From Cognatundibacterium griseum (GTDB lineage Bacteria > Pseudomonadota > Gammaproteobacteria > Burkholderiales > Burkholderiaceae_D), in assembly GCF_014284195.1 (NCBI RefSeq), contig NZ_JACOGC010000002.1, positions 62,001-126,000 on the forward strand: a stretch of DNA of 64,000 nucleotides. Direction: 5' to 3'. The stretch's first letter is position 1, and every line of letters starts with the position of its first letter. Below the pieces are notes generated by a model, which did not search any database, was not told the origin of the DNA, and saw only the letters and a program-made list of their open reading frames with translations. The translations under genes were made by a program, and so were the position numbers. Of this stretch, positions 1 through 64,000 are shown piece after piece.

Positions 1-1
1 A

Positions 2-3000
2 TTCGTCGCTATTTTTGATTGCGATCACATGCCGACCCGCTCATTCCTGCAATACACCATGGGCTGGTTTCTGGTAGATCCCAAACTGGCCATGGTCCAG
101 ACGCCGCACCATTTTTTATCGCCAGATCCGTTTGAGCGAAACCTGCAGACTTTCCGTAATGTTCCGAATGAGGGTGAACTGTTTTATGGCTTGATTCAGG
201 ATGGCAATGATTTATGGAATGCGACTTTCTTTTGCGGATCCTGTGCTATTTTGCGCAGACATTGCCTGGAAGAGATTGGCGGCATCGCTGTTGAAACCGT
301 GACTGAGGACGCGCATACCGCGCTGAAAATGCAGCGCCGCGGCTATAACACGGCTTATCTGGCGTTGCCACAGGCTGCCGGGCTGGCAACGGAAAGCTTG
401 TCCGCCCATGTGGGGCAGCGTATCCGCTGGGCACGGGGAATGGCGCAGATTTTCAGGGTGGATAATCCCTTGCTCGGAAAAGGGCTCACTTTTGGCCAGA
501 GACTGTGTTACAGCAATGCGATGCTGCATTTCTTTTATGGCTTGCCGCGCATGGTTTTTTTGCTGGCGCCCATTTCCTATCTGTTCTTTGAAGTGCATAT
601 CATCAAGGCATCGGCGCTGACGATTGCGGCTTATTCCTTGCCGCATCTGCTGCATGCCAATCTGACCAACTCCCGTATCCAGGGCGCACACCGGCACTCT
701 TTCTGGGCTGAAGTGTATGAGGCAACGCTGGCCTGGTATATTTTCCGCCCGACACTGGTGGCGCTGATTAATCCCAAGCTCGGTAAATTCAACGTGACGG
801 CCAAGGGTGGTCTGGTTGAGCAGGAACACTTTGACTGGGTGATTTCAAAACCTTATCTGGTCATGCTGGGACTGAATATACTGGGTTTCCTGATCGGCAT
901 CGGCCGGGCGCTCTGGTGGAACACCTATGAAATGGACACCGTGATTCTGAATTTGCTGTGGACGGTGTACAACCTCGTTATTTTAGGGGCCACGCTGGCC
1001 GTGGCAACGGAATCCAAGCAAGTCCGCCGTTCACACCGGGTCCGTGCAACTCTGAGCGCCATTTTGCGTTTGCCGAATGGCCATTCGATTGTCTGTGAAA
1101 CGGAAGATTTTTCCATGGGCGGCATGTCATTGAGAGTGCCGGAAGGCGTTACCGCGGCAAAGGGTGACGATGTGATGATCTCTTTGTATGGGACGAATGG
1201 CGAATGCCCGTTTCCGGCAAAGGTGGTGTTTTCCAAGGAACGCCTGCTGAGCATGCAGTTCGGTGAGCTGAATATGGAACAGCAGATGAGCCTGATCAAT
1301 TGCACGATCGGACGTGCCGATGTCTGGCTGAAGTGGTCGGAGGATCGCAGTATCGATCATCCGTTGAATGGGTTGAAGGAAATTGCACACCACAGCATGC
1401 GGGGGTTTGCACGATTTGGATCAGGAATAATGCAGTACTTGAAGAAAAACGCCGGGCATATGAATACAACTAACAAAGCTGATACCGTGAAAAAAATAAT
1501 CGCCAAATTACCTTGGAAGCGTGCCGCGAAATCAACGCTTGGACTGGCAATGATTGCCGCGCTGAGTCTGGCCGGGCATGACAGTGTGCAGGCGAAATCG
1601 AAGCGGACTAAAGCCGAAGCTGCGACGGAGGAAGTGATCAGTCCGTCGCAGTCAGATGCAGCGGCGAACAGCAATCCGTCCGGACAAAAAACCTATAACG
1701 TCAGCCTGAAGCAGATGGGGCAGATCGGCAGCGTCGAGTTGCGCGGTGTCGAGGGGGAGCGGTCTTTTCCTTTTACCGTTCGCAGCGATGAAATCATTAC
1801 TGCCGCCAAACTTCATTACGGTATCGCTTACTCGCCATCGCTGATTCCTGAGCTGTCCCATATCAAGGTGCTGGTGAACAACGAGCTGGCAAGCGTCGTG
1901 TCTTTGCCCAAAGAAAATACGAAAGGCATTGTCAGGGACGATACGATTGATCCACGTTTTTTTGCTGATTTCAACCAGCTCAGTTTCCGGTTTATCGGCC
2001 ATTACACCCGCGATTGTGAAGACCCGTTCCATTCCAGCCTGTGGTCCCGGATCAGCGATACGACTTATCTTGAACTGACCGTGAATCAGATTGATCTGGC
2101 TAACGATCTGTCATTATTGCCAGCGCCTTTCTTTGATCGCCGTGATTCCAGACTGCTGGAGCTGCCATTCGTCCTGCCGCAATCTCCGTCGCTGGATGTG
2201 TTGCGCAATGCCGGTGTTGTCGCTTCCTGGTTTGGTCATCTGGCGTCTTATCGCGGCGCCCGTTTCCCTGTGGCGGACCAATTGCCCAAAACGCATGCGA
2301 TTGTTTTTGCCACCAGCAAGGAAGCGCCTGCCGGCATTTCGCTGCCAGTTATTAATGGTCCTACCCTGACGGTGATTAACAATCCTCAAAATCCAAAAAC
2401 TAAATTATTGCTGGTACTGGGGCGCGATCAGGCAGAATTGAAAATCGCCGTTACCGCGCTGACGCTCGGACAAACCGTGTTTGCCGGACCAAGTGCCCTG
2501 ATTCGCGATTTCAAGGAACCAGCTGCCCGCAAATCGTATGACGCACCGAACTGGATACCGACATCCCGCCCTGTAAAACTGGGCGAGCTGGTCAGTATGG
2601 ATAGCCTGCAGGTCAAGGGTCTGACTCCCGACCTGATCCGCATCAATATGCGTATGGCGCCGGATTTATTTACCTGGCAGCACGACAGCGTTCCGCTGGA
2701 TTTACGTTACCGTTACACGCCGCGCCCGACGCTTGACAAGTCCACGCTGAATATCTCCGTCAACGACGGTTTTGTGCGTGCACTGTCTTTGTCGGGGATG
2801 GATGCTGAGAAAAATAAAATCAAGGAATCCGTTCTGCAGTTTTTCAAGGACAAACATCGTTTTGCCCAGGAAGAAATTCAGATTCCGGCCTTCAGGATCG
2901 GTGCCGAGAACCAGTTGCAATTCCACTTCTTTTACGATTATCCGAAGCAGGGTGCCTGTAAGGATGTGTATCTGGATAATGTGCGTTCCGCCATTGATCC

Positions 3001-3823
3001 TGACTCCACGATCGATTTTTCGCAGATTCCGCATTACGCGACCTATCCGAACCTGGCATATACCGCAAATTCCGGTTTTCCCTTCACCAAATACGCTGAT
3101 CTTTCTGAAACCGCGATTGTGATGCCGGACCGTGCCAATAATCAGGAAATCAGTACTTATCTGAACCTGATGGGACGTATGGGCGAGTCAACAGGTTATC
3201 CGGCATTGAATCTGAATGTGATCCGTGGCGGTGATACCGGAAAATTCAGCGATAAAGATCTGATCGTGATCGCCAGTGCCGGTAATCAGCCACTGTTGCA
3301 GACATGGGAAAAATACATGCCCTTTGTCATGAACGAAAAAGGAAACCGTCTGCAGCTGCCAACCGGCTTCCTGCGTTTTCTTGCGCGCTGGGAAGGTAAA
3401 GACCTCGATAATATGGAGCGGCGTTCCGGCGAGATGCTGGCGGCAACCGGTAATGCATTTGGTGTGATGATGCAATTTGAATCCCCCTTGTCGTCGAGCC
3501 GCAATGTGGTGGTGCTGACTGCCGGCACGCCGTCTGCGTTGCTGGATATTACCGATGGTCTGATCAAGCCGGATATCCGCAGTAAATATCAGGGCGATCT
3601 GGTGCTGGTGAAGGGAGATAAGGTATTGAATGCACTGATTGGCGACACCTATTATTCCGGCAGCCTGCCATTGTGGACTGCGATCAAATGGAATCTGTCG
3701 AGCCGTCCGGTGATTCTGATTATATTTCTGATGCTGGCGTCGCTGATCGCTGCAACCTTGTTATTCCGCTTCCTGAAGCGGAAAGCAGCCCAGCGCCTGC
3801 AAATCGGCGAAGGGCATGAATAA
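2..3823 (+). CDS. bcsAB: Cellulose synthase BcsA-BcsB fusion, 5' end outside the window
   Basis: The reading frame is open from the first bases, so the N-terminus is missing. BcsA is the inner-membrane GT2 enzyme that polymerises UDP-glucose and threads the glucan through the membrane. Visible motifs: DCD (17-25), TED (302-310), QRIRW (416-430), membrane helices, then a PilZ domain with RRSHR (1025-1039) and DFSMGG (1106-1123) for c-di-GMP. The frame continues without a stop into BcsB, the periplasmic partner. Its part has a secretion-type hydrophobic segment ending near VQA (about 1525-1590) and a C-terminal membrane helix (about 3700-3765). Komagataeibacter AcsAB is a known fusion of the same type. 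An ATG at 1460 could give separate BcsB but has no good ribosome binding site. Function is secure; whether one or two polypeptides are made is unknown. Confidence 0.95.
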   Translation, partial: FVAIFDCDHMPTRSFLQYTMGWFLVDPKLAMVQTPHHFLSPDPFERNLQTFRNVPNEGELFYGLIQDGNDLWNATFFCGSCAILRRHCLEEIGGIAVETVTEDAHTALKMQRRGYNTAYLALPQAAGLATESLSAHVGQRIRWARGMAQIFRVDNPLLGKGLTFGQRLCYSNAMLHFFYGLPRMVFLLAPISYLFFEVHIIKASALTIAAYSLPHLLHANLTNSRIQGAHRHSFWAEVYEATLAWYIFRPTLVALINPKLGKFNVTAKGGLVEQEHFDWVISKPYLVMLGLNILGFLIGIGRALWWNTYEMDTVILNLLWTVYNLVILGATLAVATESKQVRRSHRVRATLSAILRLPNGHSIVCETEDFSMGGMSLRVPEGVTAAKGDDVMISLYGTNGECPFPAKVVFSKERLLSMQFGELNMEQQMSLINCTIGRADVWLKWSEDRSIDHPLNGLKEIAHHSMRGFARFGSGIMQYLKKNAGHMNTTNKADTVKKIIAKLPWKRAAKSTLGLAMIAALSLAGHDSVQAKSKRTKAEAATEEVISPSQSDAAANSNPSGQKTYNVSLKQMGQIGSVELRGVEGERSFPFTVRSDEIITAAKLHYGIAYSPSLIPELSHIKVLVNNELASVVSLPKENTKGIVRDDTIDPRFFADFNQLSFRFIGHYTRDCEDPFHSSLWSRISDTTYLELTVNQIDLANDLSLLPAPFFDRRDSRLLELPFVLPQSPSLDVLRNAGVVASWFGHLASYRGARFPVADQLPKTHAIVFATSKEAPAGISLPVINGPTLTVINNPQNPKTKLLLVLGRDQAELKIAVTALTLGQTVFAGPSALIRDFKEPAARKSYDAPNWIPTSRPVKLGELVSMDSLQVKGLTPDLIRINMRMAPDLFTWQHDSVPLDLRYRYTPRPTLDKSTLNISVNDGFVRALSLSGMDAEKNKIKESVLQFFKDKHRFAQEEIQIPAFRIGAENQLQFHFFYDYPKQGACKDVYLDNVRSAIDPDSTIDFSQIPHYATYPNLAYTANSGFPFTKYADLSETAIVMPDRANNQEISTYLNLMGRMGESTGYPALNLNVIRGGDTGKFSDKDLIVIASAGNQPLLQTWEKYMPFVMNEKGNRLQLPTGFLRFLARWEGKDLDNMERRSGEMLAATGNAFGVMMQFESPLSSSRNVVVLTAGTPSALLDITDGLIKPDIRSKYQGDLVLVKGDKVLNALIGDTYYSGSLPLWTAIKWNLSSRPVILIIFLMLASLIAATLLFRFLKRKAAQRLQIGEGHE

Positions 3824-3858
3824 ATACCAGTAGCCGTGCAGCTGTTCAGATAACGCCG

Positions 3859-3901
3859 GCTGCTGCGCAGCAGCTGGCACACGTCAAAACAATATTGTTT
3901 T
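3859..3901. promoter_or_regulatory. Two adjacent perfect 16-bp palindromes in the bcsAB-bcsC gap
   Basis: GCTGCTGCGCAGCAGC lies at 3859-3874 and AAAACAATATTGTTTT at 3886-3901, both perfect palindromes 11 bp apart in the 141-bp gap between bcsAB and bcsC. The second is bounded by a TTGTTT that could serve as a -35, but I see no convincing -10. They could be a regulator-binding pair, or an mRNA structure setting the bcsAB to bcsC ratio. Function is inferred only from symmetry and position. Confidence 0.4.
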
Positions 3902-3964
3902 TGCGGAATATGGACTGCTCATGTAAAACAGATATCGTTACAGAGTTCAACAGGGGATATAGCA

Positions 3965-6900
3965 ATGGAGTTAAAGAAAAAAGCGGTTGTGCTGGCGCTT
4001 TTTGCGATGTTTGCGGAGAGCGGCGCCGCTTTTGCCAATTCCCCTCTGGAGCAGAAACTGATCGACCAGGCGCATTTCTGGGAGCAGCGCGGCCGCAGTG
4101 ATAACGCTGCCGATGCCTGGAGCAAAGTCCTGAAAGTGGCGCCAGCGAATATTGATGCACTGATTGCGTTGGGAATCTACGAAGCGCGCAGCGGAAATAC
4201 CGAAATGGCGAAAGTCCATCTGGCGAAGCTGCGCGAATTGCGTGCCAGCGGAGCGCAGACGAGGCCGGTCGAGGAAGCAATACGGCGCGGCCCCGGCGGC
4301 GCTGCCTCACCGCTGGATGACGCCCGGCGGCTGGCGCAGCAGGGCGATCCGGAGGCTGCCGCGCAGACTTACCGGCTGGCGGTCGATCCTGCTAATCTCA
4401 GGAGCGATGCTGCGTTTGAATATTATCAGGTTCTGGTCGGTACCAAGACCGGCTACGCAGAAGGTAAGCGCGGCCTGGAAAAACTCACTAAAGAGAATCC
4501 GGATAATCCACGTTATGCACTGGCTTATGCGCTGGCGCTGACCTATCGCGAAGCAAGCCGGACAGAGGGTATCGCTGCACTGGAGCGTCTGAGTTCGCGT
4601 CAGGAAGTCGCGAAACAAGCCAATGACGGCTGGCGTCAGGCATTGAGCTGGATGGGCGCGCAGCCCGCCAACATCCGGTATTTTCAGCGTTATCTGGAAA
4701 AACATCCGGATGACAAAACTATCCAGGATAAATTAACCAGTCTGAACCGTCCTGTGAATCAGGACGTGAAGGAAGAAAGAAAGACAGTTGCCAAGCCAAG
4801 ACCGGAAAATCCTTTGATCAAGGGGCAGACGGCAGGTTTCAAAGCACTGGACGGTAATGATGTTCCGGCAGCAGAAAAGGAATTTCAGGCGCTGATCAAA
4901 TCCCATCCTAAAGATCCGGTCGGCTATGGCGGCATGGGGCTGGTCAAAATGCGGCAGGAGGAATTTGTCGAAGCCCGCAAGCTGTTGCAAAAGGCAATGG
5001 ATCTTTCTCCCGCAAAAGGCAAAGCCAACTGGAAGCAGGCTTTCGAGGGCGCGCATTACTGGGCTCTGATTGAAGAAGCCAGAACGGCATTTGAAGACGC
5101 AGACAGCCCGAAAGGCATTGGTTTGCTGCGCCAGGCCATCGCGTTGAACGACAAGGAGCCGTCCGGTATTTTACAGCTGGCAGAAGCGCTGCAGGCCGAT
5201 AATGACATGGCGGGCGCAGAGGAAAATTATAAAAAGGTTTTTAATGCAGATAAGACCAATTTGCGTGCGATTGACGGCCTGATCGGTATCTACGTGCTGC
5301 AAAAGCGCTTGCCGGACATGGAGGCGCTGGAGCCGTATATGCTGCCACGCCATCTGGCGATTCTGGCGAATATGAAAGCCGAAGCGCTGGCTACCAAAGC
5401 GAAAACCCAGGAAGCCGCGGGCGATATCGCCGGAGCGCAGCGTAGCCTGGAAGATGCGATTTTCATCAAGCCGGAAGATGCCTGGCTCAGAATGGCGCTG
5501 GCCAGACTGTATCTGAAGCAGAACATGGCAGGGCAGGCGCAGGCTTTGCTTGATGCGCTGACGAATGTGGAAAAACCGGATTCGGAAGCCTTGTACGTCA
5601 GTGCCTTGCTAAGCCAGATGCAGCAACTTTGGTGGGAGGGGCTGGCAACACTGGAACGAGTACCGGCCAACGCGCGCAAACCGGAGATGTATGCGCTGCA
5701 AAAGCAGTTATGGATACGGGTGCAGCTGGACCGGATTGATATTCTGAACCGGCGAGGACAGAGCGATCAGGTCAGATCGATTCTGGACAGCATTGAAGCA
5801 GCGGCTGGCAGCGATCCTGAATTTGTCGGCACCGTCGCCGCGCTGTACATCAAACTGGGTGATACCGAGCGCGGTTTCAACATGATCCGGCAGGCTGTGC
5901 AGAACACCAGGCAGCCGTCTGCCAGTCTGTTGCTGCAATACGCCAGCATCCTGATGCAAATGAATCAGGAAGCCGAGCTGGAAGCAGTCATGCGCCGGGT
6001 TGCCGCCATGCCAAAGCTGGAAGAAGACGAAATCAAATCCTTCAAGCAGTTGCAGAAAGCGCTGGCGATGCGCTATTGCGAGCGTTTCCGCGAGGCGGGT
6101 GACTATGCCCGTGCCTATACCTACATTCAGCCAATGCTGATCGAAACGCCGGAAGATAACCTGCTGTTGCTGGCGCTGGCCCGCATTTACGCATCGGCCG
6201 GTGATACCGATGCCGCCCGCGAACTGTATAACAAAGTGCTGGAAACGGACCCGGATAATCCGGAGGTCTTGCAGGGACTGACTTTCGCAGCGATGCAGAT
6301 CAAGGATTTTGCCGGTGCGCAGACTTACCTCGACAAACTGATGCGTCTCCAGCCGGATAATCCGCGCTTCATTGCGCTCGCAGGAAATGTGGCGCGGGCT
6401 CAGGGACATAACAGTACCGCACTGGGGTATTTCAAAAAAGCGCTGGCGCTGGAACAGGCGCAGCGGCCGCTGGCAGGCGCGGGTGCCAGCGGCCTGCGCC
6501 TCGTAACACCGGCTCCGGTCAATGCAGTCAATGATTTCAGCGTGAATCCGTTTGCTGCCCGCAAGGCAGATCCTGCCAGTCGCAGCATTCCTGCCCCGGC
6601 CCTCAAAGAAGTGCCGCAGCTGGGGCCGCAGCATGTGCTGCCGGTATTACCCGGCAGCATCAGCAAGCCGGCAGTCAGCCCGGCGCCTTCCGGTGCGTCG
6701 GCCAATACTGTCGTGACTGCTGTCCCGGCACCGTCATCCGCAGCACCGGTAGTGCCATCATTACCGGCGAGCATCACCAATAGCGTCAATCCTCCCCCGG
6801 CACAGGCTCCGGCCAGTCGCCCTGTACTGACGACTTCCGGTGGCGGGGCTGCTTACAGCGCCGGCACGGTGGCGCCGGTACTGAGTGCGGTGGCAGCAGC

Positions 6901-8266
6901 TCCTGCTGCAAAGGGGAGCGTGACGCTGGCGACAGATACCCGCAGTCTGGCAGCAACGACAGCCATTGGTAAAAAGACAGCAGGCAATGTCGTCGCAAAT
7001 CCGGTCATCAGTCCGGAAGAGGCGGCGCTGATGAAAGAAATTGATGATCTGAATGCGCTGAACCGCTCCGAAGTCACCATTGGCGCCACCGCCAGAGCGC
7101 GCAGCGGGCAAAGCGGTTTATCGCAGCTAAAAGATATCGAAACCCCGATTGAAGCGCATATCACGACTCTCGGCATGGGCCAGTTCGGGCTCAAAGTGAT
7201 TCCGGTGATGATTGATGCCGGCACCCTGCAGTTGAATGACACCAGCGTGGCAGGACAATTCGGACGTAATACCATCCTTAACGAACGCGCCAAATACGCA
7301 AAAACCACGCTCCCGCAAGTCGCCCGTGAACGCGGCCTGTCCGATGTGGCTGCGCTGGATCAGGTTGCCAAAGGTGTGGCCTTGAACCTGAGCTACGAAC
7401 TGGCAGGTTTCAAACTCGACGCTGGTTCCAGCCCCATGAATTTCCCGATTCAGAACGTGGTCGGCGGGCTGCGCTGGAGTACCCAGACAGACGGCATCAG
7501 TTTCAGCGCCGAACTGGCGCGCCGTTCGGTGACCGACAGTTATCTGTCGTATGCCGGCGCTAAAGATACGCTGTATGGACTCAGCTGGGGCGGCGTCACC
7601 AAAAACGGATTGCGCCTGGACGCCTCTTATGATGGCGACGAGGGCGGCATCTATGGTGGATTCGGCGTGTACGGGCTGACCGGTAAAAACGTCGTCCGCA
7701 ATACCTCGGTTGATGCCGGTGCCGGTGTTTACTGGCGTGCTTACCGCACCAAAGACATGATTGTCACGACCGGACTGGGACTCAATTCCATGTTCTTCAA
7801 AAAGAACCTGCGTTATTTCACCTACGGTCATGGCGGCTATTTCAGCCCGCAATCTTATGCCGCAGTGAACCTGCCGCTGGAAGTGGCCGGACGTTACGGC
7901 AAGCTGTCTTATCAGGTTGGCGCATCGGTCGGCGTGCAGCATTTCCGCGAAGATGCGACGCCGTATTATCCGCTGCAGAGCAGCGATCAGGCAGAACTGG
8001 AATTGTTTGCCGCTGCGAATCCGTCCATCAATATCCCGACCAGTTACCCGGGGCAAAGCCATACCGGCTTGCAATACAAGATTGGCGGCGTGCTGGAATA
8101 TCTGCTGACGCCGAATTTTTCGATCGGCGGCAAATTTTCTGCGGATAATTCAGGTGACTTTACCGATGCTTCCGGCATGGTTTACCTGCGTTACACGTTT
8201 GAGCCGAGACGCGGGCAGGTATCATTCCCGCCTGTCACGCCAAAACCTTATTATTCGGGAAATTAA
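3965..8266 (+). CDS. bcsC: Cellulose synthase operon protein BcsC, TPR outer-membrane export protein
   Basis: This 1433-residue protein starts with a signal peptide (about 1-25, ending AFA-NS). A long array of TPR-like helical repeats follows (about 30-830), then a linker rich in Pro, Ala and Ser (about 850-980), then a C-terminal region matching the BcsC outer-membrane beta-barrel domain, ending in an aromatic, Gly-rich beta pattern (about 1110-1433). BcsC carries the glucan across the periplasm and out of the cell. It is longer than E. coli BcsC (about 1150 residues), partly because of the linker. It follows bcsAB on the same strand; the start is preceded by AGGGGA. No bcsZ cellulase or bcsD follows it. 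Confidence 0.93.
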   Translation: MELKKKAVVLALFAMFAESGAAFANSPLEQKLIDQAHFWEQRGRSDNAADAWSKVLKVAPANIDALIALGIYEARSGNTEMAKVHLAKLRELRASGAQTRPVEEAIRRGPGGAASPLDDARRLAQQGDPEAAAQTYRLAVDPANLRSDAAFEYYQVLVGTKTGYAEGKRGLEKLTKENPDNPRYALAYALALTYREASRTEGIAALERLSSRQEVAKQANDGWRQALSWMGAQPANIRYFQRYLEKHPDDKTIQDKLTSLNRPVNQDVKEERKTVAKPRPENPLIKGQTAGFKALDGNDVPAAEKEFQALIKSHPKDPVGYGGMGLVKMRQEEFVEARKLLQKAMDLSPAKGKANWKQAFEGAHYWALIEEARTAFEDADSPKGIGLLRQAIALNDKEPSGILQLAEALQADNDMAGAEENYKKVFNADKTNLRAIDGLIGIYVLQKRLPDMEALEPYMLPRHLAILANMKAEALATKAKTQEAAGDIAGAQRSLEDAIFIKPEDAWLRMALARLYLKQNMAGQAQALLDALTNVEKPDSEALYVSALLSQMQQLWWEGLATLERVPANARKPEMYALQKQLWIRVQLDRIDILNRRGQSDQVRSILDSIEAAAGSDPEFVGTVAALYIKLGDTERGFNMIRQAVQNTRQPSASLLLQYASILMQMNQEAELEAVMRRVAAMPKLEEDEIKSFKQLQKALAMRYCERFREAGDYARAYTYIQPMLIETPEDNLLLLALARIYASAGDTDAARELYNKVLETDPDNPEVLQGLTFAAMQIKDFAGAQTYLDKLMRLQPDNPRFIALAGNVARAQGHNSTALGYFKKALALEQAQRPLAGAGASGLRLVTPAPVNAVNDFSVNPFAARKADPASRSIPAPALKEVPQLGPQHVLPVLPGSISKPAVSPAPSGASANTVVTAVPAPSSAAPVVPSLPASITNSVNPPPAQAPASRPVLTTSGGGAAYSAGTVAPVLSAVAAAPAAKGSVTLATDTRSLAATTAIGKKTAGNVVANPVISPEEAALMKEIDDLNALNRSEVTIGATARARSGQSGLSQLKDIETPIEAHITTLGMGQFGLKVIPVMIDAGTLQLNDTSVAGQFGRNTILNERAKYAKTTLPQVARERGLSDVAALDQVAKGVALNLSYELAGFKLDAGSSPMNFPIQNVVGGLRWSTQTDGISFSAELARRSVTDSYLSYAGAKDTLYGLSWGGVTKNGLRLDASYDGDEGGIYGGFGVYGLTGKNVVRNTSVDAGAGVYWRAYRTKDMIVTTGLGLNSMFFKKNLRYFTYGHGGYFSPQSYAAVNLPLEVAGRYGKLSYQVGASVGVQHFREDATPYYPLQSSDQAELELFAAANPSINIPTSYPGQSHTGLQYKIGGVLEYLLTPNFSIGGKFSADNSGDFTDASGMVYLRYTFEPRRGQVSFPPVTPKPYYSGN

Positions 8267-8269
8267 GTC

Positions 8270-8683
8270 ATGAAAATATGTCCTTATTTTCTGCTGACGC
8301 TGTGCATGCTGGGCTCTGGCGCGGCCGGGGCAGCGGATCTGCAGAGTGAAGGCAGGGTGCTGATGTCCGAGGGGGAGACGAGTGCCGCCAGCAAAAAATT
8401 TGCCGAGGCAGCCAGAATCAATCCGTTTGATGCTTCTGCGCTGAATAATCAGGCCGTTGCGTATGCCGCGCAGGGAGAAAATGAAAAAGCGCTGAATCTG
8501 CTGGAACGGGCCGTGAAACTGGCGCCCAACCGGAATGATATCGCTGCCAATCTGAGCGAAATGCGCAATTGGGTTGCCCGCTATGCGCCGCAAATCAAAC
8601 TCAAAGAGCCGTCACAACCGGTGATCAATGTGTATCCGCAGGCAGATATTCCGCCGGAACCACCCGCCTTATGGAAAAAATAA
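8270..8683 (+). CDS. Small periplasmic TPR protein downstream of bcsC
   Basis: A 137-residue protein starting 3 bases after the bcsC stop, so almost surely co-transcribed and coupled. It has a signal peptide (about 1-21, ending GAA-AD) and about two TPR motifs (residues 25-95, with the typical ALNNQAVAYAAQGE pattern). The tail is Pro-rich (EPSQPVINVYPQ, IPPEPPALW). I do not recognise it as any of the named Bcs subunits. From position and fold it may assist BcsC in the periplasm or bind the synthase complex; that role is inference. Confidence 0.75.
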   Translation: MKICPYFLLTLCMLGSGAAGAADLQSEGRVLMSEGETSAASKKFAEAARINPFDASALNNQAVAYAAQGENEKALNLLERAVKLAPNRNDIAANLSEMRNWVARYAPQIKLKEPSQPVINVYPQADIPPEPPALWKK

Positions 8684-8904
8684 AGGAAATCTTGATCTGC
8701 AGGGCTTGCCAAGTGCTGAAATTTGATGCAATATGAACCTTGTACTTTATCCGTTTTTTCTGAATAAAATATATCGATTCAGCGCAGATACCCAATTTTT
8801 ATGAAATTCACGCACTTCTTTTTCTTTTTTTATTTTAGCTATTCCAAGCCACAGGCGGTCGGAAGAAGGTAAGCGCACAAAGAAAAAGAGCTGAACCAGA
8901 ATTC

Positions 8905-8935
8905 AAAAAACCGCCAGATGTGGCGGTTTTTTTTT
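8905..8935 (+). terminator. Intrinsic terminator ending the bcs transcript
   Basis: CCGCC and GGCGG arms (8911-8915 and 8921-8925) around a 5-base loop, flanked by A6 on the left and T9 on the right. The T run fits termination of transcription coming from bcsC; the A run lets it also work in reverse. Confidence 0.85.
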
Positions 8936-8994
8936 AGCCGGAATTTTTTTAAATGCCGGGTACTGACACCGGATACGCAAAAAACATTGAGTCC

Positions 8995-9024
8995 TTGACA
9001 TTTACATCTGATATTTACATCTGA
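8995..9024 (+). promoter_or_regulatory. aroG promoter region with a 12-bp direct repeat
   Basis: A consensus -35 TTGACA (8995-9000) is overlapped by two perfect copies of ATTTACATCTGA (9000-9011 and 9013-9024), one base apart. The -10 would fall within the second copy but is poor (TACATC). The aroG start at 9042 has a strong binding site (AGGAGAG). The repeat may be a regulator site for aromatic amino acid control, or a replication-slippage duplication. Confidence 0.5.
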
Positions 9025-9041
9025 ACCACACAGGAGAGAAC

Positions 9042-10109
9042 ATGCAACGTACCGACGATTTACGCATCCGCGAAATGAAAGAGCTGGTTCCACCCTCACA
9101 TCTGATCCGTGAGTTTGCCTGCTCCGAAAAAGCTTCAGAAACCGCCGCCAATGCGCGTCACGCGCTGCACCGCATTCTGCATGGACAGGACGACCGTCTG
9201 ATGGTGGTCATCGGACCATGCTCTATCCATGACACCAAAGCCGCCATGGAATATGCGCACCGTCTGGCGGCGGAACGCCAGCGTTTTGCCGGCGAACTTG
9301 AGATCGTGATGCGAGTGTATTTTGAAAAGCCGCGCACCACAGTAGGCTGGAAAGGCCTGATCAATGACCCGTATATGGACAACAGCTTCCGCATCAATGA
9401 TGGGCTGCGCATTGCCCGCGAATTGCTGTTGAATATCAATGAACTGGGTCTGCCTGCCGGTACGGAGTATCTGGATGTGATCAGCCCACAGTATATTGCC
9501 GACCTGATCAGCTGGGGAGCGATCGGCGCGCGCACCACCGAATCCCAGGTGCACCGCGAACTCGCTTCCGGCCTGTCCTGCCCGGTGGGATTTAAAAACG
9601 GTACTGACGGCAATGTCAAAATTGCGGTGGATGCGATCAAGGCATCATCCCAGCCGCATCATTTCCTGTCGGTGACCAAAGGCGGCCATTCCGCGATTGT
9701 TTCAACTAATGGCAACGAGGATTGCCATATCATCCTGCGGGGCGGCAAGACGCCGAATTATGATGCGGCCAGCGTCGATGCAGCCTGTAAAGACATTGCC
9801 AGTGCAGGACTGGCGTCGCGCCTGATGATTGACGCCTCGCATGCCAACAGTTCAAAAAATCCGGCCAACCAGATTCCGGTCTGCGCCAATATCGCCGAGC
9901 AGGTTGCGGCAGGTGATACCCGGATTGTTGGCGTGATGATTGAATCGCATCTGGTGGCTGGCCGTCAGGATCTGGTGCCGGGCAAAGAGCTGGTGTATGG
10001 TCAGTCGATTACCGACGGCTGCATCAACTGGGAGTCCAGCGTGCAGGTGCTGGAAAATCTGGCAGCCGCAGTCCGTGAGCGTCGCGTGCATCAGTCCAAG
10101 GCGGCGTGA
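9042..10109 (+). CDS. aroG: 3-deoxy-7-phosphoheptulonate (DAHP) synthase, class I
   Basis: Condenses phosphoenolpyruvate and erythrose 4-phosphate, the first step of the shikimate pathway to aromatic amino acids. The 355-residue length is normal for the AroF/G/H family. Visible family motifs include VVIGPCSIHD (about residues 54-63), VYFEKPRTTVGWKG, GARTTESQVHRELASGLSCPVGFKNGT written in the middle of the barrel, and DASHANSSKNP near residue 266. Which feedback class it belongs to (Phe, Tyr or Trp) cannot be read from the sequence alone. It stands alone, behind its own promoter and after a terminator. Confidence 0.95.
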   Translation: MQRTDDLRIREMKELVPPSHLIREFACSEKASETAANARHALHRILHGQDDRLMVVIGPCSIHDTKAAMEYAHRLAAERQRFAGELEIVMRVYFEKPRTTVGWKGLINDPYMDNSFRINDGLRIARELLLNINELGLPAGTEYLDVISPQYIADLISWGAIGARTTESQVHRELASGLSCPVGFKNGTDGNVKIAVDAIKASSQPHHFLSVTKGGHSAIVSTNGNEDCHIILRGGKTPNYDAASVDAACKDIASAGLASRLMIDASHANSSKNPANQIPVCANIAEQVAAGDTRIVGVMIESHLVAGRQDLVPGKELVYGQSITDGCINWESSVQVLENLAAAVRERRVHQSKAA

Positions 10110-10142
10110 GCCTGCGCTGAACCAGAGAAAGAAGCTGGCGAT

Positions 10143-10793
10143 TCAGAAACGTTTCGTCAGCGTCATCTGGTCTCCTGAACGGCGCATTTCCATGCGGTTC
10201 AGGAAAGACATACCGAGCAGGGGGATATTGAGCCCGCTTTCAATCACTGAGGCATCAACCTGATGCAGTTCAATCTCGCCGATTTTGACCGTATCGAGCT
10301 TGATGAGGTAAGTGTTGACTATCCCGCCGGCGGTGCTGGCACGACCCGGCCGGCCAGATTTGTAATTCAGGCCGAGGCGGATGGCTTCGCTGGCGGGCAG
10401 AGCGATCAGACTGGCGCCGGTATCGACCATCATCCGGATGCTGACGCCGTTGATCATTGCCGGAGCGATGAAGTGGCCGCCTTCGCCAGCCGTCAGCACC
10501 ACATTGCTGTTGCTGCCGGCAGGTGCTGAACGACGCGCGCTTTCCCCCATTGCCAGCACGTAGCGTTTGCCATTGGTGGTGATGGTCGCGCCATCGCGGT
10601 CGGCATCGACCAGCCTGGTATCCTCGCTGATCATGCTGCCGACAGCATAGGCTTTGGGGGGCGCTCCGTCGACCACCAGAATCGCCTTACCGGGAAACAG
10701 GCCGACCACTCCGACATCGGTGGCAGCCGCGTCGCCACCAGCAAAAAAAACCGGTAACAGCAGGCAGGACGTCAGTCGGGAGAGCAGGCGCAT
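10143..10793 (-). CDS. Retropepsin-like aspartic protease, secreted (TIGR02281-type)
   Basis: A 216-residue protein with an N-terminal signal or anchor (about 1-24). The C-terminal half carries the single aspartic-protease motif MMVDTGASLIALP (about 129-141) and the hydrophobic-hydrophobic-Gly motif (IPLLGMSFL) typical of clan AA proteases that work as dimers. The substrate is unknown. It lies 12 bases after yajQ on the same strand, suggesting one transcript. Its end faces aroG. Confidence 0.82.
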   Translation of the reverse strand: MRLLSRLTSCLLLPVFFAGGDAAATDVGVVGLFPGKAILVVDGAPPKAYAVGSMISEDTRLVDADRDGATITTNGKRYVLAMGESARRSAPAGSNSNVVLTAGEGGHFIAPAMINGVSIRMMVDTGASLIALPASEAIRLGLNYKSGRPGRASTAGGIVNTYLIKLDTVKIGEIELHQVDASVIESGLNIPLLGMSFLNRMEMRRSGDQMTLTKRF

Positions 10794-10805
10794 GGCAGTA
10801 CCGGG

Positions 10806-11297
10806 TCAGTCGCGGAAATTGTTGAATTCCAGCGGCAGATCCTTGATCTCCTTGCGCAGCAAGGCCATCGCTGCCTGCAGATCGTCGCGTTTGGCGCCCT
10901 GCACGCGAACGGCATCACCCTGAATGCTGGCCTGCAGCTTCATCTTGCTGTCTTTGATCGCCTTGACAATCTTCTTGGCATCTTCGGTCTCGATTCCGTT
11001 TTTGACTTTGATGACTTGTTTGACTTTGTCGCCGCCGATTTTCTCGACCTTACCCATATCGAGGAAACGCACATCGACCTTCCGTTTTCCCATAGTCTGG
11101 GTCACCTCGATGATGATCTGTTCCAGATGAAATTCCGAGTCGCCATAGATAATGATTTCGCGCTCTTTGTCTTTCAGTTCGACTTTGGCGCTGGTGCCTT
11201 TGAGATCGAAGCGGTTGGTGACGACCTTGTTAGACTGAACGACGGCATTTTTTACTTCTTCCATGTTCGCTTCAGAGACGGTATCGAATGAGGGCAT
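10806..11297 (-). CDS. yajQ: YajQ family nucleotide/c-di-GMP-binding protein
   Basis: A longer frame is open upstream, but the start at 11297 gives 163 residues, exactly the usual YajQ length, with the family N-terminus [19 protein letters not shown] and a good AAGGAAG site 5 bases upstream. YajQ proteins have two ferredoxin-like folds. Some members (for example XC_3703 of Xanthomonas) bind c-di-GMP and act with transcription factors; in other species the role is uncertain. It may form a unit with the downstream protease. Confidence 0.93.
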
Positions 11298-11366
11298 AGC
11301 ACTTCCTTGCAGAAAAATTAGATACGCCATTTTAGCAAATGCACAGCCGCCACCGGGCGCGGCAGT

Positions 11367-11372
11367 TATAAT
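11367..11372 (+). promoter_or_regulatory. murB -10 box placed for a nearly leaderless mRNA
   Basis: A consensus TATAAT ends 9 bases before the murB ATG (11382). A start of transcription 6-8 bases after the box would leave a leader of only 1-3 bases. No ribosome binding site is visible. The -35 is weak. Confidence 0.55.
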
Positions 11373-11381
11373 TTGCGGCTT

Positions 11382-12407
11382 ATGACAACGAATCTCCCTC
11401 TCTCTGCCCATGCTTCGCTGCAGAAGCTCAATACTTTCGGCATCGCAGCGCAGGCGCGCTGGCTGCTGACACTCACTGACAGCACGCAATTACAGACACT
11501 GCGGCAGGATGCCGCGCTCAGCGCCTTGCCACGCCTGATTCTGGGGGGCGGCAGCAATCTGGTGCTGTCGGATCAGCTCGATGCGCTGGTGATCCATGTC
11601 TGCCTGAAAGGGCGCAAGCTGCTGGCGGAAGATGCGGAATTTTTTTACGTGCAGGCTGCTGCGGGCGAAAACTGGCATGCGTTTGTGCAATGGACGCTGG
11701 CGCAGGGCTGGGGCGGGCTGGAAAACCTGTCGCTGATTCCCGGCACGGTGGGCGCTGCGCCGATACAGAACATCGGCGCCTACGGTGCCGAAATGCAGGA
11801 TTGCTTCCATTCTCTGCAAGCCTTTGATTTTGCGACCGGCAACATCGTCACGCTGGATAAGGCGGACTGTCAGTTCGCCTACCGCGACAGCGTGTTCAAG
11901 CATGCTTACCGTGACCGCATGTTGATTCTGAATGTGAGTTTTGCCTTGCCCCGGCAATGGCAGCCAAAGCTGGATTATGCAGATCTGGCAGCCCGATTGC
12001 AGCAGCAGGGGATCGTGCCGACGCCGCAGGCAGTCAGTGCCATAGTGATCGCGATACGCCAGTCCAAATTGCCCGATCCGGCAGAAACCGGCAATGCAGG
12101 CAGTTTTTTCAAAAACCCGGTGGTCAGCGCCGCGCAGCGTGCGGCTTTGCTGCAAGCCTATCCGGGGCTGGTCAGCTATGCCCAGCCGTCAGGACAATTC
12201 AAACTGGCGGCGGGCTGGCTGATCGAGCAGTGCGGCTGGAAAGGGCGCAATCTGGGCCGTGCCGGCGTGTATGAGAAGCAGGCGCTGGTGCTGGTGAACC
12301 GCGGCGGTGCCACAGGCGCCGAGGTGCGGACGCTGGCGCAGGCGGTGCAGGCCGATGTGCTGCAGAAATTCGGTGTGCAGCTCGATATCGAACCGGTTTT
12401 TTTCTGA
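11382..12407 (+). CDS. murB: UDP-N-acetylenolpyruvoylglucosamine reductase MurB
   Basis: FAD enzyme that reduces UDP-GlcNAc-enolpyruvate to UDP-MurNAc in the cytoplasm, the second committed step of peptidoglycan synthesis. 341 residues from the ATG; a TTG three codons upstream is possible but less likely. Motifs include [10 protein letters not shown] (about 17-26), [12 protein letters not shown] (about 51-62), [17 protein letters not shown] (about 120-136) with the substrate contacts, [11 protein letters not shown] (about 239-249) and the C-terminal IEP motif. It is of the type I (E. coli-like) form. It stands divergent from yajQ. Confidence 0.95.
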
Positions 12408-12543
12408 TACGGCATCACCTGAATGTGTCGGGCCGGCCGATTTGCGGGAGAGGGATACATGCAACCAGTATGCGTCCCTGCGATCAAGGCAAGTGAGGAT
12501 GTAAGTAAGTCAGATACTCCACCCTGTTTTTCATAAAAGCGAG

Positions 12544-12614
12544 CTGACGTCAAAATAAAGTAAGGGTTTTAAAATATACTGGGGGGAGTATATTTTTGCT
12601 GCGCAAACCCTGAA
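12544..12614 (+). repeat. Dispersed palindromic intergenic repeat, copy 1
   Basis: Core arms AAAATATACT (12571-12580) and AGTATATTTT (12587-12596) form a perfect 10-bp inverted repeat around GGGGGG. CTGA starts 27 bases before the core, and GGG then TTTT lie just before it; CCCTGAA starts 12 bases after it. The same layout recurs at 22.1 kb and the left part at 61.7 kb. It lies between converging genes and could form an RNA hairpin followed by U residues. Confidence 0.75.
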
Positions 12615-12753
12615 ACGACCTGTACCGATCCGGTGACCATCTCAGGCAATCGCCATTATCGGGCGCATCGTTGCTGCATGGATCTGAAACTGTGGATGCG
12701 CCGGTTTGCGCGGTGACGGGCGTATTGGCATCGCAGATGTTCTGAACCTGCGG

Positions 12754-12779
12754 CTTGCAAAAACAACTTGCAAAAACAA
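12754..12779 (+). repeat. Perfect 13-bp tandem duplication
   Basis: CTTGCAAAAACAA occurs twice head to tail (12754-12766 and 12767-12779). It lies in non-coding DNA between converging genes, so no function is suggested; likely a slippage event. Confidence 0.7.
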
Positions 12780-12849
12780 TTGGCAACATGAGTGCGTAAA
12801 ATCAGTTTGCCGTTCCGAGTCTCGGTTATCTCCGCAGGTATCTGACGGT

Positions 12850-13533
12850 TCAGCGGGCGTTGCTGCAGCCCAGGTTTTTCATTTCTTTTTCGGTATCGCG
12901 CCGCATCGTTTTCATGCTCTCCATTTCCTCAGCATTACCGCCGCTGCGTTCGCCGTTTTGCATCTGACCCAACACTTCCCGTAATTGTTTGCACAGTCCC
13001 TGAGTACGGGTCGCATCGCTTTTGCCGGTATTGGCGCTGGCGGCGGCCGAGGCACTGGCTGCATCGCCGGTGGTTTCCGGTTTCGCAGCGGGATTGTTGC
13101 CGGTACCGGATTTTTGCGGCGGGCGGTTGCGGTTTTTTTCTTCCATGCAGTCTTTTTCAACCGCTGCCCGCACATCTGCTGAGTTGCCGCGCTGCGCATA
13201 GATGTCACCGATCAGCTTGCGCCGTTCTTCGCTGCCGCCGTCTGCCAGCAGGCGCTCCTGCGTGGCGCCGGCTTCACGCATCCAGATAATCTTTTTCGCT
13301 TCTTCGCCCCGCTGACGGCAACCGACATCGATATTGGCGGCAGGGTTTTCCAGTGGTGCATGCAAGACGCCGATCACCCGTTCTTGTTGGCCTTTGCCGC
13401 ACGGCTGATCCTGATAGGTATTGCCGCAGCGATAGAGTGTCTGCGCCGGTGTGGCGACTGGCCAGAGCAGCACCGCCAAAGTGCCGAGCAACGCCAGTTG
13501 CCGGCGGGTTGTCATCCTGCGTGTTTTCGGCAT
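12850..13533 (-). CDS. Secreted DUF4124-like Cys-containing protein
   Basis: 227 residues from the ATG at 13533, chosen because GAGGA lies 6 bases upstream. A basic N-terminus and hydrophobic stretch (about 5-30, ending TPAQT) form a signal peptide. The following YRCGNTYQDQPCG resembles the DUF4124 motif. The rest is charged, low-complexity and coiled-coil-like, with an Ala/Ser-rich part (about 150-180) and paired cysteines. Function is unknown; such proteins are common in the betaproteobacterial envelope. It follows the ABC-F gene by 63 bases on the same strand. Confidence 0.7.
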   Translation of the reverse strand: MPKTRRMTTRRQLALLGTLAVLLWPVATPAQTLYRCGNTYQDQPCGKGQQERVIGVLHAPLENPAANIDVGCRQRGEEAKKIIWMREAGATQERLLADGGSEERRKLIGDIYAQRGNSADVRAAVEKDCMEEKNRNRPPQKSGTGNNPAAKPETTGDAASASAAASANTGKSDATRTQGLCKQLREVLGQMQNGERSGGNAEEMESMKTMRRDTEKEMKNLGCSNAR

Positions 13534-13596
13534 CTGGTCCTCATTTCTGACGGTGCGTGGTTTGTGTGGCGGCATATGGTTGCGTGTGGTGGCAGC

Positions 13597-15531
13597 TCAG
13601 GTCTTGGCTCTGGCTTCCAGCTGTTCCCATTTGTCCAGTGCTTCCAGCAGCGCTTCATCGATTTCGGCAAAACGTGCATTCAGCCGGGTTGCTTCGTCCG
13701 GGCCGTTTTTATACAGATCCGGATCTGCCAGCCTGCCCGTGATCGATGCCTGTTCCTGTTCCAGTGCGGTAATCTGCGCTGGCAATTCCTCCAGTTCGCG
13801 CTGTTCTTTATAGCTGAGTTTTTTTCCTTTAGCAGGCGCGTTGCTGGCGGTGCTGCTGGCTGTTGTTGTTGCTTTGGCGTTCGTTTTGGACTCGGCGCGG
13901 GAATCTGTCTTGGAGGAAACCTTATTGCTGCTGACGGTATCGCGGTAACGCTCCCAGTCGGTGTAGCCGCCGATGAATTCGCGCCACTGACCAGCGCCTT
14001 CCGCCACGATCACCTGCGTCACGACGTTGTCGAGGAAGGTACGGTCATGGCTGACCAGGAAGACGGTACCGGTGTAATCTTCCAGTAATTCCTCCAGCAA
14101 TTCCAGTGTGTCGATATCCAGATCATTGGTGGGTTCGTCCAGCACCAGCACGTTGGCCGGTTTGGCAAACAGGCGTGCCAGCAGCAGCCGGTTGCGTTCG
14201 CCGCCGGACAGCGATTTCACCGGCGAGCGCGCACGCTCCGGCGCGAACAGGAAATCTCCCAGATAGGACATCACATGCTTGCGCTGGCCATTGACTTCCA
14301 CCCAGTCGCTGCCGGGGGAAATGGTGTCGGCCAGACTGGTGTCTTCATTCAACTGGGCGCGCATCTGGTCAAAATAGGCTACCTGCAGTTTGCTGCCCTG
14401 TTTCACGGTGCCGCTGTCCGGCGCATCTTCGCCGAGGATCAACTTCAGCAATGTAGTCTTGCCCGCGCCATTCTGACCAATGAGACCGACTTTGTCGCCG
14501 CGCAGGATGATGCTGGAGAAATCTTTGACGATGACTTTGTCACCAAACGACTTGCAGACGTTGTCCAGCTCCGCCACGATTTTTCCTGAGCGTTCGCCGG
14601 TGGTGACGTCGAGTTTCACCTGACCCTGCTGTTCGCGGCGGGCGCTGCGCTGCAGGCGCAATTGTTCCAGTCGCTTGACTCGGCCTTCGTCGCGCACCCG
14701 GCGCGCTTTCACGCCCTTGCGTATCCAGACTTCTTCCTGCGCCAGGAATTTATCAAACTTGGCATTTTCCACTTCTTCAATTTCGAGCTGCTCTGCCTTG
14801 CGGGTCTGGTAGGTGGAAAAATTACCGGGATAAGAAGTCAGCTTGCCACGATCCAGTTCGACGATGCGGGTCGCCACATTGTCGAGAAAACTGCGGTCAT
14901 GCGTGATAAACAGCACGCTGCCTTTAAAGTCTTTCAGCAAGCCTTCGAGCCATTGAATCGATGAAAAATCCAGATGGTTGGTCGGTTCGTCCAGCAGCAG
15001 CACATCGGGGCCGCTGACCAGCGCGCAGGCCAGTGCCACCCGTTTTTTCATACCGCCGGACAGCGTTCCCATCAGCGCGTCTTTTGCCAGATTCAGCTTG
15101 TCGAGCGTGGTCTCGACCTTGTTCGACAGGCTCCAGGCATCGGCGGCATCAAGCTTGGTCTGAATTTCATGCATGCGCTCCATCAGCGCCTCATCATTGT
15201 CGCCGCCGAATTGCCCGGTCAGGCTTTCATATTCCTGCAGCAAAGCGGGTAATTCACCCAGACCGGATGCGACAGCATCAAACACGCTGATATCCTGTGC
15301 AAACTGCGGTTCCTGTTCCACATAGGCGATGTTCAGGCCCTGCTGCATAACCAGCAGTCCGTCGTCGATTTTGGAGGTGCGGGCGATGATCTTGAGCAAA
15401 GAAGATTTGCCGGTACCGTTGCGCCCGATCAAGCCGACGCGCTCGCCGCTTTCGAGAGAAAATTCTGCGTGATCCAGCAGCGCAACGTGACCGAATGCGA
15501 GCTGTGCATCGCTTAAAGAGATAACTGCCAT
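13597..15531 (-). CDS. uup: ABC-F family ATPase, Uup type
   Basis: 644 residues from the ATG at 15531, preceded by CAGGA. Two ABC cassettes without membrane segments: Walker A GLIGRNGTGKSS (about 36-47), signature LSGG then LLLDEPTNHLD; second Walker A GLIGQNGAGKTT, LSGGE and LVLDEPTNDLD (about 345-520). A charged C-terminal tail (about 560-644) fits the coiled-coil ABC_tran_CTD of Uup. ABC-F proteins act on ribosomes; Uup is also linked to DNA handling and to the stability of tandem repeats in E. coli. It is not a transporter. Confidence 0.88.
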   Translation of the reverse strand: MAVISLSDAQLAFGHVALLDHAEFSLESGERVGLIGRNGTGKSSLLKIIARTSKIDDGLLVMQQGLNIAYVEQEPQFAQDISVFDAVASGLGELPALLQEYESLTGQFGGDNDEALMERMHEIQTKLDAADAWSLSNKVETTLDKLNLAKDALMGTLSGGMKKRVALACALVSGPDVLLLDEPTNHLDFSSIQWLEGLLKDFKGSVLFITHDRSFLDNVATRIVELDRGKLTSYPGNFSTYQTRKAEQLEIEEVENAKFDKFLAQEEVWIRKGVKARRVRDEGRVKRLEQLRLQRSARREQQGQVKLDVTTGERSGKIVAELDNVCKSFGDKVIVKDFSSIILRGDKVGLIGQNGAGKTTLLKLILGEDAPDSGTVKQGSKLQVAYFDQMRAQLNEDTSLADTISPGSDWVEVNGQRKHVMSYLGDFLFAPERARSPVKSLSGGERNRLLLARLFAKPANVLVLDEPTNDLDIDTLELLEELLEDYTGTVFLVSHDRTFLDNVVTQVIVAEGAGQWREFIGGYTDWERYRDTVSSNKVSSKTDSRAESKTNAKATTTASSTASNAPAKGKKLSYKEQRELEELPAQITALEQEQASITGRLADPDLYKNGPDEATRLNARFAEIDEALLEALDKWEQLEARAKT

Positions 15532-15653
15532 AAATTCCTGAGCTGTCTGCGGCCGGAATGGCCGGACAAAAATGAAGAAAACCCGTATTGTACGCGAGAG
15601 CACCGCGCCGGCGATGGCGGATTACCCAAGCGTGCTGAAATCCGGCAGGGCGC

Positions 15654-16391
15654 TTAGCGGTACTTTCTTTCAATCGCGGCATTGGTGCCGTCTTTTTCCA
15701 TGCTCTTCAGGATCTGATTCCATTTGTCGATCTTTTCCTGCGCCATCGTCAGATTGCAGGCCAGATACATATCGACCTGATTGAACGAAAACAAGGGGAC
15801 GATCATTTTGCTTAGTCCCTGTTGCTTCAGGATATCCATGCCCAGCAATTCTCCGCTTGCCCAGAAATCGAAGCGTCCGGCCAGTAGTTTGCGCGGGTTG
15901 TCTGAATCCGTGTTGGCGAGGTCGGTGACGTAGCCTTTCAGCGAAAAAAACTCGGAAACCGCATCGTTGCGGTAACCGCCGATGACATAGGTGCGCAGGT
16001 CTTCGAGCGACTGCGGATGACGGGTATCGTCGGCACGGGCAAAAATCACCCAGTTATTCCGGACCAGCGGTCCCACCCATTTGTAAAGCAATTCGCGACC
16101 CGGTGTTCTGGAGGTGGAAAAAACGCAGGTATCGGGATTATTCTGCGCCATCTGGATGGCGCGCGACCACGGAAAGACGCTGATTTTGTATTTTTCGCTG
16201 GCACGGTGCATCAGCTCCTGGACTTTTTCAGTGGAAATTCCTGTGACTTCCCCGTTTTTGGGATTCATCATGTTGAAAGGCGGATAGTCTTCCGTGACCA
16301 GTGTCTGCACCTTGCCGGATTCGGCCGCATGCGTGATGCCAGCTGTGAGCAATGTCACGGAAATGGCGAGCAGGCGTTGCAGGATAGTCAT
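15654..16391 (-). CDS. Periplasmic solute-binding protein, family 3, without a transporter beside it
   Basis: 245 residues with a signal peptide (about 1-23, ending THA-AE) and a type-2 periplasmic binding fold. The family start VTEDYPPFNM, a middle part IGGYRNDAVSEFF and a late FDFWASGE fit SBP_bac_3. No permease or ATPase gene is adjacent, as in the many orphan binding proteins of this order. The ligand cannot be told. It lies downstream of the tRNA terminator. Confidence 0.82.
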   Translation of the reverse strand: MTILQRLLAISVTLLTAGITHAAESGKVQTLVTEDYPPFNMMNPKNGEVTGISTEKVQELMHRASEKYKISVFPWSRAIQMAQNNPDTCVFSTSRTPGRELLYKWVGPLVRNNWVIFARADDTRHPQSLEDLRTYVIGGYRNDAVSEFFSLKGYVTDLANTDSDNPRKLLAGRFDFWASGELLGMDILKQQGLSKMIVPLFSFNQVDMYLACNLTMAQEKIDKWNQILKSMEKDGTNAAIERKYR

Positions 16392-16564
16392 GACTGTCTC
16401 CTGTGGGCATCAAGCTGTGTGGTGGCACGAGCCCTGAATTTTTTCTTTCAGGATAGGATAATTCCAGCTTTCTTCAATCCAAAGCGTTCCTTTGTCGGGA
16501 TGTTGCAATGTGGCTGCAAAGTCAGTTTGACGAGGAGAATAGGGGGAAAGTTGAACCAGAAATG

Positions 16565-16592
16565 AAAACAGGCAGCCGGAGCTACCTGTTTT
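16565..16592 (-). terminator. Terminator of the tRNA-Arg transcript
   Basis: AAAACAGG (16565-16572) and CCTGTTTT (16585-16592) pair, with inner AGC/GCT pairs and a short loop. On the minus strand the stem ends in a T4 run, 45 bases after the tRNA 3' end. Confidence 0.7.
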
Positions 16593-16636
16593 GTCTGGTG
16601 CACAAGCGACGATCACCATATTGTGCGATGGTTGCC

Positions 16637-16711
16637 TGGTGTCCCCACCGGGAATCGAACCCAGATCTGATTCTTAGGAGGAACCTGTTCTATCCATTGA
16701 ACTACAGGGAC
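16637..16711 (-). tRNA. tRNA-Arg(CCT)
   Basis: 75 bases including an encoded CCA. On the minus strand the acceptor GTCCCTG pairs with the 3' GGGGAC side. The anticodon stem GGTTC/GAATC encloses CTCCTAA, giving anticodon CCT (reads AGG). The T-arm has GGTTCGATTCC. No direct repeat of the 3' end is seen nearby, so no integrated element is suggested. Confidence 0.95.
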
Positions 16712-16723
16712 GGCAAGCCCGCT

Positions 16724-16753
16724 ACTATAGCATCAGAACAAGCGGCTATACAA
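16724..16753 (-). promoter_or_regulatory. tRNA-Arg promoter
   Basis: On the minus strand, -35 TTGTAT (16748-16753), an 18-base spacer and -10 TATAGT (16724-16729). The start would lie about 6 bases before the tRNA. The bases after the -10 are AGCGGGC, a GC-rich discriminator as in stable-RNA promoters under stringent control. Confidence 0.65.
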
Positions 16754-16829
16754 CACAAGAACCGGGCAAGCCGCGAGAGCAGCAGATCGCCTGACGACGG
16801 TCTGCCGGCAGTTAGTACGACCGGCGGCG

Positions 16830-17021
16830 TTATTTGCCCTTGAGACCGCAGGTATTCAGACCCAGAATCGAGTACAGCGGGCAAAAGCCAAACAGGCTGG
16901 TTGCCAGCGGGACAATACCTATCCATGCCCACAGCGGGCCACCGGCCAGTGCCCAGCCGATCAGGGCGAGGCCCACGATGATTCTCACAATACGGTCAAT
17001 GCTGCCAACATTCACTTTCAT
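16830..17021 (-). CDS. DUF2892 small inner-membrane protein
   Basis: 63 residues from the ATG at 17021, which has AAGGAG 6 bases upstream; the longer frame is not needed. It begins MKVNVGSIDRIVRIIVG, the usual DUF2892 start. Two hydrophobic helices follow (about 13-29 and 31-50) and then a CPLYSILGLNTCG cysteine motif. DUF2892 domains also occur joined to rhodanese (YgaP). The function is unknown. Confidence 0.85.
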   Translation of the reverse strand: MKVNVGSIDRIVRIIVGLALIGWALAGGPLWAWIGIVPLATSLFGFCPLYSILGLNTCGLKGK

Positions 17022-17179
17022 GACGGACTCCTTGAGTTGATGAATCGGATAAGTATTACAGCACGTCTGCAACACTTTGTCTGTGATCTGCATCGAACTC
17101 TGTGCGAACACTGCAGACAGATTGCCACTGGAATCGGTATGCGGTGTGCTGGCGGCTCAGGTCGCGCTGCCGGCGTATT

Positions 17180-17809
17180 TCAGCGCTGAGACAGCGCCAG
17201 ACGCACCGCCAGCGCGGCGAATACCACGGACGCGCTGCGGTTCATCCAGCGTTGGGCCGTGGCTGAATGGCGCAGTCGCTGCCCGGCGGTGGCCGCAAAA
17301 TAACTGATGCTGCCAAATGCCAGCAAGGTTGCCAGAATGAAGATTCCGCCCAGCTGGAAAAACTGGAAGGCAATCGCCCCTTTTTCTGCCGAGACAAACT
17401 GCGGCAGGAAAGCGAGGAAAAACAACACCACTTTAGGATTCGTCAGATTCATCACAATACCGCGCAGATACAGTTCCCGTGCCTGCAGTCTGACTGCGCC
17501 CTGGCTGTCATCCGCGTTGCTGACAGGTGCCCGGAACGCCTGATAGGCGAGGTATAGCAGATAGGCCGCGCCGATGAATTTCATCACAATGAAAGCGGTG
17601 GCTGACGCGGCAAACACGGCGGCTAATCCCATCGCAATGGCGGTCGTGTGGACGATCAGGCCGCTGCAAAGGCCGAGCACCACCAGCATGCCAGCCTTAC
17701 GGCCTTGTATGGCCGACTGCATGAGGACAAACAGATTGTCTGGCCCGGGGGATAATCCGAGCAAAATGGAAACGCCGAAAAAGCTCAGTGCAGTCTGAAA
17801 ACCCAGCAT
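17180..17809 (-). CDS. LysE/RhtB-family amino acid exporter
   Basis: 209 residues with about six membrane helices and the family signature LLGLSPGPDNLFVLMQSA (about 17-34), where GPDN replaces the common GPN. LysE/RhtB proteins export amino acids such as lysine, threonine or homoserine lactone; the substrate here is not readable. GAGGA precedes the start. It stands alone. Confidence 0.88.
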   Translation of the reverse strand: MLGFQTALSFFGVSILLGLSPGPDNLFVLMQSAIQGRKAGMLVVLGLCSGLIVHTTAIAMGLAAVFAASATAFIVMKFIGAAYLLYLAYQAFRAPVSNADDSQGAVRLQARELYLRGIVMNLTNPKVVLFFLAFLPQFVSAEKGAIAFQFFQLGGIFILATLLAFGSISYFAATAGQRLRHSATAQRWMNRSASVVFAALAVRLALSQR

Positions 17810-17918
17810 GATGTCCTCGCAGAGAAAACTGCATTATCGGCGATCTGGCAGCGAATAGCAGCCCTGCCTGAACGGTGTTGATTGCTTCAGCCTGAAACTG
17901 TCGGTCGGTGAGAGGTGT

Positions 17919-18140
17919 TCAGGCCGGATTGCGCCGTTTACCGGGGCGGCTCAGTACCCGCTGGATGATGCTGGGTGCAACACCATGCGATTGCAGATAT
18001 TCCAGCGCGCAGCTGGTGCCGTGGGAAGATTGCAGGCTGATGCCGGTGTCAATATAGGCCGCAATGATGTCTTCAGTGCGTCGTTGCGCCAATATGTCTT
18101 TGGTGATTACGGGGGCGATACTGAGATTACTCGGAACCAT
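17919..18140 (-). CDS. Small unknown protein
   Basis: 73 residues from the ATG at 18140, chosen because GGAG lies 7 bases upstream; ATGs at 18152 and 18170 would give 77 or 83 residues. The protein is soluble and mixed alpha-helical (ITKDILAQRRTEDIIAAYIDTG, a Cys near the middle) and ends in a basic tail. I do not recognise a family. A plausible -10 box lies about 115 bases upstream, so it is probably a real gene. Confidence 0.55.
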   Translation of the reverse strand: MVPSNLSIAPVITKDILAQRRTEDIIAAYIDTGISLQSSHGTSCALEYLQSHGVAPSIIQRVLSRPGKRRNPA

Positions 18141-18496
18141 GTCAAACTCCATTCCAGACCTGGCAGCCATTGTAATGCGGCATTACTGAACTGCCGCGCG
18201 CTTGTCCCGGTCACTTGCGATGAGATAAAAATGTCTCCTTGTTTCACTCCCGATTATATGCCGGGACAGGTGGGTAAACTTGTCCGGCCTCAATAAATTT
18301 CATGCATAGGGGATAAAAGAAAAAATAATTTAATGTTTTGATATGTTAAAAAAGTATTTATTTGTAATTGTGGCATGCTGCAAATGAATGGTTTGACATA
18401 AAAACGCTGAATCTGGAAGTCGCTTATGCGTCACTTATGTCTTAATGACCGGGTGCCGCACCTGCTGTGTGCTGTACCCGGCCGGTTTGGGCGGGA
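18141..18496. other. 356-bp gap between the unknown gene and kynA
   Basis: Holds a probable promoter with dyad for the minus-strand unknown gene (18253-18288), an AT-rich stretch (about 18295-18400), and a GC-rich hairpin (CCGGGT at 18449-18454 with ACCCGG at 18476-18481) just after the kynA stop, without a T run. No gene is visible. Confidence 0.6.
18253..18288 (-). promoter_or_regulatory. Promoter -10 with an overlapping dyad for the small unknown gene
   Basis: On the minus strand TATAAT (18253-18258) lies directly after an inverted repeat GCCGGACA ... TGTCCCGGC (about 18260-18288, one extra base in one arm). A dyad between -35 and -10 would suit a repressor, but no -35 is clear. Confidence 0.4.
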
Positions 18497-19351
18497 TCAG
18501 AGTTCGGTACGCAGGGCGAACAGCTCAGGAAACAGCACCACATCGAGCATTTTGCGCAGATAGCTCACCCCTGCGGTGCCGCCGGTACCGGTTTTAAAAC
18601 CGATGATGCGTTCAACGGTGGTCACATGACGGAAGCGCCAGATGCGGAATGCGGTTTCCATATCGACCAGTTTTTCTGCCAGCTCGTATAAAGACCAGTG
18701 TTGCTCAGGCGCTTGATACACCTGCAGCCATGCTGCTTTCACCGAGTCATTCATGGTGACTGGCTGGGTCCAGTCACGCTGCAGGCGCGCAAGGTCAATT
18801 GCAAAGCCCTGGCGGGCCATCAGCATGATGGCTTCATCGTAAATCGACGGCGTGCGCAGGGTGGCCTGCAGACTGGCGTGGATTTCCGGCTTGCTTTCAT
18901 GGACGGCCAGCATCGCAGCATTTTTATTGCCCAGCAGGTATTCCAGTTCACGGTACTGATGCGACTGGAAGCCGGAAGACGCCCCCAGGTACGGACGGAT
19001 AGCGGTGTATTCGCTTGGCGTCATGGTGGCCAGCACATCCCATGCATGAACCAGCTGATCCATGATGCGGGCCACACGTGACAGCATCTTGAATGCCGGC
19101 GGCAGGTCATTCAGATGAATCTGGCGTCGCACCGCATGCAGTTCATGCAGCATCAGTTTGATCCATAATTCGCTGGTCTGGTGCTGGATGATGAACAGCA
19201 TTTCATTGTGATTTGGCGACAGCGGATGCTGCGCACTCAGAATCTGGTCCAGACCCAGATAGTCGCCATAGCTCATGGATTCCGAAAAATCCATCTGGGC
19301 GCCATGCCATGACATCGGGCATTTGCCCGGTTCCTGCGGATTGCTCATCAT
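18497..19351 (-). CDS. kynA: Tryptophan 2,3-dioxygenase
   Basis: Haem enzyme that opens the indole ring of L-tryptophan to N-formylkynurenine, the first step of the kynurenine route. 284 residues, typical for bacterial TDO. It shows [12 protein letters not shown] (about 25-36), the [17 protein letters not shown] helix with the haem-pocket His, and the C-terminal [21 protein letters not shown] motif with the proximal His. It is the last of kynB-kynU-kynA, 57 bases after kynU. Confidence 0.96.
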
Positions 19352-19408
19352 TATTCCTTTGTATTGTCTGAAGTGTTTTCTGGGCAGGGCGGTGTCGGGC
19401 TGATGGTT

Positions 19409-20665
19409 TCAGGTGACCGCATGACGTTGTTCACTGGCGTCGTAATCCTGATTGTCCAGAACATCGCGCAGGGCTTCCACCGCGTCCCAGACATCGGTAA
19501 AGCCGATATACAGCGGCGTGAAGCCGAAGCGCATAATCGCCGGTTCGCGGTAGTCGCCGATCACGCCGCGCCGGATCAGCGCCTGAATCACGGCATACGC
19601 ATGCGGATGACGGAGACTGACCTGACTGCCGCGCTGCGCATGATCGCGCGGTGTGACCAGCTCCAGCGCATGCTGCTGACAGCGCTGTTCAACCAGCCGG
19701 ATGAACAGGTCGGTCAGCGCCAGTGATTTGCTGCGGATAGCGTGCATGTCGGTTTTACCGAACACATCCAGCCCGCAGCCAACCAGCGCCAGTGACGCGA
19801 TCGGCTGCGTGCCGCACAGCGCGCGGCGCACACCAGCGACCGGCTCAAAGCCAGGCTGCATGGCAAACGGATTCGCATGACCCCACCAGCCGGACAGCGG
19901 ATGCCGGAAAATTGCCTGATGCCGTTGCGGAACCCAGATAAACGCTGGCGCACCCGGACCACCGTTCAGATATTTGTAAGTGCAGCCAACCGCCAAATCA
20001 GCGTTTGCGGCATTCAGCGCCACCGGCACCGCGCCTGCCGAATGGGCCAGATCCCACAGCATCAGTGCGCCGTGACGATGCGCCAGCGCAGTCACGGCGG
20101 CCATGTCATGCAGATAGCCGGTGCGGTAATTCACGTGCGTCAGCATCACCAGCGCTGTCTGCGCATTGATCGCTGCGGGCAGCTGTTCCGGCGAATCAAT
20201 CAGATGTATCCGGTAGCCGCGGTCCAGCCAGCGCGTGATGCCTTCGGCCATGTAAATATCGGTCGGAAAATTGCTGCGCTCGGTGATGATGGTATGGCGC
20301 TCCGGACTGGCTGACTGCATCTGCAGGGCGGCGGCAATCGCTTTAAACAGGTTCACCGAGGTGGTGTCGGTGACCACGATTTCACCTGCATCAGCACCGA
20401 CCAGCGGCGCCAGCTGGTCACCCAGTGCCGAGGGCATCTGAAACCAGCCTGCCTTGTTCCAGCTGGTGATCAGGTCTTGCCCCCATTCCTGACTGATGAC
20501 TTCCAGCGCACGTTGAAGGGAGGCTCTGGGGCGCGCACCGAGGGAATTGCCGTCGAGGTAAATCACGCCGGGCGGCAGCAGAAATTCGTTGCGCAGCGCG
20601 GCCAGCGGATCTTGCGCGTCCAGCGTTGCGCAGTGTTCGCGGGTGAGTGAGGGGAGTGTGGTCAT
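19409..20665 (-). CDS. kynU: Kynureninase
   Basis: PLP enzyme cleaving kynurenine to anthranilate and alanine. The start at 20665 ([12 protein letters not shown]) has GGAG 8 bases upstream and gives 418 residues; the frame is open further upstream. Visible family parts: [12 protein letters not shown] (about 37-48), [23 protein letters not shown] (PLP-binding Asp and His), [16 protein letters not shown] with the Schiff-base Lys (about 233). Middle gene of the operon. Confidence 0.96.
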
Positions 20666-20710
20666 GGTCAGTCTCCGGAGTTTGTTGGTGTAGGTATCCA
20701 AGTTCAGTGA

Positions 20711-21385
20711 TCAGGAATGGGCGCATCCGCTGGCAGACGGCGCATCGCAGGATGGCAGCGCCCTGAGAATGGCGCGTACCGGGCTGGCATCGAGCCCGGC
20801 GAGTTTCAGCGGCAGGCAGATCAGCTCATAATCGCCGGGGGCGACATCATCCAGCACAATGCCTTCCAGAATCGCCATGCCGTGTTTTTTCATGCAGAGA
20901 TGCGCATCCAGGGTTTTTGATTCCTGTGGGTCCAGCGAAGGGCTGTCAATCCCGATCAGTTGCACGCCATGCTGCGCCAGCAGTTCTATGGTGGTGCTGG
21001 CAATGCTGGGGAAATCCGCATCCCACGCCATTTGTGGCGCCTGCTGATAAGTACGGAACAGCACGCGCGGCGGCACCGACTGCAAAGAGGCCTGCACATG
21101 CTCCGGCAGCACCTGACTGACGCCTGTACAGTGAATCACGCGGCAAGCACCGATGTAGGTGGACAGCGCCACTTCGTCGATCGCCTTGCCTGCCGGATCG
21201 TAATGCGAAGGTGCATCGCAATGCGCCCCGGTGTGTGTGGACATGGTGATCTTGCTGACTTTCACCGGACAGCCATCGGCGATCTGCCAGGTGGTTTCGG
21301 CGCTGTATGCGCTGTCGCCGGGCCAGACCGGAATCCCGGGGCGAATGGCGGGCGTGATATCCCAGAGTTGCTGTGTACCGGACAT
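20711..21385 (-). CDS. kynB: Kynurenine formamidase (cyclase-like, metal-dependent)
   Basis: Hydrolyses N-formylkynurenine to kynurenine and formate. 224 residues from the ATG at 21385, preceded by CAGGAG. The metal motif [12 protein letters not shown] (about 52-63) and the later [18 protein letters not shown] are typical of the KynB/cyclase family. First gene of the kynB-kynU-kynA run, read away from kynR. Confidence 0.95.
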
Positions 21386-21479
21386 GCTGGCTCCTGTTGC
21401 GTGAGTGCGGATGCGTGTGATCAATACAGAGATTTTATGCCGGAATGGCTGACAATTTCTTGCAAAGTGATTCGATGAA

Positions 21480-21557
21480 ATGTTGATAAATGGAATTTGC
21501 TGCGATAATGTTGATATTTATTGAAATAATCTGCAATGATGTATTTGTGCATTGCAG
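21480..21557. promoter_or_regulatory. Likely KynR control region between kynB and kynR
   Basis: A perfect dyad CTGCAATG (21531-21538) / CATTGCAG (21550-21557) with an 11-base AT-rich centre lies 24 bases before the kynR start. Two direct copies of ATGTTGATA (21480-21488 and 21508-21516) lie towards kynB. Lrp/AsnC regulators often bind several such sites with AT-rich centres; assignment to KynR is inferred from position. Confidence 0.5.
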
Positions 21558-21581
21558 CTATCTGTCATGATGGAGTCATTC

Positions 21582-22064
21582 ATGCAACTGGATCCGGTCG
21601 ATTTTAAAATTTTGCAGCAATTGCAGAGTGACGGGCGCATCAGCAATCAGGAGCTGGCAGACAAGGTGTTTCTGTCGCCATCCTCCTGCCTGCGGCGGGT
21701 GCGCATGCTGGAGGAGGCGGGCATCATCCACCATTACTGCGCCGTGGTGGATGCTGAAAAAGTCGGCTTGGAAGTGGATGCCTTTGTGCAGGTCACGATG
21801 CGGCGCGATGTCGAGCAATGGCATGAAAATTTTTCGCAAGCCCTGCAACAGTGGCCGGAGGTCATCGGCTCTTACATCATCACGGGCGATGCCAATTACC
21901 TGCTGCGCGTGCGCGCCCGCAATCTCAAACATTACTCCAGCTTCGTGCTGGAAAGACTGTACAAAACCACTGGCGTGCTGGACATCCGTTCCAATATCGT
22001 GCTCCAGACCCTGAAAGACACCCGTCAGATTGCGACTGAGTTGATGACGGATCAGCAGCGCTGA
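21582..22064 (+). CDS. kynR: Lrp/AsnC-family regulator of the kynurenine operon
   Basis: 160 residues from the ATG at 21582, which has GGAG 6 bases upstream. N-terminal helix-turn-helix (about 3-60, LDPVDFKILQQLQSDGRIS), then the ligand-binding RAM domain (about 65-150) with VIGSYIITGDANYLLRV. In Pseudomonas aeruginosa an Lrp-type KynR stands divergent from kynB and responds to kynurenine; the same arrangement here supports the name. It probably activates kynBUA and controls itself. Confidence 0.87.
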   Translation: MQLDPVDFKILQQLQSDGRISNQELADKVFLSPSSCLRRVRMLEEAGIIHHYCAVVDAEKVGLEVDAFVQVTMRRDVEQWHENFSQALQQWPEVIGSYIITGDANYLLRVRARNLKHYSSFVLERLYKTTGVLDIRSNIVLQTLKDTRQIATELMTDQQR

Positions 22065-22068
22065 TTTG

Positions 22069-22172
22069 TACTTTGAGGGGAGTATCCTATTTTTTCGGCC
22101 TGATGCCCAGATAATCAAAGGGGTTTCAAATATACTCAGAGGGAGTATATTTGAGGATGGAAATGCCCTGAA
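22069..22172 (+). repeat. Dispersed palindromic intergenic repeat, copy 2, with a weaker upstream half-site pair
   Basis: Core arms CAAATATACT (22127-22136) and AGTATATTTG (22144-22153) pair perfectly over 10 bp around CAGAGGG. Relative to copy 1 the outer pair changes from A-T to C-G on both arms, which keeps the pairing. CTGA starts 27 bases before the core and CCCTGAA 13 bases after it, as in copy 1. A weaker TACT-N8-AGTA with GAGGGG lies at 22069-22084. The element sits between the converging kynR and serine hydrolase genes. Confidence 0.75.
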
Positions 22173-22211
22173 TACACCCGGAAGGTTTTTTTGCCGTCTA
22201 TGGCGGCAGCA

Positions 22212-23363
22212 TTATCTGGTTTCGATCAGCGCCTTCAGCAGCGGTGCGGCCGGCCCCTGATTGGCCCAGGTCTGGGTCAGATCGAGGTCGCCGTTGGTGC
22301 TGACCAGAATCAGGATATTTTCCGTCTGCAGATCAATCAGGTTCAGAATACGTACTCCGGCGATCCAGCCCTGGCGTTCGACAATCACGGTGGGGCTGGT
22401 TTCGCTGGCGCCTTTGAACGGATAAACCCAGACGCCGAGCGCGCCGCCGGTGGCATTGGGACGGGTCATTTCAGCGCGCGAAGCAGCCGACAGCAGCTTG
22501 CCGCGGATAAATGCGCGGTCAAATGCCAGCAGGTCGCCCAGCATGCCGTAGGTGGAACCTGCCGCGCCATAGCTGGCGAGATTGACTTCCGGTTCCGGCT
22601 GGCCGCCCAGCGTGCCGTGCAGATGCGCCGGATTATCCGGCATGGCTGCCTGGTACAGACCGGCAGAATTCATGCCCGCCGGTTTAAAGATGCGCTGCTC
22701 CAGCAATTGCACAAACGGCTGGCGGGTGATTTTTTCAAGCAGGGCGCCGAGCACCAGATAATCACAGTTGTTGTAATCAAAACGGCTGCCGGGCGCACTG
22801 TTCATTGGTCCGGCGCAGATGCCGGTGGCAAATGCCTGCATGTTGTCGCCATTATTGGCATTGAGCATGTGGAATGTTGGTACCGCGTTTTCATTGAACA
22901 GGCCGGAATAATGCATCAGCAACTGGCGCAGGGTCGCTTTGCGCGCCGCCGGATTCGGATAATCAGGCCAGTAATGACTCAGCGGCGCATCAAGCTGCAG
23001 GCGGCCTGCCTCGACTTCCTGCATTACCATAATCGCGGTCATTTGCTTGGTGACCGAGGCGAAGCGGAAAGGGCGCTTCAGATTGCCAGCGGTTCCCAGA
23101 CTCTTTTGCAGATACACGTGGTCACCGCGTGCCGCCAGCACTATGCCGCGGAATCCGGATTGCTCCAGCTGGCTGGCGGCAGTCTCCAGCGCACTGTTTT
23201 CCTTTGCCTGCAACGGCTGGGACGGGATGCTGCCTAATATCAGCAGCCAGGCCAGCAACAGCGGCAAACGGCCTGCGCTGCGCCACAGCCGTCGCTGCAG
23301 TGATTGCCGCAGCACTGACACAGATGAAAAAACAGTCTTGGAAAAATCTAACATCGGCAGCAT
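22212..23363 (-). CDS. Secreted serine hydrolase, class C beta-lactamase fold
   Basis: 383 residues with a long basic N-terminus and a hydrophobic signal or anchor (about 30-52). The beta-lactamase/PBP4* fold shows the SVTK nucleophile motif (about residues 103-106, in FASVTKQM) and YNN as the second motif (about 196-198). The third motif is not a clear KTG. Members are mostly peptidases or esterases, and drug resistance should not be assumed. It stands alone, reading towards kynR. Confidence 0.83.
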   Translation of the reverse strand: MLPMLDFSKTVFSSVSVLRQSLQRRLWRSAGRLPLLLAWLLILGSIPSQPLQAKENSALETAASQLEQSGFRGIVLAARGDHVYLQKSLGTAGNLKRPFRFASVTKQMTAIMVMQEVEAGRLQLDAPLSHYWPDYPNPAARKATLRQLLMHYSGLFNENAVPTFHMLNANNGDNMQAFATGICAGPMNSAPGSRFDYNNCDYLVLGALLEKITRQPFVQLLEQRIFKPAGMNSAGLYQAAMPDNPAHLHGTLGGQPEPEVNLASYGAAGSTYGMLGDLLAFDRAFIRGKLLSAASRAEMTRPNATGGALGVWVYPFKGASETSPTVIVERQGWIAGVRILNLIDLQTENILILVSTNGDLDLTQTWANQGPAAPLLKALIETR

Positions 23364-23527
23364 CAGCGGGCTCCTGGCAACATTCGGACGGTGTGAGGAT
23401 AACCTGTGCAGGTTGTGATGCGCAGTGTAGCAAAGGATGATGCCGGGCGCTGCATCGCCTTTCCTTGTTACAGCATTTTCCTGCCGCTGACCCGGCGGTC
23501 GACTGAGTTAACCGCAGCGTGTCGGGC

Positions 23528-23533
23528 TATAAT
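23528..23533 (+). promoter_or_regulatory. murJ -10 box placed for a leaderless mRNA
   Basis: A consensus TATAAT ends 8 bases before the murJ ATG, so transcription would start at or next to the ATG. No ribosome binding site lies between. The -35 region is weak (TGAGTT). Confidence 0.55.
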
Positions 23534-23541
23534 GCCGCACC

Positions 23542-25095
23542 ATGAATTTATTAAAAACCCTTGCCTCCATCAGCGGCATGACTATGCTGTCACGCATTAC
23601 CGGTCTGACCCGCGATATTCTGATCAATTCGCAGTTTGGGGCTAATGCCCTGTCCGATGCCTTCAACATTGCTTTCCGCATTCCCAATCTGCTGCGGCGC
23701 CTATTTGCCGAAGGCGCTTTTGCCCAGGCATTCGTGCCGATTCTGGCCGAATATAAAACCCAGAAAGGCGAAGCCGCCACCAAAGACCTGGTCGATCATG
23801 TCGGCACGCTGCTGACCTGGGCGCTGCTGCTGACCTGCGCACTCGGCATCGTCGGCGCACCGGTGATCCTGTATGTGGCGGCCAACGGCTTGCTGGACCG
23901 GCCAGCCGTGTTTCACGCCAGCGTGGTGATGACGCGCATCATGTTTCCTTACATCGGCTTTATGTCCATGGTGGCGCTGGCTGGCGGCATTCTGAATACC
24001 TGGCGGGAATTTAAAATTCCGGCGTTTACCCCGGTTATTTATAACCTGAGTTCGATCGCCGGCTCACTCTGGTTGTCGCGTTATCTGGAGCAGCCGATTT
24101 ACGCGCTGGCGATTGCCGTGTTTGTCGGCGGTGTGTTGCAGATGGCGATTCAGGTGCCGGCGCTGATCAGGATAGGCATGTTGCCACGTATCGGCTGGCG
24201 GCCCGGCACTGCCTGGCAGGATGAAGGTGTGCGGCGGATTGTACGCAATATGCTGCCTGCGATTCTGGCAGTGTCGGCATCGCAGATCAGCATTCTGATT
24301 AATACCAGTCTTGCTTCCAAAATGGTGGAAGGCAGTACCAGCTGGCTCGCGAGTGCCGACCGCCTGATGGAGTTTCCGACCGCATTGCTGGGCGTGGCGC
24401 TGGGCACGATCCTGTTGCCGGGTTTGTCGAAGGCCAATGCCGATGGCGATACGGAAGAATATTCGGCTTTGCTGGACTGGGGTCTGCGCCTGACCTTTTT
24501 ACTGGCGATGCCGGCTGCGGTGGCATTGGCAACGATCCCCGAAGCGCTGACTGCAACCCTGTTCCATCATCAGAAGTTCGACGCCCATGCGGTGCAAATG
24601 ACGTCCAAAGCGCTGGTTTCCTACGGTATCGGACTAATCGGCCTGATTGTGGTGAAAATTCTTGCGCCCGGCTTCTATGCCCGACAGGATATCCGCACGC
24701 CGGTCAAAATCGCCGTCAGCGTCATGATTGCAACGCAACTCATGAATCTGCTGTTTGTGCCGTGGATCGCCCATGCCGGGCTGGCGCTGTCGGTGGGCCT
24801 TGGCGCTTGCGTGAATGCATTGCTGCTGTTTATTGGCCTGCGCCGCCGCGGTATTTTTCACCCGAAAAAAGGCTGGGGCATGTTCCTGCTGAAGCTGACG
24901 GCGGCATTGTTGCTGATGGCAGCTGTCTCGTCGTGGATCTCGGACCAGTTTCACTGGCTGGAGATGAAACATACGCCCATATTGCGTGCCGGAGCACTTG
25001 CGTTGCTGATCCTTGCTTCTGCCGCAGCCTATTTTGCCGCATTGGGCGTGATGGGATTCCGTCCGCGTGATTTCAAAAAAACGACCAAAGTCTGA
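23542..25095 (+). CDS. murJ: Lipid II flippase MurJ (MviN)
   Basis: Moves lipid II, the peptidoglycan precursor, across the inner membrane. 517 residues with about 14 membrane helices. The family start TLASISGMTMLSRITGLTRDILIN (here in parts) is followed by FRIPNLLRRLFAEGAFAQAFVP (about 43-64), the most conserved MurJ region with functional Arg residues. A strong terminator follows. In many Burkholderiales murJ is beside rpsT; that gene is not in the window here. Confidence 0.95.
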   Translation: MNLLKTLASISGMTMLSRITGLTRDILINSQFGANALSDAFNIAFRIPNLLRRLFAEGAFAQAFVPILAEYKTQKGEAATKDLVDHVGTLLTWALLLTCALGIVGAPVILYVAANGLLDRPAVFHASVVMTRIMFPYIGFMSMVALAGGILNTWREFKIPAFTPVIYNLSSIAGSLWLSRYLEQPIYALAIAVFVGGVLQMAIQVPALIRIGMLPRIGWRPGTAWQDEGVRRIVRNMLPAILAVSASQISILINTSLASKMVEGSTSWLASADRLMEFPTALLGVALGTILLPGLSKANADGDTEEYSALLDWGLRLTFLLAMPAAVALATIPEALTATLFHHQKFDAHAVQMTSKALVSYGIGLIGLIVVKILAPGFYARQDIRTPVKIAVSVMIATQLMNLLFVPWIAHAGLALSVGLGACVNALLLFIGLRRRGIFHPKKGWGMFLLKLTAALLLMAAVSSWISDQFHWLEMKHTPILRAGALALLILASAAAYFAALGVMGFRPRDFKKTTKV

Positions 25096-25158
25096 GCTGT
25101 CTGCCTGTCTGTTTTTTATTTGTTTGCCGGCCTGTTTCTGACAGCTTTGCCGTACCGT

Positions 25159-25193
25159 ATTAAAAAAGGGATGCATCGCATCCCTTTTTTAAT
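25159..25193. terminator. Strong bidirectional terminator after murJ
   Basis: A 16-bp stem (25159-25174 with 25178-25193) of A6-GGGATGC and GCATCCC-T6, with a 3-base loop. It serves murJ on the plus strand and ppnP on the minus strand. Confidence 0.9.
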
Positions 25194-25277
25194 CAACCGG
25201 TGGCGGTCGTTACGCCATCGTCAGACTTTTTATCCGCGCTGATTCAGCACTATTTTGTACTGTTATGCACACCGTTT

Positions 25278-25595
25278 TCAGGCGACAAAATGGCATACAT
25301 AGTCCAGCGTTTCCAGCGTCTCAATCTCAAAGCTGGAATTGGCTGGCACGCTGAATTGCTGCCCGCCTTCATAGCTGTCCCAACTGTCGCTGCCTTTGAC
25401 GCGGATGCGGCATTTACCTGCGTTCAGTTCCATGATTTCCGCTGCAGCGGTGTTGAATACCAGGCTGGATGGAAAAATCACGCCGATGGTTTTTTTGCTG
25501 CCGTCGGTCAGTAACACGGTATGGGAAACGCATTTTCCGTCAAAGTAGATATTGGCTTTTTTGACGACGCTGACCTGATCGAATTGAGTGCTCAT
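25278..25595 (-). CDS. ppnP: Pyrimidine/purine nucleoside phosphorylase PpnP (YaiE, DUF1255)
   Basis: Phosphorolysis of several nucleosides to base and ribose 1-phosphate. 105 residues, near the E. coli length (94), with a small cupin fold: [13 protein letters not shown] (about 15-27), [12 protein letters not shown] and the C-terminal [12 protein letters not shown]. It follows argG at a short distance but behind a terminator. Its binding site is duplicated (see 25598-25617). Confidence 0.92.
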
Positions 25596-25597
25596 AA

Positions 25598-25617
25598 AAA
25601 TATCCTGAAATATCCTG
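25598..25617 (-). repeat. 10-bp tandem duplication carrying the ppnP ribosome binding site
   Basis: AAATATCCTG occurs twice in a row (25598-25607, 25608-25617). On the minus strand each copy supplies CAGGATATTT; the nearer AGGA is about 8 bases before the ATG. The second copy places a further AGGA 10 bases upstream. Confidence 0.65.
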
Positions 25618-25650
25618 AAAAAACGGCCCGCACATCATCTGGCAGGCCGT
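25618..25650 (-). terminator. Intrinsic terminator after argG
   Basis: On the minus strand ACGGCC (from 25650) pairs with GGCCGT (to 25623), followed by T6 (25623-25618). The T run leads straight into the ppnP binding site, so ppnP would depend on readthrough or a promoter inside this short gap. Confidence 0.7.
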
Positions 25651-25675
25651 GTTGGTGTGATGCTGAACTGGGGGG

Positions 25676-26908
25676 TTACTGACCGCGTTTTGCGCGGGCG
25701 TTGGCTGCAATGCGCATCCGTAAGGCATTCAGCTTGATGAAGCCACCGGCATCCGCCTGATTGTAAGCGCCGCCATCTTCATCGAAAGTTGCAATGTTCA
25801 TGTCGAACAGGGAATCTGTTTTGGAGTCACGGGCGACGGTGATCACATTGCCTTTGTAGAGCTTCACGCGCACCCAGCCATTCACAGTCTGCTGGGTATG
25901 GTCGATCAGTGTCTGCAGCGCGACGCGCTCTGGCGCCCACCAGTAGCCGTTGTAAATCAGGCTGGCGTAACGCGGCATCAGATCATCTTTCAGATGCGCG
26001 ACTTCGCGGTCCAGGGTGATCGATTCGATCGCACGGTGAGCACGCAGCATGATGGTGCCGCCCGGGGTTTCGTAGCAGCCGCGGGATTTCATGCCGACGT
26101 AGCGGTTTTCCACCAGATCCAGGCGGCCAATACCATGCTTGCCGCCCAGTCGGTTCAGCTCGGTCAGGACAGCGGCTGGTGACAGGCGTTTGCCATTCAG
26201 TGCAACGATGTCACCGCGTTCAAATTCGATGTCCAGATATTCCGGCGCATCCGGTGCCTGTTCCGGGCTGACGGTCCAGCGCCACATGCTTTCCTCTGCC
26301 TCAGCGCTCGGGTTTTCCAGGTGACGGCCTTCAAAGCTGATATGCAGCAGGTTGGCATCCATCGAGTAAGGTGCGCCGCCGTTTTTGTGTTTCATGTCGA
26401 TGTCGATGCCGGCATCTTCTGCATATTTCAGCAGTTTTTCACGCGACAGCAGATCCCATTCGCGCCATGGGGCGATGATTTTGACGTTCGGCATCAGTGC
26501 ATAGGCACCGAGCTCAAAACGCACCTGATCATTGCCTTTGCCAGTCGCTCCGTGGGAGATCGCGTCGGCACCGGTTTCTTTGGCGATTTCGATCAGGCGT
26601 TTGGCGATCAGCGGACGGGCGATCGAAGTGCCGAGCAGATATTCACCTTCATAAATGGTGTTGGCGCGGAACATCGGAAATACGAAATCGCGTACGAATT
26701 CTTCACGCACATCGTCGATGTAAATATTTTCCGGCTTGATGCCGAATTTGATGGCTTTGGCGCGTGCCGGTTCCAGCTCTTCGCCCTGACCGAGGTCGGC
26801 CGTAAAGGTCACGATTTCGCATTGATAATTATCTTGCAGCCACTTCAGGATTACCGAGGTATCCAGGCCGCCGGAATAGGCGAGGACGACTTTCTTAATA
26901 TCGCTCAT
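25676..26908 (-). CDS. argG: Argininosuccinate synthase
   Basis: Joins citrulline and aspartate using ATP, the penultimate step of arginine synthesis. 410 residues, near the usual length. The N-terminal [16 protein letters not shown] (about 9-24) is the N-type ATP-pyrophosphatase loop, and [13 protein letters not shown] (about 119-131) is the second signature. It follows argF and a VOC gene on the same strand, with its own probable promoter. Confidence 0.97.
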
Positions 26909-26979
26909 GATGTTCTTTCAGAAATTGCAGTGGGACTAGTATGAAATCAGTATCGGGTGCTTCAATAACGGGTAGTGAA

Positions 26980-26985
26980 ATTATA
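26980..26985 (-). promoter_or_regulatory. Probable argG -10 box overlapping the VOC stop codon
   Basis: TATAAT on the minus strand contains the TAA stop of the VOC gene; a start about 65 bases before the argG ATG is implied. The -35 is unclear. Confidence 0.4.
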
Positions 26986-27379
26986 GCGGTGCGTGACAGA
27001 CCGCTTCGATATTATGTCCATCCGGATCCAGCACAAAAGCGCCGTAGTAATCCGGATGATAATGAGGACGCAGCCCCGGGGCGCCATTGTCGCGGCCGCC
27101 GGCTGCCAGCGCGGCATGATAAAACGCATCGACCTGAGCGCGGCTGCCGGCGCGGAATGCAAAATGCACCGGCTGCTGGTGCGCGGGCTTTTCCGGAGTG
27201 GCTCTGGACAGCCAGAAATCCGGTTTCGGCGCTTCACCAAAACCGGCGACATCCGTGGTGCCAGTCACGGCTGCCGGCACTTCAACCAGCAACTGGTAGC
27301 CAATGGCACCCAGCGCCTGGGTATAAAACGATTTGCTGCGCGGATAATCGCTGACGGTAATGCCGCTGTGATCAATCAT
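26981..27379 (-). CDS. VOC-superfamily (glyoxalase-like) protein
   Basis: 132 residues with the paired beta-alpha-beta-beta-beta layout of the VOC fold: MIDHSGITVSDYPRSKSFYTQ at the start and YYGAFVLDPDGHNIEAVCH at the end, with the likely metal ligands His4 and the late Glu. The reaction is unknown. Its ATG overlaps the argF stop as ATGA, so translation is coupled to argF. A link to arginine metabolism is possible but not shown. Confidence 0.87.
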   Translation of the reverse strand: MIDHSGITVSDYPRSKSFYTQALGAIGYQLLVEVPAAVTGTTDVAGFGEAPKPDFWLSRATPEKPAHQQPVHFAFRAGSRAQVDAFYHAALAAGGRDNGAPGLRPHYHPDYYGAFVLDPDGHNIEAVCHAPL

Positions 27380-28290
27380 CGTATTTCCCCTACCACAAGA
27401 TATTCCAGCAATGCTTTTTGTACGTGCAGGCGGTTTTCTGCTTCATCCCAGACCACGGATTGCGGGCCATCGATGACGCCAGCCGATACTTCCTCGCCGC
27501 GATGGGCGGGCAGGCAGTGCATGAACAAGGCATCGGGATTGGCGCGCGCCATTTTTGCCTCGTCCACGATCCAGCCATCGAAAGCTTTCAGTCGCGCCTG
27601 ATTCTCCGCTTCGTAGCCCATGCTGGTCCAGACGTCGGTATTGACCAGATCAACACCTTCGCAGGCATCGGATGGATTGTCGAACAAAGTGTAATGGCGG
27701 TTATCCGCAGCCACCAGCGACATATCCATGTCGTAACCCTTCGGGGTTGAGACATGCAGATGAAAATTGAATACCTGCGCCGCCTGCAGCCAGGAATACA
27801 GCATGTTGTTGGCATCGCCGACCCAGGCTACTTTTTTGCCGGTAATCGAACCGCGGTGCTCTATATACGTAAAGACATCGGCCAGCACCTGGCAGGGATG
27901 ATGCTGATTGGTCAGGCCGTTAATCACAGGCACGCGGGAATTCGCCGCAAAACGTTCAATCATTTCCTGTTCAAACGTGCGGATCATGATGATGTCGCAC
28001 ATGCGGGACATGACCTGACCTGCATCTTCCACCGGTTCGCCCCGTCCCAGCTGGCTGTCGCGGGTATTGAGGTAGATGGCGGCGCCGCCGAGCTGGTGCA
28101 TGCCTGCTTCGAACGACAGGCGGGTGCGGGTGGAATTTTTTTCAAATACCATGACTAGTGTCCGGTCCAGCAGCGGGTGATAAGTCTGGTAAGCTTTGAA
28201 ACGTTGCTTGATGATGCGGGCACGCTGCATCAGATACTCATATTCAGACAGCGTGAAATCGGAAAATTGCAGGTAATGTTTGATAGCCAT
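27376..28290 (-). CDS. argF: Ornithine carbamoyltransferase
   Basis: Forms citrulline from ornithine and carbamoyl phosphate. 304 residues from the ATG at 28290 (MAIKHYLQFSD). The carbamoyl-phosphate motif FEKNSTRTRLSFE (about 49-61), HPCQ (about 133-136) and the ornithine-site HCLPAHRGEE (about 266-275) are present. The ATG lacks a ribosome binding site and has a stem-loop just upstream. Coupled to the VOC gene downstream. Confidence 0.97.
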   Translation of the reverse strand: MAIKHYLQFSDFTLSEYEYLMQRARIIKQRFKAYQTYHPLLDRTLVMVFEKNSTRTRLSFEAGMHQLGGAAIYLNTRDSQLGRGEPVEDAGQVMSRMCDIIMIRTFEQEMIERFAANSRVPVINGLTNQHHPCQVLADVFTYIEHRGSITGKKVAWVGDANNMLYSWLQAAQVFNFHLHVSTPKGYDMDMSLVAADNRHYTLFDNPSDACEGVDLVNTDVWTSMGYEAENQARLKAFDGWIVDEAKMARANPDALFMHCLPAHRGEEVSAGVIDGPQSVVWDEAENRLHVQKALLEYLVVGEIR

Positions 28291-28300
28291 AAATAAAACG

Positions 28301-28346
28301 GGCAGCAAGATAGCTTGCCGCCGCCTGTCATAACTGCTTCATTATA
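28301..28346 (-). promoter_or_regulatory. argF promoter and leader stem-loop
   Basis: TATAAT on the minus strand (28341-28346) implies a leader of about 44 bases. That leader is nearly filled by a 9-bp stem GGCGGCAAG / CTTGCTGCC (28322-28301, one G-U pair, 4-base loop), followed by CGTTTTATTT directly before the ATG. It could be an attenuator or a translation control element; no binding site for the ribosome is seen. Confidence 0.5.
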
Positions 28347-28524
28347 AGGGATTGCAACTGCTCCCCCATATTAAATTCAGGGGAAGTACTCTTTGTACAG
28401 GATATTACGATGTTTTTCAAAAAAAGATCGGACAAAAAGAGCGGAAAAATGGTTTTTGGGAAACGGGCGCGTTTTGGCTTGTTCAGACTTGTTAATTTTT
28501 GTGAATTTGTAAAAAAAAGTAATT

Positions 28525-28580
28525 CAACTTGAAGAAGTTGTTCTTCTGTCAGTATCAAAAATATGCTTCCTACTTATAAT
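28525..28580 (+). promoter_or_regulatory. wss-like operon promoter with overlapping dyads
   Basis: A consensus TATAAT (28575-28580) lies about 107 bases before the first gene; no good -35 is present, which suits an activated promoter. Upstream, CAACTT (28525-28530) pairs with AAGTTG (28535-28540), and GAAGAA (28531-28536) with TTCTTC (28541-28546). The two dyads overlap. Confidence 0.45.
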
Positions 28581-28693
28581 GCAATCTTGAAACAATTACT
28601 TGCTGGACAAAAAAAGTGTTCCGCCGGCCAATCAGGTATCTGTTCTGCGGCTGACGGAATGAGTACAACCCCCATTATCCGAGTTTATCTATC

Positions 28694-29353
28694 ATGAGCG
28701 CACTTTTAGCCGGACTGACCGTACTGATCATTGGCGACAGCCACATGTCAACACCTGATTATCTGATCACCACCCTGCATGACGACTTGATGAATAAGGG
28801 CGCAGTGGTGTATTCGTTTGGAGCCTGCGGTGTTGCCGCCGGTGAATGGATGGTGAAGACACAGTCTTCCTGTGGCGGAGCAGTACGCCTCAAGGATGGT
28901 CCGGTGGAAGTGAAGACCGGTCAGGATGCCATGACCCGGCCATTTAATGAACTGATCAAGACCTACAAGCCGAATCTGGTGGTGGTGGTGAATGGCGATA
29001 CGATGGCTTCTTACAGCCAGCCGGAATTACCAAAGACATGGATCTGGCAGCAGGTGAGCCGCCTGACCAAAGGCGTGAAAAATAACGGTGTTGCCTGTGC
29101 CTGGGTTGGCCCTGCATGGGGAACTGAGGGCGGTAAATTCAATAAGACTTTCGCACGTGCCAAAGAAATGTCCGGTTACCTGTCCGAAATCGTTGCACCG
29201 TGCACTTATGTCGATTCCCTGACGCTCTCGAAGCCGGGTGAGTGGGGAACAATTGATGGCCAGCACTTTGACAATGCCGGCTATAAAGCATGGGGTGCTG
29301 CCATTGGCAATGTTATCAGTTCGCCGGCATTGCTGAATACGGTCAAACGATAA
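28694..29353 (+). CDS. wssF: SGNH/GDSL-type protein of the cellulose acetylation module (WssF-like)
   Basis: 219 residues. The start region has the SGNH block I as IIGDSHMS (about 12-19), with a hydrophobic strand before it but no clear signal peptide. The C-terminal DGQHFDNAGY (about 191-200) supplies the Asp and His of the triad. WssF in Pseudomonas fluorescens SBW25 is of similar size and opens the wssFGHI acetylation genes; its exact step is not settled. The three following genes match wssG, wssH and wssI in order. Confidence 0.75.
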   Translation: MSALLAGLTVLIIGDSHMSTPDYLITTLHDDLMNKGAVVYSFGACGVAAGEWMVKTQSSCGGAVRLKDGPVEVKTGQDAMTRPFNELIKTYKPNLVVVVNGDTMASYSQPELPKTWIWQQVSRLTKGVKNNGVACAWVGPAWGTEGGKFNKTFARAKEMSGYLSEIVAPCTYVDSLTLSKPGEWGTIDGQHFDNAGYKAWGAAIGNVISSPALLNTVKR

Positions 29354-29446
29354 GCCACACTGACTGTAAGGGTGCCGGCGGCGGGCATGATCTGCCGGCA
29401 TCTCAAAAATGCTACACATCTGAACCTGCAACTACCGACAATAAAA

Positions 29447-30103
29447 ATGAAAAAGCTCATCCTGACTGCTCTTGTCTCTGCGATTTCTGTGACTGCCCAC
29501 GCCGATAATCCATTGTATGAAACCGGCCCGGGACAGGATTCGTCCTTTGTGCGTTTTCTCAATGCCAGTCAGGATAAAGTGACGGTCGTCAATGGCAGTG
29601 CCAAAGTCAGTCTGGATAGTAAAAATGATGGCCGTGCTTCCCGTTTTTATCCAGTCAAGGCGGGCGACAAACTGCATGCGACAGTTCAGTCCGGTAACAG
29701 CAAGAATTCCGTCGAGCTGGTAGCCAAGCCTGGTGAATTTATTACCGTCGCGGTTGTCAGCAAATCCAACGGCATCGACAGCCTGCTGGTGCGGGAAACA
29801 CCGACGGACTTTAACGCAATGCGATCTTCCATTTCCCTCATGAATCTCGATGACAGCTGCGCTACGGCCTCGCTGACCGGCGGTGCCAAAGGTGCCATGA
29901 TTTTTGAAAACGTGAAACCTGCCGCATCGCAGCGTCGCCTGGTCAATCCGGTAGCGCTGACCGTGCAGGCGCATTGCGGTGCGGATCTGGCCGGTGCTGC
30001 CGTGGATATGTCGCAATTGCAGGCCGGAGAGCGTTACAGTGTGATTGTGATTCCAGCTAAAAAGGGCAGACAGGCATTTTTCGTCCGCGATACTACTTCC
30101 TGA
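29447..30103 (+). CDS. wssG: AlgF-like periplasmic polysaccharide acetylation protein (WssG-like)
   Basis: 218 residues from the ATG at 29447, giving a clean signal peptide (about 1-19, ending AHA-DN); the frame is open further upstream. The body is beta-rich (SSFVRFLNASQDKVTV, a lone Cys pair, GERYSVIVIP) as in AlgF, a periplasmic adaptor of alginate O-acetylation. It lies between the SGNH and MBOAT genes, which supports the WssG assignment. Confidence 0.78.
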   Translation: MKKLILTALVSAISVTAHADNPLYETGPGQDSSFVRFLNASQDKVTVVNGSAKVSLDSKNDGRASRFYPVKAGDKLHATVQSGNSKNSVELVAKPGEFITVAVVSKSNGIDSLLVRETPTDFNAMRSSISLMNLDDSCATASLTGGAKGAMIFENVKPAASQRRLVNPVALTVQAHCGADLAGAAVDMSQLQAGERYSVIVIPAKKGRQAFFVRDTTS

Positions 30104-30123
30104 TTTGAGTCAGAGCTGTTGCC

Positions 30124-31521
30124 ATGGTATTTGCCTCATTAGAATTTCTGACCTTATTCCTGCCGCTGTTTTTTGCGCTGTATCTGGTAACGCCCCAGAA
30201 TTACCGCAATCACACTCTGCTGGTCGGCAGCTGGTTGTTTTATGCCTGGTGGACACCTAAATTCCTGTTGCTGATCATTGCGCTGACCATCCTCGCCTGG
30301 GGTGCTGCGATACTGATCGACCGGGCACGCGACGAAAAAATCAAGACCCGCCTGATGGCCGCAACGATCGTGTTGAATCTGGTGTCGCTGGTCTGGTACA
30401 AATACACCAACATGGTCGTGGCCTCACTCAACACGATGCTGACGGGCAGGCAGATGCCGGTCATTCCGTGGGAAAACCTGATGCTGCCGATAGGCCTGTC
30501 ATTCACTGTGCTGCACGCGATTTCCTATATTGTCGATGTCCGGCGTAAAACAGTGCCTGCACAGTACAGCTTCATTTCCTTCAGCGCCTATATGGCGATG
30601 TTTCCGCATCTGATTGCGGGGCCGATCGTCCGCTATAAAGTCATTGACCGCGAATTGCGCGAACGGGTCTTTTCTTTCGATCAGTTTACGCTCGGCGCGC
30701 GGCGCTTCATGATCGGTTTCTCAATGAAGGTGCTGATTGCCGATACGTTGTCCCCTCTCGTGGCGCTGGTATTCGGATTGAAGCATCCCGGCTTTTACGA
30801 TGCCTGGGTTGGGTGCATTGCGTATACGCTGCAGCTGTACTTCGATTTCGCCGGTTACAGCGCCATGGCGATCGGGCTCGGCCTGATGCTGGGTTTTCGT
30901 TTTGAAGAAAATTTCAATCATCCCTATCTGGCGGTATCGATACAGGATTTCTGGCGCCGCTGGCACATGACATTGTCTTCCTGGCTGCGGGATTACCTGT
31001 ATATCAGCCTTGGCGGTAACCGTCACGGACAGACGCGCACTTACGTGAATCTGATGCTGACCATGGCGATCGGCGGTTTGTGGCACGGCGGCGATAACTG
31101 GAATTATCTGATCTGGGGCTTCATTCACGGTGCAGCACTCTGCTGTGACCGGGCGTTTACCCAGCGCGGCTGGTCCATGCCGGATTTTGCGTCGCGCACG
31201 CTGACCCTGCTGGCGGTGATGTTTGCCTGGACGATCTTCCGCGCAGCCGGGTTTGATAATGCGCTGACGATGTGGTCAGGACAGCTGGGGCTCAATGGCA
31301 TGGCGATCGGAGATGAAGTGATTCTCGCGCTGCGTCCCAGCATCCTGCTGACCTTTGCACTGGGGCTGGTCTGCGTGCTGTATCCCGCCACCCGAATCGC
31401 GAAACGTGGCGGTCTGGGAATCATGAGCTGGAGCATGATCTGGCCGGTGATGACCTTTACCTATGCAGTGATTGTGCTGGCCGGGCAGAAGGCGATTCCA
31501 TTTTTATATTTTCAGTTCTAA
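30124..31521 (+). CDS. wssH: MBOAT acyltransferase of polysaccharide O-acetylation (AlgI/WssH-like)
   Basis: Inner-membrane protein of 465 residues with about 11 helices that passes acetyl groups from the cytoplasm to the periplasm. The start MVFASLEFLTLFLPLFF and FWRRWHMTLSSWLRDYLYI (about 279-297) are typical of AlgI. GGLWHGGDNWNYLIWGFIHG in the later part carries the catalytic His of MBOAT proteins (about 324). Partner of the following AlgJ/AlgX-like gene. Confidence 0.9.
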   Translation: MVFASLEFLTLFLPLFFALYLVTPQNYRNHTLLVGSWLFYAWWTPKFLLLIIALTILAWGAAILIDRARDEKIKTRLMAATIVLNLVSLVWYKYTNMVVASLNTMLTGRQMPVIPWENLMLPIGLSFTVLHAISYIVDVRRKTVPAQYSFISFSAYMAMFPHLIAGPIVRYKVIDRELRERVFSFDQFTLGARRFMIGFSMKVLIADTLSPLVALVFGLKHPGFYDAWVGCIAYTLQLYFDFAGYSAMAIGLGLMLGFRFEENFNHPYLAVSIQDFWRRWHMTLSSWLRDYLYISLGGNRHGQTRTYVNLMLTMAIGGLWHGGDNWNYLIWGFIHGAALCCDRAFTQRGWSMPDFASRTLTLLAVMFAWTIFRAAGFDNALTMWSGQLGLNGMAIGDEVILALRPSILLTFALGLVCVLYPATRIAKRGGLGIMSWSMIWPVMTFTYAVIVLAGQKAIPFLYFQF

Positions 31522-31530
31522 GAGGAAAAT

Positions 31531-32676
31531 ATGAGTGAATCTTTTTCCTTTGATGCAAAAAGTGCCGGTATCTGGCGCTTTATTCCGGCCGGTTCTTTTG
31601 CGCTGATCCTGATAGCCGGGTTCGCCGTCACGACATGCTCATTGCGCGAAGTTCCTGCCGCCAAATGGGCGGAGATGGCGCATCTGAAACCGATTCTTCA
31701 GGGAGAATCCACACGCCGCTTCACCAGTCAGCTGAATGAGCATTTTTTGTGGAGCAAACCGTTCGCCCGAATCGAGCGCGCCGTGAACTGGAAGATCGCC
31801 GGAGACACCGGCCCATCCGTCCGTACGGGATGTGAAGGCTGGTTTTTCCTGTCGGAAGAATTAACGACCTTTGATGGTGGCTCACAAAATGCCAATGCCC
31901 GTGCCTATATGGTCGGGCAGGTTGCTCAGTTGCTGGAGAAAAAAAATATCCGGCTGGTGGTTGCCGTCACACCTGACAAGTCCCGGATCGAGCAGGAGCA
32001 TTTATGCGGCCTGCACCGGCCAGCCGGATTCACCCAGAGGGCGCAGGACTGGATGAGTACCGTCCGTTCCCGCCAGGTGGACGTCATTGATCTCAGCGTG
32101 CCGCTGACAGCATTCCGTGGCGAGCGCTATTACCGGACCGATTCTCACTGGAATGAAGCCGGTGCCAATGCAGCAGCAGCAGCGATTGCTGCGCATCTGG
32201 CGCAGTTGCAACTGGTGGACAAGCCTGCCCACGGCATACCGGCGGATGCGGTCAAAACCAGTATCGCAGAGCGTATGGGGGATTTGTTCCGGGTATCCAA
32301 TCTGGAAGGTCTGCCGGAGTGGTGGCGGCCTGCCATTGAAAAAACGGCGACCAGCGTGGTCGCACCGGTGGTCAGCCAGAGCGATGATCTGTTTGGCGAC
32401 ACAGGTTTGCCGGCTGTTGCGCTGATCGGCACATCGTTCAGCCTGCGCGGCAATTTTGTTCCCATGCTGAGCCAGCATCTTGGTGCGCCGGTTGCCAATC
32501 TGGCCAAGGATGGCGGCGATTTTGACGGTTCTGCTACGGCATATTTGCATGGCAAGACTTTTCAGCAGGAGCCGCCCAAGGTCGTGGTATGGGAAATTCC
32601 GGAACGCATGCTGCAAAAGCCATTCAAACCGTCTGAGCGGGTCTGGCTGGAAGACCTGAAGCAGGGCCGCCTGTAG
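31531..32676 (+). CDS. wssI: AlgJ/AlgX-like SGNH acetyltransferase (WssI-like)
   Basis: 381 residues with one N-terminal membrane anchor (about 15-38), then a periplasmic SGNH domain. The nucleophile motif is GTSFS (about 294-298) and TDSHWN (about 201-206) supplies Asp and His, as in AlgJ and AlgX. Such proteins place the acetyl group on the polymer. AGAGGAAAAT precedes the ATG. It ends the four-gene module; the next gene faces it. Confidence 0.85.
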   Translation: MSESFSFDAKSAGIWRFIPAGSFALILIAGFAVTTCSLREVPAAKWAEMAHLKPILQGESTRRFTSQLNEHFLWSKPFARIERAVNWKIAGDTGPSVRTGCEGWFFLSEELTTFDGGSQNANARAYMVGQVAQLLEKKNIRLVVAVTPDKSRIEQEHLCGLHRPAGFTQRAQDWMSTVRSRQVDVIDLSVPLTAFRGERYYRTDSHWNEAGANAAAAAIAAHLAQLQLVDKPAHGIPADAVKTSIAERMGDLFRVSNLEGLPEWWRPAIEKTATSVVAPVVSQSDDLFGDTGLPAVALIGTSFSLRGNFVPMLSQHLGAPVANLAKDGGDFDGSATAYLHGKTFQQEPPKVVVWEIPERMLQKPFKPSERVWLEDLKQGRL

Positions 32677-32693
32677 TAACGGCTCTGCTGACT

Positions 32694-33599
32694 TCAATAA
32701 CCGATGGTTTGAGCGGATTCATGCACCAGCTGCTTAAATAGCTGGTGCCGCATCGCTGCAATCTGGCCGTTGCCGACCGCCGCCAGTACGGCGCAGCCGG
32801 GCTCGGCATGATGATGGCAATTGTAGAATTTACAGTGTCCCAGGTGAGGTATAAATTCCGGAAATGCCCGTTCCAGCATACCTTCCGTCAGATGATGCAA
32901 TCCGAACTCCTGAAAACCCGGTGAATCAATCACCAGTGAATCCTGATCCATCTGATACAAACGGGTAAATGTTGTGGTGTGCTTCCCGGTATCCAGCGCA
33001 GCGGAAATTTCCCGTGTCGCTATTTCTGCATTCGGTATTAACAAATTAATCAGCGATGATTTTCCCATGCCTGACTGGCCGATCAGGATAGTGCTCTGAT
33101 GCTGCGTCAGTTGTATCAGCAAGGCGCGCGTCGCTTCAGGCTCCGCCCTGACCGAGACTTCGTGCACCGGATAGCCCAGGTTCGCATACAGGCCGACCCG
33201 TTCACGCGCCTTTGGCAAGGCGGCGCTGACATCGGTTTTGTTCAGAATCAGATGTGGTTGTATGCCTGCAGATTCGGCAGCGACCAGCGCCCGTGATACC
33301 AGATCATCACTGAAACTGGGTTCTGTGGCGACGACAATCAGCAGCCGGGTCAGGTTGGCCGCCAGCATTTTGGATTTGTATTGATCCGAGCGGTACAGCA
33401 ATGTCCGGCGCGGCTGAATCGCTTCAATGACGCCCTGATCCTTTGAGGTCAGGGCAAAATCTACCAGATCACCGACCGACACATCACTTTTTTTGCCGCG
33501 CGTGACACAGTGCAGTTTGCAGGAAGCGCCATTGATTTCGGCCTGCACCAGATAATGCCGCCCGTGAGCCGCAATCACCAGACCCTGTTGCAGTCCCAT
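32694..33599 (-). CDS. rsgA: Ribosome small-subunit GTPase RsgA
   Basis: Late 30S maturation GTPase. 301 residues: an OB domain, then the circularly permuted GTPase with NKTD (G4, about 119-122) before [10 protein letters not shown] (G1, about 175-184) and [10 protein letters not shown] (G3), then the Zn finger with [14 protein letters not shown] (about 256-269). Its start overlaps the preceding pterin dehydratase stop by one base (TGATG). Confidence 0.96.
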
Positions 33600-33949
33600 C
33601 AGGAAAAACTCTGCTCAAACACCGCATCCACTTTAGCGGCGCAGATGAAATCATTTTCTGAAATGCCGCCTTTGCCATCATTCACCGTGTGGGTGTCAAA
33701 ACGGATCACGCAGCGATTGTAAGTAATGGTCAGCTCCGGGTGATGATCTTCCGCATGAATGACATAAGCGATGGCGTTGATGAATGCCAGCGTTTCATAA
33801 TAATTTTTGAACTGATAGGTTTTCACAATACGCGGGCCATCCTGCGTCCAGCCTGGTGTGGCCGCAAAATATTCAGCGAGAGCCGATTCCGGCAATGCCG
33901 TTTCGGTGTGTTGTGATTTGCGGGACAGCAGATCATTCGTGTTGAGCAT
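33599..33949 (-). CDS. phhB: Pterin-4a-carbinolamine dehydratase
   Basis: Recycles the pterin cofactor used by phenylalanine hydroxylase. 116 residues from the ATG at 33949, which has AAGGA upstream. The active-site motif [16 protein letters not shown] (about 65-80) has the expected His residues. No phhA is nearby; this placement between an M48 peptidase and rsgA is common in Burkholderiales, so the gene may also serve another role. Confidence 0.9.
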
Positions 33950-33973
33950 GATTATTCCTTGCATGGTTACCAT

Positions 33974-35254
33974 TTACGCTGCACGGGCGGGCAGCAGATG
34001 CTGAATCCTGACGGATGCAGGAGGGTGTGAATCATAAAATGCAGAATGCAGCGGGTCCGGGGTCAGCGTCGAGGCATTATCTTCGTACAGTTTGACCAGC
34101 GCGGTGATCAGGTCACCGGCATTGGTATGTTTCGCTGCGAACGCATCGGCTTCAAATTCATGTTTGCGCGAGCTGAGTGAACTCAGTGGCGAGAACAGAA
34201 AGGTGAATACCGGCAGGGTCAGCATAAATAGAATCAGCGCCATCGCATCATTTTTCGCCAGCAACAGGGGATCCACTCCCAGACCGGTATAGAACCAGAC
34301 TTGCTGTTTCAGATAGCCGAGTAGCGCCAGGAACGCCAGCGACAGGATAAAAATCACGGCCATCCGTTTCATGATGTGACGCAGTTTGAAATGCCCCAGT
34401 TCATGCGCCAGCACAGCTTCTACCTCTTGCGGTGCCAGGCGTGCGATCAGCGTGTCGAAAAACACGATACGCTTGGCTGCGCCAAAACCGGAGAAATATG
34501 CATTGCCGTGCGCGCTGCGCTTTGAGCCATCCATGACAAACAGTCCTTTGGACGCAAATGCGGTTCTCTGCATCAGACCTTCAATCCGGACGCGCAGGTT
34601 GTCGTCTTCCAGCGGTGTGAATTTGTTGAAAAGCGGTGCAATCACACTGGGGTAAATCAGCATCATCAGGAGCTGAAAACCGGTCCAGACCAGCCAAGCA
34701 TACAGCCACCAGAGTTCACCCGCTTTGTCCATCAGGGTCAGCACAACCCAGATCAGCGGCAGACCAATCGCGGCGCCCAGCAGCGTGCTTTTCAGAAGGT
34801 CGCTGAAAAACAGTGCCGGAGTCATTTTATTGAATCCGAATTTCTGTTCCAGAACAAATTGAGAATAATAGGAAAACGGCAGCTCCAGCACGCTGCTGAT
34901 CACTGCAAAACTGACCAGCAGTGCCAGCTGGTAAATCATGCCGGGACCGGTCAGCGCCAGAACGTTCGCCGACAGCCATTGCAAGCCGCCAAACAGGGTA
35001 AAACCGGTCAGTATCAGCGCATTGAAGATCAGCAGCACCAGAGATAATTTGGTTTTGGCGATCGTGTAGTCAGCTGCTTTCTGATGTGCTGCCAGCGGAA
35101 TACTGGCAGCAAACTGGGCGGGAACTTTAGCACGATGTTGCAGGATATGGCGGATATGACGGGAGGCGAGCCAGAACTGCACCAGCAGCGTCAGTAGCAG
35201 AACGGTGATGAAGAAAACCGAAAAGACGTGGGAATTCATGGGAAAATGTGACAT
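33974..35254 (-). CDS. M48-family membrane zinc metallopeptidase (Ste24/CAAX protease type)
   Basis: 426 residues with an N-terminal membrane part (about 10-115), further helices, and the zinc motif HELGHFKLRH (about 284-293) with a later EFEADAFA (about 365) giving the third ligand. Family members cut membrane or misfolded proteins. An alternative ATG is at 35239; neither has a strong binding site. Its start faces orn at only 24 bases. Confidence 0.9.
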   Translation of the reverse strand: MSHFPMNSHVFSVFFITVLLLTLLVQFWLASRHIRHILQHRAKVPAQFAASIPLAAHQKAADYTIAKTKLSLVLLIFNALILTGFTLFGGLQWLSANVLALTGPGMIYQLALLVSFAVISSVLELPFSYYSQFVLEQKFGFNKMTPALFFSDLLKSTLLGAAIGLPLIWVVLTLMDKAGELWWLYAWLVWTGFQLLMMLIYPSVIAPLFNKFTPLEDDNLRVRIEGLMQRTAFASKGLFVMDGSKRSAHGNAYFSGFGAAKRIVFFDTLIARLAPQEVEAVLAHELGHFKLRHIMKRMAVIFILSLAFLALLGYLKQQVWFYTGLGVDPLLLAKNDAMALILFMLTLPVFTFLFSPLSSLSSRKHEFEADAFAAKHTNAGDLITALVKLYEDNASTLTPDPLHSAFYDSHPPASVRIQHLLPARAA

Positions 35255-35278
35255 TCGTAAAAAAGCTAAGGAAGAATT

Positions 35279-35866
35279 ATGTCACAAGCGACCGACCTGC
35301 AAACAAACAGCACTCCGCCAGCACGTCCAAACGAGATGAATCTGATCTGGGTTGATCTGGAAATGACCGGGCTGGACCCCGATAATGACCGGATTATCGA
35401 GATTGCCGTGGTGGTCACCGATTCGCAACTGAATATCCTGGCCGAAGGACCGGTCTTTGCGATCCATCAGTCCGATGAGACGCTCGATAAAATGGATGCC
35501 TGGAACAAGGGAACGCACGGACGTTCCGGTCTGATCGACAAGGTCAAGACATCGACGGTCAGTGAGGCAGATGCCGAGCAGGCGTTGATTGCTTTCCTGA
35601 AGCCGTATGTGCCGGCAGGAAAATCGCCGATGTGCGGTAATTCCATTTGTCAGGACCGTCGCTTTATGGCACGCGGAATGCCGAAGCTGGAAGCATTTTT
35701 CCATTACCGTAACCTGGATGTCTCGACGCTGAAAGAATTGTGCCGCCGCTGGAAACCTGCGATCTCAACCGGCTTTAAAAAACATCAGAAACATACTGCG
35801 CTGGCCGATATTGTCGAATCTATTGAAGAGCTGAAGTACTATCGTCAGCATTTCATTCAGGAATAA
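35279..35866 (+). CDS. orn: Oligoribonuclease
   Basis: DEDDh 3'-5' exonuclease that degrades 2-5-mer RNA, including pGpG from c-di-GMP breakdown. 195 residues with [24 protein letters not shown] (here in parts, about 21-44) carrying the first Asp and Glu, and [11 protein letters not shown] (about 168-178) carrying the last His and Asp. AAGGAAG lies 5 bases before the ATG. Usual length is about 180. Confidence 0.96.
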
Positions 35867-35907
35867 TTCCCTGAAATTTTCTGAAGCTCTCTGAAATAGA
35901 GAGCGCA

Positions 35908-35940
35908 ATAAAAAAACGGCAGAGTGTGCCGTTTTTTTAT
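35908..35940. terminator. Bidirectional terminator between orn and the FKBP gene
   Basis: ATA7-CGGCA and TGCCG-T7-AT pair over 14 bp (35908-35921 with 35927-35940) with loop GAGTG. It can stop both converging genes. Confidence 0.9.
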
Positions 35941-36003
35941 TTGTACTGTCATGAACTGACGGCACCGCGATTCACGTTTGCAAGCCTGCCTGTTCGCAAT
36001 GTT

Positions 36004-36360
36004 TTACACACCCAGCAGCTCTACTTCAAAAATCAGGGTTGCATTCGGTGGGATCACGCCGCCAGCGCCGCGCGGACCATAGCCCAAGCTGGAAGGAATG
36101 GTCAGGATGCGGGTGCCGCCGATTTTCATGCCCTGCACGCCTTCATCCCAGCCTTTGATGACGTGACCGGCACCGAGCGGGAAGGAAAACGGATCGTTAC
36201 GGTCCTTGCTGGAATCAAATTTCTTGCCTGCGCTGCCATCCTGATTTTGCAGCCAGCCTGTGTAATGAACGACGACGTGATGACCTGCTTGCGCTTCGGC
36301 GCCTTCACCAACGACTTTATCTTCATACTGCAGGCCGCTGACGGTAGTGATTGTGCTCAT
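36004..36360 (-). CDS. FKBP-type peptidyl-prolyl isomerase
   Basis: 118 residues from the ATG at 36360, with AAGGAA upstream. A single FKBP domain without signal peptide: HYTGWLQNQDGSAGKKFDSS (about 31-50), then GAGHVIKGWDEGVQGMKIGG (in parts) and the C-terminal IPPNATLIFEVELL. A cytoplasmic folding catalyst of the short FKBP type. It faces orn. Confidence 0.94.
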   Translation of the reverse strand: MSTITTVSGLQYEDKVVGEGAEAQAGHHVVVHYTGWLQNQDGSAGKKFDSSKDRNDPFSFPLGAGHVIKGWDEGVQGMKIGGTRILTIPSSLGYGPRGAGGVIPPNATLIFEVELLGV

Positions 36361-36625
36361 GAAATTTCCTTTCAAATATTCAAATAAATGTCACAAAGTG
36401 GCGCAATTGTAAAACATAAGTGCCATTTCAGCGGATATTGACTGAAACTGCGACGCGCCGCCGTTGTCTGCCCGGATGCGAAAGTTAATGTTGTCGCAGC
36501 GTGCCGGTGCTTTGATTTGCCTCAATACCGGTAGAAAAGCGGAAAAACAATAAAGCGAAACAAAGCCGGTCCGGAAGAGGCACGGTAGAATGCAGTCTTG
36601 ATTTATTTATTGGCGGTTTTCTTTC

Positions 36626-37600
36626 ATGCGTAGTCGTTTCCTGGTGGCATCTTTATTGTTGGGCTTTATTTTTCCGGCGTTCTCGGCAGCGACGCAGGAC
36701 AATGTCGTGGTGGTACTGAATTCGCGGGATGCGACGGTGAGCCTGCTGGATCAGCAGACCTACAAAGAGATCAGTACTTTTCCGGTCGGTAAAGAGCCGC
36801 ATCACCTGATGGCGACACCGGATAATAAATCGCTGATCGTGGCAAATGCCGTTGGTGATGAACTGGTGTTCCTCGATCCGAAAACCGGACAGATCCAGCG
36901 CCGGGTCAAGGATGTGGCAGACCCTTATCAGATCGGTTTTTCTCCTGATCAGAAATGGTTTGTTTCCAATTCGCTGCGCCTGGACCGGGTTGATTTTTAC
37001 CGTTTTGATGGCACTGACCTGAAAATCGTGAATCGAGTTCCCCTGGCGAAATTGCCCAGTCACATGGCATTTGATGCGGCCAGCACGACGGTTTTTATTA
37101 CGCAGCAGGGCAGCGATCAGGTCTCGGCGATTGATCTGGCCACGCAAAAAATCAAATGGACACTTCCGGTTGGCAAGTTGCCTGCCGGGATCGCCATGAC
37201 TCCGGACGATAAATACCTGCTGGTCGGCATCATGGGCAAGGATTATGTGGAAGTGATCGACTGGCGGGCGCAGAAAACCGTCAAACGTATCAAGGCCGGC
37301 GTGGGCACACATAATTTCCGCGCTCTGGGTGACCGGCGACATATTTTCGTGTCTAACCGCACCTCCAATGAAATCAATATTCTGGATCAGCAGACACTGG
37401 AAATGGTGGGCAACATTGCCGTGCCCGGCGGTCCGGACTGTATGGAGGTCAGTGCCGACGGCAAGACTTTGTGGGCGACTCTGCGCTGGATTAAAAAAGT
37501 CGCTGTTGTCGATATTCCTTCCCGTAAAGTGATCAGGCTGATTCCTGTCGGCCGTTCCCCGCATGGTGTGTTCTTTGCAAATCGTGCGCCGAATATGTAA
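36626..37600 (+). CDS. Secreted YVTN-type beta-propeller protein (YncE-like)
   Basis: 324 residues with a signal peptide (about 1-20, ending FSA-AT). At least six beta-propeller repeats of YVTN type follow, such as DATVSLLDQQTYKEISTFPVGKEPHHL and the related blocks near 150, 190, 235 and 280. Such proteins bind partners or ligands in the periplasm; the role is unknown. It starts a six-gene run with overlaps; the next gene starts inside its last 38 bases. Confidence 0.85.
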   Translation: MRSRFLVASLLLGFIFPAFSAATQDNVVVVLNSRDATVSLLDQQTYKEISTFPVGKEPHHLMATPDNKSLIVANAVGDELVFLDPKTGQIQRRVKDVADPYQIGFSPDQKWFVSNSLRLDRVDFYRFDGTDLKIVNRVPLAKLPSHMAFDAASTTVFITQQGSDQVSAIDLATQKIKWTLPVGKLPAGIAMTPDDKYLLVGIMGKDYVEVIDWRAQKTVKRIKAGVGTHNFRALGDRRHIFVSNRTSNEINILDQQTLEMVGNIAVPGGPDCMEVSADGKTLWATLRWIKKVAVVDIPSRKVIRLIPVGRSPHGVFFANRAPNM

Positions 37601-38384
37601 ACAAGCGGTCGCTGCGCTATGGCTGGCCAGTGCCTTCTGGCCAGTGCAACAGAGCGCAGCCGCACCGGCAAAGGCTACTTCTGGCTGCCAGGGTACGGTG
37701 TACCTGACCTTCGATACCGGCAGCCAGTCACAGGCAGCTTTCATCGCGTCTGTATTACGCCGGCATCATATCCGGGCCACCTTTTTTCTCGCAAATGAAA
37801 AAACGGTGAATCAGGATTATTCGCTTGATCCCACCTGGGCTGCCTACTGGAAAAGTCTGGTGCAGGACGGGCATGCTTTTGGCACGCATACGTTTGATCA
37901 TGTGTATGTCATCCGTGACCTGCCGGACGGGCGGATTCTGGTGAAACCGCAATTCGGCGCGCACGCCGGTCAGCCCCAGAGCTGGACCGCGCAGCAGTAT
38001 TGCGAGGAATTACGCCGCGTCGATGAACGTTTCAGTGCGCTGACCGGTCACAGGCTTGATCCCTTGTGGCGCGCGCCCGGCGGCAAGCTCACGCCGCAAC
38101 TGCTCAAAGCGGGCGAAGCCTGCGGTTATCGTCATGTCGGCTGGTCTCCTGCCGGATTTTCCGGCGATGAATTGTCTAGTGAAAAATTTCCTAATCCGGT
38201 GTTGTTGAAAAAGCTGCTTGACCATCTTTCGGACGGTGACATTTTCATGGCGCATCTGGGGATCTGGTCGCGCCGGCAAGCCTGGATGCCAGAAAATCTG
38301 GAGCCGCTGATTACCGGGCTGGAGCAGAAAAATTTTTGTTTTGCCACATTACGTGAGCATCCTTCTTACAAGCTGAAGCAATGA
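37563..38384 (+). CDS. Secreted polysaccharide deacetylase (NodB fold), atypical motif 1
   Basis: 273 residues with a signal peptide (about 10-34). NodB homology: motif 1 reads TFDTG (about 49-53) instead of TFDDG, then GTHTFDHVY (about 107-115, the metal His pair), WRAPGGKL (about 166-173) and the C-terminal DIFMAHLG. The second Asp of motif 1, normally a metal ligand, is Thr; this occurs in a subgroup and may change the metal or activity. Substrate unknown. The start overlaps the previous gene; a downstream GTG is possible. Confidence 0.83.
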   Translation: MVCSLQIVRRICKQAVAALWLASAFWPVQQSAAAPAKATSGCQGTVYLTFDTGSQSQAAFIASVLRRHHIRATFFLANEKTVNQDYSLDPTWAAYWKSLVQDGHAFGTHTFDHVYVIRDLPDGRILVKPQFGAHAGQPQSWTAQQYCEELRRVDERFSALTGHRLDPLWRAPGGKLTPQLLKAGEACGYRHVGWSPAGFSGDELSSEKFPNPVLLKKLLDHLSDGDIFMAHLGIWSRRQAWMPENLEPLITGLEQKNFCFATLREHPSYKLKQ

Positions 38385-39373
38385 TGAATTTACCCGATCT
38401 ACTGGCGAATCTGCAGGCATGGATTTTTGAAAGCATCGTGCAGCCTGCGATGTTTTTTCTCGGACTGGGCGAGTATGTCGAAGACTCATTTGAGGGTGTG
38501 GAATGGTTTGTGCTGGGTGTGCTGCAATTGATCATTCTGCTGATTGTCCTGCGTCCGCTGGAGGCCTGGATTCCGGTGCACCCGGTCACGGACCGCACTG
38601 CCCGATGGAATGATTTTCTCTACACAGCGCTGCACCGGCTGGGAGCATTTTCACTGGCAGCTTTTTTTATCCTGACACCCGTGTTCGATACGGTGACAGG
38701 CTTTTTGCATCTCGAAGGTCTGAAACCATTTAATCTGGAAGATTTATGGCCGGGTTTTCTGACGCATCCCGCGCTGCTGTTTCTGGCATATCTGATCACG
38801 CTGGATTTTTTCGATTACTGGTATCACCGGGCGGAGCATCAGTTTAACTGGTGGTGGGGTCTGCACAGTCTGCATCACAGTCAGCGTAATCTGAATCTGT
38901 GGAGCGATAACCGTAATCATTTGCTGGATGATTTACTGCGCGGCATTTACATGGGCGTGATCGCTCTGGTGATCGGCATTGAACCAGGGCAATATGTGTT
39001 GCTGGTGATGGCAACGCAGATGCTGCAGAGCCTGCAGCATGCCAATGTCCGCATCCACTTCGGGCGTCTGGGGGAATACCTGCTGGTGTCACCGCGCTAT
39101 CATCGCCTGCATCATGCCATCGGATTGGGACATGAAGCTCATGGCAAAGGCACGCTGGGCGGGCATAATTTTGCGGTCTTGTTTCCGGTCTGGGATGTCT
39201 TGTTCGGCACAGCGCTGTTCAGCAGGGAATTTGTGATGACCGGTATTCGTGATCAGCTGCCTGCCCCCGAGGGTACCGCGCGCGACTATGGCAAAGGGTT
39301 CTGGTCGCAGCAGTGGCTGGGCTTAAAGCGTATGCTTGGACTGGATCGGGCGGTCAGTAAGGGGGCAGAATGA
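38381..39373 (+). CDS. Sterol desaturase/fatty acid hydroxylase-family membrane protein
   Basis: 330 residues with about five membrane segments and the histidine boxes of the di-iron family: HRAEH (about 149-153), HSLHHS (about 162-167) and HRLHHA/GHEAHG in the C-terminal third. Bacterial members hydroxylate or desaturate lipids; the substrate is unknown. The ATG overlaps the deacetylase stop. A second ATG follows at once (38384). Confidence 0.87.
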   Translation: MMNLPDLLANLQAWIFESIVQPAMFFLGLGEYVEDSFEGVEWFVLGVLQLIILLIVLRPLEAWIPVHPVTDRTARWNDFLYTALHRLGAFSLAAFFILTPVFDTVTGFLHLEGLKPFNLEDLWPGFLTHPALLFLAYLITLDFFDYWYHRAEHQFNWWWGLHSLHHSQRNLNLWSDNRNHLLDDLLRGIYMGVIALVIGIEPGQYVLLVMATQMLQSLQHANVRIHFGRLGEYLLVSPRYHRLHHAIGLGHEAHGKGTLGGHNFAVLFPVWDVLFGTALFSREFVMTGIRDQLPAPEGTARDYGKGFWSQQWLGLKRMLGLDRAVSKGAE

Positions 39374-40194
39374 ATTTCGCTGCAGTAGGAATCGCGTGGG
39401 GGCGGGCGGTGGCAGCACAATTGCACATCCGCATGCTGCTGCTGACATTCGCACCATTTCTGGCAGCATTGCTGATCTGGAGCGTTGCCATGTGGTTTGG
39501 CCTGCAGGCGATGATCGATTACATCCAGCAGTGGTTTGCCGCGCATAACAGCTTTCAGACTGCCGGTGATGTACTGGGCATGCTGGGTCTGTTTGCGTTC
39601 AAGGCGATGGTGGTGCCGCTGGTGGCGATGTGGCTGCTGTTACCGCTGATGGTGTTTACCGCTTTATTGTGCATTGGTTTGTTTGCGATGCCCGCGATCA
39701 GCCGGCATGTCGGTATCCGTCATTATCCGCAGCTGGAGCAGCGTCAGGGTGGTTCCTTACTGGGCAGCCTGGGGTATTCGCTGATGTCATTCATGATTTT
39801 TGCCGTGCTGTGGCTGCTGACGCTGCCGCTGACCCTGTTCCCGCTGGCAAGCCTGGTGATTCAGCCCTTGTTATGGGGCTGGCTGACCTATCGGGTGATG
39901 GCTTATGATGCGCTGTCGGCGCATGCCGACAGGGAAGAGCGTATTGCACTGATCCGGCAGCATCGCGGTGCTTTGCTGCTGATGGGAACGATCGCCGGGC
40001 TCTTTGGCGCAGCGCCGGGTTTATTATGGCTGGGCGGCGTGTTGTCCGTGATGTTTTTGCCGGTGCTGGCAGGATTGGCTATCTGGCTGTATGTTCTGGT
40101 ATTTGTGTTTACCGGCTTGTGGTTTCAGCATTACTGTCTGGCAGCGCTGGCTAAGATGCGGGTTCGGACCGAACCAGTGTCGCAAGCCGCCTGA
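39370..40194 (+). CDS. EI24-domain (CysZ-like) membrane protein
   Basis: 274 residues with about six hydrophobic segments in the pattern of the EI24/CysZ family (Pfam EI24). E. coli CysZ is a sulfate transporter, but no sulfur gene is near, and many EI24 proteins in Burkholderiales have no known role. The start overlaps the previous stop as ATGA. Confidence 0.78.
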   Translation: MNFAAVGIAWGRAVAAQLHIRMLLLTFAPFLAALLIWSVAMWFGLQAMIDYIQQWFAAHNSFQTAGDVLGMLGLFAFKAMVVPLVAMWLLLPLMVFTALLCIGLFAMPAISRHVGIRHYPQLEQRQGGSLLGSLGYSLMSFMIFAVLWLLTLPLTLFPLASLVIQPLLWGWLTYRVMAYDALSAHADREERIALIRQHRGALLLMGTIAGLFGAAPGLLWLGGVLSVMFLPVLAGLAIWLYVLVFVFTGLWFQHYCLAALAKMRVRTEPVSQAA

Positions 40195-40228
40195 CGATCT
40201 ACAAGCTATCTGACTCTGGAGAATGCGG

Positions 40229-41032
40229 ATGGGAATTGGTTTAATCATTATCGGTGACGAGATATTGTCCGGAAAACGACAGGACAAGCATTTGCCGCAA
40301 GTGATTGCTACTTTGCATGAGCGCGGATTACAGCTGGACTGGGCCGAATATGTCGGCGATGACCGCGACCGCATCACGGCGGTGCTGAAACGCAGCTTTG
40401 CCAGCGGCGATATCGTGTTTTCAACCGGCGGTATTGGCGCCACGCCGGACGATCACACCCGGCAGTGTGCAGCGGCCGCGCTGGATTTGCCATTGCAGTT
40501 GCATCCTGAAGCGAAACGGCTGATACAGCAGCGTATTCTGGACATGGCTGCCGAAGCCGGCAAGACGGTGGATCTGGACAGCGAAGATAACCGGCAGCGC
40601 CTGAAAATGGGTGAGTTTCCGCAGGGAGCAGAGCTGATCCCGAATCCCTATAACAAAATTCCGGGCTTTGCCATTTCCAGTCATTATTTTGTTCCCGGAT
40701 TTCCGGTCATGGCCTGGCCCATGATCGCCTGGGTGCTGGACACGCATTATTCCCATCTGTTTCATCAGCAGCAGCGTACCGAAAAATCGGTGCTGGTCTA
40801 TGAAGGCATTGAGTCTGCGCTGACGCCGCTGATGGAAGCGCTGGAAGCGGAATTTCCACTGGTTAAAGTATTCAGCCTGCCGAGTGTCGGCAGCGCCACG
40901 CAACGGCGTCATATCGAACTCGGCGTGAAAGGAGAGCCGGCACAGACCGGAGCCGCCTTTGTCAAAATGTGTGCAGGGCTGGATCAGCTGGGTTCAGAAT
41001 ATGTTCCGGTTACCTTGCCGGCTGCGGACTGA
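40229..41032 (+). CDS. MoCF/CinA-like molybdopterin-binding domain protein
   Basis: 267 residues; the ATG at 40229 is chosen because GGAG lies 7 bases upstream, while the one at 40223 is too close. The N-terminal half is a MoaB/MogA-like domain with IIIGDEILSGKRQDKH (about 5-20) and FSTGGIGATPDDHT (about 63-76). The C-terminal amidase domain of true CinA is missing. The activity is uncertain (nucleotide or pterin handling). Confidence 0.85.
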   Translation: MGIGLIIIGDEILSGKRQDKHLPQVIATLHERGLQLDWAEYVGDDRDRITAVLKRSFASGDIVFSTGGIGATPDDHTRQCAAAALDLPLQLHPEAKRLIQQRILDMAAEAGKTVDLDSEDNRQRLKMGEFPQGAELIPNPYNKIPGFAISSHYFVPGFPVMAWPMIAWVLDTHYSHLFHQQQRTEKSVLVYEGIESALTPLMEALEAEFPLVKVFSLPSVGSATQRRHIELGVKGEPAQTGAAFVKMCAGLDQLGSEYVPVTLPAAD

Positions 41033-42375
41033 TGCAGAAGATTAAATTCACGTTGTTTTCCCTGCGCGACCTGATCGTGGCGTTTGGCCCGGTGACGCTG
41101 ATGGTGCTGATCGTTGGCGGCCTCGGCCTCTGGCTGGTTGATCCGGCGCCGTCGCGTGTGATTGATATGTCTACCGGGCCGGAAAACAGCGGCTACGAGC
41201 GTCTGGCAAAACGCTATGCCGAAGAGCTGGCAAAAAATCAGATTACCCTGCGCTTTCATACCTCTCAGGGCTCAAGTCAGAATCTGGAGCGCATCAGCGA
41301 TCCGGATTCGGAAATTGAAGCCGGATTTGTGCGCAGCGGTTCAACCGATCCGGTACAGGCGTCAGAAAAAGGGCTGGTTTCTCTGGGCAGTCTGTTTTAC
41401 GAACCGATCTGGATTTTTTATCGCGATAAAAAAGAGCTGACGACCATCAGTCAGTTCCGCGGAAAACGCATCAATATCGGTGCCGAAGGCACCGGTGTGC
41501 GGCGTATCTTTGAGCAGATACTCTCCGTCAACAGCATGAGTCCGGAAGACGTCAGCCTGCAGCGGCTCGAAGACACGCCGGCAACGATGGCGTTTCTGGA
41601 TGGGAAAATGGATGTGCTGGTATTCAGTACGGCCAGCGATGCACCGCTGGTGCAGATGCTGTTGCAGACACCGGGAGTCCGGCTGTTTGATTTTGTCCAG
41701 GCAGAGGCATACACCCGGCGCTTTCCTTACCTGTCACAAGTGGTGCTGCCACGCGGGATTGTCGATATCGGACTGGATATTCCTTCACGCGACTACCACC
41801 TGATTTCACCCACTGCCACGCTGGTGGCGCATGAAAGCCTGCATCCGGCGCTGATGGGGCAGTTGCTGCAGGCAGCGCAGCGAATTCACAGCAAAGCGGA
41901 CTGGCTGAGCCGGCAGGGAGAATTTCCTTCCGATCGCTACACAGAAATTCCGGTGGCTGCGGAAGCCGAAAAATTTTATAAAAACGGCCCACCGGTATTG
42001 CAGCGTTATCTCTCGTTCTGGATGGCAAATTTTGTCGAGCGCATGTGGGTGGTGCTGGTGGCACTGGGCGCTTTATTGCTGCCGCTGTCAAAAATTATTC
42101 CGCCGCTGTATGTCTGGCGTATCCGTTCCCGTATTTATCGCTGGTATGGCCAGCTCAGAACGGTCGAACAAGTGATTGATCATCTGAGCCCGGAAGACAA
42201 AATCCCTGTGCTGGAAAGGCAATTGCGCCGACTGGATGAGATTGAAAACAAGGTCAACCACATCAGCGTTCCCTTGTCTTATGCCGAGGAATTATACGGC
42301 TTGCGCAGTCATATCCACTTTGTGCGCAACCGAGTGCAGAGTCTGCTTGTTCAGCAGGGTGTGCAGAACCCGTAG
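41032..42375 (+). CDS. Membrane-anchored TAXI-type solute-binding protein
   Basis: 447 residues from the ATG at 41032, which overlaps the previous stop (TGATG). An N-terminal helix (about 13-36), a TAXI/TRAP periplasmic binding domain (about 45-320; STGPENSGYERLAKRYAEEL, GAEGTGVRRIFEQIL), a second helix (about 343-365), and a cytoplasmic, coiled-coil-like tail (to 447). TAXI proteins normally bind solutes for a TRAP permease; none is here, and the two-helix layout points to sensing or scaffolding. Confidence 0.85.
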   Translation: MQKIKFTLFSLRDLIVAFGPVTLMVLIVGGLGLWLVDPAPSRVIDMSTGPENSGYERLAKRYAEELAKNQITLRFHTSQGSSQNLERISDPDSEIEAGFVRSGSTDPVQASEKGLVSLGSLFYEPIWIFYRDKKELTTISQFRGKRINIGAEGTGVRRIFEQILSVNSMSPEDVSLQRLEDTPATMAFLDGKMDVLVFSTASDAPLVQMLLQTPGVRLFDFVQAEAYTRRFPYLSQVVLPRGIVDIGLDIPSRDYHLISPTATLVAHESLHPALMGQLLQAAQRIHSKADWLSRQGEFPSDRYTEIPVAAEAEKFYKNGPPVLQRYLSFWMANFVERMWVVLVALGALLLPLSKIIPPLYVWRIRSRIYRWYGQLRTVEQVIDHLSPEDKIPVLERQLRRLDEIENKVNHISVPLSYAEELYGLRSHIHFVRNRVQSLLVQQGVQNP

Positions 42376-42443
42376 GTCTTCTATGGACCAGCAGAAGACC
42401 GGTTACTGTGCCTGATGTGCCGCGCTGCCGACAGCCTCCGGTA

Positions 42444-43547
42444 TCAGAAATTGCGTTGCTGTATGCCTGACCGTAACCGGTCCAGCCCTTGCCGGATCAC
42501 GGTATCGCTCAGGTGCAGTAACTGATCCCCGACATACCATTCAAACATGCTGTAATTGGGCAGGCTTGCGTGAACTGCCTGATTGAACAGCCAGATACCG
42601 TGTTCCGCCGCAATCTGATTGCGCAGCTGGATTGCCGTATCTTTATCCACCGGGAGATGCAGGTGAAACATATTCACCTGCGGCGCAGCCGGGTTGGTCC
42701 GGAACTCTGGGTAGTCCTGCAAAATTCTGAATACATCCCTGGTTCTGGCGAGACAGGCGGGCATCTGTGCCAGTTGCTGGTCAAACTGCATTGCCGCAGC
42801 GACGACATAATGGGTGCGCCGGAACACATTTCCTCCTTGCCGGTGCATCCAGACTCTGGCTTTGGCGATCAGGTTTTTATTCCCCAGCAGCATGGCACCG
42901 CCCAAGCCACCTATCCCTTTGTAAAACGACACATAAACACTGTCAAAACCGGCGGCAATCTCCGGCAGACTCTTGTTCAGGCCGGCACTGGCTTCCCACA
43001 ACCGGGCACCATCCATGTGCAGATGAATATTCTGTGTATGGCAATAAGATTTGATGGCTTCCAGACTGTCCCAGTCCGGAAGTTGTCCGCCGATTTCGCG
43101 CATTGGCAATTCATATTGGGCAGCAGCGATCTTTTCAGCTTGTTTCTGTAAATCGGTCACATCCCACGGGTGGTGCGGATTGCCAATTTGCAGTGCGGTG
43201 AAATGGCCAAGTGCCTGAAAATTACTGCGTTCATGCAGCAAGATATGCGAGGTCGGGTGCAAAGCTACCAGCGGGCTGCCACGTTCGGTACAGGCCAGCC
43301 TTAAAGCCGTTACCTGTGCCAGCGTACCGGTCATGCAGAACACGGCAGCCTCCATTCCCAGCAGCGAGGCGATCTTCGTTTCAAATGTCTGAATGAACTC
43401 ACCTTCGCCATACACATCGTGCTGAACCTGCTGTTGCGCGCACCACTGCGCCATTCTGGAAAAACTGTCTGCCGGACTGAGCAGTGCATGGCCGGAGAAA
43501 ATACTGTGGCAGGACTGTTTTAATTGCAGTAATTCGGCATCCGTCAT
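42444..43547 (-). CDS. Threonine-aldolase-family PLP enzyme
   Basis: 367 residues from the ATG at 43547 (GGAG upstream). Fold type I PLP enzyme related to low-specificity threonine aldolase: HMDGARLWEA (about 195-204) with the PLP Asp, and SFYKGIGGLGGAML (about 225-238) with the Schiff-base Lys. It may cleave threonine or a related beta-hydroxy amino acid; the substrate is not certain. It faces the TAXI gene. Confidence 0.83.
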   Translation of the reverse strand: MTDAELLQLKQSCHSIFSGHALLSPADSFSRMAQWCAQQQVQHDVYGEGEFIQTFETKIASLLGMEAAVFCMTGTLAQVTALRLACTERGSPLVALHPTSHILLHERSNFQALGHFTALQIGNPHHPWDVTDLQKQAEKIAAAQYELPMREIGGQLPDWDSLEAIKSYCHTQNIHLHMDGARLWEASAGLNKSLPEIAAGFDSVYVSFYKGIGGLGGAMLLGNKNLIAKARVWMHRQGGNVFRRTHYVVAAAMQFDQQLAQMPACLARTRDVFRILQDYPEFRTNPAAPQVNMFHLHLPVDKDTAIQLRNQIAAEHGIWLFNQAVHASLPNYSMFEWYVGDQLLHLSDTVIRQGLDRLRSGIQQRNF

Positions 43548-43634
43548 ATTGCACTCCATAAGTCATTATCCCGTGCAGTATGCCATGAGATATCAGCTAG
43601 AATCTCTGCTTCTTTATTCCACGCGATTATTCCC

Positions 43635-45350
43635 ATGATCACTCCGACTTCTCATCCGCTGCCGCTCACACCGTATGAATCCGGCAACCAGAATCAGACC
43701 ACGACCTGGGTTGAGTGTATTGATTTTTACCAGAGACTCGCTGAGCAGTTTCCCCGGATACTCCACTTCGCGGTGATCGGTCATACTGATGCCGGCAGGC
43801 CTTTGCATGCCGGCATTGTGACCGCAGATGGCGTGTTTGACCGTGAACAGATACTGCGGGAAGGGCGCCCGGTATTTTTTAATAACAACGGTATTCATCC
43901 CGGTGAGCCGGAGGGTGTCGATGCCTGCATGGCGCTGGTGCGTGATTTTTGCACTCAGCCAGAACGGCTGGCAGCTCTGGGAAAGACAGTTTTTCTGTTC
44001 ATTCCGCTGTATAACGTCGATGGCAGCCTGAATCGCCAGAACACTTCCCGCGTGAATCAGGACGGTCCTGAATCTTTTGGTTTTCGCGGCAATAGTCTGC
44101 ATCTGGATCTGAACCGGGATTTCATCAAATGCGACAGCCTGAACGCACAGGTGTTCAACCGGTTTTTCTGTCAATGGAGCCCGGACGTGATGGTGGATAC
44201 GCACACTTCCAACGGTGCCGATTACCAGTACACCATGACCCTGATTCAGACCCAGACCGATAAACTGGGAAATGGTCTTGGCCCTTATCTGCGTGATGTG
44301 ATGCTGCCGGAGATTTATGCCGGAATGGCGCAGCGTGGCTGGCCAACCTGTCCGTATGTGAATCCGGTCAGCGATATTCCCGATCACGGCATTGAAGATT
44401 TTCTCGAAACGCCGCGTTTTTCTACCGGATATGCCGCCTTGCATCACACGATTGGTTTCATGCCTGAAACGCACATGCTGAAACCATTTGCTGATCGCTA
44501 TGCGTCGATGCGGGCGCTGGTGGAAACGGTACTCGAGCTGACTGTCAGAAATGCACCAGATATTCAGCGTTTGCGCCAGCAGGCACGCGCCGCCGCAAGC
44601 GCTCATCGGGAAGTTGCCGTCAGCTGGAAGGCAGACCGGGATCAGCCTTCCCATTTCCTGTTCAGAGGCTATCAGGCGGTGTACCGTCCCAGTCAGATCG
44701 GCAGTTACACCCGTCTGTCTTATGACCGGCATCAGTCCTGGGAAAAAGAGATTCCTTACTTCAATCGTTTCGTTGCCGATATTACGGTTCAGCAGCCGCA
44801 GGCTTATCTGCTGCCGCAGGCATGGCGCCATGTCATTGAACGTTTGCAATGGAACGGTGTTCAGATGGAACGTCTTGAAAACTCACGCACGATACAGGCC
44901 GAAGTTTACCGGATTCAGTCGGTGCAGTCGCGTTCAGGTGCGTATGAGGGGCATTTATTTCATGACCAGATTCAACTGACAGCCAGCAGCGAGGCAGTGC
45001 TCGCCGAAGCCGGGGATTATCTGATCCGGCTGGACCAGCCACAGGCGCGTTATGTCATCGAAACGCTGGAACCGCAGGCGCATGACAGTTTTTTCCGCTG
45101 GGGATTTTTCAACAGTGTGCTCGAAAAGAAAGAACACTACTCGGACTACGTGTTCGAAGACACGGCAGCAGAAATCTTGCGTGATGAGCCGGATACCCGC
45201 GCAGCCTTTGAACAGTGGAAACAGGATAATCCGGCACTGCTGACTCGGCAGGATGCCGTTCTGGATTTCATTTTTGCACATTGCCAGCGCTTCAGAGAGC
45301 CGGAATGGCTGCGTTATCCGGTGTTTCGTATCATGAAGTCTCCGGTCTGA
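43635..45350 (+). CDS. M14-family zinc carboxypeptidase
   Basis: 571 residues without signal peptide. The zinc motif is NNGIHPGEPEG (about 88-98; His and Glu), followed by DLNRDF (about 156-161) and the later His of MVDTHTSNG (about 189-197). Members remove C-terminal residues from peptides or peptidoglycan stems. The long C-terminal part (about 300-571) is not assigned. A TAGAAT box lies at 43598. Confidence 0.87.
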   Translation: MITPTSHPLPLTPYESGNQNQTTTWVECIDFYQRLAEQFPRILHFAVIGHTDAGRPLHAGIVTADGVFDREQILREGRPVFFNNNGIHPGEPEGVDACMALVRDFCTQPERLAALGKTVFLFIPLYNVDGSLNRQNTSRVNQDGPESFGFRGNSLHLDLNRDFIKCDSLNAQVFNRFFCQWSPDVMVDTHTSNGADYQYTMTLIQTQTDKLGNGLGPYLRDVMLPEIYAGMAQRGWPTCPYVNPVSDIPDHGIEDFLETPRFSTGYAALHHTIGFMPETHMLKPFADRYASMRALVETVLELTVRNAPDIQRLRQQARAAASAHREVAVSWKADRDQPSHFLFRGYQAVYRPSQIGSYTRLSYDRHQSWEKEIPYFNRFVADITVQQPQAYLLPQAWRHVIERLQWNGVQMERLENSRTIQAEVYRIQSVQSRSGAYEGHLFHDQIQLTASSEAVLAEAGDYLIRLDQPQARYVIETLEPQAHDSFFRWGFFNSVLEKKEHYSDYVFEDTAAEILRDEPDTRAAFEQWKQDNPALLTRQDAVLDFIFAHCQRFREPEWLRYPVFRIMKSPV

Positions 45351-45505
45351 GAGCTGATCTATATTCCGTTTGGAATAAACGACCGGATTGAGTCAGCCGT
45401 GCAAAAGGCGGTTGGCGAGATTTCAGACCAGGCGGATGTTGCGTTAACAATCGCGGACTGATTTGCAGCGCACATGATTGAAAGAAACAGTCGGATACTG
45501 AACGA

Positions 45506-45757
45506 TTATTTTTCCTGACGGCGTAACGGCAGCAGCAGGCTGCGCAGATCGTTGTGATCGATCTCGTACATCAGTTCCAGCAGTCTGCCGATTTCGCCTT
45601 TGGGAAAGCCCTGGCGGGCGAACCATCCAAGATAATGCCCGGGCAAATCGGCCATCAGTTTCCCCTGATATTTACCGTAGGGCATTTTTAACTCCAGCAG
45701 GCGCTGCAAATCATCGTTTTGCATCGGCTTGCCGAATGGTTTGTGCAGATCGTTCAT
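45506..45757 (-). CDS. DUF3820-family small protein
   Basis: 83 residues; KMPYGKYQGKLMADLP (about 24-39), YLGWFARQGFPKGEIGRLL and LMYEI match DUF3820 (PF12843, described as a putative quorum-regulated virulence factor). Cytoplasmic, no known mechanism. It starts 9 bases after the lipoprotein gene on the same strand, so the two are probably co-transcribed. Confidence 0.85.
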   Translation of the reverse strand: MNDLHKPFGKPMQNDDLQRLLELKMPYGKYQGKLMADLPGHYLGWFARQGFPKGEIGRLLELMYEIDHNDLRSLLLPLRRQEK

Positions 45758-45766
45758 GCAGATCGC

Positions 45767-46444
45767 CTATTGAGCGACATCATTTTTTCGCCCTGCGCCG
45801 GCGTCCGTCTTTTCAGGATTGACGGAGACGGTTTCCGCATTGCTGGCATTGTTCGCAATGGCGGCGGCAGGTGTTTCGGAGCTGCCTTCTTTTTTGCTGC
45901 TGTCTGTATCTGCCGGAATCTGGCTCACATCCAGATAGCGCTCCACCAGATCAAAAAACTGGTTATAAAACTGACCGGTTGGTATCGTTTCGCTGGCGAC
46001 TTTTACCAGCGCATCATCTGTCGAGCCGAAGGGCAGCGATACTGAGCCGATGGCGCTGACGCCGATGCTGGCGGACGTGTTGCTTTTCTTGAGCGAGTAA
46101 CGGTCGCGCACGGCATTGGCAAACACGGTGGTACTGTTGCTGCCCTGGCTGTTGGCAACGCAAACGACATTGAATTCAATTTCTGCATGGACTTCTGCAT
46201 CATGCTGATATTTGCGGCGGCCTTTGATAATCGCGGGTTTCCAGTCGCTGATGACATAACCCTGACTCAATAGCGCGCGCCGTGCTGCTTCACAGGCGGC
46301 TTGTTCGGTGCCGGGAAAGCTGCGCGTAAACACGCCGCTTTCTCCGAATTCCTCATGCTGCAGGGCGGACTGAGGGCGGGTGGTGCTGCAGCCGGCGCAC
46401 AGCAAGGCCAGCAACAACGGGAAAGACAAAAGTCGACGGCTCAT
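45767..46444 (-). CDS. DUF2242-like outer-membrane lipoprotein
   Basis: 225 residues from the ATG at 46444 (MSRRLLSF). The lipobox LLCAGC (about 14-19) gives a lipidated Cys; the next residues Ser-Thr favour the outer membrane. The middle part (about 35-180, with EAARRALLSQGYVISDWKPAIIKG) resembles DUF2242. The tail is Ala/Asn/Ser-rich. The binding site is weak and an earlier start is possible. Function unknown. Confidence 0.78.
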   Translation of the reverse strand: MSRRLLSFPLLLALLCAGCSTTRPQSALQHEEFGESGVFTRSFPGTEQAACEAARRALLSQGYVISDWKPAIIKGRRKYQHDAEVHAEIEFNVVCVANSQGSNSTTVFANAVRDRYSLKKSNTSASIGVSAIGSVSLPFGSTDDALVKVASETIPTGQFYNQFFDLVERYLDVSQIPADTDSSKKEGSSETPAAAIANNASNAETVSVNPEKTDAGAGRKNDVAQ

Positions 46445-46604
46445 TTTCTTTGACTGAATGTTTAATACAGATTGGTCTGATAGTTGGGCTGATGCGGATA
46501 ATGACGCTGAGCAGAAATAACGTTTTGCCAGTGAATCGCGATGACAGCAAAGACGCCCGCAGTTCATTGCGGGAGGGGGCTGTAATCCGGTCAGCTTTGC
46601 CGGA

Positions 46605-46802
46605 TCAGGCCAGTGCTTCCTTCGCAGCTTCTTGCGGCGTCAGCCCGTCGAAAAACAGATCAGTAAACCACTCAATCTGTTCTTCGATATGTGTCTGCGC
46701 CTGATCGCGGGTGGCGCCGCCGGCGACTAAAAAACCTTCGACATCCGTACACCAGGCGATCAGTGCCTCTGTTTCAGGATCAAGATCATTCTTTTTGGCC
46801 AT
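46605..46802 (-). CDS. Small acidic protein of unknown function
   Basis: 65 residues with AAAGGA before the ATG. Acidic and helical (MAKKNDLDPETEALIAWCTD ..., HIEEQIEWFTDLFFDGLTPQEAAKEAL). I do not recognise a family name. The clear binding site, start and compact fold-like pattern support a real gene. Confidence 0.65.
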   Translation of the reverse strand: MAKKNDLDPETEALIAWCTDVEGFLVAGGATRDQAQTHIEEQIEWFTDLFFDGLTPQEAAKEALA

Positions 46803-46892
46803 GGCGTATCCTTTTTTGAAGTTGCAGTGCGTATTTTAGCCTGCCCGAGCACAAGGTGCTGTGACAAGCCTGTTACCGGCATTTTCCCGGGG

Positions 46893-47603
46893 TTAAAAAC
46901 TGCCGGCGAACTGGTAATGTCTGCCGGGATGCCACATCGTCACGCTGGTGGCGATTTTTCCTTGCGAACGCGTTTTTCTCCTTAATACCAGGCAGGCTTC
47001 CTTGATGGAAATATGCAGCATGTCGGCAATCTGTTTCGGCGGCAGTGTGGCTTCGATCAGATAATCCACACCCTGCAGCGGTGCGACGGCGACCAGATAT
47101 TCATTCGGCGTCATCTTGCTGAAATCCTGCACCAGGTAATCCGGCGTCACGCTGGAGTTGACCCAGCGGTCCTCCACCTGTATCGCCACGTCATTTTCAA
47201 AGTGAACGATCACCGAATGAAACAGGCGGTGTCCGGGTTTGACCAGAAATTCTGCCGCAAGTTGCTCATTGGCGCTTTTTTCGCTGAGCTCGTGTAATTC
47301 ACTGCGATGGACGTGTCCGCGGGAGCGGATTTCGTCGGCAATGCTTTTAATCTCGACTAAGGTTGCCTGATATTTTTGTTGCGCAACGTAGGTGCCAGAG
47401 CCCTGAATCCGGTTCAGGATTTGTTCGCTGGTCAGCTCCCGCACGGCGCGGTTGACGGTCATGCGTGACACTGAAAATTGCTCTGCGAGCATGGCTTCCG
47501 AGGGAATCGCCTGACCTTCTTTCCAGGTGCCGGACTGGATTTCCCGCAGCAAATAATCTTTGATCGTCTGAAAGGCGGGGGCGCTGGCTTGGGAGGTGGA
47601 CAC
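46893..47603 (-). CDS. hutC: Histidine utilisation repressor HutC (GntR family)
   Basis: 236 residues from a GTG at 47603 with AGGA 6 bases upstream; the frame extends upstream but that part is not HutC-like. N-terminal winged helix (about 10-75; EAMLAEQFSVSRMTVNRAVRELTSEQIL in parts) and a C-terminal UTRA domain (about 95-236) that senses urocanate. Divergent from hutUHDI, with its operator between them. Confidence 0.94.
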   Translation of the reverse strand: MSTSQASAPAFQTIKDYLLREIQSGTWKEGQAIPSEAMLAEQFSVSRMTVNRAVRELTSEQILNRIQGSGTYVAQQKYQATLVEIKSIADEIRSRGHVHRSELHELSEKSANEQLAAEFLVKPGHRLFHSVIVHFENDVAIQVEDRWVNSSVTPDYLVQDFSKMTPNEYLVAVAPLQGVDYLIEATLPPKQIADMLHISIKEACLVLRRKTRSQGKIATSVTMWHPGRHYQFAGSF

Positions 47604-47716
47604 GTGATTCCTGCTGAAATAAATAAATTCTGAAACTGGCTCACACGGAGCTATAAACGGGCACGGCATCATTTTCTGCATGTACAGAGATGCGCATTGT
47701 CGCATGTAAATTCCGC

Positions 47717-47745
47717 TTGCAAAAGTTGTATATACAACTTAAACT
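47717..47745 (+). promoter_or_regulatory. hutU promoter with HutC operator in the spacer
   Basis: -35 TTGCAA (47717-47722), a 17-base spacer and -10 TAAACT (47740-47745). The perfect 18-bp palindrome AAGTTGTATATACAACTT (47723-47740) fills the spacer and contains TTGTATATACAA, the known HutC-type site. Bound HutC would block RNA polymerase until urocanate appears. Confidence 0.85.
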
Positions 47746-47830
47746 GATCACACAACAATTTACAGCCATACACAGCCATACTCAGCGGGCGGCTGAGGAC
47801 CGGACATTTCACCCTGACAGGAGACAATTC

Positions 47831-49534
47831 ATGACGACCCAATTGCAAAACGATCCACGCTGGGATGCCAGCCGTGTTATTCACGCACCGCATGGTGCCG
47901 AAAAAGTCTGTAAAACCTGGGTGGCTGAGGCTGCCTATCGCATGATTCAGAATAATCTGGATCCGGCCGTTGCTGAAAATCCCAAGCATCTGGTGGTGTA
48001 TGGCGGCATCGGTCGCGCTGCGCGTAACTGGGAGTGCTATGACCAGATACTGGCTTCACTCAAGGCGCTGGAAGCTGATGAAACCCTGTTGATACAGTCC
48101 GGCAAACCGGTAGGCGTATTCCAGACCCATGAAGATGCACCACGTGTGCTGATCGCGAATTCCAATCTGGTGCCGAAATGGGCTAATTGGGAACACTTTA
48201 ATGAACTCGACCGTAAGGGCTTGTTCATGTATGGGCAGATGACCGCAGGCAGCTGGATTTACATCGGCACTCAGGGCATCGTGCAGGGTACTTATGAAAC
48301 CTTCGCCGAAGCCGGACGCCAGCATTACAACGGTGACTGGGGTGGGCGCTGGATACTGACCGCCGGTCTCGGTGGCATGGGTGGCGCGCAGCCGCTGGCG
48401 GCCAGCTTTGCCGGTGCGGTGTCGCTGAATATCGAATGTCAGCAAAGTAGTATCGACTTCCGTCTGCGTACCCGCTATGTCGATAAACAAGCGAAAGACC
48501 TGGACGATGCGCTGGCGCTGATACAGCAGCATTGCGAACGTAAAGAAGCGGTTTCCATCGCCTTGCTCGGCAATGCCGCTGAAATTCTGCCTGAACTGGT
48601 TAAGCGCGCCAAAGCGGGCGGCATGAAACCGGATCTGGTGACCGACCAGACGTCGGCTCATGATCTGATCAATGGCTATCTGCCGATAGGCTGGAGCGTG
48701 CAACAGTGGAAAACCGCCCAGCAAGACCCGGCGCAACATGCGAAGCTGACGGCCGATGCGGCTCAGGCTTGTGCCGTGCATGTACAGGCAATGCTGGACT
48801 TCCACGCGATGGGCATACCTACTGTTGACTATGGCAATAATATCCGCCAGGTCGCATTCGATACCGGTGTCAAAAATGCCTTTGATTTCCCAGGCTTTGT
48901 ACCGGCATATATCCGTCCGCTGTTCTGCGATGGTAAGGGGCCATTCCGCTGGGTGGCTTTGTCGGGTGATCCGGAAGATATCCGTAAAACCGATGCCAAA
49001 ATCAAGGAGCTGTTCCCGCACAATAAAGGTGTGCATAAATGGCTGGACATGGCAGGTGAGCGTATTGCGTTTCAGGGCTTGCCGGCACGTATCTGCTGGC
49101 TGGGTCTGGGCGAGCGTCATATCGCCGGACTGGCATTCAATGAGATGGTCAGAAACGGCGAACTCAAAGCACCGGTGGTGATCGGTCGTGATCATCTCGA
49201 TACCGGTTCGGTCGCCAGCCCGAATCGCGAAACAGAAGGCATGCGCGATGGCACCGATGCCGTCTCTGACTGGCCTTTGCTGAATGCCTTACTGAATACC
49301 GCCGGTGGCGCCAGCTGGGTTTCTTTGCATCACGGTGGCGGCGTTGGTATGGGTTATTCCCAGCATTCCGGTATGGTGATTGTGGCCGACGGTACGGATG
49401 CCGCCGCTAAGCGTCTGGCACGCGTGCTGGTCAACGATTGCGGCTCCGGCGTAATGCGCCATGCGGATGCCGGCTATGAACAGGCCGTCGCTTGCGCCAA
49501 GCGCGAAGGCCTGAATTTGCCCATGATTAAATAA
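47831..49534 (+). CDS. hutU: Urocanate hydratase
   Basis: Converts urocanate to imidazolonepropionate using a tightly bound NAD. 567 residues from the ATG at 47831 (GGAGA upstream); the longer frame covers the operator. [15 protein letters not shown] (about 179-193) is the NAD-binding region and [15 protein letters not shown] (about 501-515) the family signature. Unusually the order is hutU before hutH, as in many Burkholderiales and pseudomonads. Confidence 0.97.
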
Positions 49535-49630
49535 CGGGTTTGACACAGAATACCGATCAACAGATTCGCCGGCACTGAGTGATGTTGAATCAGCATACTC
49601 AGTCAAGCCAGAAAAAAAGAGAGATTAACC

Positions 49631-51172
49631 ATGACTAATTGTTTTGAAATCCAACCGGGCGAGTTCAGCCTGTCCGATTTGCGTGCTATCTGGAACAAGC
49701 CGCAGACCCTGAAGCTGAAGCCATCTGCGTATGCTGCGATTAACGCTTCTGCCGACACCATTAGCCAGATCGTCGCCAAAGGCGATGCGGCTTACGGTAT
49801 CAATACCGGTTTTGGCAAACTGGCCAAGACCCGCATTCCTGATGAACAGCTGGAGTTGCTGCAGCGTAATCTGATTTTGTCACATTCCGTTGGTTCGGGC
49901 GAACTGATCTCGGATGAAGTGGTACGCCTGATCCTGATAATGAAAATCGCCAGTCTGGCACGTGGCGTGTCTGGCATCCGCGCCTCGGTGATCGACACCA
50001 TGATCGCGATGGTCAACGCTGGCATCATGCCGGCGATACCGGTCAAGGGCTCGGTCGGTGCTTCGGGCGATCTGGCGCCTTTGTCGCACATGACGCTGGC
50101 ATTGCTGGGTGAGGGTGAAGTCAGGGTAAACGGACAGTTGCAGCCTGCGCGCGAGGCACTGGACGCTGCAGGTATTACGCCGGTGGTGCTGGCCGCCAAG
50201 GAGGGGCTGGCGCTGATCAATGGTACCCAGGTATCGACCGCACTGGCTTTGCACGGTCTGTTTTTGGCAGAGCGTCTGTTGGAGGCTGCGACGATGACCG
50301 GCGCTTTGTCGGTCGATGCTGCCAAAGGCAGCGATGCGCCGTTTGATGCACGCATTCATAGCAGCCGTGGTCAGCCGGGGCAGATCGCGACTGCTGCGAT
50401 TTACCGTTCGCTGTTGGCAGGCAGTGAAATCCGTCAGTCCCATCTGGTCAATGACGAGCGCGTGCAAGACCCATACTGCCTGCGCTGCCAGCCCCAGGTC
50501 ATGGGCGCCTGTCTGGATATCATCAACAATGCAGCGCGTACTTTGCTGATCGAAGCCAATGCGGTCACCGATAATCCGCTGGTGTTTGTCGAAACCGGCG
50601 AAGTCATTTCCGGCGGTAATTTCCATGCCGAACCGGTCGCGTTTGCGGCCGATACGCTGGCACTTGCGATTGCGGAAATCGGCTCAATTTCCGAGCGCCG
50701 TATTGCGCTGCTGATCGATGCGTCTATCTCTGGTCTGCCGCCTTTCCTGGTGCCATCTTCGGGTCTGAATTCCGGTTTCATGATTGCGCATGTGACTGCT
50801 GCTGCGCTGGCGTCGGAAAACAAATCCCACGCGCATCCATCCAGCGTCGATACGATTCCGACTTCGGCGAATCAGGAGGATCACGTCAGTATGGCGACCT
50901 ATGGCGCGCGCCGTTTGCATGAAATGGCGCATAATACGGCGACCATCGTCGGGATTGAATTACTGGCCGCGGCGCAGGGCGTGGATTTTCATGCACCGCT
51001 GAAGACCTCTGCTATGCTGGGCAGCGTGCATCAGATACTGCGTGAGCAGGTCAGTTTTTACGACAAAGACCGTTTCTTTGCGCCGGACATTGCTGCTGCC
51101 AAAGCGCTGGTGCTGGATGGCACGCTCAGCGCCGGACACAGTCAGTTATTTCAACCGCTTTATCAGGACTGA
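49631..51172 (+). CDS. hutH: Histidine ammonia-lyase
   Basis: Removes ammonia from histidine to give urocanate. 513 residues. [15 protein letters not shown] (about 140-154) contains the Ala-Ser-Gly that forms the MIO cofactor. [10 protein letters not shown] (about 56-65) is also typical. GAGAG precedes the start. It follows hutU and nearly touches hutD. Confidence 0.97.
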
Positions 51173-51174
51173 AT

Positions 51175-51786
51175 ATGGCATTGACGCACCGCTGGCATAC
51201 CGCAGACTATCAGACCATGCCGTGGAAAAATGGCGGCGGTATCACGACTGAACTGGCGATCTTTCCGGTGGGTGCGCGTCTGGATCATTTTATCTGGCGG
51301 CTCAGTACCGCCAGTGTTCATGCCGATGGTCCGTTCTCTCATTTTCCGCAAATTGACCGCAGCCTCGCAGTACTGGAAGGTGCCGGACTGGTTTTACATG
51401 ACGATGACCCGGCGGTTCCGCCGGTACAACTGACGACAGACAGTGCGCCTTACCGTTTTCAGGGCGAATCATCCATCAGCGCATCACTGCTGGATGGACC
51501 AATCCTTGATCTGAACATGATGACGCACCGTGCCGTGTGTTCGCATTTTATGCGTCAGCTCACCGCGGGTCAGCACGATATTGATGCGGCTGATGCCCAG
51601 CAGGTATTGCTGTACTGTGTGTCCGGCCAGGCAACGCTGGGGCAGGGGCACACCATGTCGCCGGGTGATTTATGTCAGTTTGAAGAAGAAAGAGATGGTC
51701 ATGGTGTGCAGTTCCAGTGCCATGCCACGGAAGATGCTCTGCTGTACCTGATCACCCTCCATTTTTTGAACCGGGGGCAAAGCTGA
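51175..51786 (+). CDS. hutD: HutD/Ves-family cupin-like protein
   Basis: 203 residues, starting 2 bases after hutH. The HutD family start [12 protein letters not shown] (about 18-29) and [19 protein letters not shown] (about 53-71) are present. HutD helps histidine growth in Pseudomonas and may limit hut expression; it binds a small ligand such as formylglutamate. Overlaps hutI by one base. Confidence 0.92.
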
Positions 51787-53009
51787 TGATGGTGTGGGAC
51801 AGTTTATGGACCAATGTCCATCTGGCGACAATGCGTAGGGGAGATGGTGGCTCGTACGGCGAAATACCAGACGGTGCACTGGCGATCCGCGACGGCAGAA
51901 TCGCCTGGTTGGGGCGCCGTGCAGAATTGCCTCAGGATTTCCGTGTAAAACAGCATTGCGATGGCGGCGGTGGCTGGATAACGCCGGGGCTGATCGATTG
52001 CCACACGCATCTGGTGTATGGCGGTAATCGCAGCAATGAGTTTGAGGCGCGTCTGAATGGCGTTTCCTATGAAGAGATCGCGCGGCAAGGCGGCGGGATT
52101 TTATCGACAGTCCGGGCAACGCGTGCTGCCAGCGAAGAGGAATTATTGACGGCAGCACTGCCGCGTCTGCGCGCGTTGCTGGCAGAAGGTGTCACAACGC
52201 TTGAGATCAAATCCGGCTACGGGCTGGATCTGGAGACGGAAGCCCGGATTCTGCGGGTTGCGCGGCGTATCGGACGCGAGTTTCCGGTGCGTGTCAGAAC
52301 GACCTTTCTGGGGGCGCATGCCTTACCGCCCGAATATGCGGGCCGTGCTGATGACTATATCCGGGAGGTGTGTGAAGTCATGTTGCCCGCTCTGCTCGGA
52401 GAAGGGCTGGTGGATGCGGTTGATGTTTTTTGCGAAAAAATCGGCTTTACTCCGGCGCAAACCGAGCGTGTTTTTCTGGCAGCGCAGACGGCAGGCATTC
52501 CCGTCAAATTGCATGCGGAGCAATTGTCCGATCAGGGCGGTGCGGCATTGGTCGCGCGTTTCCGGGGATTATCTGCCGATCATCTGGAGCATTTGTCTGC
52601 AGATGGTATCAGCGCCATGGCAGCGCATGGCACGGTTGCGGTGCTGTTGCCCGGTGCTTTTTACTTTTTGCGGGAAACCGTGCTGCCTCCGGTTGCCGCA
52701 TTGCGTGCTGCCGGTGTTCCGGTGGCGCTGGCGACCGACTGCAATCCCGGAACCTCGCCATTGACCTCTCTGTTGCTGACCATGAATATGGGATGCACCT
52801 TATTCCGCATGACACCGATGGAAGCCCTGCAGGGCGTGACCTGCCATGCAGCGCAGGCACTTGGCCTGCAGCAGGAAACCGGTACGCTGGAAACCGGTCA
52901 GGCCGCCGATTTCGTGGTGTGGGACATTACCCGGCCTGCCGACCTCGCGTACCACATCGGCGCCAACTCCTTGCGTCACGTCGTCTTTGCCGGCCAGCCC
53001 CGGCTGTAA
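51786..53009 (+). CDS. hutI: Imidazolonepropionase
   Basis: Opens imidazolonepropionate to N-formimino-glutamate. 407 residues from the ATG at 51786, which overlaps the hutD stop (a second ATG follows). The metal motif [16 protein letters not shown] (about 71-86) and the later [10 protein letters not shown] (about 318-327) are typical. It is the last hut gene here; no hutF or hutG follows. Confidence 0.96.
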
Positions 53010-53265
53010 ACCGGCAGATTTTTACGGATTTCCGGCAATACCTGCAAGCCTGGCGACCTTATCCGGCTGGCTGTCTTGTTTTTTATCTCATGCCAGCGAC
53101 GTATAATGTCAGTGTGCTTGTGCATCAGCAGAAGCGACGTACGGCAAAACCAACCCGTATTTGGAAATATCAACAGACAAGCGGCCGTTATCTGGCTGGC
53201 AGAGATGTCCCGTGTGATGGCTGTTCTGCGCTTGTCATGTGTTTTTACTCAGGCAGAGGCATATC

Positions 53266-56200
53266 GTGACCACATCCGCACCACAGACACCAGAACCGGT
53301 TCAGCGCAGATACCCGACTGGCAGGGCTGGCCGCTATGTTTTCAGTCTCGCTGGTATCTTGCTGTTGCTGGCCGCCCTGAGCTGGCTGTTTTTACCGGGA
53401 TATGTGCAGCGTCTGGCGACTGAGCAGGTGCAGCAGCAGACCGGACGTAAACTGGAAATCGGGGCAGCACATTTTTCCCCCTTCACACTGGCATTGACGC
53501 TGGAGCAGGTACGATTACTGGAAGCCGACGGAAAGACGCCTGCGCTGACCCTGAACAGCCTGAAATTGAATCTCTCGCTGAGTTCGCTGCTGCATCAGGC
53601 ACTGGTTCTCGATGAACTGCAGCTGGATACACCGGTGCTGCATCTGGTTCGCCAAACGGCAGTGCCGCATGGCAGGTACAATTTCAGCGATATGCTGGAC
53701 AAGGTTGCCGCCACGCCTTCCAGTGGTGCGCCGCTGCGTTTTTCTGTGTCGAATATACAGATCCAGCACGGTGAGATTGTGCTTGACGATGCGGTCCAGC
53801 AGCATCAGTTCAAGATTGAAAACCTCGATATCGGCGTTCCGTTTATTTCCAATTTTCCGAAAGCGGTCAGCAGTTTCGTGGAACCCCGGCTGTCAGCCCG
53901 GATCAATGGTGCGCCATTTGTGCTGAAGGCCAGATCTAAACCGTTCACCGAGCAATTGGAAACCAGTCTTGCGATTGATCTCGAACAATTTGATATCACG
54001 CCATTTCTCGGTTATATCCCGGTTGCCTTGCCGCTGCAAATCGCCAGCACCAAAGTCAGTACCAGGCTTGATCTTAGCTTCAGCCGCAAAAAACAGCAGC
54101 CGGAAATCCTGCTCTCCGGCGATCTGCAGTTAAAGGATGTGGTGCTGAATGATCTGCATTCCCAGCCTTTGTTGAAAATGGCGGATTTGCAGGCAAAAAT
54201 CAAACAGTTCAATCTGCTGACAGCTGCTGCTGAGTTGCAGCAGCTGAGCCTGTCTGCCCCGCAGGTCTGGGTCAGCCTCGATCCGAAACAAGGGCTGAAC
54301 TGGGCGCATCTGCAAACCCCTGCCACCGCACCTCACAAGACAGCCGAAAAAAATCCGGCGCCAGCTGCTGCATTACCACTGGTGCTGGTGCATCAGATAC
54401 AGCTGAAGCAGGGGCAGATCCATTTTTCGGATGCCGTATATGCGCATCCGGCACAGAAACTGGATTTCACAGAAATCGCCTTGCAGACGCAGAATATCTC
54501 GACCGCAAAAGAAGCAGTGCCCTCGCCGTTCAAACTGAGCGTGACCGGTGCAGTTGATGAAAAGCTCCAATTTGACGGCGAGCTGCAAGCGTTCGCCACC
54601 TCGCTGAATGGTCGCCTCGAACTGGCCGCACTGTCGCTGGAGCATTATCAGGCATGGCTGAATCCTTACCTGAATGCGAAGCTGTCGGCAAAACTCGATG
54701 CCAGCTCCCAGATTCATCTGAATCAGGGGCAGTGGCAGTTGCAGGATGTTTCGTTGCGCCTCAGCGATTTCCTGGTCAAGGGAAAAACAGAAGATGGCAG
54801 TGCCGGATTTCACTCGCTGGCACTCGATAAAATGCAGCTGGATAGTGCCAGCAGGCGCATCCAGCTTGATTCTGTGGCGCTGGACGGCATGGCGCTCGAT
54901 ATCCGCCGCAATCAGGCATCCGTGTTCGGTGTACAGAACTGGTTGCGCAGTTCCTCCTCTGCGCCGTCAGCGTCTGCTGCGGCTGGACCTGCAGGAAAAA
55001 ACAATCCTTGGAAAATCAATATCGGCCATGCCGCGCTGAAAAACAGCGATATCCGTTTTGGCGACCAGGCGGTCAGCCCGGTGGTGAAACTCAACCTCAC
55101 CGGCATTGATATGGATGTCGCTCAGTTCAGCAGCGACTTGTCGCGTCAGGCACAGTTTCACTGGCAATCCCGGTTGAACCAGAAAGGCCGGCTTGACCTG
55201 AAGGGCAGCGTCTCTCCGGCATTGCGGCAGATTGGTGTCACGCTGGCGGCGGATAATTTGCCGGTGGCGACGCTGTATCCCTATTTTTCTCAATTCCTGA
55301 ATGTGGAAATTACGCAGGGGGTTGCCAGCGCCAAAGGCAAACTGACAATGAATAACCTCCTCGATTCCGGACGCCAGATTGCGTATGACGGCAACCTGAA
55401 TCTGAATGATTTCCAGATTTTTGAAAATGGGTCAGACGATGATTTTCTGGAGTGGAAAAATATCGGCCTCGAAGGTATTCGCGCCAGACTGGGCACGGCT
55501 CCGCCAATTGTGAGCATCGGCAAGCTGGGACTGAATCATTTCTTTGCCAAAGCCGTGCTGTCGGATCAGGGAAAATTAAATCTGCAGAATATTATCGCCA
55601 GTAAAAAGAGTGATGCAGCGTCCAGTGCCGCACCGGCCAGTACGGTAGTGCCGGCCTCAGCTCCGGTCGTCACACCTGTCACCACAAGCGCGGCAGCGGG
55701 AGTGGCTGCAGCTTCTGCAACGGCAGTGAATGCCGCTAGTGACAAGCCGGTGATCCGTATCGCGCAGACGGTTTTCCGTGACGGAAATGTGAATTTCACC
55801 GATAACTTTATCAAGCCGAATTATCACGCAAACCTGACCGGGATCAGCGGTAATATCGGTATGCTTGCATCGGACGATCCGCAGGCCGCGACGCTGGAAC
55901 TGAATGGAAAAATCGATGATGATGCGCCGGTGCTGATTTCGGGGTCGCTCAATCCGTTGTCTACACCGGTTTCACTGGATATCAAAGGCAGTGCGAACGG
56001 GATCGAACTGACCCGTCTGACCCCCTATGCCACCAAGTACGCCGGTTACCCGATTGAAAAGGGCAAACTGTCGATGCAGGTCAGCTACAAAATCGACCAT
56101 CAGCAGCTCAAGGCTGAAAATAACATTGTGCTGGATCAGCTGACATTTGGGGAAAAAGTCGACAGCCCGACCGCCACCAAGTTGCCGGTGATGCTGGCGG

Positions 56201-56937
56201 TTGCGCTGTTACGGGATAACGACGGCAAAATCAATATCAATCTGCCGATTTCAGGTTCCTTGTCTGATCCGCAGTTTTCTGTCGGCGGTATTATTTTCAA
56301 AGTATTTATCAATCTGATCACCAAGGCCATCACGTCGCCGTTTGCTTTGCTGGGGTCTTTGTTTGGCGGTGGCGAGCAACTGGCTTATCTGGAATTTCCC
56401 CCCGGAATTGCTGAACTGGCACCGGCAGGCAAGGAAAAACTCGATACTCTGGTCAAGGCGCTCAAAAATCGTGACAGCTTACGGCTCGATATTATTGGCC
56501 GGGTAGAGCAGGTTTCGGATACCGAAGGTCTGCGCCGACAGGTTCTGGAAAACCGCCTGCGGGAGGCGAAAGTGCGCGATCTGAACAAAAAAGACCGTCA
56601 CGCCAAAACAGAAGGTGTGATCGTAACAGACGATGAACGGGCAAAATACGTGCAGACTGTTTATGACTCTGAAAAATTTTCCAAACCCCGGAATATGATC
56701 GGCCTTGCCAAGACCTTGCCGACCAAAGAAGCAGAGGCGCTGATTTTGCAAAATATTAAAATCAGCACAGAAGATTTGCGGCTGCTGGCGCAGAAGCGGG
56801 CTGATCTGGTACGTGATTATCTGGAGGATGTGGGCGGGATAAACCGTGAGCGCCTGTTTCTGATTGCACCGAGAATGAATGCCGATGGCATCAAGGATCA
56901 GGGCGCTCCAAACCGGGTGGATTTCTCGCTCAGGTAG
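53266..56937 (+). CDS. DUF748/AsmA-like envelope protein with OmpA-like C-terminus
   Basis: 1223 residues from a GTG at 53266 with GAGG upstream; the frame is open to 53239. An N-terminal membrane helix (about 25-45) is followed by long beta-rich periplasmic repeats of the AsmA/DUF748 type and Ala/Pro-rich linkers (about 345-360 and 780-820). The last part (about 1050-1223) ends RMNADGIKDQGAPNRVDFSL, resembling an OmpA-like fold. AsmA-like proteins are implicated in lipid transport to the outer membrane; the role here is inferred. Single gene. Confidence 0.85.
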   Translation: MTTSAPQTPEPVQRRYPTGRAGRYVFSLAGILLLLAALSWLFLPGYVQRLATEQVQQQTGRKLEIGAAHFSPFTLALTLEQVRLLEADGKTPALTLNSLKLNLSLSSLLHQALVLDELQLDTPVLHLVRQTAVPHGRYNFSDMLDKVAATPSSGAPLRFSVSNIQIQHGEIVLDDAVQQHQFKIENLDIGVPFISNFPKAVSSFVEPRLSARINGAPFVLKARSKPFTEQLETSLAIDLEQFDITPFLGYIPVALPLQIASTKVSTRLDLSFSRKKQQPEILLSGDLQLKDVVLNDLHSQPLLKMADLQAKIKQFNLLTAAAELQQLSLSAPQVWVSLDPKQGLNWAHLQTPATAPHKTAEKNPAPAAALPLVLVHQIQLKQGQIHFSDAVYAHPAQKLDFTEIALQTQNISTAKEAVPSPFKLSVTGAVDEKLQFDGELQAFATSLNGRLELAALSLEHYQAWLNPYLNAKLSAKLDASSQIHLNQGQWQLQDVSLRLSDFLVKGKTEDGSAGFHSLALDKMQLDSASRRIQLDSVALDGMALDIRRNQASVFGVQNWLRSSSSAPSASAAAGPAGKNNPWKINIGHAALKNSDIRFGDQAVSPVVKLNLTGIDMDVAQFSSDLSRQAQFHWQSRLNQKGRLDLKGSVSPALRQIGVTLAADNLPVATLYPYFSQFLNVEITQGVASAKGKLTMNNLLDSGRQIAYDGNLNLNDFQIFENGSDDDFLEWKNIGLEGIRARLGTAPPIVSIGKLGLNHFFAKAVLSDQGKLNLQNIIASKKSDAASSAAPASTVVPASAPVVTPVTTSAAAGVAAASATAVNAASDKPVIRIAQTVFRDGNVNFTDNFIKPNYHANLTGISGNIGMLASDDPQAATLELNGKIDDDAPVLISGSLNPLSTPVSLDIKGSANGIELTRLTPYATKYAGYPIEKGKLSMQVSYKIDHQQLKAENNIVLDQLTFGEKVDSPTATKLPVMLAVALLRDNDGKININLPISGSLSDPQFSVGGIIFKVFINLITKAITSPFALLGSLFGGGEQLAYLEFPPGIAELAPAGKEKLDTLVKALKNRDSLRLDIIGRVEQVSDTEGLRRQVLENRLREAKVRDLNKKDRHAKTEGVIVTDDERAKYVQTVYDSEKFSKPRNMIGLAKTLPTKEAEALILQNIKISTEDLRLLAQKRADLVRDYLEDVGGINRERLFLIAPRMNADGIKDQGAPNRVDFSLR

Positions 56938-57021
56938 CCAGATTGCTGTGGCAGGAAGGGCAAAGTTTTGTATTGTTTGCTACTAAATTTTATGAAAAAT
57001 CAATTTCTGTCTGAGAACCGA

Positions 57022-57050
57022 TTGTTTTGGCTGTCATCTTGAATTATGCT
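57022..57050 (+). promoter_or_regulatory. Promoter of the receiver-diguanylate cyclase operon
   Basis: -35 TTGTTT (57022-57027), 17-base spacer, -10 TATGCT (57045-57050). It implies a leader of about 33 bases with AAGGAA before the ATG at 57091. Confidence 0.6.
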
Positions 57051-57090
57051 GGATTTCAGACAGTGCGAAGACTTTGCTTAAGGAACAGTA

Positions 57091-57483
57091 ATGACATCAG
57101 CAAGCCTTGCCAACATTTTGTATGTGGAAGACGATCAGGACATTCAGACAGTCGCCCAGATTGCGCTGGAAGTTGTCGGCGGGTTTGTCTTGCACAGCTG
57201 CAGCTCTGGCCAGCAGGCATTGTCCGAGGTGCGGCAGGGATATCAGCCGGATTTGTTGCTGCTGGATGTCATGATGCCAAACATGGACGGGCCAACCACG
57301 CTCACCGAACTCAGAAAATTGCCATTGACGGCCAGTACGCCTGTTATCTTCATGACTGCCAAGGTGCAGTCTGCAGAAGTCGAATTTTATAAATCACTGG
57401 GAGCAATCGGTGTCATCGCAAAACCGTTTGATCCGATGCAACTGTCAGAACAAGTCAGAAAACTCTGGCAGGAGAAGAAATAA
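57091..57483 (+). CDS. Single-domain response regulator (CheY-like)
   Basis: 130 residues, one receiver domain: acidic pair ED/DD at about 9-11 (YVEDDQD), phospho-acceptor Asp59 in LLLLDVMMPNMDGP, Thr/Ser at FMTAK and Lys in IAKPFDP (about 110). No output domain. It ends directly before the next gene (TAA then ATG), so it is co-translated with the diguanylate cyclase and may exchange phosphate with its HPt domain. Confidence 0.93.
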   Translation: MTSASLANILYVEDDQDIQTVAQIALEVVGGFVLHSCSSGQQALSEVRQGYQPDLLLLDVMMPNMDGPTTLTELRKLPLTASTPVIFMTAKVQSAEVEFYKSLGAIGVIAKPFDPMQLSEQVRKLWQEKK

Positions 57484-59172
57484 ATGCTGGATAAACAAGA
57501 TAGTCTGCACGAAAAACTCCGGGCACTGGAGCAGGTTTTTTTACAAAAACTGCCGTCCAAGTTTGATGAGATATTCGATGCTTTGAATCAGTACATTGCA
57601 GACGCCAAAAATAAAGAAGCACTGGGTCTGCTGCACCGCCATCTGCACACCATGGCCGGTTCTGCCGGTACTTTTGGTTTTGAGGCATTGGGAGCGCAGG
57701 CAAGAATATTTGAATCCCGCCTCAAACCCCTGCTGAAAGATGCTACCTGGAGTGATGCAGAATTATCGGAATATGCACACGATATTCACGACTATTTTTC
57801 CTCGGCATTAAGCAATCTGGATAAGGATGCCCCGGCAGCAGAACAGCATCATGGACAGCGGAAAGACCCGGTTCATGAATCCGATCACAGCCAGCTGATT
57901 TATCTGGTCGATGGTGACAACGGGCAAAATCAGGCGATCGTCACCCAGCTTGAGCATTTCGGCTACGAGCCGGTATGTATTGAGCAGCTGAAAGACCTGG
58001 CGATTGCTGTTGCCACACGCAGGCCGGATGCGATTGTGATCGAACTGAGTTTCCCGGAAGGGAAAAATGCCGGCATCGATGAAATCAAAAAAATCGAACA
58101 GCTCCAGCGTTTACGGATTCCGACGATTTTCGTTTCTAAATCCAGCAGTTTTGAATCGCGCCTGCTGGCGGTGAAAGCCAAGGGCGACGGCTACTTTACC
58201 AAGCCGGTGGATGTGGTGGCGCTGACCGAGAGAATGGATGCCTTGTTGCAGCGTGATCAGAATAAGGGATACCGGATTCTGATTGTTGATGATGATGTGG
58301 TCACCTCGCACTACTACAGCGAGGTGCTGCGCAATGCAGGCATGACGGTCTGTTTGCTGAATGACCCGACCCAGATTTTATCGGTGATGACGGATTTTCG
58401 GCCGGAACTCCTGCTGCTTGATATTTACATGCCGGTCTGCAGCGGCGTGGAGCTGTCGCGCATGATCCGGCAGGATAATTCGTATGTGGATGTGCCTATC
58501 GTCTTTTTATCCAGTGAAAATGATATGGCAAATCAACTGGATGCGGTGCGGGCCGGGGCCGATGATTTCATTATGAAACCGGTGGCGCAGGAATATCTGG
58601 TGTCTTCTCTGTCAACCCGGGCTGAACGTTACCGCTCCCTGCGCGCCCTGATCATGCGGGATGGCCTGACGGGTTTGTATAACCACACCGCGATCAAAGA
58701 ACATCTCGCATCCGAAATTCTGCAGGCCAAGCGGACACAGACTCCGCTGGCGCTGGCAATGATTGACCTCGATTATTTCAAACGGGTGAATGATCAGTAC
58801 GGCCATGCGACCGGTGATCAGGTATTGCGCACGCTGGCGCGGATTTTACGCCAGCGTCTGCGCCGCAGTGATATCGTCGGCCGTTATGGCGGAGAGGAGT
58901 TTGCTATCGTATTTCCTGATACCGATGCGGCGACGGCCCGTCGTGTGCTCGATCAGGTACGGACTGCCTTTGCCAAGGTCAGCCAGCATGCGGAAAATGA
59001 AGAATTTTTTGTTACTTTTTCAGCCGGCGTCGCTGATTTAAAGAATACCGTTGATCCGGATGACTTGTTTGATACCGCAGATAGTGCGATGTACAGCTCA
59101 AAGCAGGCAGGGCGCAACCGGATCACGCTGGCCGAATCTGTGCAGATGACAGGTAATTCTGCTTATAGCTAA
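57484..59172 (+). CDS. HPt - pseudo-REC - REC - GGDEF diguanylate cyclase
   Basis: 562 residues. An HPt domain (about 1-115) with His55 in HTMAGSAGTFG. A first receiver (about 137-255) has Glu187 where the phospho-acceptor Asp should be (VIELSFP). A second receiver (about 262-380) has Asp313 in LLLLDIYMP. The GGDEF domain (about 385-550) shows an active GGEEF (469-473) and an RRSD I-site (460-463). It makes c-di-GMP, a likely activator of BcsA through PilZ. Co-transcribed with the receiver gene. Confidence 0.93.
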   Translation: MLDKQDSLHEKLRALEQVFLQKLPSKFDEIFDALNQYIADAKNKEALGLLHRHLHTMAGSAGTFGFEALGAQARIFESRLKPLLKDATWSDAELSEYAHDIHDYFSSALSNLDKDAPAAEQHHGQRKDPVHESDHSQLIYLVDGDNGQNQAIVTQLEHFGYEPVCIEQLKDLAIAVATRRPDAIVIELSFPEGKNAGIDEIKKIEQLQRLRIPTIFVSKSSSFESRLLAVKAKGDGYFTKPVDVVALTERMDALLQRDQNKGYRILIVDDDVVTSHYYSEVLRNAGMTVCLLNDPTQILSVMTDFRPELLLLDIYMPVCSGVELSRMIRQDNSYVDVPIVFLSSENDMANQLDAVRAGADDFIMKPVAQEYLVSSLSTRAERYRSLRALIMRDGLTGLYNHTAIKEHLASEILQAKRTQTPLALAMIDLDYFKRVNDQYGHATGDQVLRTLARILRQRLRRSDIVGRYGGEEFAIVFPDTDAATARRVLDQVRTAFAKVSQHAENEEFFVTFSAGVADLKNTVDPDDLFDTADSAMYSSKQAGRNRITLAESVQMTGNSAYS

Positions 59173-59200
59173 TCACCTTCTCAGATTGCAGTACCGAAAG

Positions 59201-59235
59201 GCAAAAAAGCCGGGCAGATGACCCGGCTTTTTTGC
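59201..59235. terminator. Bidirectional terminator between the GGDEF and parC genes
   Basis: GCA6-GCCGGG (59201-59214) and CCCGGC-T6-GC (59222-59235) pair over 14 bp with loop CAGATGA. Confidence 0.9.
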
Positions 59236-59268
59236 TGGATGCGCGAGCTGTGCGCCAGGCGGGGCGCG

Positions 59269-61584
59269 TCAGCTGATTGGCTGCAGCTGGCTGGCTTTGA
59301 TTCTGGATTCCAGTGCCTTGCCTTTTCGTGCCCGCTTGTTGATGTGTATGCTCAGTGCGCCGGCACTCAGGGTGACTTCCTGGGCTTTTCCGCCACGACC
59401 GGTACCGGAGATCCTGACTCCTTTCTGGCTGATTGCCTGGGCTGCCAGCAGGGTTTCCTTCTCCTCCAGATCCATCAGGATCACGCCGCGGCCACCGCTG
59501 GATAATTGCTTGATCTCGCTGAGGCCAAATACCAGCAGACGGCCATTCGCAGACAGGCAGGCGATGGCGCTGGCATCATCCCTGACGATGCCGGGCGGCA
59601 GCGGGACGTCATCTTCTTCCAGCGTCATAAAGGCTTTGCCGGCTTTCATTCTGCCGACCATGTCGCCTGCTTTGGCGGTGAAGCCATAGCCTGCGCTGGA
59701 TGCCAGCAAGAGCCCGGTCTCGTTACTGCCGGCAAAATAATGCAGGATCTTGCTGCCAGGCGCCAGATCAATCAGGGTCGTGACCGGAACGCCGTCGCCG
59801 CGCGCGCCCGGCAGGGCGGATACCGCCACCGAATAAACACGGCCATTGGAGCCGAACACCAGCATATTGTCTACCGTGCGGCATTCAAACGTACCGTACA
59901 GACTGTCACCGGCTTTAAAGGTGAACTGGGCCGCATCATGCCCATGCCCGCTACGTGCGCGTACCCAGCCTTTTTCAGAAATCACGACAGTCACCGGTTC
60001 ATCCACCACCTTTTGTTCGACTGACGCTTTTGCTGCTTCTTCAATCAGGGTACGGCGCGCGTCGCCAAACTGCTTGGCATCACTGTCGATTTCCTTGATC
60101 AGCATTTTTTTCATGGAAGCCGGATTGTCCAGCAAATCATGCAAGGCCGCTTTCTCTTTGCGGAGTTCAGCCAGTTCTTGCTGAATTTTGATGGTCTCCA
60201 GACGTGCCAGCTGACGCAGACGAATTTCCAGAATATCCTCAGCCTGGCGCTCAGACAGACGAAAAGCCTGAATCAGTGCCGGTTTCGGTTCGTCTGATTC
60301 GCGGATGATGCGGATGACCTCATCAATGTTCAGCAGTATGGCTTCGCGGCCTTCCAGAATATGAATCCGGTCATCGACTTTTTTGAGGCGATGCTGGGTG
60401 CGGCGGGTCACGGTGCTGAAGCGGAACGCGATCCATTCATTGAGGATATCGATCAGCCCTTTCTGGCGCGGGCGGCCATCGCCGCCGATCATCACCAGAT
60501 TCATTGATGCCGAGGTTTCCAGTGATGTATGCGCCAGGAGCATCTGCATGAACTCGGCCTGATCCTGATTTTTGGACTTTGGCTCAAATACCAGTCGTAC
60601 CGGCGCATCCTTGCCGGACTCGTCGCGCACGGTATCCAGCACCGACAGGATCACCTGCTTGAGCGAGACCTGTTCCGGCGACAGCGTTTTTTTACCGGCT
60701 TTGATTTTCGGATTGGTGAGTTCTTCGATCTCTTCCAGTACCTTCTGGGACGAGGTGCCGGGCGGCAGTTCGGTGACGACCGCCTGCCATTGTCCGCGTG
60801 CCATGTCCTCGATTTTCCAGCGTGCGCGCACTTTCATGCTGCCGCGTCCGCTGGCATACATTTCCGCAATGCTGGCCGCAGGTGTGATGATCTGGCCGCC
60901 GCCGGGGAAATCCGGGCCGGGAATGTACGCCATCAGCTCGCTATGTTTCATGCCCGGATTGCGGATCAGGGCGACCGCTGCTTTGGCAACCTCGCTCAGA
61001 TTATGCGACGGGATTTCCGTCGCCAGACCGACCGCGATACCGGAGGCACCATTGAGCAGGACAAAAGGCAGACGCGAGGGAAGCAGCCTGGGTTCTTCGG
61101 TCGTACCGTCGTAGTTAGGCTGGAAATCGACCGTGCCTTCGTCGATTTCATCCATCAGCAAACGTGAAATCGGCGTCAGGCGGGCTTCGGTATAACGCAT
61201 CGCCGCGGCGCCGTCGCCATCGCGCGAGCCAAAGTTGCCCTGACCATCGATCAGCGGGTAACGCAGCGAAAAATCCTGCGCCATGCGTACCAGCGCGTCA
61301 TACACGGACTGATCGCCATGCGGATGCAGCTTACCCAGCACATCGCCGACCACGGCCGCCGATTTACGCGGTTTGGCACTGGCATTCAGACCCAGTTCAT
61401 TCATTGCGTACAGAATGCGGCGCTGTACCGGTTTCTGGCCATCGCAGACGTCCGGCAAGGCGCGGCCTTTCACCACCGAAATCGCATAATCCAGATAGGC
61501 GCGTTCGGCGAAGGTCGCCAGAGTCAGTGCCTCACCATCGCCGGGGGGCTGGGTTTGTTCAAATAAGTTTGCTTGTTCGCTCAT
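59269..61584 (-). CDS. parC: DNA topoisomerase IV subunit A
   Basis: Cuts and rejoins DNA to separate daughter chromosomes; works with ParE. 771 residues, close to the usual length. The catalytic Tyr lies in [10 protein letters not shown] (about 130), and the quinolone region [17 protein letters not shown] (about 88-104) appears ordinary. The C-terminal beta-pinwheel is present. Follows parE, separated by the dispersed repeat. Confidence 0.96.
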
Positions 61585-61645
61585 AGCTGGCTGTCTGATT
61601 GGATTCCGGTCTCGGGGTTGACCGGAATATTCAAAAAATTAGGGG

Positions 61646-61717
61646 GTATATGCGTTTTCTGTCTGATCATCAGCATCAATACTGGGCTTTAAAATATACT
61701 GGGGGGGAGTATATTGG
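61646..61717 (+). repeat. Dispersed palindromic intergenic repeat, copy 3
   Basis: Arms AATATACT (61693-61700) and AGTATATT (61708-61715) pair over 8 bp around GGGGGGG; outer bases do not pair. CTGA starts 28 bases before the core, then ATCAA and GGGCTTT as in copy 2. A GTAT motif lies 45 bases before the core in both copies 2 and 3. The element sits in the parE-parC gap, so it could affect parC expression. Confidence 0.75.
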
Positions 61718-61741
61718 ACGCCATATAATCGTCTGACAGGC

Positions 61742-63733
61742 TCAAATATCGGCTTCGACGGCATTTCCGTGCTCTTCTATCCATGCGCGGCGGGCGGCGG
61801 CTTCGCCTTTTCCCATTAGCATGTTAAAGCGTGCTTCGGAAAAATCCTGATCAAATTCTCCCAGCGATACCGAGAGCAGGCGGCGCGTATCCGGATTCAT
61901 GGTGGTTTCCCACAGCTGCTCCGCATTCATTTCACCCAGGCCTTTGAAACGGGAAATGCTCCATGCGCCATCTTTCACGCCATCTTTACGCAGTTTGTCT
62001 TCAATCGCGATCAGCTCGCCATCATCCAGCGCATAGATTTTTTGTGCCGGTTTTTTACCGCGGGCAGGGGCATCCACCCGGAACAGCGGTGGCCTCGCCA
62101 CGCAGATATGACCGCGTGCGATCAGTTGCGGAAAATGCTTGAAAAACAGTGTCAGCAACAGCACCTGAATATGTGAACCATCGACGTCCGCATCTGACAG
62201 TATGCAGATTTTGCCGTAGCGCAGATTGGACAAATCGGGCTGGTCATTCGGCCCATGCGGATCGACGCCGATGGCGACGGAAATGTCGTGAATCTCATTA
62301 TTCGCAAACAGACGATCACGTTCCGATTCCCAGGAGTTCAGGACCTTGCCGCGCAACGGCAGAATAGCCTGAAATTCTTTATCGCGCCCCATTTTGGCAG
62401 AGCCGCCAGCGGAATCGCCCTCGACCAGGAACAGCTCATTACGGGTGATGTCGTTCGATTCGCAGTCGGTCAGTTTGCCCGGCAATACGGCAACACCGGA
62501 AGATTTTTTCTTTTCCACTTTTTGCGCCGAACGCAGGCGTGACTGCGCCTGCTTGATGACCAGTTCCGCCAGTTTTTTGCCGTATTCAACGTGAGAATTG
62601 AGCCAGAGTTCCAATGGCGGTTTGGCAAATGAGGACACCAGTCGTACCGCATCCCGGGAATTCAGCCGCTCTTTGATCTGTCCCTGAAATTGCGGGTCCA
62701 GCACTTTCGCCGACAGCACGAAAGACACGCGGGCAAAGACATCTTCAGGCAATAGTTTCACGCCTTTCGGTAGCAGCGAATGCATCTCGGCGAAGCTTTT
62801 GACCGCGCCGAACAGACCGTCGCGCAAGCCGGATTCATGGGTGCCGCCAGCCGGCGTCGGAATCAGGTTTACATAAGATTCACGTACCACATTACCTTCC
62901 TCGGTCCATGCCACGACCCAGGATGCCCCTTCGCCTTCGGCAAAACCTTCGCTGTCCGAACTCGCAAATTGCTCGCCTTCAAACAAAGGAATCAGAGGTT
63001 CACCGTGCGAAGATTGCGCCAGTGCTTCGGTCAGGTAACCGCGCAGACCCTGGTCATATTGCCAGACCAGAGTTTCACCGGTTTTGGCATTCGTGAGCGT
63101 GACTTTAACGCCAGGTAACAGCACGGCCTTGGAACGCAGCAGGCGCTGCAATTCACCCAGGGGAATGTTGGGAGAGTCGAAGTATTTGGCATCCGGCCAG
63201 ATCGAGACCCGTGTGCCGTTTTTTTTATCGCCGCGCGGAATGGGCTGGCTGCGCAAAGGCTCGATGACATCGCCGTCGGCAAATGTCAGCTGATGCAGGC
63301 CGGCCTCGCGCCAGACCGTGATTTCAAGACGTCTGGACAGCGCATTGGTTACGGAAACCCCGACCCCGTGCAGACCGCCGGAGAACGCATAAGCGCCGCC
63401 TGAACCCTTGTCGAACTTACCGCCGGCATGCAGACGGGTAAACACGATTTCCACCGTAGGTACGCCTTCTTCGGGATGCAGACCCACGGGAATGCCGCGG
63501 CCGTCATCTTCCACGCTGACGCTGCCATCGGTGTGGAGGGTGACCTGAATATGTTTACAATGACCACCCAGCGCTTCATCGGAAGCATTGTCGATGACCT
63601 CCTGGATGATATGCAGCGGGTTTTCTGTCCGCGTGTACATGCCCGGTCTTTGCTTGACGGGTTCCAGTCCTTTCAGAACTCGGATCGATGATTCGCTATA
63701 GTCAGTCGTTACTGTATTTTTTTTGGTTGCCAT
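61742..63733 (-). CDS. parE: DNA topoisomerase IV subunit B
   Basis: ATPase subunit of topoisomerase IV. 663 residues from the ATG at 63733 (MATKKNTVTTDYSES); the frame is open upstream but lacks homology. GHKL motifs: NASDEALGG (about 48-56), DGRGIPVG (about 75-82), GGLHGVGVS. The Toprim part has LFLVEGDSAGGSAKMGRD (about 421-438). No good ribosome binding site is seen at the start. Confidence 0.96.
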   Translation of the reverse strand: MATKKNTVTTDYSESSIRVLKGLEPVKQRPGMYTRTENPLHIIQEVIDNASDEALGGHCKHIQVTLHTDGSVSVEDDGRGIPVGLHPEEGVPTVEIVFTRLHAGGKFDKGSGGAYAFSGGLHGVGVSVTNALSRRLEITVWREAGLHQLTFADGDVIEPLRSQPIPRGDKKNGTRVSIWPDAKYFDSPNIPLGELQRLLRSKAVLLPGVKVTLTNAKTGETLVWQYDQGLRGYLTEALAQSSHGEPLIPLFEGEQFASSDSEGFAEGEGASWVVAWTEEGNVVRESYVNLIPTPAGGTHESGLRDGLFGAVKSFAEMHSLLPKGVKLLPEDVFARVSFVLSAKVLDPQFQGQIKERLNSRDAVRLVSSFAKPPLELWLNSHVEYGKKLAELVIKQAQSRLRSAQKVEKKKSSGVAVLPGKLTDCESNDITRNELFLVEGDSAGGSAKMGRDKEFQAILPLRGKVLNSWESERDRLFANNEIHDISVAIGVDPHGPNDQPDLSNLRYGKICILSDADVDGSHIQVLLLTLFFKHFPQLIARGHICVARPPLFRVDAPARGKKPAQKIYALDDGELIAIEDKLRKDGVKDGAWSISRFKGLGEMNAEQLWETTMNPDTRRLLSVSLGEFDQDFSEARFNMLMGKGEAAARRAWIEEHGNAVEADI

Positions 63734-63867
63734 GCGAAGTGAAAATTGTTGTTTTGGTTGAAATATAATAATGTTTTGCAATTTCTTCGTCAGGGTGGCG
63801 CAGAATAGAGGTATTCTTGCACCCGTTTTGGCAGCTATTGTAGCTGTATTGTGTAGATGGATAAACG

Positions 63868-64000
63868 ATGCCACAAAAAACAGCCACCATCGCAATCCGC
63901 TTGTTAGGCTTTTCCGCGAAAGAGGAGGAGACATTTTCGACCGTTCTCGCCGTCGCCCGCGAGAAAGGCTATCTGTACACTTGCCTGAAAAACGGCTGTG
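63868..64000 (+). CDS. Unknown protein, 3' end outside the window
   Basis: The first 44 codons are visible from an ATG at 63868, starting MPQKTATIAIRLLGFS and continuing AKEEETFSTVLAVAREKGY. The start resembles a soluble alpha/beta domain, but I cannot name a family. It is divergent from parE (gap 134 bases), with no clear binding site. More sequence is needed to call it. Confidence 0.45.
   Translation, partial: MPQKTATIAIRLLGFSAKEEETFSTVLAVAREKGYLYTCLKNGC

Follow-up and report, generated by a model that had tools for sequence, protein, structure and literature searches.

The window, a stretch of 64,000 nucleotides of Cognatundibacterium griseum DNA, contains three copies of a dispersed element (Table 1). 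Copies 1 and 2 each lie between two convergent genes; distances of 103 and 252 bp separate copy 1 from the ends of its two neighbours. Copy 3 lies in the gap between parE and parC. The three dyads lie where the first-pass annotation had placed three copies of an intergenic repeat. A dyad scan (up to three mismatches, loops of 3–9 nt) found only these three loci in the window, and first-order Markov shuffles of the window (n = 30) gave a mean of 0.47 dyad matches.

Table 1. Coordinates of the element copies, their parts and the orphan PF02583 gene (window positions unless a contig is given).
Feature	Position	Strand	Remarks
Element copy 1, C-type left half-site	12511..12597	+	R1 64.1 bits
Copy 1 left half-site ATACTCCAC	12514..12522	+	1 mismatch to ATACTCCCC; 59 nt before dyad arm
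Copy 1 inner conserved block	12540..12572	+	consensus gCCTGatgTCca.aTAAAtAAAGGGctTTtA
Copy 1 right dyad AATATACT-N6-AGTATATT	12573..12594	+	dyad scan
Element copy 2, G-type left half-site	22069..22154	+	R1 63.6 bits
Copy 2 left half-site GGGGAGTAT	22077..22085	+	52 nt before dyad arm
Copy 2 inner conserved block	22096..22128	+	
Copy 2 right dyad AATATACT-N7-AGTATATT	22129..22151	+	dyad scan
Element copy 3, G-type, degenerate half-site, parE-parC gap	61633..61716	+	R1 55.2 bits
Copy 3 left half-site AGGGGGTAT	61641..61649	+	2 mismatches
Copy 3 inner conserved block	61660..61692	+	
Copy 3 right dyad AATATACT-N7-AGTATATT	61693..61715	+	dyad scan
Orphan PF02583 gene L178, 104 aa	G000:C10:59451-59762	minus	outside window

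A sequence-only model of 93 positions (R1) was built from an alignment (A1) of 42 oriented copies from the own genome and relatives. One locus, L012, was dropped as the scan found no dyad in it. R1 was run against the C. griseum genome (G000; 3.6 Mb, 19 contigs). There were 147 own-genome matches, in which we count 94 separate places; the rest are read as echoes of the palindrome on the reverse strand. The count is at least 94, as 150 of 737 candidates were scored. The E-value was 1.3 × 10−4 or better at 93 places and 0.019 at one; the right arm was not proper in two copies. With up to three mismatches, the loop-6 dyad was found at 28 places genome-wide versus 2 in the control, and the loop-7 dyad at 59 versus 9. 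All 94 places were intergenic according to a home-made gene caller, with an overlap of a gene end of at most 23 bp. In two viral contigs, matches were limited to the loose dyad. The element is a site of ~85 bp, present in about a hundred or more copies in C. griseum, a freshwater bacterium, and some relatives. The first-pass annotation had expected a dispersed intergenic family with many copies in the genome, and the genome-wide model search agreed: the repeat is not limited to three copies, and its alignment extends beyond the core. It had also known of no named family of this kind. Rfam searches with six loci gave no relevant family, just two sub-threshold eukaryotic matches away from the element, and the partial texts covered by a literature search gave no account of the dispersed repeat or of any PF02583 nucleoid protein.

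A typical copy is a rigid composite of three parts: a half-site, which reads ATACTCCCC in one orientation or the other, a block of ~40 bp and a dyad, ATACT-N6/7-AGTAT. The dyad loop was 7 nt in 58 of the 94 copies, 6 nt in 33, 8 nt in 2 and 5 nt in 1. The left half-site was G-type in 54 copies and C-type in 40. With a scoring that favoured the ranges 51–53 and 58–60, not exact values, the G-type half-site GGGGAGTAT started exactly at −52 from the left arm of the dyad in 46 copies, and the C-type half-site ATACTCCCC exactly at −59 in 33; the half-site start was within 2 nt of these positions in 14 of the remaining 15. The two types are one unit inverted, being reverse complements including the flanking A/T tract (CAGATACTCCCCnnnTTTTT). 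If one half of a dyad on duplex DNA is used, the half-site should indeed occur in either orientation. The centre of the half-site was 62–62.5 bp from that of the dyad, which by arithmetic is about six helical turns. Between half-site and dyad lies the conserved gCCTGatgTCca.aTAAAtAAAGGGctTTtA. To the right of the dyad, conservation stopped after ~3 nt in a consensus built from the 79 copies with exact spacing. The CTGA, GGG and TTT that the first-pass annotation saw before the core are real and belong to the conserved block, while the half-site 52 or 59 nt upstream had been overlooked. The CCCTGAA that it reported after the core is a chance match, since conservation ends ~3 nt past the dyad. 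The "matching change in both arms" that it described for copy 2 falls outside the conserved arms.

The inner part of the element varies by lineage. A clear inner repeat, ATTGTCCA/TGGACAAT, was found in the G023 lineage, TGCGCA in G006 and AGCGCTT in G028. The inner inverted repeat (L402-L437) switches as a set between lineages. This set-wise change suggests a second, co-evolving DNA-binding factor, and we read the inner repeat as a putative second duplex site. A covarying helix was rejected as its explanation: no inner helix was outstanding in the 79 copies of exact spacing in G000, and in G023 the left arm varies without compensation.

Twenty orthologous pairs of elements from G000 and G021 were compared. 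The half-site differed at 4 of 179 positions. The dyad arms differed at 0 of 200, a figure biased because the G021 loci were picked by R1 (nine) or by an arm pattern (eleven). Differences were more frequent in the loop (30 of 135 positions), the low-information block (116 of 445) and the flanks (13–16%). In the 11 pairs from the arm pattern, which is blind to the half-site, differences were seen at 1 of 98 positions in the half-site, 21 of 74 in the loop and 115 of 613 in the rest of the block. As a whole, the element did not exceed other aligned intergenic DNA in conservation (85.9% versus 87.0%); the motif positions alone did. The five inner dyad pairs were invariant in 42 of 42 copies with no two-sided change, in copies picked by patterns favouring intact arms, and the invariance of the dyad arms is largely ascertainment. 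Among 92 G000 copies compared, no near-identical pair was found (highest 85%, mean 52%), giving no sign of recent copying. As half-sites resist change, loops and spacers drift, near-identical copies are absent and covariation is absent, the elements look like maintained composite duplex DNA sites. The first-pass annotation had suggested selection for dyad pairing. Our comparison speaks against it: there is no covariation, the left half-site occurs in either orientation, and the half-site letters are what is kept.

An RNA element (terminator, attenuator or structured 3′ UTR) would fit a dyad that can form a hairpin and copies that lie near gene 3′ ends, but we regard it as extremely improbable. 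No covariation of the dyad arms was found in the 42 copies or in the 79 exactly spaced ones, and the inner left arm in G023 is uncompensated. Codirectional gaps showed no strand preference, with 34 '++' and 27 '--' contexts. At window 35866-36004, the element of the relatives adjoins a separate terminator-like hairpin with a T-tract, as judged by eye. An RNA hairpin or terminator was rejected, with covariation absent and no Rfam family for the six loci.

In G000, the copies are spaced more evenly than by chance. The coefficient of variation (CV) of the gaps between copies was 0.69, whereas random points gave 0.99 and none of 5000 random sets had so low a value. The CV stayed low after the 10, 20 or 30 weakest copies were dropped. 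Under an intergenic null, for which the gene layout of the window was tiled, 10.3 gaps below 5 kb and 20.1 below 10 kb were expected, and 2 and 7 were observed. For G023, scoring covered 150 of 2794 candidates, and each of the 150 passed; five gaps below 5 kb were observed versus 19.5–22 expected. Its overall CV (0.97 versus 0.99 for random points) was not lower, and short gaps alone were depleted. Neighbours closer than 5 kb are avoided in two lineages, and in G000 the avoidance reaches 10 kb. No replication-strand bias was seen: in G000, the orientation of 45 of 94 copies agreed with local GC skew, and in G023 that of 80 of 150 agreed with the assumed replichore. The terminus region contained 10 elements versus 19.1 expected (p = 0.012) with one assumed terminus, and showed no depletion with two others.

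The family also occurs in relatives, as the first-pass annotation had thought worth checking. At E = 1e-4, R1 matched 18 of 43 genus genomes (99 candidates scored in each). At E = 1e-5, at least 21 of the 392 genomes of the family had a match, and they belong to 3 of 44 genera; these counts are floors, because 10 candidates per genome were scored. Two genomes of 2.2–2.4 Mb from genus g57 of the same family, G124 and G145, each had at least 10 element-model candidates. Sampled elements were at G000 element sites in 20 of 20 cases for G021 and in 11 of 20 for G042. Copy 3 is common to G000, G021, G029, G042, G047, G003 and G023, and its half-site is G-type in all seven. The place of copy 2 is also occupied in G042, G047 and G021; in G003 its gap is ~50 bp and has no element. 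Copy 1 is present in G042 and G047 and was lost in G021 along with most of its gap. R1 found no copy 1 in G003, where the corresponding 4-kb gap was read in part. At window 35866-36004, an element is present in G042 and G047 and absent from G000, G021 and G003. Another G042/G047 element sits in a segment absent from the window.

These differences in presence and absence bear on the main alternative, an old family of non-autonomous mobile repeats (MITE- or REP-like). The conserved letters would then be kept for a transposase, and the avoidance of neighbours would be target immunity. The 9 of 20 sampled G042 elements without a G000 counterpart fit such a family (G000 may lack some of the regions), as do the two G042/G047 elements just described. 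The end motifs are inverted in those C-type copies whose loop is G-rich, and intergenic placement is usual for REPs. However, position, constraint and the lack of young copies stand against it. Even between deeply separated lineages, elements retain their position and the type of left site as loop and spacer drift, the left unit occurs in either orientation, and the 92 G000 copies include no near-identical pair. The first-pass annotation had proposed a search for empty sites. Presence or absence between species was indeed seen, but the junctions were not alignable, and the regions read gave no clean empty site or target duplication. One close pair of G042 elements flanks an ordinary-looking gene. 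We consider it unlikely that the elements are mobile repeats.

REPs are 20–50 nt long, have a tetranucleotide in front, most often GTAG, and are bound as single strands, according to PMC8266576. Like REPs and BIMEs, the element is short, palindromic, intergenic and present in many copies. It differs in being a two-site duplex with no GTAG-type tag in the consensus of the 79 exactly spaced copies. Two matches to Y1_Tnp (PF01797) were found in G000, at C14:79129-79431 and C12:230307-230651, the second below the curated cut-off. No found element flanks these genes, the nearest being about 30 kb or more away. A RAYT/REP identity was rejected, the PF01797 genes being far from the found elements.

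A candidate binder is encoded elsewhere in the genome. G000 has two PF02583 genes, L177 and L178. L178 passed the PF02583 (DUF156) cut-off with 62.1 bits versus 22.8. Its scores against the NCBIfam models of RcnR, FrmR and RicR (22.7, 27.5 and 34.3 bits) were far below the cut-offs of 138, 133 and 175. Its nearest solved chains are CsoR. In an alignment of 14 sequences, the first Cys was kept in 13, and the second ligand position, which we take to be that of CsoR His61, was Ser or Ala in all 14. The Cys-His-Cys/His metal-ligand fingerprint, with the ligand positions as we presume them, is absent from these 14 aligned sequences. The paralogue L177 adjoins a gene that looks like an exporter and contains a His-rich stretch; L177 itself is similar to FrmR/RcnR, with scores under both cut-offs. 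Upstream of this FrmR/RcnR-like gene, L177:1762-1785 reads ATAGTATAGGGGGGTATCCTATAT, a possible operator of the paralogue that is distinct from the dispersed dyad. The RcnR-like L177 was rejected as the binder: its promoter is without the exact dyad, and weak paralogue matches did not track elements in a search with the orphan as query and with partial coverage of paralogues.

Orthologues of L178 (E < 1e-20) were found in 26 of the 43 genus genomes. All 18 Undibacterium genomes with element matches had one, versus 8 of 25 without matches (Fisher p = 3e-6); the same was true of 15 of 15 genomes with at least 10 element matches versus 11 of 28 others (p = 6e-5). The other three of the 18 element genomes (G055, G030 and G028) have one or two matches. 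Among genomes at least 90% complete, the orthologue was present in 16 and absent from 0 with elements, versus 7 and 13 without. Eight genomes had the orthologue and no detected dispersed elements. In a ParE phylogeny covering 31 of the 43 genomes, three changes are needed to account for the state with neither protein nor elements: in the sister clade of G000 and G021 (G048, G001, G012), in G005 and in the G009-G041 clade. Joint losses are likely rather than proved, because the tree has a midpoint root. The co-occurrence of protein and elements is partly shared ancestry.

The promoters of the orthologues contained the exact ATACT-N6/7-AGTAT in 22 of 26 cases versus 0 in a reversed-letter control, and three more (G056, G023 and G003) had a dyad with one mismatch. 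Among the 18 element genomes, 15 have the promoter dyad 64–67 bp upstream of the start, as do 2 of the 8 genomes with the protein alone. The sequence ATACTCCC was found within the first codons of 18 of the 26 orthologues, and protein conservation explains part of this. In 13 element genomes, the centres of this first-codon half-site and of the promoter dyad are 72–73.5 bp apart, about seven turns by arithmetic. In G003, which has the most divergent protein (57%), 8 of 9 half-sites in three copies read were ATACC, not ATACT.

The elements might instead be sites of another protein, with the PF02583 gene merely co-inherited and its promoter dyad coincidental. The inner repeat is lineage-specific and may be the site of a second factor, which would suit this view. 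We find it quite improbable given the promoter dyads, for which fewer than 1e-3 would be expected per promoter (by arithmetic; the orthologues are related), and given the three joint absences on the ParE tree. The type of operator also suits the PF02583 family.

The positions of elements relative to genes bear on what the PF02583 protein would do. As to the question of convergent versus other sites, which the first-pass annotation had raised, 23 elements were in convergent gaps, 61 in codirectional and 10 in divergent ones, versus 22, 115 and 47 for other gaps of at least 90 bp at the same loci. Ordinary operators of a large PF02583 regulon would explain the dyad in the protein's own promoter. 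They would also fit the start-facing genes, 39 of 81 of which begin within 100 bp of the element. However, elements are nearer to gene ends than to gene starts, with median distances of 40 and 108 bp and with 77 of 107 gene ends within 100 bp, and divergent gaps are under-used, with 10 of 94 elements versus 47 of 184 other gaps. Moreover, 61 nearby genes, judged by eye from their first 60 residues, were assorted and housekeeping-looking with no shared theme, and close neighbours are avoided. An ordinary regulon is, in our judgement, decidedly unlikely.

Proteins of the PF02583 family are known as sensors, each in control of a few operators. Here, the genomes have 94 or more predicted sites each, mostly off promoters. 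The type-1 operator of CsoR/RcnR is an AT-rich inverted repeat around one G/C tract of 3–8 bases, and E. coli RcnR has a tandem of TACT-G6-N-AGTA, as stated in PMC3902906. The dyad of the element matches this operator, with TACT/AGTA around one G/C tract in most G000 copies. The G023 copies read have a tract as short as GGG, most of them having been picked by a GGG-containing pattern, and with such a tract they would be a weak type-1 operator. SlmA and Noc also use dispersed palindromic sites, about 70 NBS and 24–52 SBS according to PMC4726725, and the element family shares this dispersed palindromic form. Their protein families are ParB and TetR, whereas here the candidate is a PF02583 protein and the architecture is an 85-bp composite.

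Taken together, sequence comparisons suggest that each element is a composite site at which the orphan CsoR/RcnR-family (PF02583) protein binds duplex DNA, with a chromosome-organising role; we give this reading a probability of roughly 0.6. The protein, probably a tetramer, would contact both the dyad and the half-site, ~62 bp or six turns apart, on one face of the helix. The DNA between them may be wrapped or looped by the protein, and a second factor possibly sits at the inner inverted repeat. The sites would serve chromosome organisation, as nucleoid-associated or domain-marking sites, and not a regulon; we propose this role because the sites are near the ends of unrelated genes, off promoters and spread along the chromosome. 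Binding, bridging or wrapping by a tetramer and the chromosome-level role are what we infer from these patterns.

A fuller scenario is put forward tentatively, at somewhat short of even odds. A CsoR/RcnR repressor would have turned into a chromosome organiser that lost the usual sensing ligands, kept the site in its own promoter and has ~100 to more than 150 mutually avoiding composite sites, with DNA wrapped between contacts six turns apart and sites decaying upon loss of the gene. The protein was probably first an autoregulated repressor, with the dispersed sites coming later, though this order is a guess. If the scenario is true, a PF02583 member with ~100 maintained sites and no evident regulon would represent a new route to a nucleoid-associated protein, and the three joint absences of protein and elements in one genus would be natural experiments.

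A different intergenic repeat was observed in the parE-parC gap of element-free genomes. Five of them (L390/G025, L392/G045, L396/G043, L398/G032 and L399/G041) share GCGGCGCATT.CGGCGTTGCAAATCCTCGCAATACCGACGTATTGC... at this place. Stretches loosely like this repeat, as judged by eye, were also seen in L381, L387, L393 and L394.
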